NCBI GenBank assembly: GCA_038093975.1
Contig: JBBPTG010000100.1
Location: forward strand, 28,654 to 92,653
DNA length: 64,000 bases
Source of the DNA: Chalciporus piperatus
Taxonomy: Eukaryota; Basidiomycota; Agaricomycetes; Boletales; Boletaceae
Direction: 5' to 3'
In this document: positions 1-64,000 of the stretch, in pieces
Layout of the letters: each line of letters starts with the position of its first letter
Numbering within the stretch: position 1 is the first letter of the stretch
Notes under the pieces: model-generated
The model's database searches: none
Seen by the model: only the letters and a program-made list of their open reading frames with translations
What the model was told of the DNA's origin: nothing
Program-made: the position numbers and the translations under genes

Positions 1-1155
1 AGAGCCTCAACGTCAGCCCTCGTATGCAATACATGCTTCAGGTGGGGATTGGTTTTTTTCAGTTGTTGTTTGGATGTTGACTCATTTACGCTCGTTGCCA
101 GGATGTGATCGAACTTCGTGATCGGAAATGGGTGGGTCGTGGTGCTATTAGCGTGCCTTCTACGATCTCTGCTATTCATGAAGCTGTGAGTGCAGGTTAT
201 TATTGCGACGGAATGTGGCTAAATTTGGGTCCAGGTTGCAAAGGAGAGAGCGTTTGCCGAAGCTCAGACGAGCCAGCGTCAGATAAGCATGTCCAGAGGT
301 GGTTCAAGACGTGGCGGTGATCGTGCCGCAGAGTCTGGACCTGACGGATGGACGATGGCTGGTGGATCGGTCCCAAGGCCACCTCCCAAGGCGGGTGACT
401 TGTCGCAGTTTGGGAAGATCAGCAAGGCCTCGCCTATGGTCATGGGACCTGGGAGCGTCTTTGTTTCCAAGAGGGACAATCAACGCGAGTCGTTGTCTCG
501 GACGAACTCGACATCGAACAAGTTCTCCATGCTCAGTCAAAACCCCGAACTCGCGGTCGACACGACTGCTAAATCTAGCCGACCTCCCAGCCGGAAACCT
601 TCTGTCGATCTTGGGCAGGCTGGCGTGCTGGAGCCTATGCAACGGAGGAAGTTGCAGCTGTTGCCCCGATCGAAGCCTAATGCCAGCGAAGACACGCCTC
701 CACCTGCTTCTGAAGAGGAGTCCGAGTCAGCTCCTCAGATGACCGAGGCAGATGCCACGAAGAAGATTGACGAGGACGTCAAGGAGTTCTTCGCTGTTCG
801 CAGCTTGGAGGAAGCAGACGTCTACCTCACGAATCTCACGGAGGAGCACCGGTTCCGCCTCGTCGACAAGCTGGTTGGTTCGGCTCTTGAGAGCAAAGAA
901 GCTGATGCTGTTCTTGTTTCCGAATACTTCGCCCAAGCTGCGTCCAAGGGTCAATGCTCCGCGGAGGTGTTTGAAGCAGGCTTTATGCCCATGGCGGAGT
1001 CGTTGGACGACATTGCGATTGACGCTCCCAACGCATTCAAGTTTATGGCGATGATGCTCAAGGGTGCAGGCTTCGACAAGGACGAGGAAAGACTGGGTCG
1101 GATTGCTGGTAAATTGATGGATAGCACCAAGCTTCTCAAGCTTGTATCGTCATGA
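1..1155 (+). CDS. eIF4G: Translation initiation factor eIF4G, 3' part (partial at window edge)
   Basis: Scaffold of the cap-binding eIF4F complex, which joins eIF4E, eIF4A and PABP in the cytoplasm. Three exons fit: 1-41, 102-185 and 235-1155, with introns of 60 and 49 bp. The first two encode the end of the MIF4G HEAT domain (SPRMQYMLQ, then DVIELRDRKWVGR and TISAIHEA). A basic Arg/Gly-rich linker begins with MSRGGSRRGG, and the last ~140 residues form an MA3 domain (from TKKIDEDVKEFFAVRSLEEA to the end). The 5' part lies left of the window. ATG 289 is internal, not the start, because the frame continues upstream through the splice. Frame and splice phases are all consistent, so the gene looks intact. 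Confidence 0.92.
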
Positions 1156-1726
1156 TGGACTTTTATTTTCTTCCTCGCACGCACCACGCATCACCCTCGC
1201 ATTTGCATGTCTTTTTTTCCCCTCTTTTCTTTTTACTCTTTCTATTGGGTCACATGGTTTGGAACTCCCATCCCGCCTCGACTTTTTTCTTCTTCTTTCG
1301 ATTCTATACAGATTTTGCACTGTTTCGTTATTTCTGACGCTGTTCGCTTGTTCTGGATGTCCTGCCACTAATATCTGTACATCGCATGGTTTCTACTTTT
1401 GTTTGTTTTCCTACATCTACAGCATAGGCTACAGCAGACAGTACATCAGGTACATTGCGAGCAATACACTCAGATGACGAACTGAATCGGATCTTGAGCC
1501 ATGTGTGGAGTTGCCTGGATTGACTGAGGAGGACAAGTCGAGCTACTTGGTTTCGCACGTCATGATGTCACTGGGGCAACACTAGGGAGTCCTTTACACT
1601 ATTACCAAGTCGAGCCACCTCCCTCAGGCTTGCCCCAGCCTCATCCGCCTCAATCCACGCTCGTTCTTCAAGACAGCGAACTTAGACTCCTCCCAGCTAG
1701 ACCACACCTGGTCTAGTTCACCCACA
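1156..1726. other. Intergenic: eIF4G 3' region and TRK promoter region
   Basis: No gene recognised. The first ~200 bases after the eIF4G stop are T- and C-rich, as expected for a fungal 3' UTR. The remainder should contain the TRK promoter, but no clear core element was identified. Confidence 0.5.
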
Positions 1727-4700
1727 ATGGCAGCACCAAGCCACCGCTCTTCTGCCAAACGTGGCTTTTGGGTGACCATACGGAAACACCTCAATTTCTT
1801 TCGCGTCCATCTTTTATTCTTGTACGTCAAAGAAACATCCCATCGTCTGTCGTGACCCCCGTTTGATTGACCAGTACCATCCAACAAACAGTACGTTCAC
1901 TCCCTTGATATTCTCTGGCATCCTCTACGCCTCAAATGGAAAGTACCCGATTTCGTACATTGATGCGCTCTTTCACTGCGTTAGCGCGGTCACCGTGTGC
2001 GGTCTCGGGACTACGAACTTGAGCCCGTGGACGCCGTGGCAGCAAGTCATCCTGTTTATCCAGATGTTTGTGGGAAGTCCGGTGAGTTGAGCCTCCAATG
2101 GACGACGACTGCCCATGGATGATTTGATCGACAGGTCGTGATATCTTGGTTTATGGTCTATATCCGGAGGTGCGCGTCATTCAAATCACGAGTTATCATC
2201 ATTTGTTCCCCTTGCGCCTCACCCCTTGCCTCACCCTTCATGTTCCCACTCCCCTCCGAGTCCTTCCCTTTTCGATCTTCATTCCCGTGTTTGATGAGTG
2301 ATCCATCGATCTGATGTCATCTCTCCTGCATACAGGTATTTCTTTGCGAAAAAGTTTGATCATATGTTGCGTGCGGAAGCTGCGCGTAGGGATACGCCCA
2401 AAGCGTCAACGCCGAGGTCTCCTGATTTGGCGAGTACGACTGGGAGACATGGTCTTGGTTGGCGTGTGACGTCACTCCTTCGTCGACGAGGTGGGCTCAG
2501 TCCGGTTATGGAAGAGAATTCAAGCGAAGACGGGACGGGGACGGGGACTAGTGTGCACAAGGAGAATCATACGAAGTTGAGGCCGGAGATGATTCGGAGG
2601 ATGGATTCACCGCCGAAACGGGTTAATCCGAGTGGATGGATAAGTGAGGGGATCGTGACGCCGTTGAGGAAGCTTTCGACGAGGATTGGGACGGGCGGGG
2701 GACAAGAGGATGGACAGTCGTCGTCCGTTCCACGAGATCATCAGGCGAACCCGGTTAGCAGTCCCATCGAGGAGAAGGACGCGTCTAGAGACGTTGAAGA
2801 TGCTCAGATACCAGCGAGTGGCGGCGAAGGGAGACCCCCGTAAGTTGTCGTTATCTGTGTTGGCCCACTTATTCACGTTTATGGTTCAAGGACGTCGCGG
2901 AGACCGACCGACCCGCAAACGTCTGGAGATGCTCAGTCAGAGCCTTGTCAGTTTGATTGCTTGTTCGTCCGTGAATCGTGGATTGATTTATACGCATTTT
3001 AGCTGGTTTGGGCATCGTCAATCCCGACACACCTCAGAGTGGTCTACCTCAGGCCCCCTCTGGAATGCCTCGCGCGACAACCGTAGAATTCGCTCCTACC
3101 GTAACCCGACATCACATACCACTCTCAGCGGTTCCCAGCAGAAACGGAAACGGCACTCCGGAGTCCCTGCGTGATGAATCCCAGAGGAAGCCAATTTCGC
3201 GAAATAATTCGTATTCTCGAAGATATCCCTCTATGAGAGGACCGCAGGTATCCCTGTCTCGGAATTCCACTCAACACGCATCCCAACCGGTAGTCGACCA
3301 GGTTGAACTCGGGCATCTACCACCATCCAATAGCGGTTTCGGTGGATTTCCAATGCCGCATCAGGTGGTGGGCATGCTTTTCGGGAATTTGTTCCCGGGA
3401 CCAGCCAATCGCGTCCGGAGGACTGTTACAATTCCAGAGACGACGGCCCTTACAGGTGGAGAGTTGGGTCGCACAGCCTCCATCTCCGGCGCTGGGCAGA
3501 GGACTGCGGCTGCAAACATCCCTGAAGGTCACAGACCGGTCCCTTACATATCCTTTGATGCCATCGTTGGACGCAACTCCGCTTTTCAAATGCTCAACAA
3601 CGAACAGTTGGAAGAGTTGGGTGGGATAGAGTATCGGGCATTGAATGCTTTACTGTGGTTGATTATATTGGTGAGTACTGTGATCGTGAAGGATGAGATG
3701 ATTTCCACTGCCCTGAACATATTCAGTACCACTTCGGGATCCAAATCGTCTCTTTCGTCGTTATAGCCCCCTACATGGCAATGCCGAGGTGGGCTGGCAA
3801 TTTCGTTCCCCCAGCACTCACTCGATCTGTGGCAACTCCATGGTGAGTGCGGACTCGTCTCTTTGACTGGCGCTGATTAGACAGCGTCGATGCCTTAGGT
3901 TTTCCCTCTTTCAGGTCGTTTCGGCCTATACCAACACCGGGTTTTCCCTCGTGGATCAGGCTATGCTTCCATTTCAAGTCGCCTATCCAATGATATTTTT
4001 CATGATCATTTGCATCTTGGCTGGTAACACAGCTTTCGTAAGCTCTTCCTTGAATCAAGTACAAAGATGAATGCTCACGTCGCCCCGCTCTCGCAAGCCT
4101 ATCTTGTGAGTTGCGACTTTCCTTCGTGAAATAGTATGTTGATCTTGTAACGCACAGTTTGCGTCTCATGATGTGAGTATTCACGTTGCCATTTACTTGT
4201 ATCTTATTAATGGTGAACTAGTTGGATCATTTCGAAGATGGTACCTGCACGTTCCCGGCTTTACGTGACCCTCCGATTCCTCCTTGATCATCCCCGACGA
4301 TGTTTCGTGTATCTTTTCCCATCACACCAAACATGGTTTCTCCTATTTGTCCTGGTACTGCTAAAGTGCGTGCCCCCCAACGTTCTGTGAAGGCCCGCCG
4401 ACTAATTGACATGCAGCTCGATTGATTTCTTCTGTTTCATGGTGCTAGACATTGGGAATCCAACAATTGAAGCGATTCCAGTCGGGACTAGAATTGCAGC
4501 AGGATTACTCCAAGTTGCAGATGTTCGCGCCTCTGGCTTCACAGTAGTCCCCGTGGCTTCGCTATCTCCCGCCGTCCAGTACGTCCGTCTCGGATGATGT
4601 AACTAGAGCGTCTAACCATATTTCTTCCTCAGAGTCATGTTTGTGATCATGATGTACATCAGCGTATGTGGGTACATTTTCAGTTTGTCGTCGCGTTTAG

Positions 4701-5662
4701 TGGATGTTGACAGCGTTTCTGTAGACCCGATAGCGATGAGGTGAGCTGCCAACCCGAACGATGGACCAAAGAATATTGAGATCAGTTCAGTGTACGCTCG
4801 ACGAACGTTTACGAGGAGCAGTCACTAGGAATATTTCGAGACGATGACCAACTGTCCGCAGCAGAGCAGGCATTCCAAACTGGTGGCTCTCGAATGGCTA
4901 TGTGGGGTCGCTATATAGCGATGCACGCTCGCTATCAGCTTTCGTTTGGTGTGCCACCATTGAATCTAATCGGAATATCACTTTGACCCATCGTTGCAGA
5001 TATGTGGTGGCTTGCCTTGGCCCTTTTCCTTATCTGCATCGTAGAGGTATGCCGTGGAATTGTTGCCTCGTGCACCGTCGTGTCTGAATTTTCTGTTTAG
5101 AGAGACAACTTGATCAACACAGAGATCCAGGGGTGGTTCAATATATTCACGATCGGTATGCGGACGAACCTCTTCCCGAGTCCAGTGACCGAGCTAATGC
5201 ATTATCAGTCTTTGAGATAGTCTCGGCCTATGGGTCTGTTGGCCTCAGTCTTGGTATCCCGAATGTACGCTTTCTCCTTTGCAAGATTCCCTTTACTCGG
5301 CTCACCCACGGACACAATAGCAAAACTACTCACTCTCTGGCGCGTTCCGACCACTTTCGAAACTCATCATCTGTCTCGTTATGATACGTGGCCGCCATCG
5401 AGGTCTTCCTGTCGCGATCGACAGAGCCATCGTTCTCCCATACGAATTTGAAACAGTGGACGATGATCTAAATTCGGACGTAGGAGAAGATGACGAACAG
5501 CGGTCGACGCAGGACGCTACTGGCACTGGTAATGTATCACGTCCCATCGACTCGGATGGTGTTGCCGCGACAGGCGATGGCTGTCGTGGACAAACGAATG
5601 TGCAGAAGGATATGGAAGCTCAAACGAGAGGCGAGCACGAAGGACAGGTCAGTGATCGCTAA
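1727..5662 (+). CDS. TRK1: High-affinity potassium transporter, TRK family
   Basis: Plasma-membrane K+ uptake protein of the fungal TRK/HKT superfamily. Nineteen exons fit: 1727-1821, 1892-2081, 2135-2169, 2336-2839, 2891-2946, 3003-3670, 3727-3842, 3899-4037, 4098-4105, 4158-4172, 4222-4365, 4417-4578, 4633-4667, 4725-4740, 4791-4948, 5000-5046, 5101-5155, 5209-5264 and 5321-5662. They sum to 2841 nt (946 aa) with every phase agreeing. The four MPM repeats show the selectivity-filter glycines in TVCGL, NTGFS, ASGFT and SVGLS. A long hydrophilic loop (about residues 110-370) between the first two membrane units is usual for fungal TRK. Conserved blocks include FDAIVGRNSAF, LGGIEYRALNALLW and MIRGRHRGLPVAIDRA. 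Start ATG 1727 gives a short cytosolic leader, then TFTPLIFSG. Exons of 8, 15 and 16 nt are needed to keep the third repeat intact. Confidence 0.93.
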
Positions 5663-5873
5663 GTAAAGGTGGGCAAAGGACCCCCCAAATGCTGTTAATA
5701 GTTTCGGTGGTGTATTGTGCATACTATCAGACGATACCAGCTGCGCTACTGAAACTCGGATTTTATATATCATACTGCTGTAATACTTCTACCTACTGCA
5801 TCCGGATTCCGAGAAGTTGGACTTTTGCTTAGTGTACATACTACACTTGTCCAACATTTCTCACTCAGCCACC

Positions 5874-6441
5874 ATGTTCCGTTCACTGGTCCAAACCTCT
5901 CGCAGTTTGAGGCATCCTGCTTTTCGACGATTCCTCTCACAAGATGTTCGCGCAAAACTCCACGCTGCCGTCAAGGAGTCGCCGGTCGTGTTGTTCATGA
6001 AGGGTAACCCACAGATGCCTCAATGTGGGTTCTCCCGTGCAGCTGTCCAAATCCTCGACATCCAGGGTGTCCCTCCCGAAAAATTGAAGACCTACGATGT
6101 TCTCGAGGATTCGGAGCTTAGAAGCGGTATCAAGGAGTTTTCGTAAGTCTGCACACCATATAATCAATCACAGTCGTCGAAGGCTTTCTCATTCCTCGAC
6201 TCGTACTAGTGATTGGCCCACTATCCCCCAGGTATACGTCAATGGCGAGTTTGTCGGAGGGTGTGATATACTCCTTGGAAGTGAGTTACCTCTTCTTACC
6301 TCCCAGCGTTTCGAAGGTCCTTGGTATACTAAATCATCCTCGACCGTGACAGTGCACCAGTCTGGGGAGTTGGAGTCGTTGCTCGAGAAACATAGCATCA
6401 TTCCCCCAACCACCGAGCCATCGTCGGAGCCTGCTTCATGA
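5874..6441 (+). CDS. GRX5: Monothiol glutaredoxin, mitochondrial GRX5 type
   Basis: Monothiol CGFS glutaredoxin that binds and transfers [2Fe-2S] clusters in mitochondrial Fe-S assembly. Three exons, 5874-6142, 6210-6280 and 6353-6441, give 142 aa in phase. The first ~22 residues are Arg/Ser-rich without acids ([20 protein letters not shown]), a good mitochondrial presequence. The FMKG lysine motif is followed by the active-site CGFS at residues 51-54. [17 protein letters not shown] supplies the TIPQ cis-proline and the GGCD glutathione-binding motif. Length matches the family, and a short Pro/Ser tail is added. ATG 5874 has a CACC context just downstream of C/T-rich sequence. I see no lesion. 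Confidence 0.94.
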
Positions 6442-6599
6442 TTTAGTGTACTTCTCGCGTACTACAGTAGCATCGTCGTATAGACCTTCCGAATTACAAT
6501 GGTACATCTGCTCGACTCGGCAGTTTACGCAAATGGGCCCGGTGCATGAGCCAAGCACGAGCTAATTGGGTATACTCGCACTGCCCACGAAGCCAAAGT

Positions 6600-7898
6600 A
6601 TGTTCCCTCCATCTCAGCCACCACCAAGATTCGGTAGCGAGCGTATCCAATCCGCGGATGGTGCCGTTCAGCAAACCGACGTCGATGCAGCTCTCGCAAG
6701 ACTCTCGGCAGTCAAAAAGGGCTATCTCCAGGATCCATTTATCGTGCATCTCGTTCCTCGCGCTCAATTCCAACCAGCCCGTCCCCCTTTGATCAACGTC
6801 GGGACCTACGTTCGTTCAGAGTCCATAGATGCATTAGTAGATCAATGGTTGGAGTTATGTGAGAAGCAAAACACCTCATGTCAGATCGTAAGCCTAGGAG
6901 CGGGGAGTGATACGAGATTCTGGCGGTTAAACGTGAGTGGGCTTCGCTTCCCCTGGCTTTTGCTTTGAACATGGGCACCCATGATGGACTGCCAGTAGAC
7001 AGGACCTCGCTCGCATGTCTTGAAGACGTATTTTGAGCTTGATTTCCAAGCTGTCACCATGAAGAAGGCGATGGCTCTTCGCAAGAGCAAGGACCTGAGT
7101 GCAGTTCTTGGTTCACCCGAGAGTATCACTACCAGTGCGTTAATTTGCTGTTGTCTATGTGGACGATCGACTCAAAAGTCCAAAGGCAAGGGTGGAACTG
7201 CACTTCACTCGAACAAGTATCACCTACTCCCCTGTGATTTGCGCGACCCGCCATCTAGTTCGCTAGCACAACTCTTCGATGGAAAGTTGTCACCATCAGT
7301 GCCTACCCTTTTACTCTTTGAATGCATATCGGTATACATGCCCCCCGACTCGTCCGCTGCCCTTGTCCAATGGTTCGTGGATCACTTTGTTTCCAGCGAC
7401 ACGGATGGGAGCGTTCTCGGAGCGATTGTATATGAGATGTTTGGTCTTCAGGATGCGTTTGGCCAAGTCATGATGAACAACTTGCGGGTATGCACGCGTT
7501 CGTTGTCAGTGTTCTAACTGGCTCGTCTAACTTCTTTTTAGTCGAGGAACGTATCCTTGCCTGGTGCTACCCCGTACCCCACAGTCGATTTACTCCCTCA
7601 GCGCTTCAATCAACATGAATTCACGTTTACTCACGCATTGACGCTGCGCGAGGTGAGAGAGAAATATATCACTCGCTCAGAACTCGAAAGGTTGCTGGTT
7701 TTATTCGTCGCGTTTGCGCTTTGTCTGATATTTATGTATAGGATATCTGGTCTCGAGATGTTGGATGAAGTCGAAGAACTGAATCTCGTGCTCGAGCACT
7801 ATGCCATCACTTGGGGTGCTAAGACTTTTATGCCTGCGGAGAAGTCCCGTCTCTGGGAAGAGTGGGGCCTCAGATCACCGCCACCGTCTGATGATTGA
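6600..7898 (+). CDS. PPM1: Leucine carboxyl methyltransferase 1 (PP2A methyltransferase)
   Basis: SAM-dependent enzyme that methylates the C-terminal leucine carboxylate of the PP2A catalytic subunit, controlling holoenzyme assembly in the cytosol. Five exons, 6600-6932, 6999-7134, 7186-7487, 7542-7690 and 7742-7898, sum to 1077 nt (358 aa). The SAM-binding motif SLGAGSDTRFWRL is followed by the acidic FELDF strand, CDLRD, LLFECISVYM, and the family C-terminal block LDEVEELNLVLEHYAITWG. Intron 7135-7185 is 51 bp and free of stops, so its retention would keep frame; splicing restores the expected spacing. An in-frame ATG at 6546 could add 18 residues, so the start is uncertain. The upstream neighbour ends about 160 bp away on the same strand. 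Confidence 0.9.
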
Positions 7899-8033
7899 CG
7901 CTGTTAGCCACCTTATTGTGCATTGTGTCGTACGTAAGATGCTGAACACAACCCCTGTTTCACTCTCGTTCATCATGATTCAGACCCTTCATCTCCAACT
8001 CTCCCTCGAACACACTCTATTTCCTCGTAGCGT

Positions 8034-9641
8034 ATGAAACTGACATCCCCGCTCGGGGCGTCACCCCAATATGGCCTGCACTACTCCAATCGTATGTCAT
8101 TGGAGATATGGTTGCAGATCGTGGAGTATCTTCCTCGCCAAAGCATCAAAGCATGTCTTCAAGTATGCCGAACCTCGCATGATGCTGCAGTTGGCATTCT
8201 CTTTTCCACCACCCAACTTTACTTCTGCCCATTACACTTTCCAGCGGGCTGGAAAAGCGACGAGGAACATCAACACTTGGGATCTCGTCTGATACGCAAC
8301 TCTGCTGATATCATCTTCTCGATTGTTAACGATCCCTCCTTTGCGTACCTGATCAAACACCTCATCGTCTATTCTCGGGGTAAAGGTGACAATGACGATC
8401 GTCTCCTCTTTGAAACACGTGAGTGCACTGTGCTCTTCATAGAGACAATGTTAATTCACTTTCAGGATGCCTGGCAAATGCCTTGGTTTATCTTCCCCGC
8501 CTCGAATCTTTCGAGTGGCGTCGTCCATCCCTGATGGGTTGTTGTCGAACCTGATCAAGTCGTGTTCACAACTCCGCCACATCCGCTTCCCATTGTAAGT
8601 CACTAAAGAGGAGTTCTCGCACATTGCCTGAAATCCTCTGTAGCTCTCACTCGCAACCTGTTCCTACTGCAGACCTCTGGTCCCTGAAAAATCTAGACAG
8701 CATAGCTGATTTTAGCGTTCGGAAGACCCATCTTGCGCCAAGCATGCTCAGTGGCGTGGGCATCCACCATTATCAACTACCCCATATCCTGTCTCCCTCC
8801 TGCATCCCGCAGAGTGCTATCGCTCATCTCCATGACCTGACGCTCAATGATCCACCATACTTGAACGGATTTCTTGCCCAAGCACAGTCCCTTGGGTCTT
8901 TATCACTTTTTAACGTGAAACCAAGATTCCGCGGAACACTTTCGGAGGCAACAGGACATCTACCATTACTCTCTTCTTTCACGTTGACTACAGCTCCTCC
9001 TACCACGCAAATCACTGAAATTATTGAATTTCTTTCCGATCGACCATCAATGAAACGACTCTGTCTTAGAATTCATCAACTTGAAAATTGGCACAGTTTT
9101 CGTCAGGTCGGGTCCGTCATAGAGGCAATGGGAGGCCTGGAAGCCCTTGCAATCGATGTCCGCAGATTCACACTGACCATGAAGAAGCTGAAATGAACTC
9201 ATTTCTTGATCGACTGCCATCATCCCTTCAGCTCCTTGATTTGAAAGTCCCGGATTACGGCTTTGAAGCATTGGTGAGCCTCTCGATCCTCGTATATAGC
9301 CATCGTCGTTTACGTACTGTTTTCAGATTCAACACGTGTCAAACCTCCCGCTCCTCACCTTCTTAACAGTTGCTACCAACTCGCATTACTGTGAATCACT
9401 GATAGAGCAGATGACACACATTCTCGCTCTACACCTCCCAAACCTTATGCAATTGGTTTTTGACGACAACATCGTCGATGTGGAACGTGATCCTAATTTC
9501 GCGATAGCCCGACCACGTCCTTGGTCGGCCTTGAAGAGGCTGACAGTTTCTTCAATCAGTGACTTAGATCCAAGTGTTCGCTGGTTGATGAAGGTCAGCC
9601 CTCCAGTGACTGTTGGAGTGGAAGACAGTATATACACATAG
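8034..9641 (+). pseudogene. F-box/leucine-rich-repeat-like gene with two apparent frameshifts
   Basis: Resembles the many basidiomycete F-box substrate adaptors of SCF ubiquitin ligases. The N-terminal segment MSLEIWLQIVEYLPRQSIKACLQVCR looks like an F-box, followed by Leu-rich repeats (VYLPRLESFEW, SNLIKSCSQLRHIRF, SLQLLDLKVPDYG, LPLLTFLTVATNS). Introns at about 8419-8465, 8595-8641 and 9273-9327 splice well. However, continuity of the protein breaks twice: near 8529 the frame must change by one base between RRPS and PDGLLSN, and near 9163 it must change again between ALAIDV and QIHTDHEEAE. No intron can explain either shift. It is therefore either a recent pseudogene or affected by two sequence errors. 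Lineage-expanded F-box genes often decay, which favours the first reading. Confidence 0.6.
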
Positions 9642-9899
9642 AACTAGTTGTACCTCGTTTTGCACCACTTCGAGTCATCTATTGTTTTGAACTTTGGTTG
9701 GAACCTGTCTTAGCAGACTTTGGTGGAATCGACCTGTGCTCCTCACTGCCTGAGGCCGCTTTTGAGAACTTGAACGGCGCAGTTGTCCTTGTCTGCTTGA
9801 ACACTAAACTACTATGTTATCATGATTCTGCGTGTTCAGTGATGTCTCGGCCTAGATTTTGGACCAGCTCATACTAATTCATTCCGACGCCCGCTTTGT

Positions 9900-10910
9900 C
9901 GTACTACGCGCAGAATAAGTACATGAAGGCACGCCCGACACCGACGTCTTTTGCTCTTTTGCCCCAAGGGCAATGACTTTCAGGACATCAAATGCGCGGC
10001 GGATGCCACCATCAACGAAAACCCCAAAATCGAGGTTGGGCCAAGCCGTGTCTTCAGTGCCCCGACGTCGATCAAGTTTTCAATGCCAGAGCACGCAGTG
10101 TCAAGTTGCCAGACCACCTTGATTTGAAGGGACGATACCCGCGAGGCCATAACCGAAGAAACTAAACCTACTGTTCGTGATGTTCTTGAACCATGGGATA
10201 TCTTTCCATGACAAGGAAGGGTCGATGAATGACCAAATTATAACTCTGGTTAGGCTGAATCTATGCCAAGGGAAGGCGAAGAGCTTTACTGAAATGGCGC
10301 GGGCAACGCCCTCGTCCTTCTTTACGCCGGATTGGTTTTCTTGCACTTTTGCAATACCAGACTCATCTACGAACTTCATACACATGTCCTTCTCGCGGCG
10401 GCCAAGCTGGGGCGCTACTTCCTGGTGATTTTCCGATTCCGATTAACGTACAGCTGGAGGAACCGAACCTGCCTAGGAACAGCCGGATCTACGGTCTCGC
10501 CGGAGGAAAAAAAGATGATCTGGCGTAAATGGAATATAAGCGTAAAACGAGAACAATAAACAGTAACTGCTATGCTGATCACCATTTGGACAATACCATG
10601 TTTGCCTGCAAGACGTAGATTGGGTTGACCGTCCGGGTGTCCAAGTTTGCCTAGTGCGGTAGCAGACTGCAGCGGCCCTAAGAGATCCTGCAGGAATGTC
10701 CTTGGCATGGGTACATACGATACACACGGAAAGCGATAATTTTTGACCCAAAATTGTGGTGGACGAATCAACCGGTCACATCCCGGAGAATGCGTGGCCA
10801 GAAGATCCTTTAACGACGGTGAAGCTCTATCCGTTTCAGAAGCAGATGAACAATGGGCCCAAGCCTTGGGGGCAGAGAGAATAGCTTTGGCAACGGCTTA
10901 ACCGAAGAAT
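9900..10910 (-). pseudogene. Decayed flavocytochrome b2 (L-lactate dehydrogenase) copy
   Basis: The minus strand carries, in correct order, scattered matches to the intact gene at 14981-17280. AVAKAILSAPKAWAH matches AIARTVMPEKAWAY; SATALGKLGHPDGQPNL is near-identical; VRFLQLYVNRNRKITRK matches the FMN-domain strand; GVARAIS and SFIDPSLSWKDIPWFK follow; then GYGLAGIVPSNQGG, where the catalytic His of SNHGG is Gln; finally FVDGGIRRAFDVLKVIALGA. Stops and frame changes interrupt the frame, and no cytochrome b5 domain is visible. The loss of the active-site histidine alone would inactivate the enzyme. It is an inverted, degenerate paralogue rather than a functional gene. Confidence 0.82.
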
Positions 10911-12932
10911 GAGTATGCTGGCTGAGAATAGGACAAGGTGGCGCGCCTCGAAGTCATGCAGGTTTATGTTTTTCATCAAGTGGTGGACGAGCGGCCATTA
11001 ATTCTTGGCATCTAGTCTTGTCCGCAGTCGCGACCAAGTTCTTCGCTTCTAACGGTCTCAGGACCAACGGCATTAAGACTGAGAAGGCGCAGCAAGAATA
11101 ATCTCCTTGGCGAGGTGCGTTGTGATTGCATCAGGCGGCTGGATTGGCTTATAGGCTCCCCTGGGTCGTAAAGACAAGGTTGAGGTATCATTGCAATTGG
11201 ATGACTACGTGCGATGCATCTTTTCCTGTATATTCCTGTATGATCTTGCTGCCATCGAGACGAAAATGAGCTCATTGCATCATGTTTTCCTTGCGCATGG
11301 CCTACCTGGATGAATTCTGTAGCATCATAGACCTTCTCTAAAGAACAGATGTTCTAACGACGGCCGCATTATTCTTGCCTTCGGAACGTACCGTGAACGA
11401 TAACTCAACAACTTGAGCACTGGCATGCTTGGCGACCGTTGGGGTAGAGATAATGGCCCATTGAGCGATGAATTACAAAGGTATCGTGGGGATACAGAGT
11501 GGGGATCGCTGGGAAGATGTTTGATTTTTTGCAGCCCCTTTTGAAAGGATCCCGGCGGAATGGTGGAGAACGCGAACTGCGCGTTCATAGTAGGAGATAG
11601 CCTTAACCGTTGGTTCCGCCAAGTACTTCCTCATCGCGACGTTGTCTCCGTTGGAGAGCCAAGCTGTAGCTCGGGGATAGACCGGGAACTGACATGCGTC
11701 GTTGTGTCGCCAGATCGCTCCCTGTTAGAATTACATCGACACGTCTTAGTCCCGGTACCACAATACTCCAAGACTGACCAGCTGGGAACAACATCGGGTT
11801 GTTTAATACTAGGTGCTAGGAAAAACGCAGAACCCACCTGTTTGGCATTTGCCTGAGGGTAGCCCGATGCCTTGAGCAGACTGTGCGTGTTTCCCCTCTA
11901 ACTCCACAAGGCGGTCTTATGGAAGTAAACGTTGTGTACCCTGTCGGAAGAAGAGCCCCCGCTCACACAAACGCATGTATCGACTGAACACAATTCCCTT
12001 GGGCGAGATAGCCATTGGTTGCGACACAAGCTGGTCCGTAGATGATTTCCTGTTCAGTAAGAAAACAAATACCAGTAAACAAACTCCACCTCCCGTACAA
12101 TACGGACTCCGAGAACCTAATGTGTTTTAAGCTGGGGATCATATGGACATAAGCTTGGTCCTCATGAACTTGCATCAAATCTTGTTGCCTACGCCATGCT
12201 GGGAGTGGCAAACTTGAAGTCTTTCTCCCCAATCTGGGGGCGGCAGAGGTTCGAAGTGAACTTCCGTGTATCGTCAGGGCAAGATCTCTCAAGATCGAAT
12301 TTTCCTCCATTGGGAAAATTATGTATACAGTGCCCTCCTTTCTTGGCAATTTTTTTCATGTCCGGGAGGGTCAATAAGTATCTTCGGCTCGTTGGCTACT
12401 AATTCCGCTCAAGTGCCGAACATCGATGATTATCGGTCCGATTCGGTCGTCAGAGCCTGCTGCTCCAGATTCTGAAACTGGTACCGAAAACAAAACACAA
12501 AAAATTCCAGGTTATTGACCCAACGCACTAGCACTGCGGATTCATGTGGTCGAATCAGAACGACCATGTGTTGTTGGCATTTCGTCCACTTCGCCGTCAT
12601 TGCTGTGTAAGTGAACCGTTGTTTTGTCATTAGCTTAATCGAACCCTGAAGTCCAAATTGGGTGGCAACGGTAATCCTAGAACGAAACACCTATGGGAGT
12701 TACCAGGAATGATATGGTTTCTCTTGCATGACCTCCGTTATGCTCTTCCTTCCTTCATCCGTCTGTCGCCGCGGCGTACGATCCGACTACTAACGCGTGG
12801 GGCCCACTGCAGCGTCGCGACTGTTCACACTCAAACGGACATGCCTGGGCGCACGCAAGCGCTCTACGTAACCGGGACATGACCCTTTCAATGTGGTCAA
12901 CTTGATCATCCGATTGGGACCTCCCTGAAGCT
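10911..12932. other. About 2 kb without a recognisable gene
   Basis: Six-frame reading shows only short frames without family signatures. A minus-strand stretch around 11340-11830 has coding-like fragments separated by stops, so it may be the relic of another gene, but I cannot name a family. Nothing resembling an RNA gene or transposon end was seen. Confidence 0.4.
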
Positions 12933-12938
12933 TATAAA
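12933..12938 (+). promoter_or_regulatory. TATA-like box upstream of the ICL/PEPM-family gene
   Basis: TATAAA lies 83 bp before the ATG at 13021 and is followed by a C/T-rich leader (CCCATCCCACC, then CTCCTTGTC), a common layout in basidiomycete promoters. This is motif evidence only. Confidence 0.45.
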
Positions 12939-13020
12939 GCGCATCGATTTTACTGTCAACCCCATCCCACCTTCCTGTTAATCCTCCTTGTCTATACAGT
13001 CAACTTCTACTCTCATCACA

Positions 13021-14375
13021 ATGCCTGGTCTCGACTTCTACAGGATCTTTGAATCTAGGGAGACAGCTGTTACTCAGACTGTCCCAGAGACGCCTGTCAG
13101 GGAATCCAACCGTGCGGTTTTCACCCCGACACCTTCCCCCGACGTCCCCTTGAAGGCTAATGTCTACTACAACCCACGACTTGACCCCAAGAACTTCTTG
13201 GAGGGTCCTTTGTCATGGGATCCGGCCACCCGCCTCCGTCAGATGCTCGCTCGCCCTGGGATCGTCGTTCGTAGACATTCTTCTATGGAGAGCTTGTCTA
13301 ATTTTTGTGTCTAGGTTGCCCCTGGTATCTGTGACGGTATCAGCGCCCGCTGTGCACTCGAGGCCGGTTTTGACTGCATGTACCAAAGTGGTGCTGCTAC
13401 CACGGCTTCTCGTCTTGGTCAACCGGATCTCGCGTTTGCAACTTTGAACGACTTTGTCCAAAGTGCGCAAATGGTCTGCAGCTTGAGCCCAACGACTCCC
13501 GTCATTGCCGATGCTGACACTGGGTATGTGATATTAAATTGTCTGCATGCAAGCGTACTTAGTAGTGGCATCGTTTAGTTTCGGTGGCACCGGCATGGTT
13601 GCCCGTACTGTGTACCAATATGTCCGTGCTGGTGTTGCTGCTATGCACATCGAGGATCAAGTACAGACCAAGCGTTGCGGTCACTTGATGGGCAAGCAAG
13701 TCGTTTCTAGAGAGGAATTCGTTACTCGTATTCGTGCTGCCGTCATTGCTCGCGATTCTATCCCCGGTGGCTCCAACTTCGTGAGTATTCGACGATCGAG
13801 TAGCCTTCCCGGCCAATGGCTCACTGTAATCACTAGGTTATTATTGGTCGCACGGATTCTGCTCAGGTTCTTGGCATGTCGGAAGCCATTACTCGTTTGA
13901 AGCTCGCCGCTGATGCTGGCGCTGACGTTTGCTTCATCGAGGGCGTTAAGACTGCTGAACTCCTCGCATCAACTGTCAAGGCCTTGGCACCCAAGCCTGT
14001 TCTTGTTAACGTCATCTCTGGTGGTCTCACACCCTCCTTTACTTGCAAAGAGGCCGAGGCGCTCGGAGCTAAGATTATCAGTGAGTATGCAGGTGGTTAT
14101 GCATAAGGATGGCGCCTGAATCTTATGTGTCCAGTCTTCTCTTTGGTCTCCTGTGTTGCCGCCGTGCACGCTATCCGTGCGGCTATGCAGTCACTCAAGA
14201 AGACCGGTACCGACTTCACATCTGCACAAGGAATGGACCCGAAAGCCTTCTTCGAAGTCATGGGTAAGTCACTGCGCTGGTAAACGAGTCACCGGATTGA
14301 TAACTTGCTCCAGGTCTCAACGAAGTCACAAGTTTAGATGCGCGCGCAGGTGGAAGTGCCTTCGAAGTCGTTTAA
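13021..14375 (+). CDS. Isocitrate lyase/PEP mutase superfamily enzyme (oxaloacetate hydrolase or dimethylmalate lyase-like)
   Basis: A Mg2+-dependent C-C or P-C bond enzyme with the ICL/PEPM alpha/beta barrel. Six exons, 13021-13266, 13315-13523, 13579-13780, 13837-14080, 14135-14263 and 14314-14375, give 363 aa. The first donor could instead be 13264, removing one Val. Hallmarks are APGICDGISAR, YQSGAATTASRLG, metal-binding VIADADTGFGG, MHIEDQVQTKRCGH with the family K(K/R)CGH loop, and ARDSI...IIGRTDS. A ~75-residue N-terminal extension precedes the barrel. In fungi this subgroup includes oxaloacetate acetylhydrolase (oxalate formation), 2,3-dimethylmalate lyase and methylisocitrate lyase. 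Sequence alone does not let me choose, although methylisocitrate lyase is less likely. Gene order places it ahead of CYB2 on the same strand. Confidence 0.88.
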
Positions 14376-14980
14376 AATCTCTTATCAATTTCTCATTCAA
14401 ATGGTTTCCCTTCCAACTCAGTGCTCCTGTCCCCACTCTCCTTTAGTTCACACTCTCTTTCAGTTCCCGCTTAATCATACCGTGTAAGAAATAGTCGCAT
14501 CGCATTGGGTTATCCAGTAGTCGTTGTTCCCTAGATTTTTCTTTAATCTCTGCAATGAATGAAGGCACGCAATCAACCTTGGCCTTTACTTCGTATCACT
14601 TGGGAGAGAGGTGTCTTCTATACTACCAAAATGTCGGTAAGTAGAACGCGAGTGGTTCGAATTCAGTACCTGCCCCCACTAAGATCGTCGGGGAGGGCGC
14701 AAATCTTTTCCTATTCTAGAGTTACTCTTTATGGTCCTCGAGTGCGTGAGTTTCAAAAGACGGAACTCCGATGGTCCTTGTCAACGCCGGCCCTGCCCGG
14801 TCCCAGTCTCTTCGCCATAAGGCAACTCGGCAAGACGCCGTTAGTGTGCGCTGCCCCGTCGGGGTTTGGTTTGCGGCATCGGCGTCCGGAGCTCCAAGTT
14901 CTCGGGGTGCGGGACGGGGAACCCGCGTGTACATAACGCCAGACATCGTGTCTTCACTTTGTTTCACAACCTCCTCAACC
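14376..14980. other. Intergenic between ICL/PEPM-family gene and CYB2
   Basis: No gene seen. It holds the 3' region of the upstream gene and the CYB2 promoter. A small plus-strand open frame (14559-14936) has no family features and atypical composition. Confidence 0.45.
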
Positions 14981-17280
14981 ATGGCCAACCAAAAGCCGCT
15001 CACAGGCAAAGAAGTCGCATTGCACAACAGCCGCGAGAGCTGCTGGATCATTGTCCACGGTACGCTCTTTTGGCTAGAATAGGCTTAGCCAAAGCCGCTA
15101 TCATTGGACTTCGTAACAGAAGCTGAGTTGCTTTTGTTCCTTTAGGCAATGTGTACGACGTCACGGACTTTTTGGATGGTGAGCGGTATGAGTTGCGTTT
15201 GCTCGCTTGTTTTACTGATACCTTGTCCTAGACCATCCTGGTATGTGGGAGTCCAAGCACTGGGACATTCTTCTAACGACATGTCGTTAGGTGGAAGCAA
15301 AATCATTTTGAAATACGCGGGAAAGGATGCTACGTACGTCGTGTTAATCATTCGGCTACGAGTGCAACAGTTGACTGTTAGTGCAGGAAAGAATATGACC
15401 CCATTCACCCACCAGATGCTATCACGACTAACCTGAAACCCGAAAAACAGTTAGTGGACCGAAAGGATTCGGAGGCACACATTCACTTACACGCATTAGC
15501 CTAGGTCCCGTTGATCTTAACACGGTGGACAAGGTCGTGGAAGTGGTCACTGATGAGGAGCGTGCACGTCAAGCCCGCATGGCAGCGCGTCCACAACTCT
15601 CTGAAATTCTCAACCTTCACGACTTCGAGGTTTGTTTTCAAGTTTGAGCAAGTTACACCATTTCTAAATCTTCCAAGGCCATTGCTAGAACGGTCATGCC
15701 AGAGAAAGCATGGGCATATTACTCCTCAGCTGCTGATGACGAGATCACCAACCGCGAAAACCACTCAGCCTTCCACCGGTAAGCTGGCAAACATATGGTT
15801 ACTTCGAATCCTGTCCAACCATTTCCCTAGTATATGGTTCCGACCTCGTATTCTCCGGGATGTCACCAAAGTCGACTGGTCAACATCGATTCTGGGGCAC
15901 AGAACGAGCATGCCGCTGTACATCGTACGCATGGTTTTTCGGTCGAAACGCGAACCGGTTTTGACTCTGCTTGATACCTAGACTGCTACCGCACTCGGAA
16001 AACTTGGTCATCCCGACGGTGAACTTAACCTGACCCGTGCAGCTGCGAAACACGGCGTCATCCAGATGGTAAGACGGTATCTGCAACGTTTTTGTTGAGT
16101 TCATCTTGATTGCTTGAACAGATACCCACCCTTGCATCATGTTCATTTGATGAAATCGTGGATGCTGCAGCCCCTGGTCAAGTCCAGTTCCTCCAGCTGT
16201 ACGTGAACAAGGACCGGGAAGTCACGAAACGAATTGTGCAGCACGCCGAGAAGCGCGGCATTAAAGGTCTATTCATCACTGTTGATGCACCTCAGCTTGG
16301 TCGTCGTGAGAAGGATATGAGACAAAAGTTCGAGGCCGAGGATCCCTCAGAGGTGACGCAAGCTGGGCAAGGGGGCGTTGACCGCTCCCAAGGTGCAGCA
16401 AGAGCTATCAGCGTAAGTCCTTACGACCGCTGCAAAATCGCGGGCTTATACTGCTTGAATAGTCTTTTATTGACCCCGGCCTGAACTGGGCAGACATGAA
16501 GTTCTTCAAGAGTATCACCAAGAGTAAGTCATGGAGAACCTTGTTGTCCGTGTGCATTCCTTGATCTCCGGTTATACAGTGCCATTGATCTTGAAGGGTG
16601 TTCAGTGCTGGGAAGACGCGCTGGAGGCTTACGACACTGGACTAGCTGGAGTTGTCCTTTCCAACCACGGTGGTCGTCAACTGGACTTTGCTCGTTCCGG
16701 AATTGAGGTCCTCGTCGAAGTTGTCGCTAACCTCAAAGAAAAGCGTGGCTTGACTTTCCCCAACGAGAAATTCCAATTGTTCATTGATGGAGGTGTCCGT
16801 CGCGCAACTGATGTTATCAAGGCCATTGCCCTGGGAGCTACAGCAGGTATGCTAACGTGTGCTTGGTGGAGTGTCTGAAACTTACAGTGCCGTTTCCCAA
16901 GTCGGTGTTGGCCGTCCATTCCTCTACGCGTTCTCGTCATACGGGCAACAGGGTGTCGAGACGGCTTTGCAAATACTTCACGTACGTTCGCTACTTGCTG
17001 TTCCATTACTCCCCCTTACTCACCGATCTGCCAGGACGAGTTTGAGATGAACATGCGTCTACTGGGCGCACGTAATATCAAAGAGATCGTTCCCGAGATG
17101 GTCGACGCTTCCAATATCCACCTGCACACGGTTCCCGTGCCGAACGACAGTTTATACGATACCAATTGTGCGTGTTGCTGTATTTTATCGGTGGCAGACT
17201 ATTTCTGACACGGTCTTCCATTATTTGCAGATGAGCGCCTCCAGGGTGCGCGAATGAAGGAAATCAAGAGCAAGCTCTAG
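14981..17280 (+). CDS. CYB2: Flavocytochrome b2, L-lactate dehydrogenase (cytochrome)
   Basis: Oxidises an L-2-hydroxyacid (typically L-lactate) with FMN and passes electrons through a fused cytochrome b5. Fifteen exons: 14981-15059, 15146-15178, 15232-15240, 15291-15333, 15387-15449, 15500-15629, 15678-15778, 15831-15924, 15982-16068, 16122-16412, 16463-16523, 16580-16846, 16902-16981, 17035-17167 and 17231-17280. They give 506 aa with all phases agreeing. Residues 6-80 are a cytochrome b5 domain with the HPGG haem ligand (about residue 39). The FMN domain shows TATALGKLGHPDGE, VQFLQLYVNKDRE, ITVDAPQLGRRE, LKGVQCWEDAL, catalytic VVLSNHGGRQLD and FIDGGVRRATDV. No mitochondrial presequence is visible, unlike yeast Cyb2, so a cytosolic form is possible. 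The HPGG motif depends on a 9-nt exon. Confidence 0.93.
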
Positions 17281-18121
17281 TCATCTTTTGGAAATCACCA
17301 TTGCTACCCCCAGAATCTTATACCACTTATGTCTGGTTGTACCAATGTCCCACTCACACTTATCTGCCATATGGATGCATATGAACTTTGGTTGACTATA
17401 TGAGTCACCACACGTCCTCGGTTGGTCCAGACAGCTTGAACTATGCCGAAATGAAGTCATATCCGCGAGGTGTATGTGTTTCCTCCCCCTCATAAGGATG
17501 ATCTCAAACAACGCTTTCATTGACATCGGCACCGCGTAATCCAAAGTAATCATCAATTCGCCTTAAAGGTATCACATGTGTGGGATTGCCGTATTGTGCC
17601 TTTTCGGTCATCCACCGGATCAAAGTTACGGGGAGTCGACGAGAACGGATTAGCGTCGAAGCCACGATGGCGAAGTAAACTCTTCTTTCCGTCCGGGGGG
17701 TGAAAACTCATAACGCGGTAAAGATTTGGAGGTCGGGTCAACGACGCAAAATAGTTTATGTCAAGTAACGCGGCAGAGTTAGATTTCGGATAGGAAAGCA
17801 AGCCCGCAAGTCGTTACATCGTTACGCTCTTGCGAGGGCTCACTGGTCCACATGACTTTTATGTTTAGCCATGATCAGAACTTGTCTTGTCGGAAATGCG
17901 CTGAGCAGCACCGTGACCTGATATGGTCTTTACTAACGAATGCATGGTCTGCACGATGTGCGATGAGTGGTAGGTAACTGATTAATGACCTCAACGAGGA
18001 AGGTGGACACTGAGATAAAGTTTGGTTCGTTCCGCATCAGAGAAGTTCCTCGTGTACGTTGAAGTAACTGATGGCAGGTTGGGGTTATCAATTCCTTGCG
18101 ATAAGCCAACAACATATGGGC
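17281..18121. other. Intergenic, convergent gene ends
   Basis: No gene recognised between the CYB2 stop and the end of the minus-strand TMEM70-like gene. Only short open frames without features occur. Confidence 0.45.
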
Positions 18122-18928
18122 TTACCGTAACACCTTTCCAGTACCCCGACAAGTTCCAGTGCCTCCCTCGCCCCACCTCACAATCCACCGACCGACAACC
18201 TCACCCTTGTCATTGAAGGTCTCTGCCACCGTCTCTTCTTCTCCTGGTGCACCGGCCTTTCCAGCTGCGACTAGGTCTTCCTCGGGGGGAGGCAACTGTA
18301 TCGATAGAGGAAGTTCCCATTTTGCAAACGGACGGTTGGTGTCGACCAAGAAGTCGGAATCGTACACGCGAGTGGTGAGCTTCTTCAGTGTCAGAGAGAG
18401 GGTCGTCATTTCGATCCCCTCGATGCCACCGTTCTCGGCGGGAGAGATTCGACGCAGTTCAGTGACGTACGGTGCGCCGCACCAGCCGACCAAGGCGGTG
18501 GATATACTGCTGGTCGACACAGCAGTGGCCATCAGAAAGACACGCGCAGACATGGGAAGTGACGATTCGACGATAAATAGGAAGGGAGTCATGGTGAACG
18601 TCAAGCCGAGGGAGGCTAGCGAGAATATTTTGAGACGACGGAAAGTCCGGGCCAAGGGGCCATGATATGTTATGAGTTGGTTGTCCTCTGAAGTTGGAGT
18701 GTCTAGTGAGCTGGCCTGATTTTTTTGCGAGGCTGACTGGGAGAGCGGTCGTGAAGGAAGAGTAGCACTGGCGAGTCGTATCGACGCCAGATGCCGTTTT
18801 GCCGTGCAGCGTGCCAAAGCAGAATATTGTCTGTATTGGACTTCGGCGGTACCGAGGGTGAACTTTCGTAGAACTGCTCTGCGACATAGGCTCTGGCTGA
18901 ACATGATCGGTATGCGAGCTGGCGACAT
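18122..18928 (-). CDS. TMEM70-like mitochondrial inner-membrane protein
   Basis: Single open frame of 268 aa. The first ~65 residues are rich in Arg, Ser and Ala with few acids, which suits a mitochondrial presequence. A block beginning YHGPLARTFRRLKIFSLASL leads into two hydrophobic helices (SLGLTFTMTPFLFIVES and ARVFLMATAVSTSSISTALVGW) separated by a short turn, then APYVTEL. That layout matches TMEM70/TMEM186-type proteins, which in animals help assemble respiratory complexes. The acidic Pro-rich C-terminus is fungus-specific. A second Met eight codons downstream is an alternative start. A potential donor near the stop means the last residues are uncertain. It is divergent from the dynactin gene, with 67 bp between the start codons. 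Confidence 0.72.
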   Translation of the reverse strand: MSPARIPIMFSQSLCRRAVLRKFTLGTAEVQYRQYSALARCTAKRHLASIRLASATLPSRPLSQSASQKNQASSLDTPTSEDNQLITYHGPLARTFRRLKIFSLASLGLTFTMTPFLFIVESSLPMSARVFLMATAVSTSSISTALVGWCGAPYVTELRRISPAENGGIEGIEMTTLSLTLKKLTTRVYDSDFLVDTNRPFAKWELPLSIQLPPPEEDLVAAGKAGAPGEEETVAETFNDKGEVVGRWIVRWGEGGTGTCRGTGKVLR

Positions 18929-18995
18929 GGTGAAGAGGTCAGCGGGGATCTAAGGGCGGATTTCCTGTTCAACAAACACGGCCATCACGCCGGCT

Positions 18996-19778
18996 ATGGA
19001 CGCGCCTGTCTACTACTCAAAGGCAGAGTTCATCGAAACGGTACGAACGCGACCACCTGTGTTCATAACCGTTGTATAGACGCGCGAAAAGGATACAGGT
19101 AACAAGGTCTCGCGACGAGCTACCATTGCGGGACCTCAAAACATCATCCTCGGAGGAAAAACAATCATATCCAGTGGTGCAATCATCCGAGGCGACCTCA
19201 GAAGAACGGGACCAGGACATGCAGTGGTCATATCGCTGGGAAGGTACTGTCTGGTGGGAGATGGGTGTATAATGAGGTTTGCTAACGTCCAACTCAAATT
19301 CACATGACACTGACGAGTTAGCTCCTCAGGCCACCATATAAGACGTACCGCGGAAACTTCAACTATTATCCAATGAAGATCGGGGATCACGTTCATATTG
19401 GGGCCAACTCTGTCATAGAAGCAGCAACTATCGGCAATCATGTTGTCATTGGAAAGAACTGCATCATCGTGAGGACTTGCGGGTTCGCTGATCAGATGGA
19501 TTCTCACTCACTCTTCTGTTTCTCAGGGCAAGTTCACAATAATCAAGGATTGTGCCCAGGTTGCAGATAACACCGTCATTCCGCCAAATACTGTAATACC
19601 TGCCCTGGCATTATTTGCGGGGTCGCCAGGTTTGCATCATCTTCGAGCCTATGAGAGTTCGACTCGACTGAATGAATCCACAGGTCGTTTTGTCGAAGAC
19701 CTCCCAGAGTCTACACAGGAGCTGATCGACGCACAGACGAAACAGTACTACGCGCGCTTCCAGCCATCGGACCGATAG
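18996..19778 (+). CDS. DCTN5: Dynactin subunit p25 (DCTN5)
   Basis: Pointed-end subunit of dynactin, which links dynein to cargo (endosomes and nuclei in fungi). Five exons, 18996-19040, 19092-19276, 19330-19468, 19527-19629 and 19684-19778, give 188 aa. The body is a left-handed parallel beta-helix of hexapeptide repeats (for example VSRRATIAGPQNIILGG, IGDHVHIGANSVIEAA, TVIPPNTVIPALAL). The C-terminal helix begins DLPESTQELIDAQTKQYY, characteristic of p25 rather than p27. Acceptor 19079 would add four residues, but the 51-bp intron is more typical of this genome. It likely shares a short bidirectional promoter with the TMEM70-like gene. Confidence 0.92.
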
Positions 19779-20168
19779 ACGTTCCTTTCCTTCATATTCC
19801 CCCATACCCTTAATGTAAAGCCGCTGTATTACAATCTGTGCATTCTGTCATTTGACCCAGTAGAACATCCGACTTCGCCAAGGCCACCATTCCCTTGCCA
19901 GTCTTGTCCCTGACTAAATATTGGAGGGTCAAGCTTCAGGATTGAAGGAAGTACCGGACGAAGGAAAGGTTTGATTCGCTTTCAACAGACAAGTGAGTAA
20001 AACTACAGTATGCCTTTGTTCATGGAGGACATGGTGGAAATACACAAATACACACTAACTTGTGAATAGGGTAATCTAAGGCCAATGGGGCATACAATAA
20101 CATAAGTCCATAAGATAAACGTTCCGCATACGCTTTCAAACTCCCAAGGGCCATGGTGCTTATTCTCT
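19779..20168. other. Intergenic, convergent gene ends
   Basis: No gene seen between the p25 stop and the end of the following minus-strand gene; consistent with two overlapping 3' regions. Confidence 0.45.
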
Positions 20169-21716
20169 CTACATGAGTAGGCGTCGTAACGGTGAAATCT
20201 CCAGTTTAAAATGTTTCATTATTGGCAGATGCCTTGGCTGGGCGAAAAGTTCCTGAAGCGACGCCACAGTGGAGAAGAAGTCGGTTCTACGTCCTGGCGT
20301 TAGGACGTTCTCCAAAGTTGTCTGAGCCTGCGTAACCAAGTAATCAGTACGAGCATCCCGGCGGACAGACGAAATACTGACTAGTTGCTCCGTAATCCGG
20401 TCGAGGGAGGTAGACAAGAGACGGATATTCTCCATTGTCGCTCCTAGAGCCGCAATATACGCTCGCAAACCATCCTCTATTGTAGCAGTCGGACGCCGAG
20501 CATAGGATCTGCGCAGTATATGGGGCCTCTCCCGGATGCTGTGGGCATCTTCTTGACTAGGAAGCAACGGCGCCAGTGTCTGATGCAGTGCTTGGATATG
20601 CAGCAACAGGTTTTCCGTTTGTCTGCGTGCAGCTGAATATTCAAGGAGTAGGTTTGACGTGGTGCGGTAATATATCGCATGGGAATGTACGTCTTGAAAC
20701 TCCTTGAACGTCTTGGAATCGTATAGAACCGCAGGATCTGATTTGACGTCATCTAACTCGTCTAGAGCGAGGGAGAACTATGGTGATACGATTAACGCGG
20801 GTCTTCCATAGGAACGAAAGCCATACACTTTTGCCAATGAAGCTACTCGGTGTGAAGTCTAGCAGAGGAGTCTCGAGCAAATCTGTGAGGTTCCTCGAAA
20901 CGTCGATTTCTTGCATCAGATACGGACGTTTGGAGATGTGGTGTCGTGGTATGAGCATGGGGGCACTAAGATGTGGTTTTAGATGCGAGTCATATCATAC
21001 ATACGACGCTCAACCGAGCTGCTTACAATGTGAGGTGTGTTTCACGGAAGGTACGGAGAGGTAAGCTGAGACTGGCACTCAAGGAAGAGAGTGCTTTCGC
21101 GTGTTGTATTTGCTCCGATAGAAAGTGCAAAACGGCTGCTTGTGGTTCTTGTGGTTCCCGTGGTTCGCACGACAACTGGCAACGTAAATATCTCGTTGTA
21201 GAGGGAGGCGATAGATACGATTTTGATATCCAGGGTGAATTCGGTGGTCGAGAAGCACATGATGCCTAGAACAAATGGTTCAGTACTTTGACAGGATGAG
21301 CGGATATATATATTCACCAAATCAAAAAGTCGCAAAAACATCATGCAGAACATGAGAGCGACAATGAGGTTTTTCACGGGATCAGAGGCCTGATAAACCA
21401 GGTCCTCGAATTCAAGCTGGAGCCTGCGGGAGCGTGATTTGGGGAGAGCACATTGTCGTGCTTCCCGGTTCTGAGAGAATCGACGAAGGGGCCGAGGATG
21501 GCGACGATTAGTGAATGCGTGTAGTGTAGGGGACCGGGGTTGAGAGATATCGAAGTCCATCGTTGATTTCAGGGATGGCGAGCACTGGGATGAGGGATTG
21601 GTGGGAGACGCAGACCATGTCGAGCAAGGAGAGCTACGATCCGATAAAGACGACGTCGAAGGCGTAGCGAGCGGTCCGCGGTGAGATATTGACCTGATAG
21701 GTGTTCGTGAAGTCAT
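20169..21716 (-). CDS. Unrecognised membrane protein with helical C-terminus
   Basis: I do not recognise the family. Three exons on the minus strand fit in phase: 21716-21055, 20965-20827 and 20777-20169, giving 469 aa. Residues 1-100 are basic, Ser/Pro-rich and low complexity. A strongly hydrophobic segment follows (DPVKNLIVALMFCMMFLRLF), and a second moderately hydrophobic stretch lies ~30 residues later. The C-terminal ~250 residues are hydrophilic and look helical (for example YYRTTSNLLLEYSAARRQ, IEDGLRAYIAALGATMENI), so coiled-coil or amphipathic packing is plausible. The first intron is long (89 bp) compared with neighbours, so the first two exons are less certain than the third. Confidence 0.5.
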
Positions 21717-22469
21717 GCCGGCGAGATCAGGTGAGGGGGGGGATCTGCAGAGAAGATAATATACAACCTTGGGACTGAGCCAGCCAGTCCTTTTTGTGAG
21801 AGATCGTCCTGGTCACAGCATGCTTGCAATGGCCTGCGTATTTATGACCTCCCAACTCGCGCGCCCATATTTACATGACAAAAGAGAAGTCAAAGTGCCG
21901 TGCCCGGATGTCGCGGTGGCAGAGCGAAGTACGTGAACATAGTGACACGAAGCTCGCGCGCCAGTGTGCTTATTGTGAAACCATGGGGATGTGACTCGAA
22001 AGATCAGCGAGCACTGCGACGGACTCGCCGAACAGACTAAAGTCGCGTGGTCCATTCTCGGGCAAGACAATAAGCGTTTGATAAGCGTGCAACTATTCAT
22101 TACTGAATTCCTAATCAAGACAATTAACCCCCTGAACCAGTCTTCGAGAATATCTCACACAACAGGCATTCGATCGTGATTGACCACATACTTGGTAACT
22201 TCCGACAACATTCAGAAAATAATCCGCTCGAACAGCAGCTAAAAAATCTTCTCCGAAGAGGAGACAAGAACTCATTTGTGCCCAGGAGAAACACATCTTC
22301 GCGACGGGGCCAACAGCATTGCGAGAGCAGACAAAGTGTGGGAGATAGTATGCAAGCCTGCATGTTGATTTCCGTATGCTCATGAGTAGTACATTAGACA
22401 GCGTATGACATTTGTGATCATGATATCGAATGATAAATGGTATACATACCCCTCGACGCGAGACTACTT
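21717..22469. other. Intergenic without recognisable features
   Basis: About 750 bases of moderate composition with only short open frames. It contains the promoter of the minus-strand membrane protein gene and the 3' region of the hydrolase gene. Confidence 0.4.
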
Positions 22470-25400
22470 TTACTCTTCCGCCTCCTTTCGCCGCTGACGA
22501 AGTGACGCGAACACAGATTTACTCTTTCTAATCCCTCCAGTTTTCGGGGTAGACTTAGCAGCCTCAGGGTCGGAGACAGCCTCCTCTTTCCCTGGCGCCG
22601 TCGTGAGGAAATTCATGATGACGGCCCACAAGTTGTTGCCGCTGATATGGGTTTCGTCTTGGAGCGCCGATAGGTCGGCAATACGAACCAGCCTGCGAGC
22701 CTCGGGTGTATCACGCCTCGAAATGATGCTACTCGGAGGGGGTCTCTCATCTGCCAAAGCCCAACCCCAGGCCTCGATCGGCGACTCTATCGCATCCTTG
22801 GACGCCTGGGCAGTCCCTTTCCCTTTCCCCTTGGCCTTGGCCTTGCCATTGTTAACGTCCTTTAGGTGAGTTAGGGTCTTGGTTATGTCCTTCTTGGCAA
22901 GGTCTACATTTCGGTTCCGCTCCTTCTCAATCGCCAATATCTCTTTCGCGTATTTTTTGTCGAACGACGATTTTCCTTTGAGGTAACGACGCACAGCCCT
23001 CTCCGAGAGAACCCCAATAATTGCAGGAGGCACTTGCATAGCGTCGAGTTGTTCGGCAGGTTCCAGTGGTCTAATCATCCCCTGGGTAGAGATTCTTTCG
23101 CGAATCATGCCTCCCTTCCACGACGGAAGACCCTGGGAAGAATGAAAACAAACAAACACAAAATGTCAGCGTGGTGTGTCACACGGTATAGCATCACTCA
23201 AGGATGAACTGTGACGCGTGGGACAAACCTACCTGCTCGTCGTAATAAACGCTCGGTTCCCCAGCATAACGCACTCGACTTGTGTCCGGCATTGACATGC
23301 TCCGTCGCAATTTAGCGGGACCTCCCACGTCTTGGCTGGCCTGGGAGGGCAACGCGCTACTTCTGCCTTGTGCAAGTGTCTTTTCAGAAGAAGACCTGGC
23401 CATCGATGCTTGTAGTGACTTCATTCGGAAGGAGAACGTAGGCCTAGTGAATGAGGAAAGTGCCCTTGCCCTAGGCGACCCCGGTATTGATACTGATGAG
23501 ACGGCAGCAATCGGTGGGCCCCCTAGCGCGGAACTGGTAAGATCGGTCGTAGAGGCTGAGCGAGGGAATTGGGGAGTGGACAGAAAATCCCCACTCATCG
23601 GGGTGCTGGGCAAGCTTTTGGGAGAAAAAGTAATGAGATCCGATGAACTTGATGGTTTCATAGGGTTCGGCATGCCAGTGACGTGTTTCGTGAAGGTGGC
23701 AAGGGCACGATAGCAGTACTTCCCGGGCGTCGAGAAAGGGAAGAGAACCGGCAAGACGTGCGCAGTATCTATTCCGGAAGAAATCAGGTCGTGCCTAACC
23801 GTTAGTTTGTAGGGCTCATACCATCATAAACTTGAAGGTGAACGTGGGTTGGGCAGTGACGCTCTTCGATGCCAACCAACGGTGGATACAGTGCACGGGC
23901 CTCATCCTTCAGGGGAAATCGCGAGGGATCAGCCGCCTTGTGCGCTCTTAGAATTCAAGTCAGCTGTTACCCCCCTGAAAGTAACATTTCGCTCACGAAT
24001 AAATGATCTCGTCCCTGAGGACTTCTTTGTCACTCGCAATGATCAACAAAGGCGGCAATCCACCCAAATAAGACAGGGCTGGGCTGACTAGGGGATGACC
24101 GAGAAGACTATTCTGAGCGTATAATTGAAGTTGAGATTCTATCCTGAGATGTTCCCCTGACTTGGTCTCAAGAGATATGGTCTGGTGTTCCTTTTCGCCG
24201 ACCGATGGTAGCGAAACAGTAGTCCCGACATCTATGGGCATATCGCTTGACACCGATTTCCCATCGTCACCACTGAGCCTTGAGCCCGCTAGTGCGTCAC
24301 GGGTAACGTTCTGTTGAGAAGCCGCCTCACGGGGGTCGTGTCCTTTGATGGCGACGCGGACGATTTCGCGGATTCGCCGTCGAAGCCCTCTGTGTACTTT
24401 CTGTGTCATCTCATCTGATGGCGGGGGCCATAAAACGCTGGGCTTGTGAAGTGATAGTCCGTATACGGGAAGAACATCCTACAGTAAACCAGTGAGTTTA
24501 GTGCGGCATGACTACATAGCAATATAGATATTACCGTGGCAGTATTGGTGTGAATGCTCGGGAAAGAATGTGTGAGATCACACCACGGTGAGATCAGCAC
24601 AGCTCCGGCAGGCAGTGGTTGGCCAGTGTCGCGCAACACCTGGAGTAAAGAGAGCGTAAGCCCACCTCCGGCGGAATCTCCCGCGACTACGATATGAGCC
24701 GGCTTCACGGGTTGGTGAGGTGCCTCAGGAGGAGGCTTAATCAAATACAAGTCTAGGAAATATCTCCGACGTAAGTCCTTGCTGTCATGCGGCTGCGATC
24801 ACACGTACAGGCTGCGACCAAGTCCTGAAGAGCACAGGGAAATGGATACTGCGGAGCAAGACGGTAGTTGACAGCTAATTGGGGTTAGTGATCATCAGCG
24901 TGGCCTCATTCCACAGAATACCTACCGAGCACACGGCCTTTGATCTTTCTGGCATATCGTTGAATATAGTATCTGGTCATTCAAACGAATTAGCCTGCGT
25001 CGGTAAGCAGAAGTCGACAAAGATGTACCTCTCTTGATCGATACTTCCAAAATAGTAGCCTCCTCCATGGACGTGTAATACACATGGCATCTCGTCCATG
25101 TCTTCGTCGTAGCCGTTGCTTGGTATCGAGCTCGAAGAAGGTAAATCACCAGCTCCATCTTGTGTCGGTAACGGATCGTTGTTGGCTCCTTTCTTTTGTT
25201 CGAAAGCTTTTCGCCGCTTCTCAGATTCTTGCCAATCTTTTCTGGCAGTCATCCACTCTCCTGTAACGCTGGAGAACCGTGAACCCCGGCCAACATGATT
25301 TGTTGACGAGCTTACCCACTGACACCACGTACTTGCCACCATTTTGTACCACCAACAAGACGTGCTGTGTGCTCTTCGCCTCCAAGAGCCTGGATGACCA

Positions 25401-25811
25401 AGCCCGCCGCTTCGTCGCAGCAGGAGATGGGCACAATGACCTGTACTGAATGCACCCAGGGTGGAGATGGGGTTCTGGAATTAGAAAATGCTTGAAGTTC
25501 CTCGACCGAGTAGCTGTAAACCGTTGAGGGCATGTCTTAGTAGTAGCAGACGGTGAACCACTTACTGTGTTGCAACATCGAGGAATCTCTGAAGGTGCTC
25601 GAAATTAAGAATGTTTTCAAGGCTGGCATACAGCGAGACGTGCCTTGACTATATTGAAGGCTGCATCGTAGAGAAGCTCATCTTGTCGAAGCTGTGTGGT
25701 TCCATCCTCTGCACTCTCTTTCTTCACACGATCGAAGTAATGTTTGAGGACAGTCTCGAAAACGACTGGGCCAAACTTCAGGCCAGCTGTGCGAGTGAGG
25801 GCATTGGGCAT
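22470..25811 (-). CDS. HSL-type alpha/beta hydrolase with long C-terminal extension
   Basis: Serine esterase/lipase of the hormone-sensitive-lipase type; the substrate is unknown. The minus-strand gene starts at ATG 25811 ([14 protein letters not shown]) and ends at 22470 after about ten exons. The N-terminal ~150 residues precede the catalytic core. The core has the oxyanion motif [10 protein letters not shown], nucleophile [19 protein letters not shown], the acid region [14 protein letters not shown], and a catalytic His in [10 protein letters not shown] after intron 23818-23768. The last intron (23232-23133) joins a Ser-rich segment to a basic and acidic helical tail ending in [18 protein letters not shown], about 370 residues beyond the hydrolase fold. 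Between nucleophile and acid residue there is a ~100-residue hydrophilic insert. Individual boundaries around 25270-25330 and 24750-24980 are unresolved. The frame at 23673 is internal, not a separate gene. Confidence 0.82.
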
Positions 25812-26308
25812 CTGTATAGAGCAGTGGACGCGGAATTATGGTGCCCGGATGAGACTCGCGAAATAGGATTGCGCGAAAGGCTGGGACCGCGGTGGCAAAG
25901 GTTTTCTTGAGAGTTGCATATACACGATCCGAACGTGTAAGTATGGAACACTCTGATAGAAAGCAGGGCTAAGTATGGACGTCCTGGCGCGCCGTGGAGA
26001 CAAGGATGGATGACACCGGCAGGTTACCATCTTCCGGGAACTTGCCGAACGTGACAAACTACACCAAAATGCCAAGTGCACTATTATTACACCTATCTTA
26101 CAGCTTGAAGCACTCTCAATTACCAGCGTGTGTCGTGATGGTGCCGAGTTCGAACATTGATATTGTCGGTCGAGTAGAACGAGTATAAACGATGGGCGAG
26201 AAAAGCCAATCGCAGCTACTAATACCTTTCGGATCCGGATACATGGGAGTCACCGGCCGTGACTCATAACCTGATACCGCAACTGGCACCGCTTTTGCAG
26301 ACCTTCTT
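25812..26308. other. Divergent promoter region between hydrolase and PARG-like gene
   Basis: About 500 bases between two divergently transcribed genes; no gene and no unmistakable core promoter motif seen. Small open frames here overlap both strands and carry no family features. Confidence 0.45.
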
Positions 26309-27319
26309 ATGTCTCGCAGACATTCGCCAGGTCACGCAAGAGGTGCCAAAGGTGCAAGTATGCAGATGAGAATGGCAACAAGCGACGCTGCACCCCAACC
26401 CCAGGCTTTGCGTCGCAATCATCTGAAAGATATTGCAGACACCACTCTCCAAGCCATTGAAGCAGGTTCAATTACCTTCGCTGACGTACCCCTTGACTTG
26501 GCTGCTAAAGCCAGGTTTTCCAACCACAATACACACTACTACCCACCCAATGACAGCCTCCTATCCGGGGCTCGAAACATGCCCCGAGCACCTCGATCCG
26601 TACCAGATATCTCTATCTTGGAGATCTCAACTCTCGATGGTGCTCGTCGTCTATACGACAGTTTACCTCGCTCGACCAGCGCTGGCAGAATAGCAGTGCT
26701 CAATTTTGCCTCTGCCACTCGCCCCGGCGGCGGCTTTCTTTCCGGCGCGCCTGCACAGGAAGAGTCCATCGCACGATCCTCCACTTTGTATCATTCCCTT
26801 ATGACAGATGCCGCCCAGGAATTTTACAAACTCCATGGACGTGATCGCAAAGGAGGGTTCTATTATCATGCAATGATATACAGCCCCTCCGTTGTCATAT
26901 TTCGGAACGATGCAGGTGATTGGGTGGCGCCCTTTGAAGTTGATGTTCTCTCGAGCGCCGCGGTCAATGCGGGTGACGTGCGTCATAAGAACGGGAACTC
27001 GGTCGTTCCCGAGGTCGAGAAGACGATAGAAGCAGTCATGAAGGAGAGGATGGCAAGGATACTTGCTCTGATGGAACAACAAGGGGCGAAGAATCTCGTA
27101 CTAGGAAGCTTTGGGACAGGGGTGTTCCAAAACAGTGTAACAATGGTGGCGAAAATCTGGGCGGATCTCTTGACAGGCCAGGGAGCTCGATACGGGTCCT
27201 CTTTTGATCGCATTGTGTTCGCAATCCTTGGGACGAGCACATTTACGACGTTCAAGCGCGCGTTTCAGGATCCGAGTAGCAGCAATGTGGAGGACTCAAA
27301 CGCGCCAATGGACGATTGA
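26309..27319 (+). CDS. Microbial-type poly(ADP-ribose) glycohydrolase (macrodomain)
   Basis: Predicted to remove ADP-ribose polymers or marks through a macrodomain fold (TIGR02452/DUF2263 family). One uninterrupted frame of 336 aa. The family signature is complete: VLNFASATRPGGGFLSGAPAQEE, i.e. the GGG-X(6-8)-QEE catalytic loop with the acidic pair, followed by SIARSSTLYHSL, MIYSPSVVIFRND, DVLSSAAVNAG, and the C-terminal NLVLGSFGTGVFQN with FDRIVFAILG. Residues 1-40 are Arg-, Met- and Gln-rich and may be unstructured; a second Met at residue 18 is an alternative start. It has no introns, unlike most neighbours. The length is at the upper end for the family. Confidence 0.93.
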   Translation: MSRRHSPGHARGAKGASMQMRMATSDAAPQPQALRRNHLKDIADTTLQAIEAGSITFADVPLDLAAKARFSNHNTHYYPPNDSLLSGARNMPRAPRSVPDISILEISTLDGARRLYDSLPRSTSAGRIAVLNFASATRPGGGFLSGAPAQEESIARSSTLYHSLMTDAAQEFYKLHGRDRKGGFYYHAMIYSPSVVIFRNDAGDWVAPFEVDVLSSAAVNAGDVRHKNGNSVVPEVEKTIEAVMKERMARILALMEQQGAKNLVLGSFGTGVFQNSVTMVAKIWADLLTGQGARYGSSFDRIVFAILGTSTFTTFKRAFQDPSSSNVEDSNAPMDD

Positions 27320-27576
27320 CATGGTTAATCCTTGAAACGGTCCTGCCAATGTACTTAGCTACTGTATGATCCATAGTGTAGGCTGTAAATCAGACGCTCA
27401 TCTGGAATGCTCGAAGTACTTGCTTTGTTGCTGCTCTAACCCGCTAGGTGTAAACTGAATCATGATCCCCAGTGAAAAACGGTTATGTCGAGTTGTGTTC
27501 TGATATGTTATGTTATGAATTTGTCATTATTTGTCTGTTGAGATCTGCGCGTGTATGATTGAGGTCGTTTACCATC

Positions 27577-27662
27577 AATACACGCCAATGCATCGCCAAC
27601 GCCATCGTTTAAACATTTACCAATAACACACGCCAACGCATCGCCAACGCATCGCCAACTCT
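27577..27662. repeat. Short subterminal-type direct repeats (CGCATCGCCAAC-like)
   Basis: Several copies of a 10-13 bp motif, variants of ACACGCCAATGCATCGCCAACG and GCATCGCCAACGC, sit in direct orientation upstream of the Tnp2 transposase gene. CACTA elements usually carry clustered subterminal repeats that bind the transposase, so these probably mark the left end of the element. The true terminal inverted repeat was not resolved. Confidence 0.6.
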
Positions 27663-27686
27663 CAACGGCGCGAATGTGCCATCAGA

Positions 27687-27738
27687 CCAGTAGCATTGCC
27701 AGCGCAATGCGACGTAATGGCAATGGCAATGCTACTGG
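27687..27738. repeat. Perfect 15-bp inverted repeat (hairpin)
   Basis: CCAGTAGCATTGCCA at 27687-27701 is exactly complementary to TGGCAATGCTACTGG at 27724-27738, with a 22-nt loop. It lies between the subterminal repeats and the transposase start codon, so it could be a transposase-binding or regulatory structure. Confidence 0.7.
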
Positions 27739-27861
27739 CACAATGGCCCAGCTATACCAATATGGGTTTCTTCGCCTCGTGTACAAGGCATGTACTCTCC
27801 TACTTATATCGTGCTTTCCCCAACCAAGCTTTCCCTACGCTCTCTCGTCCTCGCTCCTGCC

Positions 27862-30800
27862 ATGGAACGTCTCAATTGTGTTTGTCTGCAGTACAACTTT
27901 GGTCAACCACACCCTGTTTCGACTGCTACATGGTATCGACATCTTAAAGAAGCCAAATCAGAGGAAGAGCGTCAGCGGATGCAAGAAGCCGTGAAACCAA
28001 AGCGTGCGCCAGCTCGCAGACGCACCACAGCTGAGAAAAGGCCTCTCGAAGGGAGTGATCCCGAACAGGCTTCGGGATCTAACAAACGAGGGCGCTCAGA
28101 GGTAAATTCTATACCTGGTACCTATCAGTTTTCTATCGCTAAATGGCTTGAACTATAGACACGCTCGCCTTCACCACCTCCATACCCTCCCGGCAGTCCT
28201 CCCCAGACCCCACCACCTCTCGACCCTCTTGGCAGTCCTCCCCAGACCCCACCGCCTCTTGACCCTCCCGGCAGTCCTCCTCAGACCCCACCGCCTCTTG
28301 ATCCTCCCGTCAGTCCTCCTCAGACCCCACCACCTCCGGATCCTCCCCAAACTCCCCCCCAAACTCCCCCCCCTCCGGACTCACCTCGGCAGGTGCACGA
28401 AGATGCTCAAATTCGCTATGACCGCAGACCCCGTCCAGACGTTGACCTAGACGAGCTCACCCGTCTAGCGCGGTTCAAGCCAATGACCAACACTATGTCT
28501 TTTATTAACGAGCTTCGACAAGCTTCCTTGTCAGACGAGGTTGCACGTCTTGATGAGCAAGCATTAGACAGGCTCCGTACACCACCTGCTATTCCCCTGG
28601 TCATCGAAAACCCTGGTATACGACACAGCATCTCAACGTATCTCGCACTTGAACATGCCTCTCAGGCAGCATATGAAGCTGTTGCTCGTTCGGTCGCGCG
28701 GAACTTTGGACAGGCACCTGGTGCTCAAGATGTTCTTAGCTTTCACCAAGTCGAGACACTCATCCGTATCCACACCGGCGTTGAGCCAATCCTTCACGAC
28801 ATGTGTCCCAACACATGTCATGCATTCACTGGGCCGTTTAGCGACTTGGACAGATGCTCCATTTGTCGTACTTCTCGCTGGAATCAACAAAAACTTCAAG
28901 GCTCCAGAGGACGTGTTAAGGTTCCCGCCCAACAATTCACGACCATCCCGCTCGGTCCCCAGTTGCAAGCGCGTTCCCGCAGTCCTCAGAGCGCTCGTGA
29001 AATGCAGTATCTTTGGCAACGCGCCCAGTCAGTTCTAGACCGGCTTCGACAATTCCCTGGTGATGGAATCCCCATTGTCGATGATATCGTCATGGGATGG
29101 GATTTTCTGGGTGCGGTCCTTGATGGAGACATCACCGAGAAGGACCTCGTGCTCATGATATCTCTAGACGGTGCTCAGCTGTACGACAGCAAGGAATCAG
29201 ACTGCTGGATGTATATTTGGATACTCGTTAACCTCCCTCCCGACAAACACTATCTGAAACTCAATGTTTTACCCGGCGGTTTCATACCCGGCCCAAAGAA
29301 GCCGAAGAACGTCGACTCGTTTCTCTTTCCCGGGTTTCATCATCTCGCAGCTCTTCAGCATGAAGGCCTATCTATGTGGGACCCCCTCACGGACTCCCGA
29401 TATATCTCCCAACTCTACCTGTTGTTCACGACGGCAGACGGTCCCGGTCTCGTATATTTTGATGGCATGGTCGGCCATAGTGGAAAAAATGGCTGCCGGC
29501 TTTACTGCGGTCTCTTGGGACGCCGTAAAGACGGTGGTACCCACTACTATCCGGCTCTCCTCTCCCCTCGCGACCATGTCGTCCCTGGTTGCGACCACCC
29601 AGATATCAACGTCATGGAAGTACCTCCAGGGGGAGCTGTCGAGTACGCTGAAAATCTCAAAAAAATCACCGCCGTTCTAAATCAGACGGACTGGAACCGC
29701 ACGAAGACGGATACAGGACTTACAAAGCCCCCGCTTATACTTGGCCTCAATCCCCAACATTCCCTCGGCGTTCCGTTGTGCATGACCACGGATGTTATGC
29801 ATCTCGCTGGAAATTTGTCCGATATCCTTCTCTCACTGTGGCGTGGTTCACTTGATGTTGGGCCTAACGATAACAAGGCTACCTGGGACTGGGCCGTACT
29901 CAAGGACAACAACAACTGGACGAATCACGGCAAGCAAGTCGAGCAAGCCGGCAAATGCCTTCCGGGTTCCTTTGACCGCAAACCCCGCAACATCGCTGAA
30001 AAGCTCAACACGCAGTACAAAACATGGGAATTTCATCTTTATACTTTCGGTCTCGCACCTATCCTTCTCTACGGCCTTCTTCCCCTCAAGTATTGGAGGA
30101 ACTTTTGCTCCCTCGTCCGAGGTTTTCAGATTATGTGCCAACACTCGATTACGCTACAGCAACTACAGGACGCGCACGCTCTTCTTTCTTTGTGGGAACG
30201 CGAGTTCGAACTTATCTACTACCAGCTCAAACATGATCGCATCCACTTCGTTCGTCCGGCCATTCATCAAGTCGTCCATCTCGTTCCCGAATGTATTCTC
30301 AAAGGTCCACCTATCTGTTATGCTCAATGGACGATGGAAAGGACTATCGGTAATCTCGGACAAGAAATTCGCCAACCCTCTCGCCCTTATGCAAATCTCG
30401 CACGGGAGGGCGTACGGCGTTGTCAAGTCAACGCGCTGATCTCTATTCTTCCTGAGTTGAACGAGCCTCCAAAGCCCCTCCCTCGTGGCGCAGTTGACCT
30501 CGGAAATGGTTACGCGCTCCTTCGTAAACGCTCTCGCTATGCGAGTCTTCCAGATCCCCCCCTTGTCCCTCTCATCTCTGCACTTCTTTCCGACGACCAA
30601 GACATGCCGAGAATCACTAAATGGGCCAGATTACAACTTCCGAACGGTCAGAAAGCACGTTCTGTTTGGAGGGAGAGTCTCATGGACCCAGACCGGCTTC
30701 GAGTCTCTCGCAATGTCAAGGTGATTTTCATCTGTTCGTTTAATATGATCTACTAACAACCCTTCTTCCAGTTACGATATGGGGGTGGTATCCGTTGTGG

Positions 30801-31161
30801 AGAAGTCCAATATTTCACGCAGATCGCCGTCAAGACATTTGGAGATGGATGGACCTTCCGCACAGTCGCTATTGTCAAACTCTATTCCCCCCCGGATGAG
30901 AAACTGCTCGAGCTTTCGTTTCAAGTCGTCATCGCGTCCGCGTTACTCGAAGAACTCGCCGTCGTCGAGTTCAAGGATATTCTCAGTGTTGTTGCTATGA
31001 TACGAACACAGCTTACTTTGCCAGACACGGAGTTGGAGGTGGAACGGTTCTGCATGCTGGAGCGGCCGGGTTTAGATATTTCTGACCTTGGAGTGCCTTA
31101 TGATATTGGTGTTGATGATGATGAGGATCAGGACGACGTCAATGGGGACGACGTAGAATAA
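27862..31161 (+). CDS. Tnp2-family (Plavaka, CACTA) transposase
   Basis: Three exons, 27862-28101, 28159-30720 and 30772-31161, give an uninterrupted 1063-aa protein. The N-terminus has a small Cys/His-containing segment (LNCVCLQYNFGQPHP...WYRHL) reminiscent of the degenerate zinc finger of these transposases. A Pro-rich repeat follows (about residues 85-155), then the catalytic region with LMISLDGAQLYDSKESDCW, PGGFIPGPKKPKNVDSFLFP, GCRLYCGLLGRRKDGG, CMTTDVMHLAGNLS, and the late acidic segment YAQWTMERTIGNLGQEIRQ. The C-terminus ends in an acidic run (DDDEDQDDVNGDDVE). No stop or frameshift was found, so the copy may still be active. ATG 27862 was chosen because the family Cys motif begins six residues later; an in-frame ATG at 27790 would add 24 unlikely residues. 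Confidence 0.85.
28170..28375 (+). repeat. Proline-rich ~39-bp tandem repeat inside the transposase gene
   Basis: About five units encoding variants of GSPPQTPPPLDPP in the second exon. The repeats remain in frame. Length change by replication slippage would alter the linker between the DNA-binding and catalytic parts. Confidence 0.8.
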
Positions 31162-31179
31162 GATTTTGATATGTACGAT

Positions 31180-31999
31180 CTACGCGACACGGAAACGTTT
31201 CATGTATCTCTCCTTAAGTTCTTCATGCAATTTACGACGCTTGGCACTTTCAACAGGGATGTGGGACATCGGAAACACGCACACTAAGTATTTTGAAGGG
31301 GGAAGTAAAGCCTGGGTCTCAGGGTCTCGGGAACGGACATGGAGCAGACTGCATGGCAGCACTGCAGCTCTCTCCGCTGAGTTGTCCGGTGAGCTATATG
31401 ATGCTGTTATCATAATGTGTCAGGCACCCAAGCGAGCACTTACGCGGACGATCCACATTGAGATTTTGCATCCTCGGGTTTGATTATATTGTCGCAAGCC
31501 ACGACGACTTCTCCAATTTCTCCCGTCTGTGTTGCGCTGGTATAAACGATCCTGCATGTAAATATACCATCACGAACAGCAAAAAAATGCCTACACTGTG
31601 TGTTTTTCAACATCATTCTTTCGGATGTGGAAGACTATTTTCTAGACTCCAGATGAATGGATAGTCAAAGAATAGAGAAGGCTTTGAGTTACTCACCTTT
31701 TTGCCTGGTGTCTGCACGTTGATGGCAAGGACATATTTGTCCCATTGAGGAACAATATCCTCAATGACAAGAACAGCCACATCCCCGGTCATATGAACAA
31801 CCGGAGGCTTTACGAGAGTCGGCAAAGTAGACAGATCGAGGGACATGTCGAGACTTGTCGAGATCTCGGTTCCAATCCCGATCATTACAGTAGTCACGGC
31901 ATTTCCCAGCGGAGTCGATAAGAACTGTAATAGCCTCCTGACCATATTGGGGACATGTCTCGACGCGTCTTGGATCTCTCTCTCGCCAAACTCACTCAT
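31180..31999 (-). CDS. Uncharacterised accessory gene of the Plavaka element (minus)
   Basis: Minus-strand frame beginning MSEFGEREIQDASRHVPNMV at 31999; an in-frame ATG at 32029 adds ten residues. The first exon (31999-31697) encodes ~100 residues with a hydrophobic centre (GNAVTTVMIGIGTEIS, VHMTGDVAVLVIEDIVP). Further coding blocks lie at about 31541-31433 (VYTSATQTGEIGEVVVACDNI) and about 31396-31180 (ending KLHEELKERYMKRFRVA). Exons two and three join in phase, but the junction between the first and second exon does not phase with the obvious GT/AG pair. It may use a rarer site or carry a lesion. I do not recognise a family. Position and orientation suggest it belongs to the transposon. 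Confidence 0.45.
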
Positions 32000-32031
32000 T
32001 AACACGTTTTCACTGTGTATAGTGTACATAA

Positions 32032-34020
32032 ATGGACTTTACATTCCCTTCCCTTGTTTCCGGAAATCCTTTCCATAATTCCAGTGGTATTGGACTTGTT
32101 GGGAATGGTAGTGGTCTAGACTGTGATATCTATTCAGATCGCGCCATCTCCTCGTTCCAATCACCTAATCAAATGTCTCAGGTAAGTTTGTGTTCAAGGT
32201 ACTCTCCTGATCTCGTTGATCTGTTGCAGGCCGCATATATGCAGGAAATCGGACTTCTTCGACAAAACTACCTCGAGCTCAAGATGGAGTTGGCCAAGAC
32301 TGTAAGCGAGCGCGATGCAATTCGGTACAGATTTTATGTTTTTATCATTCTGTCTAATACTATTCAAATTTAGGACTGCATTCGACAAGCTGTCTACGTC
32401 GCTCGGATCGTCCGCACCACCTGATACCCCCGAATCCGACGACAAGCGTGCGAAATACCCGAACATCCGATTTTGGACCCAGATCTCGTTCGTAGAGTGG
32501 ACAAAGTCGGCTGAAGGACAGGCTAATTGGAACTGGAAGTTTGCCTGTTTTGAAGACCACAACGGAAACCCTGTGGATGCAGGTACAATCACTGCTATAC
32601 GCGCGCAGCTGAAAAGCACGTGGAAGGATCTTGTCGACAAGAGGCTTGCGCCGAGGACTTGGAGACAGGCGAGTGCAAGCGCGAAGGATCTCGTTCACAC
32701 GATTATGTACAAGAAGCATCCGTTCCTCGCCCTGGCCGATAACGACTGGACAATCGACTATGTATGCGTGCTCGACTATCCTAGCTGGGTCCGACGCTAC
32801 CTCGACAAGGATGGAAACTACATTGAGGACCGTAAAGAGTCGGTTAAGAGCGAAGAAATGACCAACGAGGATAATCTGGGTTCGACCACAACGGGTAAAA
32901 GAAAATCAAAGGGACAAGCAAAGCCCGAGGTTCCCTCAAAGAAAATAAAAGGTTCGGTATTTTGTATGAGTTCTCATGTACTAAACTCCGAGCTGTCATA
33001 TATTTATAGTTTCTGACGAAACGGACGCCATGTCTGAGTCACCTCAAGTTGACTCGGAAGTCGCACCATCGACCGTCGACTCACCACCTCCCCACCCAGG
33101 TAGTATTACCCTTGATAGCAACAACGACAGTGCCACCCACAGATCTACTCGATCCCCAAGCACCGAGAACGATGACCGCGAGCGTCTACCACTAGCACTG
33201 GCATCTCCGACCGTTCAAGTTAGTAACAACAACGCCGAGCGTCTTTCCTCCCCAGGCCCGACGGCTACTAGTCAAGCGTGCACTATCCCCGACCATTAAT
33301 AACAACGGTGGCGAGCGTGCACAATCCCCAACCGCTTATGACGACACCGAACTTGTACTATCCCCGACCGCTAACAACGACATCGACCATATGTCTTCAG
33401 CCACTCACGACAACGAAAGCAAGTCAAAGGGATTTTATATTGATCCTTTGTAAGTCACGTATCTTTCCTTGAATATATGCTAATGTCCGCTCGCATTCTA
33501 GAGCAGCTCTTGGAACAAAAACCTTAAAAATCAAACTCTCCCCTCTTCCTCCTGCGCCTACTCAATCCGAGTCATTGAGCAATGTTAAGAAGAACGAGGA
33601 CGATGTAACGAAAACAAACGCGAGGAAGAGAGGTAAGGGTGTCGCTTCAGACGTCGAAAAGGTTAAGGGAAATTCGGGCGGCCGTAAAATGTGTTTGTCA
33701 AAGTATAAGACGGCGTTGTAAGTCTTTGTTTTCGCGATTCGTACTGGTTCTGCTAATATATTTTGTTATAGCAATCTCTGCGCATCCCGCTGGCTTCATC
33801 GGGTGAACCGTAACGGAACGAGGGACGAATTCCGAACGTATTGGGACAGACTCGATGATACCCAGCGCAAGGTGTGCCTTTCCCTTTATACCACTTTTGA
33901 TTCTATCTAACAAACACGCAGGCTTATGAGATGGAAGTACTGGAATTGGTGAGTATATTCCGCTTGCGACTTGTTTAACTAATCATATTGTAGGTCGGGA
34001 AAAATGCCTGGGATCAATAA
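32032..34020 (+). CDS. Uncharacterised accessory gene of the Plavaka element (plus)
   Basis: Exons 32032-32181, 32230-32324, 32374-32951 and 33010 onward splice in phase. Later exons run to a stop at 34020 through introns at about 33450-33501, 33719-33772, 33871-33922 and 33952-33993. The N-terminal part has a heptad-like helix (MQEIGLLRQNYLELKMELAK). A conserved-looking Trp-rich domain follows (FWTQISFVEWTKSAEG, WNWKFACFEDHNGNP, TWKDLVDKRLAPRTWRQ, DYPSWVRRYLD). A basic KRKSKGQ stretch and an acidic/Ser-Pro repeat region (SPT..NN) come next, and the C-terminus (LCASRWLHRVN...FRTYWDRLDDTQRKAYE) faintly recalls an HMG box. Near 33280 the frame must shift by one base or use an unseen intron, so this copy may be damaged. 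Function unknown. Confidence 0.5.
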
Positions 34021-34029
34021 GCATCGTTC

Positions 34030-34290
34030 GCGTACGTGACACGCAGGAGACAACAACTCTGTCCACTGTTGATTATACGGTCGTCCGCCATCAATAAGGA
34101 TAACATTGCTTCATCCCATAGTGCACTAGGGGCTCTTTGGTTGTTCGAGACGTCTTGGGGTCCGCTCACGTGCTAGCCCTCTGACTGTAGACACAACCCA
34201 GGTTCTTGTGATCACCTGTAACGTCACAATTCGCCTTTTGGCTTTTCAATTCTTTTGGGCCAGCCTTTAGTGCCCCGTCTCTGTTCCCCT
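34030..34290 (+). repeat. Diverged LTR-like repeat, copy A
   Basis: Shares a long colinear match with 40170-40430, including CGTACGTGACACGC, CATAGTGCAC, AGGGGCTCTTTG, GTGATCACCTGT, TTCGCCTT and CTTTTCA, at an estimated 70% identity. Copies lie in the same orientation about 6.1 kb apart, suggesting remnants of LTRs of one family; element ends could not be set. Confidence 0.6.
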
Positions 34291-34667
34291 CATACGTGGT
34301 ATTTGATTTTCGAAGACCGAGTTGGGGTCGTGCCCAATTGCGAAGGACGACAAGGGAAAAGCGCGTCGCCGCCCCCTTGGCTGAGTCATACGTAGGAAAC
34401 GTAAGCCGGCAGCACCGCCGAGGTACAAAAAATAGAAAACAATAAATAAAATCTTGTATTACGATAGCTTTCGCTGCTGCTCGAAGTTCGAAGTTCGAGA
34501 GTAGTATATGTGTAAAATCCAAACAGATCTTGGGAAAATTCCTCACAAGATCTGCAAAGATTCCAATAAGTGTCGCAGATATTATCTCCGCTCCAAGAAA
34601 TACTTCCTTCGTCCTCGTGTCTGTCATCCCTAGAGAACCTTTGGAAGATAGGGTTCAGTAAGGATAT
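34291..34667. other. Non-coding retroelement-flanking sequence
   Basis: No gene recognised. It leads into the gag relic and may be LTR or leader sequence of that element; it includes a short direct repeat GTTCGAAGTTCGA near 34488. Confidence 0.35.
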
Positions 34668-35895
34668 ATGTCAGCAGAGATCTACGATCAGGAACCACAA
34701 GATCAAGGTTACAGAAGTCCCCCACGTCATTTTCCATCCTCATCCGAAAGTTCTCATCCCTCTACTTCCCGCCCCAAATCTCCGATGGCAGATCCGATTG
34801 ATCCCACCGCTGCCCTCACTGCTGCTCTGAAGGCGCTCCTTTCAGATAATTCGGACTCCGTGTCCAAAAGGTTGCCGACCCGGGAAAATGGGATGGTGAC
34901 CGCACCAAGTTCCGTTTGTGGTGGGCGCAGGTTAACGCCTGGCAGTCTGTCCACACATGGAAAAACAACAAGGTTCGCTGCCTGGCAGTTCTCTCATGTC
35001 TCGAGGGAAAAGCGGCCGGGTTAGCGCAAATAACAATAGAGGAGATGACACATCGAGAATTGAGGCCGGTTCTCCTCGTTTTGCCGACAGAAGAAGAAGC
35101 ACGAGAAGAACGGGACAGCCCACGTGCTTCCTTGGGCGTAGCAGCATGGCCGGATTGGCCTATGTTTACAGAAGTTATCAAGAACTACTTCCAGATCGAT
35201 GTTCTCGCCCATGAGAGTTTCCGGAAGTTAGAAGCACTCAAACAGGCTGGAAAGCCTATTGATATCTCCTTACAAGAATTCACATTGTTGAAAGACGAGT
35301 CAGAGATCGCAGACGCACATGCGAAAGAAATTCTGAAAAAGGCAGTAGACTACAAAATCTACTATCAGGCGCAAATCAGCACCAATGCTGATGAGCAAAG
35401 CTTCGACAATTTGGTAGAGACTTATCGAAAGATGGGTCGAACCTTCGAGCACATCATCGTCGAGCGTGGTGCACCAGTCCAACAGGCACCAGCTCACGCC
35501 CCTAGACCTTCTTCGTCTTTTCCGTATCTCCCTCCCCGTCACCCAATCACATCTCGGCCTTTTTCCCCCGTTCCGTACACGGGTCCCCGTTTTACTCCCA
35601 CCGGCACACAGCCTGGTCATGGAGCCCCGATGGATCTCTCGGCACAACAAATGCCAAGACCTCCCATTCGGGAAACCGTTTCAACCACGACCAGCCAGGT
35701 CATTTTGCAAATGTGTGCCCAAAGCCCCGAAGGCCACGTCAGAGACAAGTTGTTATGTGGGATCCCTATTCTCAACAATACATTGAACATTCCCTGCCGT
35801 TTGACAACCGGCAGATGCCCTTCGCAGGTACCATCCCTGCACCCTACCCTCCCCAATCTTCCCCCTACCCCGCTGGTCCGTCCACCAGCACAAGC
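34668..35895 (+). pseudogene. Ty3/Gypsy gag relic
   Basis: Capsid-like reading in two frames: MADPIDPTAALTAALKALLSD, then after a one-base shift near 34868 GKWDGDRTKFRLWWAQVNAWQ through to PMDLSAQQMPR. Another frame holds a nucleocapsid zinc knuckle in which the first Cys reads Arg and the second His (..RFNHDQPGHFANVC), so metal binding is lost. No pol follows; the body is cut at 35896 by an LTR of another element in the opposite orientation. Confidence 0.72.
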
Positions 35896-36371
35896 TGAAA
35901 CGACTCAACTCAACTAAGAGCTAAGACTCACAATAGACAATAGCGAGCCGATGTACTTGGCTGAGGTTCGATGAGGAAACTCCAGGAGAACAAGACTGGG
36001 AAGTCCAGTGCTTGTTGACCCGGGTTTATATACTATTGTCAATGTTTGTACATGTTGTGGCTAAACCTTATCGTAGGTGACTGGGTATGACTCATACTGA
36101 CTACTAGCCAATGGCGTAACTAGCTCTACTGCGGAATGAGTAAGCGTGAGTCATATGATGAGTAATGCTGACTGATGCTGACGAGTGAGCGGTGAGTCAT
36201 CAGTTAGTAAGCGAAGGTCTAGACCTAGCTTATGTAAGTAAGTCATGTGATGCGATAAGATAAGATAACAAAAGAGAAAGTGAAACGACTAAGTCCAAGA
36301 AACGAAGAGAAACCTAGTAAGCGTAATGGAATGTAGGGATGATTAGGATAAGGAATGGAGCGTTCGTAACA
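35896..36371 (-). repeat. 3' LTR of a minus-strand Gypsy element (476 bp)
   Basis: On the minus strand it begins TGTTACGAACGC and ends GTCGTTTCA, with TATATAAACCCG inside. It is preceded (minus strand) by the polypurine tract GTGAGGGGGTAG at 36372-36383, marking it as the 3' LTR of the element whose integrase lies to its right. An inverted relative is at 38964-39558. Confidence 0.8.
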
Positions 36372-36405
36372 CTACCCCCTCACTATGGATCGTATTCCTA
36401 GACGA

Positions 36406-38204
36406 TCAGATTTCGATGAGTGGACCTTGATTCATCCACGGTACTCCATTTGCTGGCGGAGCAGTAGCGACCTGAAGATTGTTGTTTGTCCAGGTTACTG
36501 GTGGTTCGAATGGGTTACCATCGTTTTCATCGACAGGAATAGGGTGGGGAGCACCTACGAGTGCAGGGTCGGGAATAGGAGCCCCAGCGAGATCAGGCCA
36601 ATTTGTAGGCCATTCCTGCTGATCAGGATTCTCTGGCTGTTCCTCTATCACGTTGTCCCACTTGCTCAGATCCGGGTGCCATACAACGAGCTTCATCCAC
36701 CTTGTCGTCCAGTCCCAATTAACCTCGATAGACGTGGACCGTCTGGTAACGATCATTTGAGCGAACATGAGATATTGAATGGCGATGGTGATTACGACGA
36801 TGGCGATGAAAGTGAGAAGGGAGGGGATGAGCATGCGGAGAATCCAACCGTTGCAGATGATGGAGAGTTTCTTAGATCTCTGCGCCAGGCGGAGATTAGC
36901 TGTAGACAACCAAACTTTCTGACCAATCTCGTAAGATGGCGATTCAGAGCGGTGTTTGTCGGCTTGCACCTTCATACACTTCTGAGCTTCTATTATGTTA
37001 TCCTTGGTTTCTTTCAACGTATTGGCAAGCGTGTCAACAAAGTCCGTAGCAGCTGGTGCTTTAGACGTGTAATTCTCTATTCCCATTCTTGGAGAATATG
37101 TGTGCGTGACGTTGAAAGGTGCCTTAGATGTAGAAGCTTGCTTCTTCGAGTTGTATGAGAATTGCGCAATTGGCAACCAATCAGTCCATTCTTCCTGTTT
37201 TTCTGACGTGAATAGACGAAGATACTGTTGTAGATCTCGATTCATACGCTCAGTTTGTCCATCAGTTTGGGGATGAAAGGCGGTGGAGAGTTTGGGCGTA
37301 ATGCCAAGACGTTTGCATATGTCTTTCATTACTTGAGATGCGAATTGCGGACCTCGGTCCGATATGATGGTTTTAGGAAGTCCATGATGTTTCCATACAT
37401 GGGTTAGGTAAAGACGAGCAGTGTCGAGAGCGGTGACTGTTTTGTTGCAGGGAATGAATTTGACTTCTTTGGAGAATCTGTCAACGACGACAAGAATAGA
37501 ATCGAATCCATTCGAGAGTGGCAGATCGGTAGTGAAATCTGCAGAGATATGTTCCCAGGGAAGATCCGGAACTTCAAGGGGACGGAGTTTTCCAGAAGGA
37601 GCATAGTTTATCCCTTTGAAACGTGCACATCTGTCACAGCGTGAGACGTAGTCTTTTACGAGCGTAGCCATTCCTGGCCAGGCGTAGCTGCGCTGGAGCA
37701 GTTCAATTGTCTTTTCATATCCGGGATGCCCAGCAACGGGTGTGTCATGATGAAGCCGAATAATCTCCATGCGGAGATCTTCTTCTTCAGGAACGTATAA
37801 TCTTCCTTTCTTGTCAATCAGAATTCCATCAGACTCTTCACAAATGCCGTGTTCTTTACAGAGTTTCATGACTTCTGTCTCACGTATTTTGAAGGTTGCT
37901 TTTCTGATTTTATCCTTGATCAGATCGGAATCGGTTGAGAGTTGAACCGTTGACGTGGTAGCTATTCTGTCCGGAGGTATTACAAGGACAGCTTTGTTAT
38001 CTGCTTCTATACCGATTGCATGATCTTCTCTTCTTGATAAAGCATCGGCTTTTCCCATTTGGGAACCTGCCTTGTGTACCCATTTGAAATTGAATCGGCT
38101 AAGATATTGAGACCAACGTGCTTGGCGACGATTTAGATCTTGCCGAGTCATGAAGAACTGGAGATTTGCGTGGTCGTTCCAGATTTCGAACTCGTGCTTG
38201 GAAC
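36406..38204 (-). pseudogene. Gypsy pol fragment: RNase H end and integrase
   Basis: Starts (minus) in the RNase H tail (FEIWNDHANLQFFM, NRRQARWSQYLSRF). The H2C2 zinc-binding module follows (H-x3-H in HHDTPVAGHPGYEKT, C-x2-C in SRCDRCARFK), then the integrase core with the D, D and E residues in ADFTTDLP, IISDRGPQFAS and GQTERMNRDL. After RLAQRSKKLS the expected C-terminal domain is replaced by a hydrophobic stretch (WILRMLIPSLLTFIAIVV), suggesting an internal deletion or frameshift. Gag, protease and reverse transcriptase are missing because a plus-strand LTR begins at 38205. Confidence 0.82.
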
Positions 38205-38963
38205 TGTTACGATCACTACCTGCCCCTATCCTTTTTCCTTGTCTCCGTCTCTCCCCGAGTCCTTCCTTGACTTCCCCGAGTCCTTCCTTGACTTCCCCGA
38301 GTCCTTCCTATCACCTAGACGCTTGATCTACTTCATTGATCCCTTATCCGCAGTCGGATCTCCGATCTTAGCTCTAGCCCTCGACTTGTCTGCCTCGTGT
38401 CCCACCTCGTGGACCCTCCAGTGACTCACCCGCCTCGTGTCCCACCTCATGGACCCTCCAGTGACTCACCTGCCTCGTGCCCCGCCTCGTACCCCACCTC
38501 GTGGGCCTTTCTCTGACTCGTTCGCCTCGTGTTCTCCAGACCTACCTCATATCCGGTCGGCATTTCCTTCCTCTTTGTCATTCCTTTGTCATTCTGTCTT
38601 ATGCCTCCGTCCGATCATCGGATGTTCGTCATTTGCCCTTAGTCTTCCCTTTCCCTTCTGGTTGCTTAGTCATTACCTTTGGGATCGTACTTAAGTCCCA
38701 GGTTCTCGCGCTATGACACTCTAACCTTGGTCTACCCGGTCACCTAGCTACCCAGCCTAGTGTCCTATCTAGCTATCCCTCTCTCTCTTTCCTAGTGTCC
38801 AAGCTCTCTATGCAATCCATTCCTTGTTGCTAGATCTTGCCTAGAATCCCTGAGTCGTCGCTCTACTCCTGAGTGAGCGCTTGAGTCTTGTCTGGACATC
38901 CCAGCAAGCTCTCTCCTTGTTCCTACCGGGTCTACGTTTGGGCCTACCCGGCACACACGTAAC
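38205..38963 (+). repeat. LTR-like sequence inserted in the minus-strand pol (759 bp)
   Basis: Begins TGTTACGATCACTACC and ends CTACCCGGCACACACGTAAC, the same terminal pattern as the intact Gypsy LTR but with a diverged interior. It contains a three-unit tandem repeat of CCCCGAGTCCTTCCTTGACTT (38255-38310) and two to three ~48-bp units built on GTGACTCACCCGCCTCGTG (38400-38490). No target duplication was found. Confidence 0.65.
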
Positions 38964-39558
38964 TGTTACGAACGCTCAGTTCCTTATCCTAGTCTTTCCT
39001 ACACTTACTACGTTTCTCTTTCACTTTTGCACTTAGTCGCTTTCTCTCCCTTTTCTGTTATCTTATCTTATCAAGATCACATCACATGACCTGCTGACAT
39101 CAGCTAGGTCTAGCCTTTCGCTTACGTAACGTGGCTGTGCGTGGCTGTGCATCTTCCCCACTGTCCATGACTCATACCGAGTCACCATGACTCAGACTCT
39201 TATTGACTCATACTGACTCACGCTGACTCATCTCGCTTCCTAGTCATATACGCTATTGGCTGTTACTCGCCATGACTCATATCTAGTCATACCTAGTCAT
39301 ATAGTTAAGGTTTACTAGTCATATAGTTAAGGTTTAGCCACAACATGTACAAACACTGTCAATAGTATATAAACCCGGGTTGACAAGCACTGGCTCTCCA
39401 GTCTTGTTCTCCTGGAGTTTCCTCTTCTTGAACTTCATGGGCCAAGCGCTCCTGCTTGCCTAGTCTGATCCTCAGCTCTAGTTACTGAGTTGATGTGGTT
39501 TCGCTAGGGCATGTTGTCTGATGATAGCGCTAGCTCTTGATTGAGTTGAGTCGTTTCA
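38964..39558 (+). repeat. LTR (595 bp), plus orientation
   Basis: Begins TGTTACGAACGCTCAG and ends GAGTTGAGTCGTTTCA, with TATATAAACCCGGG inside; an inverted relative of the LTR at 35896-36371. No internal region follows, so it is a solo or truncated LTR. Direct flanks do not match, so the original target duplication is lost. Confidence 0.7.
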
Positions 39559-40169
39559 TTAGAACAAGACTTCTTATTAATCCTCTCTGCCTCAGTGTCT
39601 CGTCACTGCCGCACTCGTTGTACGCCATCTGCACCGTCGTCGCAAGTGGGTACCTGCGCTGCTTGTTCGCGCCTCGCCATCGTTGCTGCTAGTCAGCTCA
39701 CCATCGTCCTCATCGCTGAAGATAACTCGGTCAGCAAATCCGACGTCATCGTCGTCGTCGTCGTCGAGCTTGCAAGTCAGCTCATCATTGTTAACATCGA
39801 GCCTGCCAGTCAGCTCATCACCATCGTCCGCGTACATGCTCATCGAGATCGAGCTCATCGTTGCTGCTATCGCAACAGTACGTCATCACCGTGTTACAAC
39901 CTTAGCAGAGTGCTTACCTCTGTCGTCTATTGCGCTGTCGTCGCGCTCACCATCCTTGTCACTGTCGAGGCTGCTAGCCAGCTCATATCGACATCACTGT
40001 TGCTGCGTCCGCAACATGTCGTCATCGTCGCCACATACTCAGACCTACCTAGCTTTGGTCGTGAGCTAAAGAGTCACTACCGAGTGTTGATGACTGCGTC
40101 ATGACACTTGGATAAACTCGATCACACTGCCCGGACTCTAGGGCTAAAGAGTTGGTCGTTTGACCGTTG
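39559..40169. repeat. Low-complexity TCATCG/GTCGTC-rich segment
   Basis: A ~450-bp tract dominated by TCATCG, CGTCGTCGTC and GTCAGCTCATC variants. The overlapping open frames on both strands are products of this repetition and have no protein features. Confidence 0.6.
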
Positions 40170-40430
40170 GCGTACGTGACACGCTCGGAGAAAGCAACTC
40201 TGTTCCCACTGCTGCACATACGGCTGTCCACCGTTCTAAACGGGATAATGTTGCTGTTCCCCATAGTGCACAAGGGGCTCTTTGATCATTGGAGATCGCT
40301 TGGGTATAGCCAATAGCCTTTGCGTGTACACATGATCCAGGTTCGCGTGATCACCTGTTGACGTCACGAATTCGCCTTCTGGCTTTTCATTTCTCATGGG
40401 TCAGCATTTAGTGCCCAGTTTCTGTTACCC
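40170..40430 (+). repeat. Diverged LTR-like repeat, copy B
   Basis: Second copy of the repeat at 34030-34290 in the same orientation. The 290 bp to its right are also GTCGTC-rich and end directly at the Gypsy 5' LTR. Confidence 0.6.
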
Positions 40431-40723
40431 ATTCGTCGTCGTCGTCACCCCACATCCCTATCCGCGTACATCGTCGTCGCTATCTCGCGACTCTGCTAGA
40501 GCGTCACCCCACATCCCTCTACCGTGTACATCGTCGCCGTTGCTCTGCAACTATTCCTCGGCAACTAGAGTGTCTACCTCTGTTGCGCCTTCCGCCGCCG
40601 TCACCCGCGAAGCCTGAAAGATAGCTTCACGATCTGTTGAACCTCACTTGGTCTTCTATACCGGTTTGGACAATCAACGCGCAGTACTCTAGCAGTACTT
40701 AGAAGATCAATACCCTGAGTTAT

Positions 40724-41191
40724 TGTTACGATCACTCATTCTTTCCTTTCTCATTACCTTGTACTAAGTCCTAGTCGCTGGTTCGAGTCCTGCCTAGGCC
40801 TCTTATTTCTTGCTTACTTTAGTCAGCTGATGTTCTTCAATGTTCTTTCACATTCCATACTTCGTCATCGCTGACTCGTACTCTTACCAAGCATGACTCA
40901 TTCCTATTCGTCATAGCTTGTTCTTACACATTCCAACCGGTTCCATGCCTGCCCTTAACTCGTTTCTCTACTTATATAAACCCTCGAGTTTCTCCTGTAA
41001 CCTTAACTTAGACCTACGCAATCTAGCTTGGTCATTCCTCGCTTCCTTGAACCCTCTGAGAGTCACCGTCCCACTCTTGAACGGACGCTAGGCCTTAACG
41101 TGGACATCCCATCGTTAGGCTACCTTTGAAACCCTTGTCCTTGACTAGGCTTTTGCGTCTACGCTTTGACCTACCCGGTACAAGCGTAACA
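40724..41191 (+). repeat. 5' LTR of the Gypsy element
   Basis: Begins TGTTACGATCACTC and ends ACAAGCGTAACA. TATATAAA is at 40973-40980, which predicts transcription start near 41004. Confidence 0.93.
40973..40980 (+). promoter_or_regulatory. TATA box of the Gypsy LTR
   Basis: TATATAAA located ~31 nt before the sequence TAACTTAGACCT (41004-41015), which is the likely RNA 5' end and is complementary to the primer-binding site. Confidence 0.7.
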
Positions 41192-41193
41192 AA

Positions 41194-41205
41194 AGGTCTA
41201 AGTTA
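41194..41205 (+). promoter_or_regulatory. Primer-binding site, self-priming type
   Basis: AGGTCTAAGTTA lies 2 nt after the 5' LTR and is the exact 12-nt complement of TAACTTAGACCT at 41004-41015. It lacks the TGG start of a tRNA-primed site. This matches the self-priming known for the Tf1/sushi clade. Confidence 0.75.
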
Positions 41206-41239
41206 CCCCTGAAGGCTACCTTCGCTGTAGACCTCCACC

Positions 41240-42531
41240 ATTTCCCAACGACCTCGCCTCGACACCTCTCGTTGGGGCCCCCCACGAGAGACCGCTAATC
41301 CACAGAACCCCGAATCTTCTGACTCGGGCTCACCTGAAGAGGAAGACCCCTCTAACCCCTACGACACCTCGGATCTTTACGACGAACCAATCACCACCCA
41401 AGAGGAACAAGAAGAAACCCTTCACCTCTCCCACGAATTTTCCTCAGCTGTAACCATCCCAAGGTCACCAACACCACCGTCACCGACCCCAATATCCCGA
41501 AGAGCTCCACAGTTCCCTGTGTCGCCTGCTCCCCCACGAACCCCAGCTTTCCCCACTCCTTCCCTTCCCGCGCCCGCATTTGCACCGGGAGCGTATCAGA
41601 TACCCCCTACCTTCGTAAATCCCATGTCGTCCTCAAACCCACTGAACTCCGCATCGGAGCCCCGGACGCCTTTGATGGCTCCTTCGAGAAAAGCACCGCT
41701 TGGATGAATTCCATCCAATTCTATCTCACCGTCAACGGCGACGTATACAACACAGATCCCAAGAAGATCGCCTTCGCCTTATCCTACATGTCTAAAGGAT
41801 CAGCGGCCACCTGGGCTGCCACCTTCTGCCGCAAAGCCATCACCGGCGCTACCGTCACCATGGGCACTTGGGCCCAATTTATCACTGATTTCGAAACGGC
41901 ATTCAAACATCACGATACCGTAGGAAATGCCGTTGCCTGGCTTTCCACCAAACGCATGAAACCTCTCAAGAACGGAGAGTATTCCCCTTCCCTCTCGGAA
42001 TTTATTTCGAGTTTCCAAAACCAAGTCGCCCTGTCTGGCATCATCGACAACAACGTCCTAATCGGATATTTCTCCGCAGGGATACCTATCTCCCTTATGA
42101 GAAGAGTCAATAGCATGGATACCGTCCCTACCACGATCGAGGATTGGTACAAACGCACCACCCAGTTCCAGACTCAATGGGAACATGCCAATGAAATCGC
42201 GAATCGCAATCGTAACCCCGCCAAGCCTTTCCGTCCATTCTCCTCTGCCAATCACTCTACCCCCGCCAGAGATCCCAATGCCATGGACGTCGACGCCATC
42301 CGTATCTCCAAGCTCACTCCTGAGGAGCGGAAACGCTGCCAGGAGAAGGGACTCTGCTTCCGCTGCAGGAAAGCTGGACATCGGTCCAACGCCTGCCCAG
42401 AATTCTCCTCAAACCAGAAAACCCCGAGGAAGGTTCAAAAGGTTGAGGAAGAAATTCCCTCGCTGATCGAGATAGATGATGAGGATGAAACCACCGTTCG
42501 TAAAGTAGCCTTTGTCACAAAGGGTTTTTAG
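41240..42531 (+). pseudogene. Gypsy gag with lesions
   Basis: Gag makes the virus-like particle. The acidic/Pro-rich N-terminal region reads in one frame from a CCACC-ATT at 41240, where an ATG would be expected, to about 41640. The capsid then continues in another frame (LRIGAPDAFDGSFEKSTAW, FYLTVNGDVYNTDPKKIAF) to the stop at 42531, with first Met at 41704. A nucleocapsid zinc knuckle CFRCRKAGHRSNAC (C-x2-C-x4-H-x4-C) is intact at about 42357-42398. The start-codon loss and the one-base shift near 41630 suggest this copy cannot make full gag; alternatively it initiates at 41704. The end of the frame carries the frameshift signal. Confidence 0.78.
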
Positions 42532-42561
42532 ACCGGGAAGCTCTGCCGACGCAAGCTTCCC
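42522..42561 (+). promoter_or_regulatory. Predicted -1 programmed ribosomal frameshift signal (gag-pol)
   Basis: The slippery heptamer G GGT TTT at 42522-42528 is in the gag zero frame (AAG GGT TTT TAG) and is followed at once by the gag stop. Six nucleotides later an 8-bp perfect stem forms between GGGAAGCT (42535-42542) and AGCTTCCC (42554-42561) with an 11-nt loop. Slipping by -1 enters the pol frame, which is open from here through the protease to 46220. Confidence 0.82.
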
Positions 42562-45500
42562 CAGTCACGTGTGCACCTGTACTTGTAAAGTCGCGAAAGC
42601 GCTCTATGCAAATTCCCATACAGATTATCGTTCCCTCGCACACGATGAAAGCCGTCGAAACCCGCGCCCTCATTGATAGCGGCGCAGACATCTCCTGCAT
42701 CGATTGGGCCTTCGTACGTAAAAATCGAATCCCAACCACTCGACTCGAAACCCCCATTCGAGTTCGAAACGTCGACCAAACCGCAAACAAAAGCGGAATG
42801 ATACTCTTCACCACCACCCTCTTCCTCGACATCGAAGGACTTGCGCAAGAAGTAACCTTCCACGTCATGAACTGCGGAAACGAAAACGTCATCCTAGGTC
42901 TCCCATGGCTCGAAAAGGCTAACCCAATCATCGATTGGCGTCGACGAACCCTCTCACTGTCAGAATCTATCGACGAGTCAAAAAGGTTATATGCTATGCA
43001 CGCTTCAGCCTGTAAAACCAATGACCGACTCTTCACTCGACCTACTCCTCCCCCTCGACACTCCTATGTAACCCCGGAGATCGACAAACAACTCTATGAC
43101 TACCTAGATTCTGAGACCGAATCCACCTTCCTCAATCGCGCCTATGAAAACCATACCCTAAACCGCATCATTCGTTGCGGCTCACGCTTTGTCCCAAACC
43201 ACGTTGTTGCTCGCCTCACCAGAGCTACGGAACTTGCAATCGCGGCCGAGCTGGCCAAACCTAAATCTACCCTTCCGAGAGAATATGCCAAATACGCCTC
43301 GGTTTTTGACGAACCTTCGGCCGGCCACCTTCCTCCGTCTCGAATTTACGACCACGAGATTAACCTGAAGGAATCCTTCGTCCCCAAAATCGGGAAACTC
43401 TATCCGCTATCCCCAGACGAGAAAAAAGCCACAGAAGACTTCCTTGAAGAAAATCTTCGCACCGGAAAGATACGTCCTTCCAATTCCCCCCAAGCATCTC
43501 CCTTCTTCTTTGTCAAAAAGAAAGACGGAAAACTCCGACCCTGTCAGGACTATCGATATCTGAATGAACACACTACCCGCGACGCCTACCCCCTTCCCCT
43601 TATTGGAGATCTCGTTGACAAACTCAAAGACGCTAAGATCTTCACCAAATTCGACGTACGATGGGGTTACAATAATGTCCGTATCAAAGACGGACACCAA
43701 TGGAAAGCTGCCTTCCTCACTCACAAAGGCCTCTTTGAACCGACTGTGATGTTCTTTGGGCTGAACAACTCCCCGGCTACCTTCCAACGCTTCATGAACG
43801 ACTCTTTTAGAGACATGATAGCTGAAGGATGGCTCGTCATCTATATGGACGACCTTCTCATCTTCTCCCCCGACGACACCACTCACACTGTTCGCACCCA
43901 ACGAATTCTCGAGCGCATGCAGGAGCTAGATCTCCATCTTCGCTTGGAGAAATGCAACTTTGCCGTAAGCGAGGTTGAATATCTCGGCATGATCGTCCGC
44001 CCAGGAGAGCTTGCCATGGATCCCATCAAACTCGACGGCATCTCTCAATGGCCCATCCCCTCCACCGTTAAGGAAGTTCGCTCATTCCTTGGCTTCGCCA
44101 ACTTCTACCGACGTTTTATCCCAAACTACTCTTTGGTCGCTCGCCCTCTGATCGATCTAACCAAAAAGGACCATCGATGGGATTGGACCAACGCCTGCCA
44201 AGATGCCTTCGCTCGCCTGAAACAGATGTTCTTGGCAAAACCCGTCCTGCGCTTCCCTGACCTCTCCAAACCTTTCGCCATCGCGACAGATGCCTCCAAA
44301 TTTGCCTCTGGAGGTATACTCCTCCAAACCGACGCCAATGGCGATTGGCATCCCTGTTCGTATCTCTCCCAGTCCTTCGGTGACGCAGAGCGAAATTACG
44401 ATATTTACGATCGTGAACTTCTTGCTGTCATTCGCGCACTAAAGACCTGGCGGCACTACCTCCATGGCTCTTCCTTTCCCGTCCAGGTGTTCACCGATCA
44501 CAAAAACCTGACCTACTTTCGCCAACCCCAGAATCTGAACCGTCGGCAAGCCCGCTGGCTCCTTGACCTTGCCGACTTTGACTTAAAAATGATCCACGTC
44601 CCTGGCTCGTCCCTCGCCGGTCCTGATGCCTTATCTAGGCGTGCTGATCACTTCCCCACTGACGCCGATGACAATGCGGGTACCACTCTGCTACCACCCT
44701 CGCTATTTGTCCGTGTCATTGACTCTGCGATGAACAATCACATCTCCAATCTTTCCAAGGACGACCCGTTTCTCCTCACGGCGTTGCAGGCCATTGACGG
44801 TGACATCCCTGCACCTTTCCGCTCTAGACTGGCAGACTGGCAGATGACTAACGGCGTCCTGACCTATCAGGGTCGTGTCTACATCCCACCGGATGAAGAC
44901 CTACGTCGCACCGTAGTCCAACGATGCCATGATCATCCCACCGCCGGCCACCCTGGCTATCTCAAGACTCGGCAATTAGTCGCCGCTGAGTTTTGGTGGC
45001 CCGGACTTGCCCAATTCGTTCGCAAATACGTAGAAGGGTGCGCAACCTGCCAACAGAATAAGGCAAACACACATCCAACTACCCCCCCTCTGATGCCAAT
45101 ACCCTCAAAGAGTTCTAAACCATTCCAACAAGTGTCCTGTGACCTCATCACCGACCTACCCATTTCCAATGGCTTTGATTCTCTGTTGGTCGTGGTCGAC
45201 CACGGGCTTACAAAGGGGGTAATTCTTTGCCCTACCAAGAAAACCGTCACAGCCGAAGGGATCGCTTCCCTCTTTTTCCACAAAGTCTACTTAAGATTCG
45301 GTCTCTACGACAAAATCATCAGTGACAGAGGACCGCAATTCGCATCCGAATTCGCTCGTGAACTAGGACGAATCCTCGGATATGACCTTTCCCTTTCCAC
45401 CGCCTATCATCCCCAGTCTGATGGGGAAACCGAACGTGTCAACCAGGAAGTTGAGACTTACCTTCGAATCTATTGCGGAGATAACCCCATATCCTGGGCT

Positions 45501-46220
45501 GATTCTATTTCCCACGCAGAATTTGCACACAATCATCGGCCCCACTCTGTCACCGGCAAATCCCCGTTCTACCTCATGATGGGATATGAACCCCGTCCTC
45601 TTCCTGCGGTGATCGCCGACTCCGCATTACCCGCTGTCGAACTTCGTCTCCACTCTCTCACCGCTGCCAGAGACGAAGCGCTCGCCTCACACGAACTCGC
45701 CAGACAAGTGATGGCTGCACGAACTCGACAGAAGTTCAAACCGTTCGCCAAAGGAGACAAAGTCTGGCTGGAAGCGAGGAACCTCAAACGATCCCTTACT
45801 TCCCCAAAGTTCGCCCCAAAACGGGAAGGACCCTTTACCATCACCCAAGTCCTATCTCCGCTATCCTACAGACTCCGTCTCCCACAGACGTGGAGAATTC
45901 ACCCCGTGTTCCATGCTTCTCTGTTATCGCCCTATCGCGAAAACCCCGTCCACGGACCGAACTTTCCCGCTCCACCGCCTGACCTAATAGAAGGCGAAGA
46001 GGAATACGAAATTGAAAGAATTCTCCGTCACCGAGGTTCTTCCGGGCGCCACTCGTACCTAGTCCGCTGGAAAGGATATTCTTCCGATGAAGACCGCTGG
46101 CTTAAAGAAGCAGACCTTACCCACGCCACAGATGTCCTAGAAAACTATAAAAAAGCTCACCCGTCCGCTTTTCCCTCCTTCTCAAGATCCCCATCTTCTG
46201 TCAAACGTAAAACTCGCTGA
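42526..46220 (+). CDS. pol: Gypsy pol: protease, RT, RNase H, integrase, chromodomain
   Basis: Open -1 frame relative to gag, with the first Met at 42606 (1204 aa from there). Domains in order: aspartic protease (LIDSGADIS); reverse transcriptase (catalytic VIYMDDLLIF); RNase H (ATDASKFASGGIL, YDRELLAVIRALKTWRHYL); H2C2 module (HDHPTAGHPGYLKT, CATCQQNK); integrase core with D, D and E in CDLITDLP, IISDRGPQFAS and GETERVNQEV; GPFTITQVLSPLSYRLRLP; and a C-terminal chromodomain (YEIERILRHRG...YLVRWKGYSSDEDRWLKEADL). The chromodomain places it among chromoviruses and may direct insertion to H3K9-methylated chromatin. No stop or frameshift seen. Confidence 0.95.
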
Positions 46221-46226
46221 TAAACC

Positions 46227-47354
46227 ATGTCCGTTCCTACTACTCCTTCTTCTACTATAGGTTCTCCTACTATCTCTTCTGTTTCCTCTTTAACTTCGTC
46301 TCCTTTATCTTCTCCCACCTACCCACCGGGTCTACCCATCCCGTCGTTGCCTATGTCCCCCACTCGTCCCCCAACGCCTAACTATTCCATCGCCGCTGAT
46401 GCCGGTTGGAGCAATAGCTGGGACACTCCTAGGGAGGAAGCCATCGTTCCAACCTCCCTTGCCAATACAACCGTCACTCCCGTCGTCTCCGTCGATATCC
46501 CTCTCGCCGCTCACCGCCTTCGCGATGAACTCCTCGACACCACAGTCATGGATAGGATGTCCCGCCTTCTTCTTGACTCTCGTCTCTCCGTTCCCATCGG
46601 AGCCCACCTAGACATGGGATCACCACTCTTCGCACTCTATCGCGCCTATCTCCAAGCCGCTCGCCTTTCCAACCTATTTCCTACGCTGTCCCTCGTCTAC
46701 CGAGCAAACAGAGAGATCGAAATCCTTCGCTCCGTTCAAGCCGATCTGACGGCCAACCTCAGCATCGCACTCTACGAGTTGCAGATGCCTGAATTCCTCG
46801 AAGACCTCGATCGCTACCTACGAGAGTCTGCGGCAGCCAGCCATTCCTCTCCCCCCGTCATTGGAGTCCCAACCTCCACTCTCTCCACCCCGGACGCTTC
46901 CCCTCTCAACTCTGAAGAGGAAGCTGTCTTCTTTCGAGCTGAGCAACGCTTCGCTGAGGACCAGGGTACTGCCGTCCTACCTTCCACACATCCCCGGTAC
47001 CATGATGCCTGCTTCGTATGCCACCGACTTGGGCATCGTCGTGTCAACTGCCCCGTATATCAATGTCCCATCTGTTTCATCTGGGCACCAGGACATATTC
47101 AAGGTCGTTGTCCACTTCGGCGTACCCGCCAGCAGTCCACCACCTCCTCATCCTCTTCCAATTCCCGTCGATCAGGGAATTCCCATCGACCTCTTAGACG
47201 AACCACCCCTTTATACTCCAGGATTTCGAATCCGCGTCCTACCCCAAATCACCACAGCGACGACGACACAGTCTGGGATGGTGACGACCCTCACGACGAG
47301 GTCGCGTATGCAAACATGACTGGGTCCCCGGGACTTTACGGTAGAGACTTTTGA
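46227..47354 (+). CDS. Third ORF of the Gypsy element with zinc knuckles
   Basis: Intact 375-aa frame that begins 6 nt after the pol stop, in the same frame (TGA TAA ACC ATG). The first ~65 residues are Ser/Thr/Pro-rich. The centre is helical and gag-like (PLFALYRAYLQAARLSNLFPTL, REIEILRSVQADLTANL). A Cys/His cluster then appears: CFVCHRLGHRRVNC is a canonical C-x2-C-x4-H-x4-C knuckle and is followed by CPICFIWAPGHIQGRC, a knuckle with a wider spacing. The Ser/Arg-rich tail ends shortly before the 3' LTR. It could be a second nucleocapsid-like RNA chaperone or a duplicated, diverged gag. Translation might use reinitiation or stop readthrough. I know no named family for it. Confidence 0.85.
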   Translation: MSVPTTPSSTIGSPTISSVSSLTSSPLSSPTYPPGLPIPSLPMSPTRPPTPNYSIAADAGWSNSWDTPREEAIVPTSLANTTVTPVVSVDIPLAAHRLRDELLDTTVMDRMSRLLLDSRLSVPIGAHLDMGSPLFALYRAYLQAARLSNLFPTLSLVYRANREIEILRSVQADLTANLSIALYELQMPEFLEDLDRYLRESAAASHSSPPVIGVPTSTLSTPDASPLNSEEEAVFFRAEQRFAEDQGTAVLPSTHPRYHDACFVCHRLGHRRVNCPVYQCPICFIWAPGHIQGRCPLRRTRQQSTTSSSSSNSRRSGNSHRPLRRTTPLYSRISNPRPTPNHHSDDDTVWDGDDPHDEVAYANMTGSPGLYGRDF

Positions 47355-47390
47355 CTCTGTTTTATCTTCGTCGATGACTTGATTCTAATA

Positions 47391-47399
47391 CGGGGGTAA
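47391..47399 (+). promoter_or_regulatory. Polypurine tract of the Gypsy element
   Basis: CGGGGGTAA directly before the 3' LTR; expected primer site for plus-strand DNA synthesis. Confidence 0.6.
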
Positions 47400-47867
47400 T
47401 GTTACGATCATTCTATTCTTTCCTCTTCTTTCCTTGTACTAAGTCCTAGTTGCTGGTTCGAGTCCTGCCTAGGCCTCTTATTTCTTGCTTGCTTTAGTCA
47501 GCGGATGTTCTTCGATGTTCTTTCACATTCCATACTTCGTCATCGCTGACTCGTACACTTACCAAGCATGACTCATTCTTATTCGTCATAGCTTGTTCTT
47601 ACACATTCCAACCAGTTCCATGCCTGCCCTTAACTCGTTTCTCTACTTATATAAACCCTCGAATTTCCTCCTGTAACCTTAACTTAGACCTACGCAATCT
47701 AGCTTGGTCATTCCTCGCTTCCTTTGAACCCTCTGAGAGTCACCGTCCCACTCTTGAACGGACGCTAGGCCTTAACGTGGACATCCCATCGTTAGGCTAC
47801 CTTTGAAACCCTTGTCTTTGACTAGGCTTTGCGTCTACGCTTTGACCTACCCGGTACAAGCGTAACA
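47400..47867 (+). repeat. 3' LTR of the Gypsy element
   Basis: Same ends as the 5' LTR (TGTTACGATCA to AAGCGTAACA). Its right flank continues directly into KDZ transposase coding sequence, so the retroelement truncates that transposon. Confidence 0.93.
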
Positions 47868-50377
47868 TAGCCAAGGTCTCATTGTGGAACACAGGTCACC
47901 CACACATCCTTATCATTTTGACAAGGTTCGAGTCGGCCATTTGGAAGTCGAGCAATTCCCGTCTGTGAGGGCTGCTCATTCCCCTTGTAGAGGGGGAGAC
48001 AATGTTCAAGTTGGCCCATAAATTTTTGTTGATCTCTCCATCCACCTGCCCTGCCCCTCGGATAAAGTTTGGTGCATATCTCTGGAAACATTCAGCCTGA
48101 TGTCCATGGACATGCCATATTCCGATGCCTGGCACCAACTCCACGGCCGACGGTATCTTGACATATTCGCTACCCTTGACTCGTTGCCGCAGCTGCTTCA
48201 TGTATTGGCAGTTGATGTCATAGAAGACGATCACCCTCGGAATGCCAGTGATGTTGTATTCCAATGCATGCGCCAATGCATAATCCATATTGACTTGCCT
48301 GTGATCAAGCTCATTGGATATGCTTGTTGGCTGGTGGGCAAACAACATTACCTCTCACCCTTCTGGAAGTCCACCACTGCATGCAGAATGAAACATCCAT
48401 GTCTGGCACATGCACACCCACCTCGATCGGGTGATCTGTGACTTCAAGGTATTCCTTGTACCTCTGGCTTTCTACCATAAAGCCTGTCCCAGACATCAGC
48501 CAAACTTGGTTGTCGGGCCGCTTGTCAGGCAAATGCTCTGCCTTGAAATTGCCATTCATAACAATCGTTCGGGTGATCATCCATCTTGCCAATTGTGAGA
48601 TGTGACTGGACATGTGTCATGGGTGCTCATACACTCACGGAGCTATATTTCTAACATGATCGATGCTCATGTTGATCCCTGGCTGAGGGCATGCTGAACA
48701 GAACAAAGCCAGAAAACCCAACCCAGGAGATGCTTTGTATGGCCGTATCCATTGTTACGATCACTCATTCTTTCTTTCTTTGTTACCTTGTACTAAGTCC
48801 TAGTCGCTGGTTCGAGTCCTGCCTAGGCCTCTCATTTCTCACCTTGCTTTAGTCAGCGAACATTCCTTAATGTTCTTTCACCTTCCACGCTTCGTCATCG
48901 CTGACTCGTATGCTTATCGAGCATGACTCATTCCTATTCGTCATGACTTGTTCTTACGTATTCTGACTTGTTCTATGCCTGCCCTTAACTCGTTTCTTCA
49001 CTTATATAAACCCTCGAGTTTCCTCCAGTAACCCTAACTTAGACCTACGCAATCTAGCTTGGTCATTCCTCGCTTCCTTGAACCCTCTGAGAGTCACCGT
49101 CCCACTCTTGAACGGACGCTAGGCCTTAACGTGGACATCCCATCGTTAGGCTACCCTGAAACCTTTGTCTTTGACTAGGCTTTTGTGTCTACGCTTTAAC
49201 CTACCCGGTACAAGCGTAACATCCATTCCACTTGAGCAGCTTTAACAACGTCCACAGTCGAGCCGCACGGATCAGCTCTCGATATCTGTTCTATGACCAC
49301 AATGAGCTAGGCTTTGGCCGATCAAAGAAGTCGCTCACAGGCACCAAATGCAGAAATGTGTTGGACATTATCTGCTGAATCTTGCTAAAATAGTTCGATG
49401 CAGAGGTGCCACATTCCAGATTGTCTCGGATGAAGTCGTCAAGGAGCCGAAATGTAAACACAGTGCTTGGCTCTTTGATGGTAGAAGGTAGCAAGTGAGC
49501 CCGAAAGAGCTGTTTATGCACTTTATCAGCCGCTGGACAGTTGCAAAATCTTATGTTCACGTAGTGGACCCCAGATGTATCTATGACCAGGATAAACCCT
49601 GGCTCTGACGGAGGCTGTAAATGGGCTGGCCAATGGGCAACATCCTCATCCTCCCATGCCTCGTCCTCCAAGATCATCGGAGGCAAAGGTGCAGTATGGG
49701 GACATGGACTCTCTGAATGTCCTAGATGTAGTTCCAACCCTGTCTGCCAGAGAATACTCAGTCATTGACCCGCCATTTTGTCAGTGTAAACACGACATAC
49801 CCGATGTAGTGTGGATTCCTCAAAACAGTCCCCTGTCCATTGTGACACCCTGTGAAGAGGATGCTGTCTGTGTTCTGTTCTGCAACAAGCAGTGCAGAAG
49901 ATAGGTTGCATAAAACAATCCTGGCAGTTATATACTCCGTCTCTCTGACAGATCTTGCAAATTCTCTCTGGAGGTGTCTCCATATCCAGCCAAGCATTGA
50001 GGTATTCATCTTTCATCTCCAGAGACTCCCTCTAAGTAATCATTTTGGGTCTTAGGCAAATACACTTAGTGATGCAATCTGTGCAAACACACTCTCAAGC
50101 ATACCTTGGGTTTAGGCAGTTTCAAACGAGGTAGAACATATCCCACATCATCTGGGACATATATCTGATCAGTAGTTCTTGGTGTGAGGCCATTACCCAG
50201 TGGCGTTTCCTCCCTAGGAAGCTGAGATGCTGAATGAGGCGTAGCAGCATTGCTTTTTCTGTGCTTGTTCCCCTGAGGCGTGATCTTGACCATCTTCACC
50301 TTTGATCCCTTCTTGTCGAACTTGACCTCTTGCACTGGACTCCATGGTGTTGTCTTCTCGATCTTAGGCTTGACCAT
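47868..50377 (-). pseudogene. KDZ (Kyakuja-Dileera-Zisupton) transposase, truncated and interrupted
   Basis: Minus-strand gene starting MVKPKIEKTTPWSP at 50377. A CxC2-like cysteine cluster lies around 49780-49990 (ICKICQRDGVYNCQDCF, FCTACCRTEHRQHPLH), then a spacer with HYVNIRFCNCPAADKVHKQLF and NRYRELIRAARLWTLLKLLKW. The catalytic region shows ARHGCFILHAVVDFQKGER, VIVFYDINCQYMKQL, IGIWHVHGHQAECFQRYAP, GAGQVDGEINKNLWA and MSSPHRRELLDF. Introns such as the one between QKGER and QVNMDY splice normally. The gene is broken in two ways: a solo LTR (48753-49221) interrupts the exon between KLLKWNG and YGHTKHLLGW, and the C-terminal part is lost at the Gypsy 3' LTR. A short stretch near 48430 also seems deleted. 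Confidence 0.88.
48753..49221 (+). repeat. Solo LTR inside the KDZ transposase, TSD TCCAT
   Basis: 469 bp, same family as the LTRs of the 40724-47867 element. It is flanked by perfect 5-bp duplications TCCAT at 48748-48752 and 49222-49226, so it inserted here as a full element and then recombined to a solo LTR. Confidence 0.93.
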
Positions 50378-50785
50378 TGTACAATCGGATACTGGTCGAT
50401 AATGTGTGCCTCATTCACAGACAACCATATTTGACCCCGCCCAGGGGCATAGATGACAGGATCGACAGGCTGGAGCCTTTGATAGCTAGCCAAAACATCT
50501 GTACGTCAGAGCAATCAGATCTATCTTAAGAACAACACCCGATTGACTGCGGGTAACTTAGCCGCCATCATTTGTTGTGGGCAAGACAGACAGACACGGC
50601 CGAACAAAATGACAGCTTCTCATCCGACGTCATCGGGACTATTTAAGATGTCTGATAAATGGACACAGAGCCGATGTCATTGGCACCTTTCAACCAGAAG
50701 GGGCTAATCATTGGTAACACAGCATCCTGACAGCACTGACCACAGGAATCGTTCGTCTTGTGCGCAAAGCAACAGAAACATTATC

Positions 50786-52583
50786 ATGAAGTCTGCCATC
50801 AAGAAGACGGCCACACATTCCGAGACTATGAAGGACCCTTCCACAATTTATCGTGAGATTGGGGGTTCGGCTGATATAGACAATATAGACGATCCAGGGG
50901 ACAAGAAAATAGACCCTTCGAAAGAGGATGGATCCGAGGAAGAAGAAGAAGAAGAAGAAGAAGAAGAGGAGGAGGAGGAAGACCCTAATCTTGGTGACGA
51001 TGCTTCAGAACAGCCTATGGCCCAGCAGCCAGAATATTCAGAGGAAGAGTTAGCTATCTTGGCAGAGTTCCTCGGTCCTTGGCAAAATGCAGAGAAGGCA
51101 TGGAGCTCGAGTTTGTCAAGGGGTTGGGACTTGAGGTTTTCAACAAACGCAAGTTTGTGAGTCAAGCTCGGTGTCAATCTATACAGTTACATACTAATCT
51201 GAACAATGAACTAGCAATATGTGCATTGGTTGTATGGCAAGACCCGCACCAAAGCTGAGAAGCTGAAATACAGTAGGCAGTGGACAGCCCATTCCCTCGT
51301 TAGCCATCAGAACAAAGAGGAAATCATAGGAATCATTGAACGTGAGTTTAAGCAGAAGCGGGGTTCTCCAGGGATGATCAAGCATTGGCAGGCTGGTGTC
51401 ACGAAATTCCTGAGAAGCCTTTTCCCAGACGACCGGCAGCAACTGGACATTGATGTTGCAGAGTGGAATGCAGACGGGCTGCCGGCCGAGGTACAAGCCC
51501 AGTAGGTTATCTGACTGTTCGATTAATGTCCAAGCTTTGACTCTTTGGCTATTTCATTAGTAACGCTGAAACGAAGGCTCCAAAGATGGTGCTCGCTTTT
51601 GCAAAGGAAATGTGGAAGAGCTGTGGAATGCGGGTCGTCGTCTTGAGTGCATGGAAGGACGTCGGCAATGATGTCCTTATTTCTCAGTGTGTTTCCTCTG
51701 TCAGCTGGTGTCAATCTCATGCTAACCAAGTGATTCAGGTTTGATTACAATGACGAGTTAGACAATGGCCCGCTCTTCAAACATTGGGATAGCATTCGAC
51801 CCAAATGGAACAAATGAGCAAACTCAGCCTTGGGGGTGGAAGCTGAGGAAGCTGAGGAAGGGGGTGGAGAGGAGGGGCCGATGGAAGCCGCTCCCACTGT
51901 CATGAAGAAGAAGAAGAAGGACGGTCTTGAGGCGATGATAAAGTCGACGAAGCCTGATTGGACAGGGCCTGACAATCCAAGAATCCCTGATGTCAAGATG
52001 ATGAACCTTGATGAGATGAAGGATGTGGTGCGAGCTTTCCTCACTGCTCATTACAGTGAGTCGGCCGATGCTGAATGGATCTAGGCTGATAACGTTCACA
52101 GGGCTAGCGGCTGGCAGCCACAAGGCCAAGGTCCCATTTGGCAAGGTGGGTAAAGGACAAGCTGCCTTCATCCGGCCAGAGTATCTGCCCAAAGGGTTTG
52201 TCATGATTGATCCATCAAAAATGAGGCAAAAGGAAGTTGTAACCTTGCTCAGTTTCTGGCAGACTAGACAGGAGGCCAGGGTTGATCTGATATTTGCTTG
52301 GCATCGAGTGAAAGGGGCAGATGGGCAATTCAATGCAACACACAATGAGATCATGAGGCAACCAGGTCATCAGAGAGCAGATTCACCCGAGCCGATCTCA
52401 CTGGAACAGTCACCCGAACCGATGGTCGATGAAGTTACCTCTGTGCTGACCCCAAAGGCTAAAGGGAAAGGCAAGGCAAGACAGATAACTATCTCCCCTG
52501 CTGTGTTATTCAATAAAGAAAATGAAAACGACGACGATGAAATGGAGGATGACGGTTGGTCCATGCAGTATAGGAATGGGTGA
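50786..52583 (+). CDS. Acidic uncharacterised gene divergent from the KDZ transposase
   Basis: Begins MKSAIKKTATHSETMK at 50786. A ~15-residue Glu run sits in the first exon. The next block reads ELEFVKGLGLEVFNKRKF, joined by intron 51158-51212 to QYVHWLYGKTRTKAEKLKYSRQW, PGMIKHWQAGVTKFLRSLF and WNADGLPAEVQ. Then come KMVLAFAKEMWKSCGMRVVV and FDYNDELDNGPLFKHWDS, and after 52100 GSHKAKVPFGKVGKG and a Lys-rich tail. Between the first block and ELEFVKG a one-base frame change is needed near 51095, and a stop after SIRPKWNK (51816) may end the protein early. It may therefore be damaged. I do not recognise a function. Its head-to-head placement with the KDZ gene (about 410 bp apart) suggests it belongs to the same element. 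Confidence 0.5.
50937..50981 (+). repeat. GAA/GAG triplet run
   Basis: Continuous GAA then GAG codons encode a poly-glutamate tract in the KDZ-linked gene; prone to slippage. The minus-strand poly-Ser frame is its shadow. Confidence 0.85.
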
Positions 52584-52699
52584 AAACATACTTATCGGCC
52601 GATAGAGTTGCCAGCATTGGCTCAACTTCATACAGTATCACAAAAGACTCCAGCCCCATCGAAATGGCTTGACAGCAAAACTCAAGAAGATGAATCGTC

Positions 52700-53511
52700 T
52701 GTTATAGTATTTAAAAACTTTTCAAACTTTTGCCTATACGCTGGTTCGAACACTCGACTTTACTGCAGTTAGGGGCAAAGGCCGGATTCAATCTTTACTT
52801 CAGTCCGGTATTGCTTGCAGGTTTACGTAAGCTATTACATAATCGGTCACGTGACAGACAGGTCTAGACTTAGATGAGTCAGCAATGATGTCATGGCCTA
52901 GACTCTGTCCTGTGCCTGGTTTCTTTTCATCTTCTCACACTTCTTCCTTTTATATCTATCCTTTTGTATTATCCTGTTGCGGCTGATGGTCTGTGTGCAT
53001 AGCCAGTAGTCTATATAAACCCCATGTATTCGTCGCACACATCAGCCTAATCCATTTGTTGCCTTGTGCAATAGAAACGACTCAGACTCAGTGAAGAGCC
53101 GAGACTTACAATAGACAATTGAGAGCTCTTGCTAATCGCTGAGGTTCGATGAGGAAACTCGTCCTAAGGTGAGTCAGCCATGGTGTCATGATGACTCATG
53201 CTGTAGACATGAGGTGACCATGAGGCGGACAGCCATGTACTGCCTTGAGGGTCTAGACCTGACTTATGTAAGTAGGTCACGTGATAGATCCGATAAGATA
53301 AGATAACAGAATGAAAAGGAAAAACGACTAAGTTCATCAATGAAGAGAGACCGTAGTGAAACATAGTGAAATGTAGGTTTATTAGGATAAGGAAAAGGAG
53401 TGTTTGTAACAGCAATTAAGTTTTACCGCTCAACTACTTTCTAAACCGCTTCCTCAGAGTTTGGTTGTGACTCTAAGTCCCTGCCGTGTGAAGTGAACTA
53501 TGTTCATAACA
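52700..53511 (+). repeat. LTR, plus orientation, split by a younger LTR
   Basis: Begins TGTTATAGTATTT and ends GTTCATAACA, with TATATAAACCCC near 53020. The same LTR appears inverted at 53958-55130. It is interrupted at 53073-53411; without that insert it is about 470 bp. Flanks (TCGTC, AGCAA) show no duplication. Confidence 0.78.
53073..53411 (-). repeat. Nested solo LTR, TSD GCAAT
   Basis: On the minus strand it runs from TGTTACAAACAC to GAGTCGTTTCT, relative of the LTRs at 35896 and 38964 (the final CA is mutated). Perfect 5-bp duplications GCAAT lie at 53068-53072 and 53412-53416. The uninterrupted sequence in the inverted LTR copy confirms the empty site. Confidence 0.9.
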
Positions 53512-53576
53512 AGCAATGTCATGTATTGACTGAAATAATCCATTGGTCAGTGAGTACAGATTGAGAATCCCCTACA

Positions 53577-53905
53577 TTGGCCCATGTGTACCACTGGACA
53601 CTCACTGTATCCAATGCATCGGCCCATGCGTACCACCCGACACTCACTGCAGTGGCCCATCCCTACCCATGAAAGCTCAATGAGTCGGCCCATTCGTACT
53701 ACTGGACACTCACTCCATCGGGCAATCTGTACCACTGGACACTCAGTGCATCGGCCCATTCCTACCCATGGAAACTCACTGAGTCGGCCCATTCCTACCA
53801 TGACACCCACTCCTTTGGCCAATTCCTACCATGACACCCACTCCATCGGCCAATTCCTACCCATGGAAACTCAATGCATCGGCCCTAACCTACCCATGGA
53901 AGCTC
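53577..53905. repeat. Minisatellite of ~33-bp units
   Basis: About ten imperfect units of the form CATCGGCCCATTCGTACCA followed by CTGGACACTCACTG, with variants ending CCATGGAAACTCAATG. It sits between two inverted LTRs. The open frames here simply translate the repeat. Confidence 0.85.
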
Positions 53906-53957
53906 AATGCAATGGCTGGCCCAGTCGTAGTCTTGGAGTCTCAGTTAATGGGCCCAC

Positions 53958-55130
53958 TGTTATGAACATAGTTCACTTCACACGGCAGGGACTTAGAGTC
54001 ACAACCAAACTCTGAGGAAGCGGTTTAGATGATAGTTGAGTGGTAAAACTTAATTGCACAGGGCAACAAATGGATTAGGCTGATGTGTGCGATGAATACA
54101 TGAGGTTTATATAGATTACTGACTATGCGCACAGACCATCAGCCGAAACGGGATAATACAAAAGGATTGATATAAAAGGAAGAAGTGTGAGAAGATGAAA
54201 AGAAACCAGGCACAGGACAGAGTCTAGGCCATGACATCATTGCTGACTCATCTAAGTCCAGACCTGTCTGTCACGTGACCGATTATGTAATAGCTTAAGT
54301 AAACCTGCAAGCAATACCAGACTGAAGTAAAGATTGAATCTGGCCTTTGCTCCTAACTGCAGTAAAGTCGAGTGTTCGAACCAGCGTATAGGCAAAAGTT
54401 TGAAAAGTTTTTAAATACTATAGTTGCGGACACGCAAAGCCCACCGGTTCTATAACGCAAAAATATGAGTTTTCTACAGGAAACTGAGAGTGGATTTGGA
54501 CTTAGATTGTCAAAAGGATGCAAAAAACACTGCTCCGAAGTTTTTCCCACGACATTTTTGGTGCGCCAAATTTTTGGGCCAATTTCCGGAATGTTGTGTA
54601 CCCCTTTGGGGCTTTGGGGGTGATCTGAAGTGGACTGAAGCAAACCACGATGTCTCAACTTCTCAGTTGACGTTCAGTTGACGAAGAAATGTCAAGGTGA
54701 GGCCAATCCAGATGCCTGTAAGCCTACCCCGCCCCGACTTGATACCTACTGACCGCACGAGGCTGAGAGCACAAGCTTAGTAATCAGGGGACAGTTGCCT
54801 AATTGGGAAGGGACTAGCGTTCAATACCATCACACCACACATTTTTAGACAACTCTGATAGACCTTTTCTTTATGGGATCATCAACAACTCAATGAGAGG
54901 AGTCGTTTGCGCATTTTTCGGGATTTTTAGCTATTTTTTTCGTGTTGCGCCAAATTTTTAGGGTAAAAATTCTTCATTTTGAAGAATTTAAAGAATCGGC
55001 TCGTGGAATCCGTTTCTACTTACTCTCAGCATCATAAATAAATGGTTTTCAGTCAGGACTGATGTGTTGTGATGTCGCAAAAACTCAGCGACTATTGTGG
55101 TTGACTTTGCGTGTCCGCAACTGTATAACA
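53958..55130 (-). repeat. Solo LTR, minus orientation, TSD CCCAC, split by a TIR element
   Basis: Begins TGTTATGAAC and ends TATAACA, inverted relative of 52700-53511. Perfect 5-bp duplications CCCAC lie at 53953-53957 and 55131-55135. A 701-bp element interrupts it close to its right end. Confidence 0.88.
54423..55123. mobile_element. Small non-autonomous DNA element with 17-bp TIRs
   Basis: GTTGCGGACACGCAAAG at 54423-54439 is exactly inverted at 55105-55121. TATA occurs on both sides (54419-54422, 55124-55127), consistent with a short duplication at the TATA of the LTR end. No coding capacity; the interior is A/T-rich with T-runs. The superfamily is not assigned. Confidence 0.82.
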
Positions 55131-55384
55131 CCCACTCCTGATTCATGACCCAGGGGTGAAATCACTCCAGTCGGCCAGGCTCTACTGCATGGAAGGTATG
55201 TGTTGGCCCTTCCTGTCGAAGAAATGAAGGACTATGGTTTATCCATTGTCTATTGATACCACCCAATAACATTCCTTCCATTACTTATGACTCCCATGTC
55301 ACTCTTGACATGGGTACTTTCTTTGGAATACTTACAGTGCTATTGGATAGCTGGACTTGAGTGCAGCAGCCTGGGCATAGTAGC

Positions 55385-58110
55385 ATGTCGGAATTCCTGT
55401 TCAAGCTCTGCAGAGCAGAGGCACAGGTATTTCTCGACTGTCTTCATTTCCGAACCTTGTACGATCCTGCTGCTTGCCCCTTAACCCTAAATAGCCTTCA
55501 TCAGCGCCTGTCCAATTCCGTCTGCCAATCGGAGTTGCCGCCAACGCCACGCTCCCTGTCCCCATCAGGCTCACCATTCATCTCCCTTCTAGACGACACC
55601 TTGAATGAAGAAGAAGAAGAGAATTCAAGCAACTCGGAGGACGTTATTTTACCCAACCCAGAACCCAGGGATGGAAGGCGAGCGCCCCAACAGCAGCCCA
55701 ATGTGGCCCACTCAGGCTGGCGGTGTCGGCGCAACGGCATACCCCTTCCACGCCAATGGTCCCGATCAAGCCAGTTAGCGCCGGCCAGGAACCGCTCTGC
55801 AGCTGGGCTCCTTTCCGACCTAGCAGCCGCCACCTTTGATTCACCTTCTTTCAACCCAGGTACTTGGGCTCAGGAGCTCCTTACAATGCTTCAGCGTTCG
55901 AGGGGTACCCTACTCCGCGAAAACTCTTTAGAAACTATCGTGCGCAGATGTAGCCAGCTGCTCTCCAGTGAAGTCAGTGGGGACTTCCTTTCCATGATCA
56001 CACACATTCAGCTGCTGTTCGTGTGCCAGGAGTAATTTCTTTCAACGCTTTCTGACTACCATTCAGGCTTACGAATTTGCTAGGTTGATGGAGAGGCACG
56101 GCATGCGGTCTATCCGGGAGCTCCATAGGCAGCGGATCTCCAAGGTTCCCCATGCTCCTAAGCGCAGGGCCTTTCAAAACTGGGTCACGACGGCCACGAA
56201 GTTCCTGTACGTGGCTCAAGGGGGATCCATCTACACCCTCCTGTTAGTAGCAGGGATGGACCTTAAGAACACGATCGGGAGGTCTACCATAGCTACCGCC
56301 TGGGAGGTGGGTAAGATGTTGAGAGATCCCAGCTGCACCAATAGCGGTAAGTACGGTCCTCATTTCCTACTTCGTCTGTCTTGTTGACAGCGTTTGAATG
56401 CTCACCACTGGCAGAGTTGCAAACTTTAATCAAGCATAGTGTTATACCCACCATCGCCAGGCTGCGGGAAATGGTGCCCCTTACCCCAGATCCCAGAGAA
56501 GATGTGACCCTCGACTGTACTAGCTTGAAGGATTCCGACAGAGTGCTGAGTCAACTGCGGTCAAAGTGAGTGTGCGTCAATAGAGCCAGTGAAGTGTCGT
56601 GCTGACCCACATCGCCTCAGCAACTTGCAACTTCCCCAAAGGGCTCGCAGCACCTGGAAGTCGTGCAGGAGCCCGGTGTTTGAGGAAGACGTCCTGGGGG
56701 AGTTAGCTTTGGAACAGAGCCAAGGTAGCATTCGACTCGAAACCATGGTTTCCACGTACCTGCGTGATGGTTCTGTCACGCTGTCAATGCCACACCTCAG
56801 TCCCCCATCTACACCCCACATACCGGAAACAGATTTACCAAACAGCTTCCACTTTGGACCTGCAGCAGTGACCCACACCTCCTTCGATAGTGAACACCCA
56901 GCCAACATCGCGTACTGTGCCTCGAGCGATCGAGAGGAGAACATGAAATGGACCGATATGCAACGGGAGTACGCCAAGAATGCGCCGGCGGTTGAGGACT
57001 TGGAAGATTTTTGCAAACGAGTAAGCTTATACTAGGACGGGAGATGGGCTGATCACTAGTGCTGACGGAGGGTCATACTATCTAGCTGAGGAGTTTCTAT
57101 CCACGTGGGATACGTACCACTCCCACATCCTACTTGCGAGTTCCGATGTCCGTGGTGGACAAGGCTGGAGGGTAAGTGTTATCTGCTATGGAGGGTGAAT
57201 GGTTCCACTGAAGCTGATGCTGATAGGGCCTTGGATATACGCAACTCTCATGGCAGTCTGATGGCCCTTGTGTGCACATCTATGCCTCAGAGACTGAAGG
57301 ACTCGCTGATGGCCAAGCTGGTGGGGGTATTGGAGGGCAATGGGGGCAGTGAGGTTCTCTATGTTCGCCAGCAGTCTCATGGATCCGTGCCGTTTCAGAG
57401 TGTTCATTTTTCTTGGTACAACCGGTACACTACTCAGGTACGTGGCTGGCATCGATCGGGTTGTTCTGCTTCTCATCCTTACCCTCATTAGGGCGATGAT
57501 GCCCCAACAGAAGTGCACCCCCACGAAATGCATGTGGACGGCGCTAGCCGCACCAACCAATCACAGCTTTTACCTTACCAGTCAGCCGAACATGGGGCAC
57601 ATGAACAACTGTACCATGACCTGAGGATAGCATTTGATGATGTGTTTGAATGGATTGAGAATGCGGTAAGTTCTTACCTCTGCCTTTGACCATTCATGGG
57701 GGCTGACGTGGCCATAGCTTAGAGCCTATCTTCCTGACGACTACTACGAGGTCCTCATACGAGTGGTCGACAATTTACCAGGGAACTCTCAGCCTGCAGT
57801 AGCTCCGTTCGTATCCCTCGTTCTGAACATCAACGTTCGCACAGAAGGTCACCGAGACCGAAAAGACAAGCTACTTTGTCTAGTCTTGCCCCTTGGGCGT
57901 TTCAAAGGAGGTGCCCTGGTAATGTATGAACAAGGCCTAGTGTTGGAGTTGAGGTCAGGGGATTTCGCAGTTTTCCAATCCGCGGATACCACCCACTTCA
58001 ACCTGGAATATGAAGGACAGAGGGCATCGTTCGTACTTCAAACTGACTCTGAGTTTGACAAGTGGGTGGAGGGCAGGAATGGTTGGGTCGACAACATCCA
58101 TCTACGTTAA
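55385..58110 (+). CDS. TET/JBP-family 2-oxoglutarate Fe(II) dioxygenase
   Basis: Predicted to oxidise 5-methylpyrimidines (5mC or T) in DNA in the nucleus. Exons 55385-56020, 56067-56346, 56415-56565, 56621-57020, 57086-57171, 57227-57437, 57492-57665 and 57718-58110 give 776 aa in phase. The C-terminal ~290 residues match fungal TET/JBP proteins: RVPMSVVDKAGG, RNSHGSLMALVCTSMP, SVHFSWYNRYTTQG, VAPFVSLVLNINVRTEGHRD with the iron-binding HxD, LVLPLGRFKGGALVMYEQGLV, the distal histidine in SADTTHFNLEYEG and the 2OG-binding Arg in QRASFVLQTD. The N-terminal ~480 residues hold an acidic/Ser-Pro region and helical blocks (for example AYEFARLMERHGMRSIREL) of unknown role. ATG 55385 is the first in-frame Met; an upstream exon is possible. 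All catalytic residues seem present. Confidence 0.87.
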
Positions 58111-58235
58111 GGATATTCACAGTACGTTGTCGCAATTTGTCCCTTTGCTAGCAATCATGGTGTTACCCCCTCTTCCTATAATTACCAGTTCTTATCCCAG
58201 ACATTCAATACATAAAGGAGTTCTGAGAATTTTGT

Positions 58236-58270
58236 AGCACCGCAGTCCAACAGGCACCGCAGTCCAACAG
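58236..58270 (+). repeat. Two-copy 17-18 bp tandem duplication
   Basis: CACCGCAGTCCAACAGG occurs twice in succession, just upstream of the companion fragment; origin unknown. Confidence 0.7.
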
Positions 58271-58318
58271 GAGACGCTATCCCCGAAAGAACAGAAGCCT
58301 CTCAGGCTTCTCCCAAAC

Positions 58319-59107
58319 TTGATTGTTCCCAACAGCTCGTTGCGTCGCCTCTATCGGCTCTCACCGCCGCCCGATCAGCAGCAAGCTGTTTATCTGATAG
58401 AAGCAGGTGTTCGGAACCCGGCCGAACGCGAAGTCAAACAGATTTCGACATTGAGCGTCCACTCAAGTCCACTGCAGTCAGACTATGCAGCAGAGCACGC
58501 TGTTCGTGCCAACTTATCGCAGATGCTTGCAGCAAAAGCTCTCCCTTTCACGGGGTCCGACCGTATCCCCCTGGATCCAACTGCGCTGGTCCTTTTTCTT
58601 CCGTTCAAAGGTAAGTCCTCTTTGTTCTCTATCGGATCATTCATGGTTCACCGACCGCTATCCAGAGTGGCATTACACACTCACTCAATTTCTCTATTGA
58701 TGTCTTGATTGCAGCACGTCAACCTCACCAAACAGCAGGAATCAATGTTTATCCTCACCTTGATGCCACGAGAAGGGTCTCTGGGTCGTCCTCTGATTCC
58801 TGGGCAGATTTCCACATCTCAGATGTTCAAGGGAAGCAACACATCACGCCGATGCCTGTTCCGCCAACTGTCAGGAGCGTTCAAGGATCCTGGAAGTTGG
58901 TGGAGAAGGCTGATCTTTCCAAGTCTACTTCAGTGTGATAGTGGGTGCTTGTCGGGTTTGTTGCAGCAAATATCTGATCTACGTTTAGTTCCCGAGCTAC
59001 TCGAGCCAAAGGAACGACTCGAACGCCGACGATCGTTTGCAGAGGCGAATCCTCAACATTCTGGTCCCTCGGGCTCTCAACGAGTTCCCGTCAGCAAGTA
59101 CTTGTGA
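58319..59107 (+). pseudogene. Uncharacterised companion gene fragment downstream of TET/JBP
   Basis: Two coding-like blocks: 58319-58612 (SLRRLYRLSPPPDQQQAVYLI, ALPFTGSDRIPLDPTALVLF) and, after an intron-like GTAAGT...GCAG, 58715-59107 (HVNLTKQQESMFILTLMP, GRPLIPGQISTSQMFKG, DPGSWWRRLIFPSLL). The second block looks like well-conserved protein, but the obvious splice joins it out of frame with the first. Either the intron is different or there is a small frameshift. Family not recognised. Same strand as TET/JBP, about 200 bp after its stop. Confidence 0.45.
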
Positions 59108-59551
59108 TCTGAAGCAATGAGCAGACGACTCGGAGGGCAGAGCAAGCGCCTATGTGAGTTGTTTCATGTTACTCGGTATCTTGTGTTCATTGATTGATGT
59201 TGATCGACCACCAGCTCAACCGTCCAAGAGGGTCAATGAACCCAAAGAGGATCCAAAGAAAGTGATTGCTGGCAAAGGTCATCCCAGGGCACTGAGTTCT
59301 AACATGGGAGCTTGTTGGTATCGACAATGGTGGTGGGTGCGCATTGATTGTATACGGAGCCATTTCAGAGTCTCAGAACAAGAAAGGGAAGCCCCCCGCT
59401 CGCCTGGCGGTTGAACGACAGTCACTCGAGATCATGAGTCGGCCGTGGTTGATGAGTCTGTCTCGGTCACACACGAGACAGCCGGTCTGCATCTCATTTC
59501 TATGCTTGCTGATGAATGCCAATAACTCTTTAGAAGATTTGAAAGTACAGT
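59108..59551. other. Unassigned interval
   Basis: A short ORF (MSRRLGGQSKRL at 59117) could splice to a Lys-rich exon near 59216, but no family is recognisable and the reading collapses before 59420. The region lies between the plus-strand companion fragment and the end of the minus-strand zinc-finger gene. Confidence 0.35.
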
Positions 59552-62500
59552 TCACCGCTTTCCTAGTAACCCTACTTTCCTCAGCAAGGGAGCCAGAAGC
59601 TCCACCAAACGATCCAACAATTGATCCATTGCAGCCCCCAGAAGCTTTGCCACGCCCTCAGCTATTTGATCCGCTGCCGCCTGGCTTAGAGCCAACCCTT
59701 GAGGAGGGTTTCTTGACCCCGAGAGGTCGCCCTCGGGTTGGAATTTGGAGCAGCGAGCTTGGGAGTATGGGACGCCTGTTCCTCCAGGCACAACGTGGCA
59801 ATGCCTCTGCCATGAGCTACTGGCATCCAGGAACAGCGGCAGGATGTCCTCTCCGGGTCCCATCAAACTTTGGTTGGTGAGCCCATATATCCTATTCTCT
59901 GTGGCCCTAGAATGACCGGCTTGCAAGGCCTCCACATCCTCCTCTCCATCCCTTTCCATGAGGTCGTCCAACGAGCATCTGAACTTTCGCTTCCAGGCAG
60001 TCTGGATATGTCGCCAAGGATTGATGGTGAGTGAAAATTGAATCCGAGGCTGGCTGAACCTGGCCATGGCAGATGAGAGATCGTCGGAGGAAAACAGCCT
60101 GTCAAAGTTTACAAAGAGATGCTCTTTGTAAAGTCGGGTGACCTTGGGGTCCTGGAAGCAAACCTTGGCCGCAATCTGGGCAAAGGGACGAGCGAGGACT
60201 AGATCTTGAATGAGTATGTCACTGGTCACAGCGTCAAGGCCATGAGGTATAAGTTTTTCTCGACCTGTGAGAGCGGAGGTCTTGTTGTATTGACAGAGCA
60301 GGGAAAGATGGCGACCAAAAACCACCAGGTTTCGGGTGGAGCGAGTTTGGGTATTACAGAGCAGCATGCTGGTGAGCTCTGTACCCCTGCTGGGAGATCC
60401 GCTGAGCATTTCTGCCCTCAGCAGGAACAGTCGCTGCAGATCAGCGTAATCTTGAAGCCATCGGCGCAGTGCAGCCTGGTTCCAGACCAGGGCTTGGTCA
60501 CGAAGTAGAAGAAAATTGGAGAAGCCGGCTTTGCCATCCACCACTGCCTCGACCAGATGGGTGAGTTTCTGAAAACGTTTGTTCCTGTGATCAGAAAGAA
60601 AGGAATAACCAACGTTTTTGTTCGTAAGGTCATCGGCGATATGAACATCGGAGTACTCTATCCGGAGACACAGTCCCCTGAGAACTCGGTTCTCCCAGGT
60701 ATCGATCAGACTGTCCTCGATATCCCCGAACATCCTGCGTAAGTCGTCGAAGGAGATTGGGTGACCTTTGTAGGCCATGGACTGCCACGCCTTGGTGTCA
60801 GTCCACCAGATGCGAGGCAGAGCGGCCGTATCGTAGGTGATGGAGGAGGCTACATGCTGCAAGGAGCGTAGCCTTGCGAATGTGGAGTATGTTTTTTCAG
60901 TGAACCAGGGCTGAAGAGCGTCACAGGCCAAGCTCTCGTCGTTGTCGGCAGCACCAGCCCCGGCATGGATCTCTCTTAAAAAAGTGAGTCTCATGCAATA
61001 CTCAAACTTGGCGATCATGCTGGTGACCAGGGCCGGGAGTTTGAAGGAGCCGTCTTCATTCACCGTCAGCAGGGCAAGGCATGCCTCGGTGGGATCTGCT
61101 ATCAACACCCCCTCTCTTTTTTTCCATGTGGTGGTCCAGACCTGCAGGAGCACCGAATGGATTGGTTGTGAAAGGCCTTTCTCGCCTTCCTCGCCTTCCT
61201 GATCCTGATCCTGATCCTGATCCTGATCCTGGTCCTGGTCCTCCTCGTTATGGTCCAATGAGACCAACTTGTTGTGGAGGCAGGTGAGCGCGTCGTCTTC
61301 TGCTTCCACGTCTGATTCTTCTCTCCATTCAGCCCTTGTTCTCAACAGCATTAAGAGGAAATGAAGAATCGTGGTTGTGTATTGCCTCAAGGTGGTTTCA
61401 AGCAAGTGCTTGTGAAACGGCGTATTGGAAATTCCCCTGAAAAAAAAAAAAAAAAAACAGAGAGGTCAGTCAACGTTTCAAAAAGCATTCCCCCAAATCC
61501 CAATATTCAGAATGCTCACTTTGAGGCAGGATCTGGTGAATGAAGCCGCTTTAGAACCAGTTCATCGGTGCTGTCGATGAGAGCGACGGCCTCTCGAAAG
61601 TACTTGGTAAGCCCTGCGGATAGCTTATTATAGCCTATTTCTTCACGTTGGGCCAGAGCTACCCGTTGGCGAAGCAATTCCGTGGACAGTTGGAGGCTGT
61701 CGACATAGGCTGGCCATCCCGTGAATAGCAGCCATGGACTAACCAGGCGGGCGTCTCTCGGGACATGTATCCGTGAGCCATCCAGTTCCTGTTCCAACTC
61801 TCTCTTGAGCTGACTTAACAGGACTCCAGAGGAACTTTCTGGCACGTCATCCTCTGCCATGGTGACCTCCCAGAGTACGCGGGCGGTGCCAAGCCCTTGT
61901 GCTTTCAATCGCTGTGCTTTGCAGGCACGCCAGCCTCCGGACTTTGGCAGGGGAACCTCCTTGTGTTGCTTATTGTAATGGCCTTTGATGGAGCGTAGGG
62001 TGCTGAAAATGGAACCACAGCCTGAGCTGCAGCAGAGGAAAGCATCTTGAATTATGGGAAGACCTCGCAGGGGCCGCCGAGGACCTGATATATTCTTCGG
62101 GAGGGTGGAAGCTGGATTCATGTTCAATTCCTCCAGCGTTCTGACAAACGTGGTGTTGTCAAACACGATCACCAGCTCCTGGTGTTTGTTTTGGAGGTGA
62201 GCCTTCGTCTCATTGTTCTGAACCGCTTCCTGGCAGATCTGACAGACGAGAAAATGAAATTCGTCATTGATGGACAAACATAGTCTGTCTAGATACGGAT
62301 GGGAAATCAAGGAGGGAGCGTCGGAGGTACTATCCAACTCTTCCTTCTCTCTGAACCCAGTCACCATGACAGAGAGAGCGGGCGAGGCCGGAGGCGTGGC
62401 CATGGCCTCCTGGTCTTCTTCCTCAGCGGAAAAGAAGTCGGTGGTCGACGAGGCCGCTGTGGTGGTCACAGTAAGTGTCGTCATGGTTGTAGCGTCGGCC

Positions 62501-63369
62501 GTGTTCAAATCCGAACACCGGGCGTGCACGAGGGTGGTGGGTGGGGAAGACCAGGGCTCGGTGGGCTCCTGATCATCTCCTAGAGCCTATTTTTGTTTGT
62601 TTTTTTCAGAAGCTGATCATTTTCTAGGGAATCAGTGACAAACGGGGCTCACCATTGGAGAAAGCATCGAGAAGGCGGGAGGAGGGGACAAAGAGCCCTC
62701 TGGAGAGCGGGCATCATGCTCGACAGCCTCATGTAGACTCAGGGCCGACAGGGAAAGAGAATGCTATCAAAACAGGAATGTGTGTCGTTTGAGAAAAAGA
62801 GAAAGGAAGAGAAAGGAGGATGGATACATACCCCCGGTGACGGTGACTGCATGGGGACATCACCAGAGAAGGAGGTGGGAGATCTCATGACCTGGTCTCT
62901 ATCGTAGGTCTCGGTGTGCTTGTTTCTCGCTGTCTCGACTGAAACGAGGTTTCCGGCATTGCTCGTGGAGCTTGAGCTTGGAATCTGTGCCTTATTTCCC
63001 CGGGCCCCCGCCCAAAAAAAAAAACAAAAAAAAAACACACACACACAGGTCAGAAAGGAAGGGAGACTCAAACGGAAGGAGGTGGGTCCTCACCTGCTGT
63101 TTTCCCTCGGGTCCTAGCCATCGGGACCTGGCCTTCTTCATGTGTTTGTGAAGGGCGTCGGCGGTGCGATATCCAGCCAGCTTGGGGCATTGGGCCTCTG
63201 AACAATAGCATAGAAAAACACCATGAGCGTTGCGGCGAAGATCGACGACGTCCTGGAAGCCGGTGTGGGAGGCCACGAAGGTCGCGGTGGTGACGCACTT
63301 CTTCCTGTGGCTGCTGTACAGGCTCTTGTTCTCGAACACGGTCTGACAGCTGCCACACCGAAAAGGCAT
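59552..63369 (-). CDS. Large zinc-finger protein (OrsD/DUF3505-like, RecQ-helicase-associated type)
   Basis: Five minus-strand exons, 63369-63094, 62990-62832, 62763-62653, 62586-61520 and 61436-59552, give 1165 aa with consistent phases. Three Cys/His fingers: FRCGSCQTVFENKSLYSSHRKKC (near residue 3), LVCQICQEAVQNNETKAHLQNKH, and CCSSGCGSIFSTLRSIKGHYNKQH. The paired later fingers resemble the DUF3505/OrsD module. The C-terminal half has REIHAGAG, LRSLQHVASSITYDTAALP and DDLTNKNVGYSFLSDHRN, which I associate with sequences upstream of RecQ-type helicases in mushroom genomes. Here no helicase motif follows, and the frame ends cleanly at 59552. A GATCCT hexanucleotide run (61199-61235) encodes Asp-Gln repeats. 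Introns contain long A/T homopolymers. Function unknown. Confidence 0.68.
61199..61237. repeat. GATCCT/GGTCCT hexanucleotide repeat
   Basis: About six units inside the zinc-finger gene, giving alternating Asp-Gln on the minus strand; in frame and likely length-variable. Confidence 0.85.
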
Positions 63370-63615
63370 TCTTGAAAGATGACGGCGATCGGATATCGGA
63401 ACCACTTTGAGAAAAAAAAAAAAAAAAAAAAGACAAACAAAAAAAACGGGCGTGGGAGAATGTTTCCTAAAGGGAGGTCGCGTCCACCCCCGAAAAGGAA
63501 GTCGCGTCCAACGAGCGCACCAGGGGGGCCTGGCTCGGGGAGTATGCGGTTAGAGTTTAACGGTGGAATCGACCGGTAAGGACTTTAGAAGGCTTTCCAT
63601 TCTCCTATCGCTGGA

Positions 63616-64000
63616 CTAGTCGTGCGAGGTAAATTCCACTAACGGGGACTGAACGGAAAAGAGGCGATTTTTGTTGAACGATTCGACTTCCTTGCGAGTA
63701 GGAAATAGGTAGATTGGATGGCATTGAGGTAAAAACCCCGGATTGATAGGACGAGATAGTGTCAAGAAGAGATTAATGGTCTCGTTGTCCAGGTCTCCGA
63801 TGCGACAGCGATTAAGCGCGCGAATGAATTCTAGTGAAACATAAATCAGGTAGTGCAACGACGACTCGGAACGACGTACCTTGATCGCTCTGCCTGTAGA
63901 CGGTCTTTAATAAAATGTGATTTTTAATTACGCGTGACCATGATTTGGCTTGAAAAGCGTAGATCGGCTGCCCAGATGAAACGACTGGAGGCAACTGGAG
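63616..64000 (-). pseudogene. PIF1-like helicase fragment (runs off right edge)
   Basis: Two minus-strand exons split by an intron at 63879-63831: the first (to 63880) reads QPIYAFQAKSWSRVIKNHI and LLKTVYRQSDQ, and the second EFIRALNRCRIGDLDNETI, LFLTLSRPI and IYLFPTRKEVESFN. These are the helicase region after motif IV of PIF1-type (and Helitron) helicases. The frame meets TAG directly after VEFTSHD, yet homologous-looking sequence (RRMESLLKSLPVDSTVKL) continues beyond the stop to about 63555 and then ends. The copy is therefore broken at this end; its 5' part lies outside the window. Confidence 0.7.

Follow-up and report, generated by a model that had tools for sequence, protein, structure and literature searches.

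The window, by which we mean the whole 64,000-nucleotide stretch of Chalciporus piperatus DNA that was analyzed, carries at 40724–47867 an element that is by content a Ty3/gypsy chromovirus (Table 1). The element spans 7.1 kb, its LTRs are 468 nt each, and between them lie gag, pol and a third open reading frame, ORF3. In pol, the protease, RT, RNase H, integrase zinc-binding and chromodomain matches are above the Pfam cut-offs, while the integrase core (rve) falls below its own, and the order protease-RT-RNase H-integrase with a chromodomain at the C terminus fits a Ty3/gypsy chromovirus. The gag matches (PF16297, Ty3_capsid and zf-CCHC) are all under the curated Pfam cut-offs. The original prediction, made from the letters of the window, had placed the gag-pol junction of a fungal chromovirus at this point, and the pol domain content, chromodomain included, agrees with it.

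Table 1. Features of the chromovirus in the window; positions are counted from the first letter of the window.
Feature	Position	Strand	Basis or remark
5′ LTR	40724–41191	+	paired with the 3′ LTR at 96.2% identity over 471 columns
gag, capsid-like plus zinc knuckle	41624–42531	+	frame broken a few codons past the ATG in the window copy
pol frame, offset by −1 from gag	42504–46220	+	protease, RT, RNase H, integrase, chromodomain
slippery heptamer G GGT TTT, gag frame	42522–42528	+	letters; fits X XXY YYZ
gag stop TAG, directly 3′ of the heptamer	42529–42531	+	letters
spacer of 6 nt, heptamer to stem	42529–42534	+	letters
stem-loop, putative stimulator	42535–42561	+	8-bp stem 42535–42542/42554–42561; inner 3 bp 42544–42546/42551–42553
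first ATG 3′ of the gag stop in any frame; lies in the pol frame	42606–42608	+	letters
chromodomain, pol residues 1168–1217	46005–46154	+	PF00385, E 5.2e-11
ORF3, zinc-knuckle-like protein, third ORF, 3′ of pol	46227–47354	+	
3′ LTR	47400–47867	+	pairwise comparison with the 5′ LTR

By eye, ORF3 contains a pair of zinc-knuckle-like motifs. It has 110 genomic matches and 19 among database proteins, and none of the 13 members that were scanned had a Pfam match. Its predicted structure (mean pLDDT 47.9) is too poor for comparison, and a sequence search of the PDB with a limit of E 1 returned three matches, led by a Gag protein (E 0.035). In all seven junctions read, the ORF3 ATG lies 3–6 nt past the pol stop, in the pol frame in two and in the +1 frame in five. 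Because of this short spacing and the mixed frames, coupled termination-reinitiation fits the passage from pol to ORF3 better than readthrough or frameshifting. In one relative, P0121, the chromodomain end of pol continues into ORF3 without a stop.

The window copy itself is not intact. A frame break near the gag start, private to this copy, puts the gag ATG out of register with the remainder of gag: of 71 loci examined, 54 had a match to the start-region pattern, and the gag ATG was in frame in 53 of these, the sole exception being the window copy. Translation from that ATG in the window copy thus probably yields no complete Gag. Its ORF3 is about 66% identical to most of the other ORF3 matches listed, whereas its RT stretch matches those of a group of a dozen or more copies at 99–100% identity, and comparison of the flanks revealed no target site duplication at the ends of the element, a result that concerns this copy and not the family. 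On these comparisons the window copy looks like a recombinant. Since it is frame-broken and recombinant-looking and intact copies exist, we treat the signal described below as a feature of the family that is best judged on the copies.

Several other features of the window were observed in passing. At 48753–49221 there is another LTR that shares 91% identity with the 5′ LTR, and no internal part was seen next to it. On the minus strand, an open frame at 36406–38307 is RNase H- and integrase-like and by eye appears to be a fragment of a second gypsy-type element, and another at 47896–48354 carries a motif that makes it look like part of a KDZ-type transposase. Imperfect repeats at a spacing of about 33 nt occupy 53606–53927.

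Arrangement of the gag-pol junction

The 3′ end of gag reads AAG GGT TTT TAG. In the −1 frame, the open stretch begins at 42504 and extends to a stop at 46218–46220, so gag and pol overlap by only 28 nt, and within this overlap two heptamers of the form X XXY YYZ stand in tandem, AAAGGGT at 42519 and GGGTTTT at 42522. Downstream of the stop, the arm GGGAAGCT pairs with AGCTTCCC in a perfect 8-bp stem around an 11-nt loop, and its distance of 6 nt from GGGTTTT is within the roughly 5–9 nt expected of eukaryotic −1 signals. The original prediction had described this same arrangement, GGGTTTT in the gag frame with TAG adjoining it and a perfect 8-bp stem starting 6 nt on, together with a −1 frame open through the slip site and the protease to the pol stop, and every letter and position of it was confirmed, as was the open frame (42504–46220).

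When folded as RNA, 42529–42570 gives −19.4 kcal/mol with a z-score of −4.2, and 1 of 200 shuffles was equally good; a 122-nt fold has a z-score of −4.0. The RNA fold lengthens the 8-bp stem by three pairs outward and three inward. Among 20,000 dinucleotide shuffles, 12 had a perfect stem, 8 bp or longer, at a distance of 5–9 nt from the site on its 3′ side. A search of Rfam with 42400–42800 gave no match up to E 1. By eye, the apical loop CGAC (42547–42550) could form a 4-bp pseudoknot with GTCG (42590–42593), and this candidate was dropped because sites 42550, 42590 and 42592 vary among the copies.

From this arrangement, we predict that the junction is, very probably, a standard −1 programmed ribosomal frameshift signal. 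The majority of ribosomes would read gag to the TAG and produce Gag. A minority would be held by the hairpin while GGU in the P site and UUU in the A site are being decoded, and these ribosomes would slip back by one base and pair anew with GGG and UUU. They would then go on as ...K-G-F-L-D-R... into protease-RT-integrase, which would yield a small fixed share of Gag-Pol. The slippage of ribosomes at this site, its frequency and its stimulation by the hairpin are what we infer from the letters and their conservation.

Conservation of the junction among genomic copies

The genome contains at least 40 DNA matches to the element and 134 RT matches, the latter spread over several families. From 40 plus 152 listed matches, mainly those reaching the start of the protease query, we picked junctions at 87 distinct places, which are a subset of the copies. 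All but one of these (L115) could be aligned, and two more, L112 and L116, were left out because their sequence 5′ of the protease was chimeric or unrelated, which leaves 84 places, the window copy included. In L112, GGGTTTTTAG is kept and the 5′ stem arm is not. Heptamers, stops, AAAGGGT and the splice donor discussed below were counted by letters, and the stem and the splice acceptor by alignment columns.

GGGTTTT is intact in 82 of the 84 places, the two others reading TGGTTTT and GGGTTCT, and it is followed by a stop codon in 80 (TAG in 78, TAA in 2). All eight stem pairs are present in 77 places and seven of the eight in the remaining 7; heptamer, stop and full stem occur jointly in 74. 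The upstream heptamer AAAGGGT is intact in 75 places. It was rejected as the slip site because it is altered in 9 of the 84 places versus 2 for GGGTTTT and because a G at the Y position of a slippery heptamer is unusual in eukaryotes. The outer pairs of the RNA fold are not conserved (C·A at 42533/42564 in 29 of the 84 places), and it is therefore the 8-bp stem, together with the 6-nt spacer, that most likely forms the functional structure.

Copies that keep gag and pol in separate frames while lacking the heptamer or the stem had been named in advance as evidence against the prediction. Four of the 84 places depart from GGGTTTT plus stop, and two of these, L091 and L094, retain GGGTTTT and have lost one base behind it, so that gag is read on into the third frame and a stop immediately closes the −1 frame. 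Since neither gag nor its −1 frame reaches pol there, L091 and L094 look like broken copies. For the stem, the departures amount to the one unpaired position of eight in each of the 7 places counted above. L091 and L094 share the base loss and other changes, and yet two of them exist; they may have been duplicated or have moved with the proteins of other copies. Overall, the reading of the junction as a functional −1 signal draws support from its fit to −1 frameshifting and its retention in most of the 84 places.

The same counts bear on two other ways to obtain a Gag-Pol fusion. If only the UUU tRNA in the P site slipped, on U UUU, while UAG stood in the A site, the product would be the same fusion protein, and because the peptide is identical we regard this as a variant of the two-tRNA slippage proposed above. 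The five T that lead into TAG and the direct contact of heptamer and stop are in keeping with it. However, such slippage has no need of the three G, yet GGG is intact in 83 of the 84 places, and we give this variant very little weight. Splicing would act differently, removing 42500–42564 (GTAAAG...CAG, 65 nt) and joining gag in frame to pol without the stop, heptamer or stem. The phase fits, this being one of 15 in-phase GT-AG pairs in the scanned stretch; 82 of the 84 places retain the donor GT; and the relative P0021 is a gag-protease fusion that is missing about the stretch of the slip site and hairpin. The acceptor AG, however, is lost in 29 of the 84 places, P0021 may equally reflect a deletion, and splicing leaves the retained heptamer and stem unexplained. 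We consider it highly improbable.

Substitutions were counted over 69 distinct rows of the alignment. In upstream gag, 178 of 5658 cells are changed (3.1%), and in the protease 232 of 6486 (3.6%). At the junction, the changes are 4 of 483 cells in the heptamer, 21 of 414 in the stop and spacer, 7 of 552 in the 5′ stem arm, 0 of 552 in the 3′ arm, 13 of 759 in the loop and 69 of 3105 in 42562–42606. CpG sites are the fastest-changing in the region, and the core contains one of them in 23 sites. For the 22 non-CpG sites of the core, the rate is 9/1518 (0.59%) against 253/12351 (2.05%) in the non-CpG background, and random draws of sites were as low in 472 of 100,000 trials. When the core mask was slid along the region, 9 of 220 other positions were equally low, and seven of these lie no more than 20 nt from the actual core. 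No stem pair changed on both sides among the copies compared, so covariation of the stem was not seen among them. The copies are young and of one family, and the conservation of the junction is therefore partly shared descent.

Other families of the genome and the route into Pol

Two further chromovirus families of the same genome have pol in the −1 frame, as read at one locus each, and their fold energies are given as raw values. Family B (L117), whose RT stretch is 57% identical to that of the window element, ends gag in GAA AAC TGA, and its GGAAAAC, which deviates from XXX in the P site, is followed 7 nt on by a 12-bp stem of −19.7 kcal/mol. Its 44-nt junction word occurs at 30 places with at most 3 mismatches, exactly in 22 of them, and the heptamer is exact in 29. 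Family C (L118), with an RT stretch 54% identical, has GGGAAAA in the gag frame with the stop 12 nt further on. The structure at its junction is weak (−9.3 kcal/mol over 60 nt), and its junction word is found at 69 places within 2 mismatches, 62 of them exact. A candidate fourth family, L119, was rejected, as it has no readable gag 5′ of the protease.

These families also bear on whether Pol might be made without Gag, by ribosomes that stop at the TAG and restart at the pol-frame ATG at 42606. In the window, the interval 42532–42605 contains no ATG at all, and the Met at this position, in an SMQIP/SMRIP-like context, recurs among relatives: it is internal in P0021, P0140 and P0148, the pol ORFs P0141–P0144, P0147 and P0149 are called from it, and for P0145, P0146 and P0150 the called start lies further on. 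Moreover, pol and ORF3 of the same element look coupled in this manner. Their stop and ATG are 3–6 nt apart, whereas the ATG at 42606 sits 74 nt past the gag stop. In the single stretches available for families B and C, there is no pol-frame Met between the gag stop and the start of the protease match, and the ATG that lies beside the gag stop in family C is in the wrong frame. Reinitiation also leaves the heptamer, the stem and the −1 position of pol in three families unexplained, and we judge it improbable, if somewhat less so than splicing or single-tRNA slippage. The −1 frameshift remains our preferred reading, and on this reading the junction is a clean, well-conserved and copy-rich case of a known mechanism; the family is a new example of it and no new mechanism.

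Gag relatives and known frameshift systems

Next, we compared the end of gag with its relatives. Database searches returned 192 gag homologues, of which 120 were listed, one of these from Imleria badia, a bolete. Among the 120, 63 end in Asp-Phe (DF), and the residue that precedes DF in these is M in 31, L in 17, T in 7, K in 6 and Q in 2; each of these amino acids has a codon ending in G, and Met is encoded solely by ATG. The other ends among those listed include SF (3), NF (2), EF (1) and DS (1), P0045 reads past DF, and many others look cut short. The window gag ends in GF. In an alignment of the window gag with 12 homologues, the residues that separate DF from the acidic tail differ in both number and sequence, and the end that the 12 share is a result of their having been chosen from the DF-ending ones. 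The variable stretch before DF suggests a constraint at the nucleotide level. In P0148, a 44% identical relative, the pol frame runs H-G-F-L-N through the junction point and aligns with G-F-L-D of the window. Because H-G-F-L fits C ATG GAT TTY TAR, the amino acids imply a GGATTTY slip site and a gag end of M-D-F in this relative. A scan of IMG/VR with the protease gave one weak locus at 32% identity, which was set aside.

Taken together with the window family, these ends incline us, by a modest degree over the contrary view, to the proposal that throughout this fungal chromovirus lineage it is the slip site rather than Gag function that dictates the Asp-Phe-stop C terminus. The linker would be free to change, the GGRTTTT and stop codons would be kept, and the window family would have moved from GGAUUUU to GGGUUUU. 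If this is true, the evolution of frameshift sites could be read directly from Gag protein databases, and a site type like that of luteoviruses and umbraviruses would be in use on fungal ribosomes. The window family offers a compact, copy-rich instance of −1 frameshifting in a fungal element, and the relation of GGAUUUU-type to GGGUUUU-type sites within one gag lineage is open to direct reporter comparison. Among the titles and abstract openings listed in our literature search, none described this chromovirus family, which is no proof of absence.

In barley yellow dwarf virus, a UAG stands directly behind the heptamer. With mammalian ribosomes, G_GGU_UUU ranks among the most slip-prone −1 heptamers (PMC5009743), and mismatches in the P site are tolerated (PMC4737148). 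Barley yellow dwarf virus, a luteovirus, resembles the window family in having GGGUUUU (PMC4737148) with a stem-loop 6 nt 3′ of the slip site (PMC5009743), and it goes beyond the signal described for the window family in a loop-loop contact with a site about 4 kb away (PMC5009743). The umbravirus pea enation mosaic virus RNA 2 uses GGAUUUU, like the GGATTTY deduced for the Met-Asp-Phe gag relatives, and in wheat germ extract its GGGUUUU version still functions, at 112% of wild type (PMC4737148); it differs in being an RNA virus and in having its stop 3 nt behind the heptamer (PMC5009743). On fungal host ribosomes, the totiviruses of Cronartium ribicola have a GGGUUUU-like heptamer as the window family does, but they are dsRNA viruses whose sites are predicted and are accompanied by a predicted pseudoknot rather than the simple stem of the window family (PMC6796417). 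Finally, −1 and +1 frameshifting are both used by fungal LTR retrotransposons, as PMC5009743 implies in citing a 2003 survey, and those LTR retrotransposons of the survey that have pol in the −1 frame share this position of pol with the window family.
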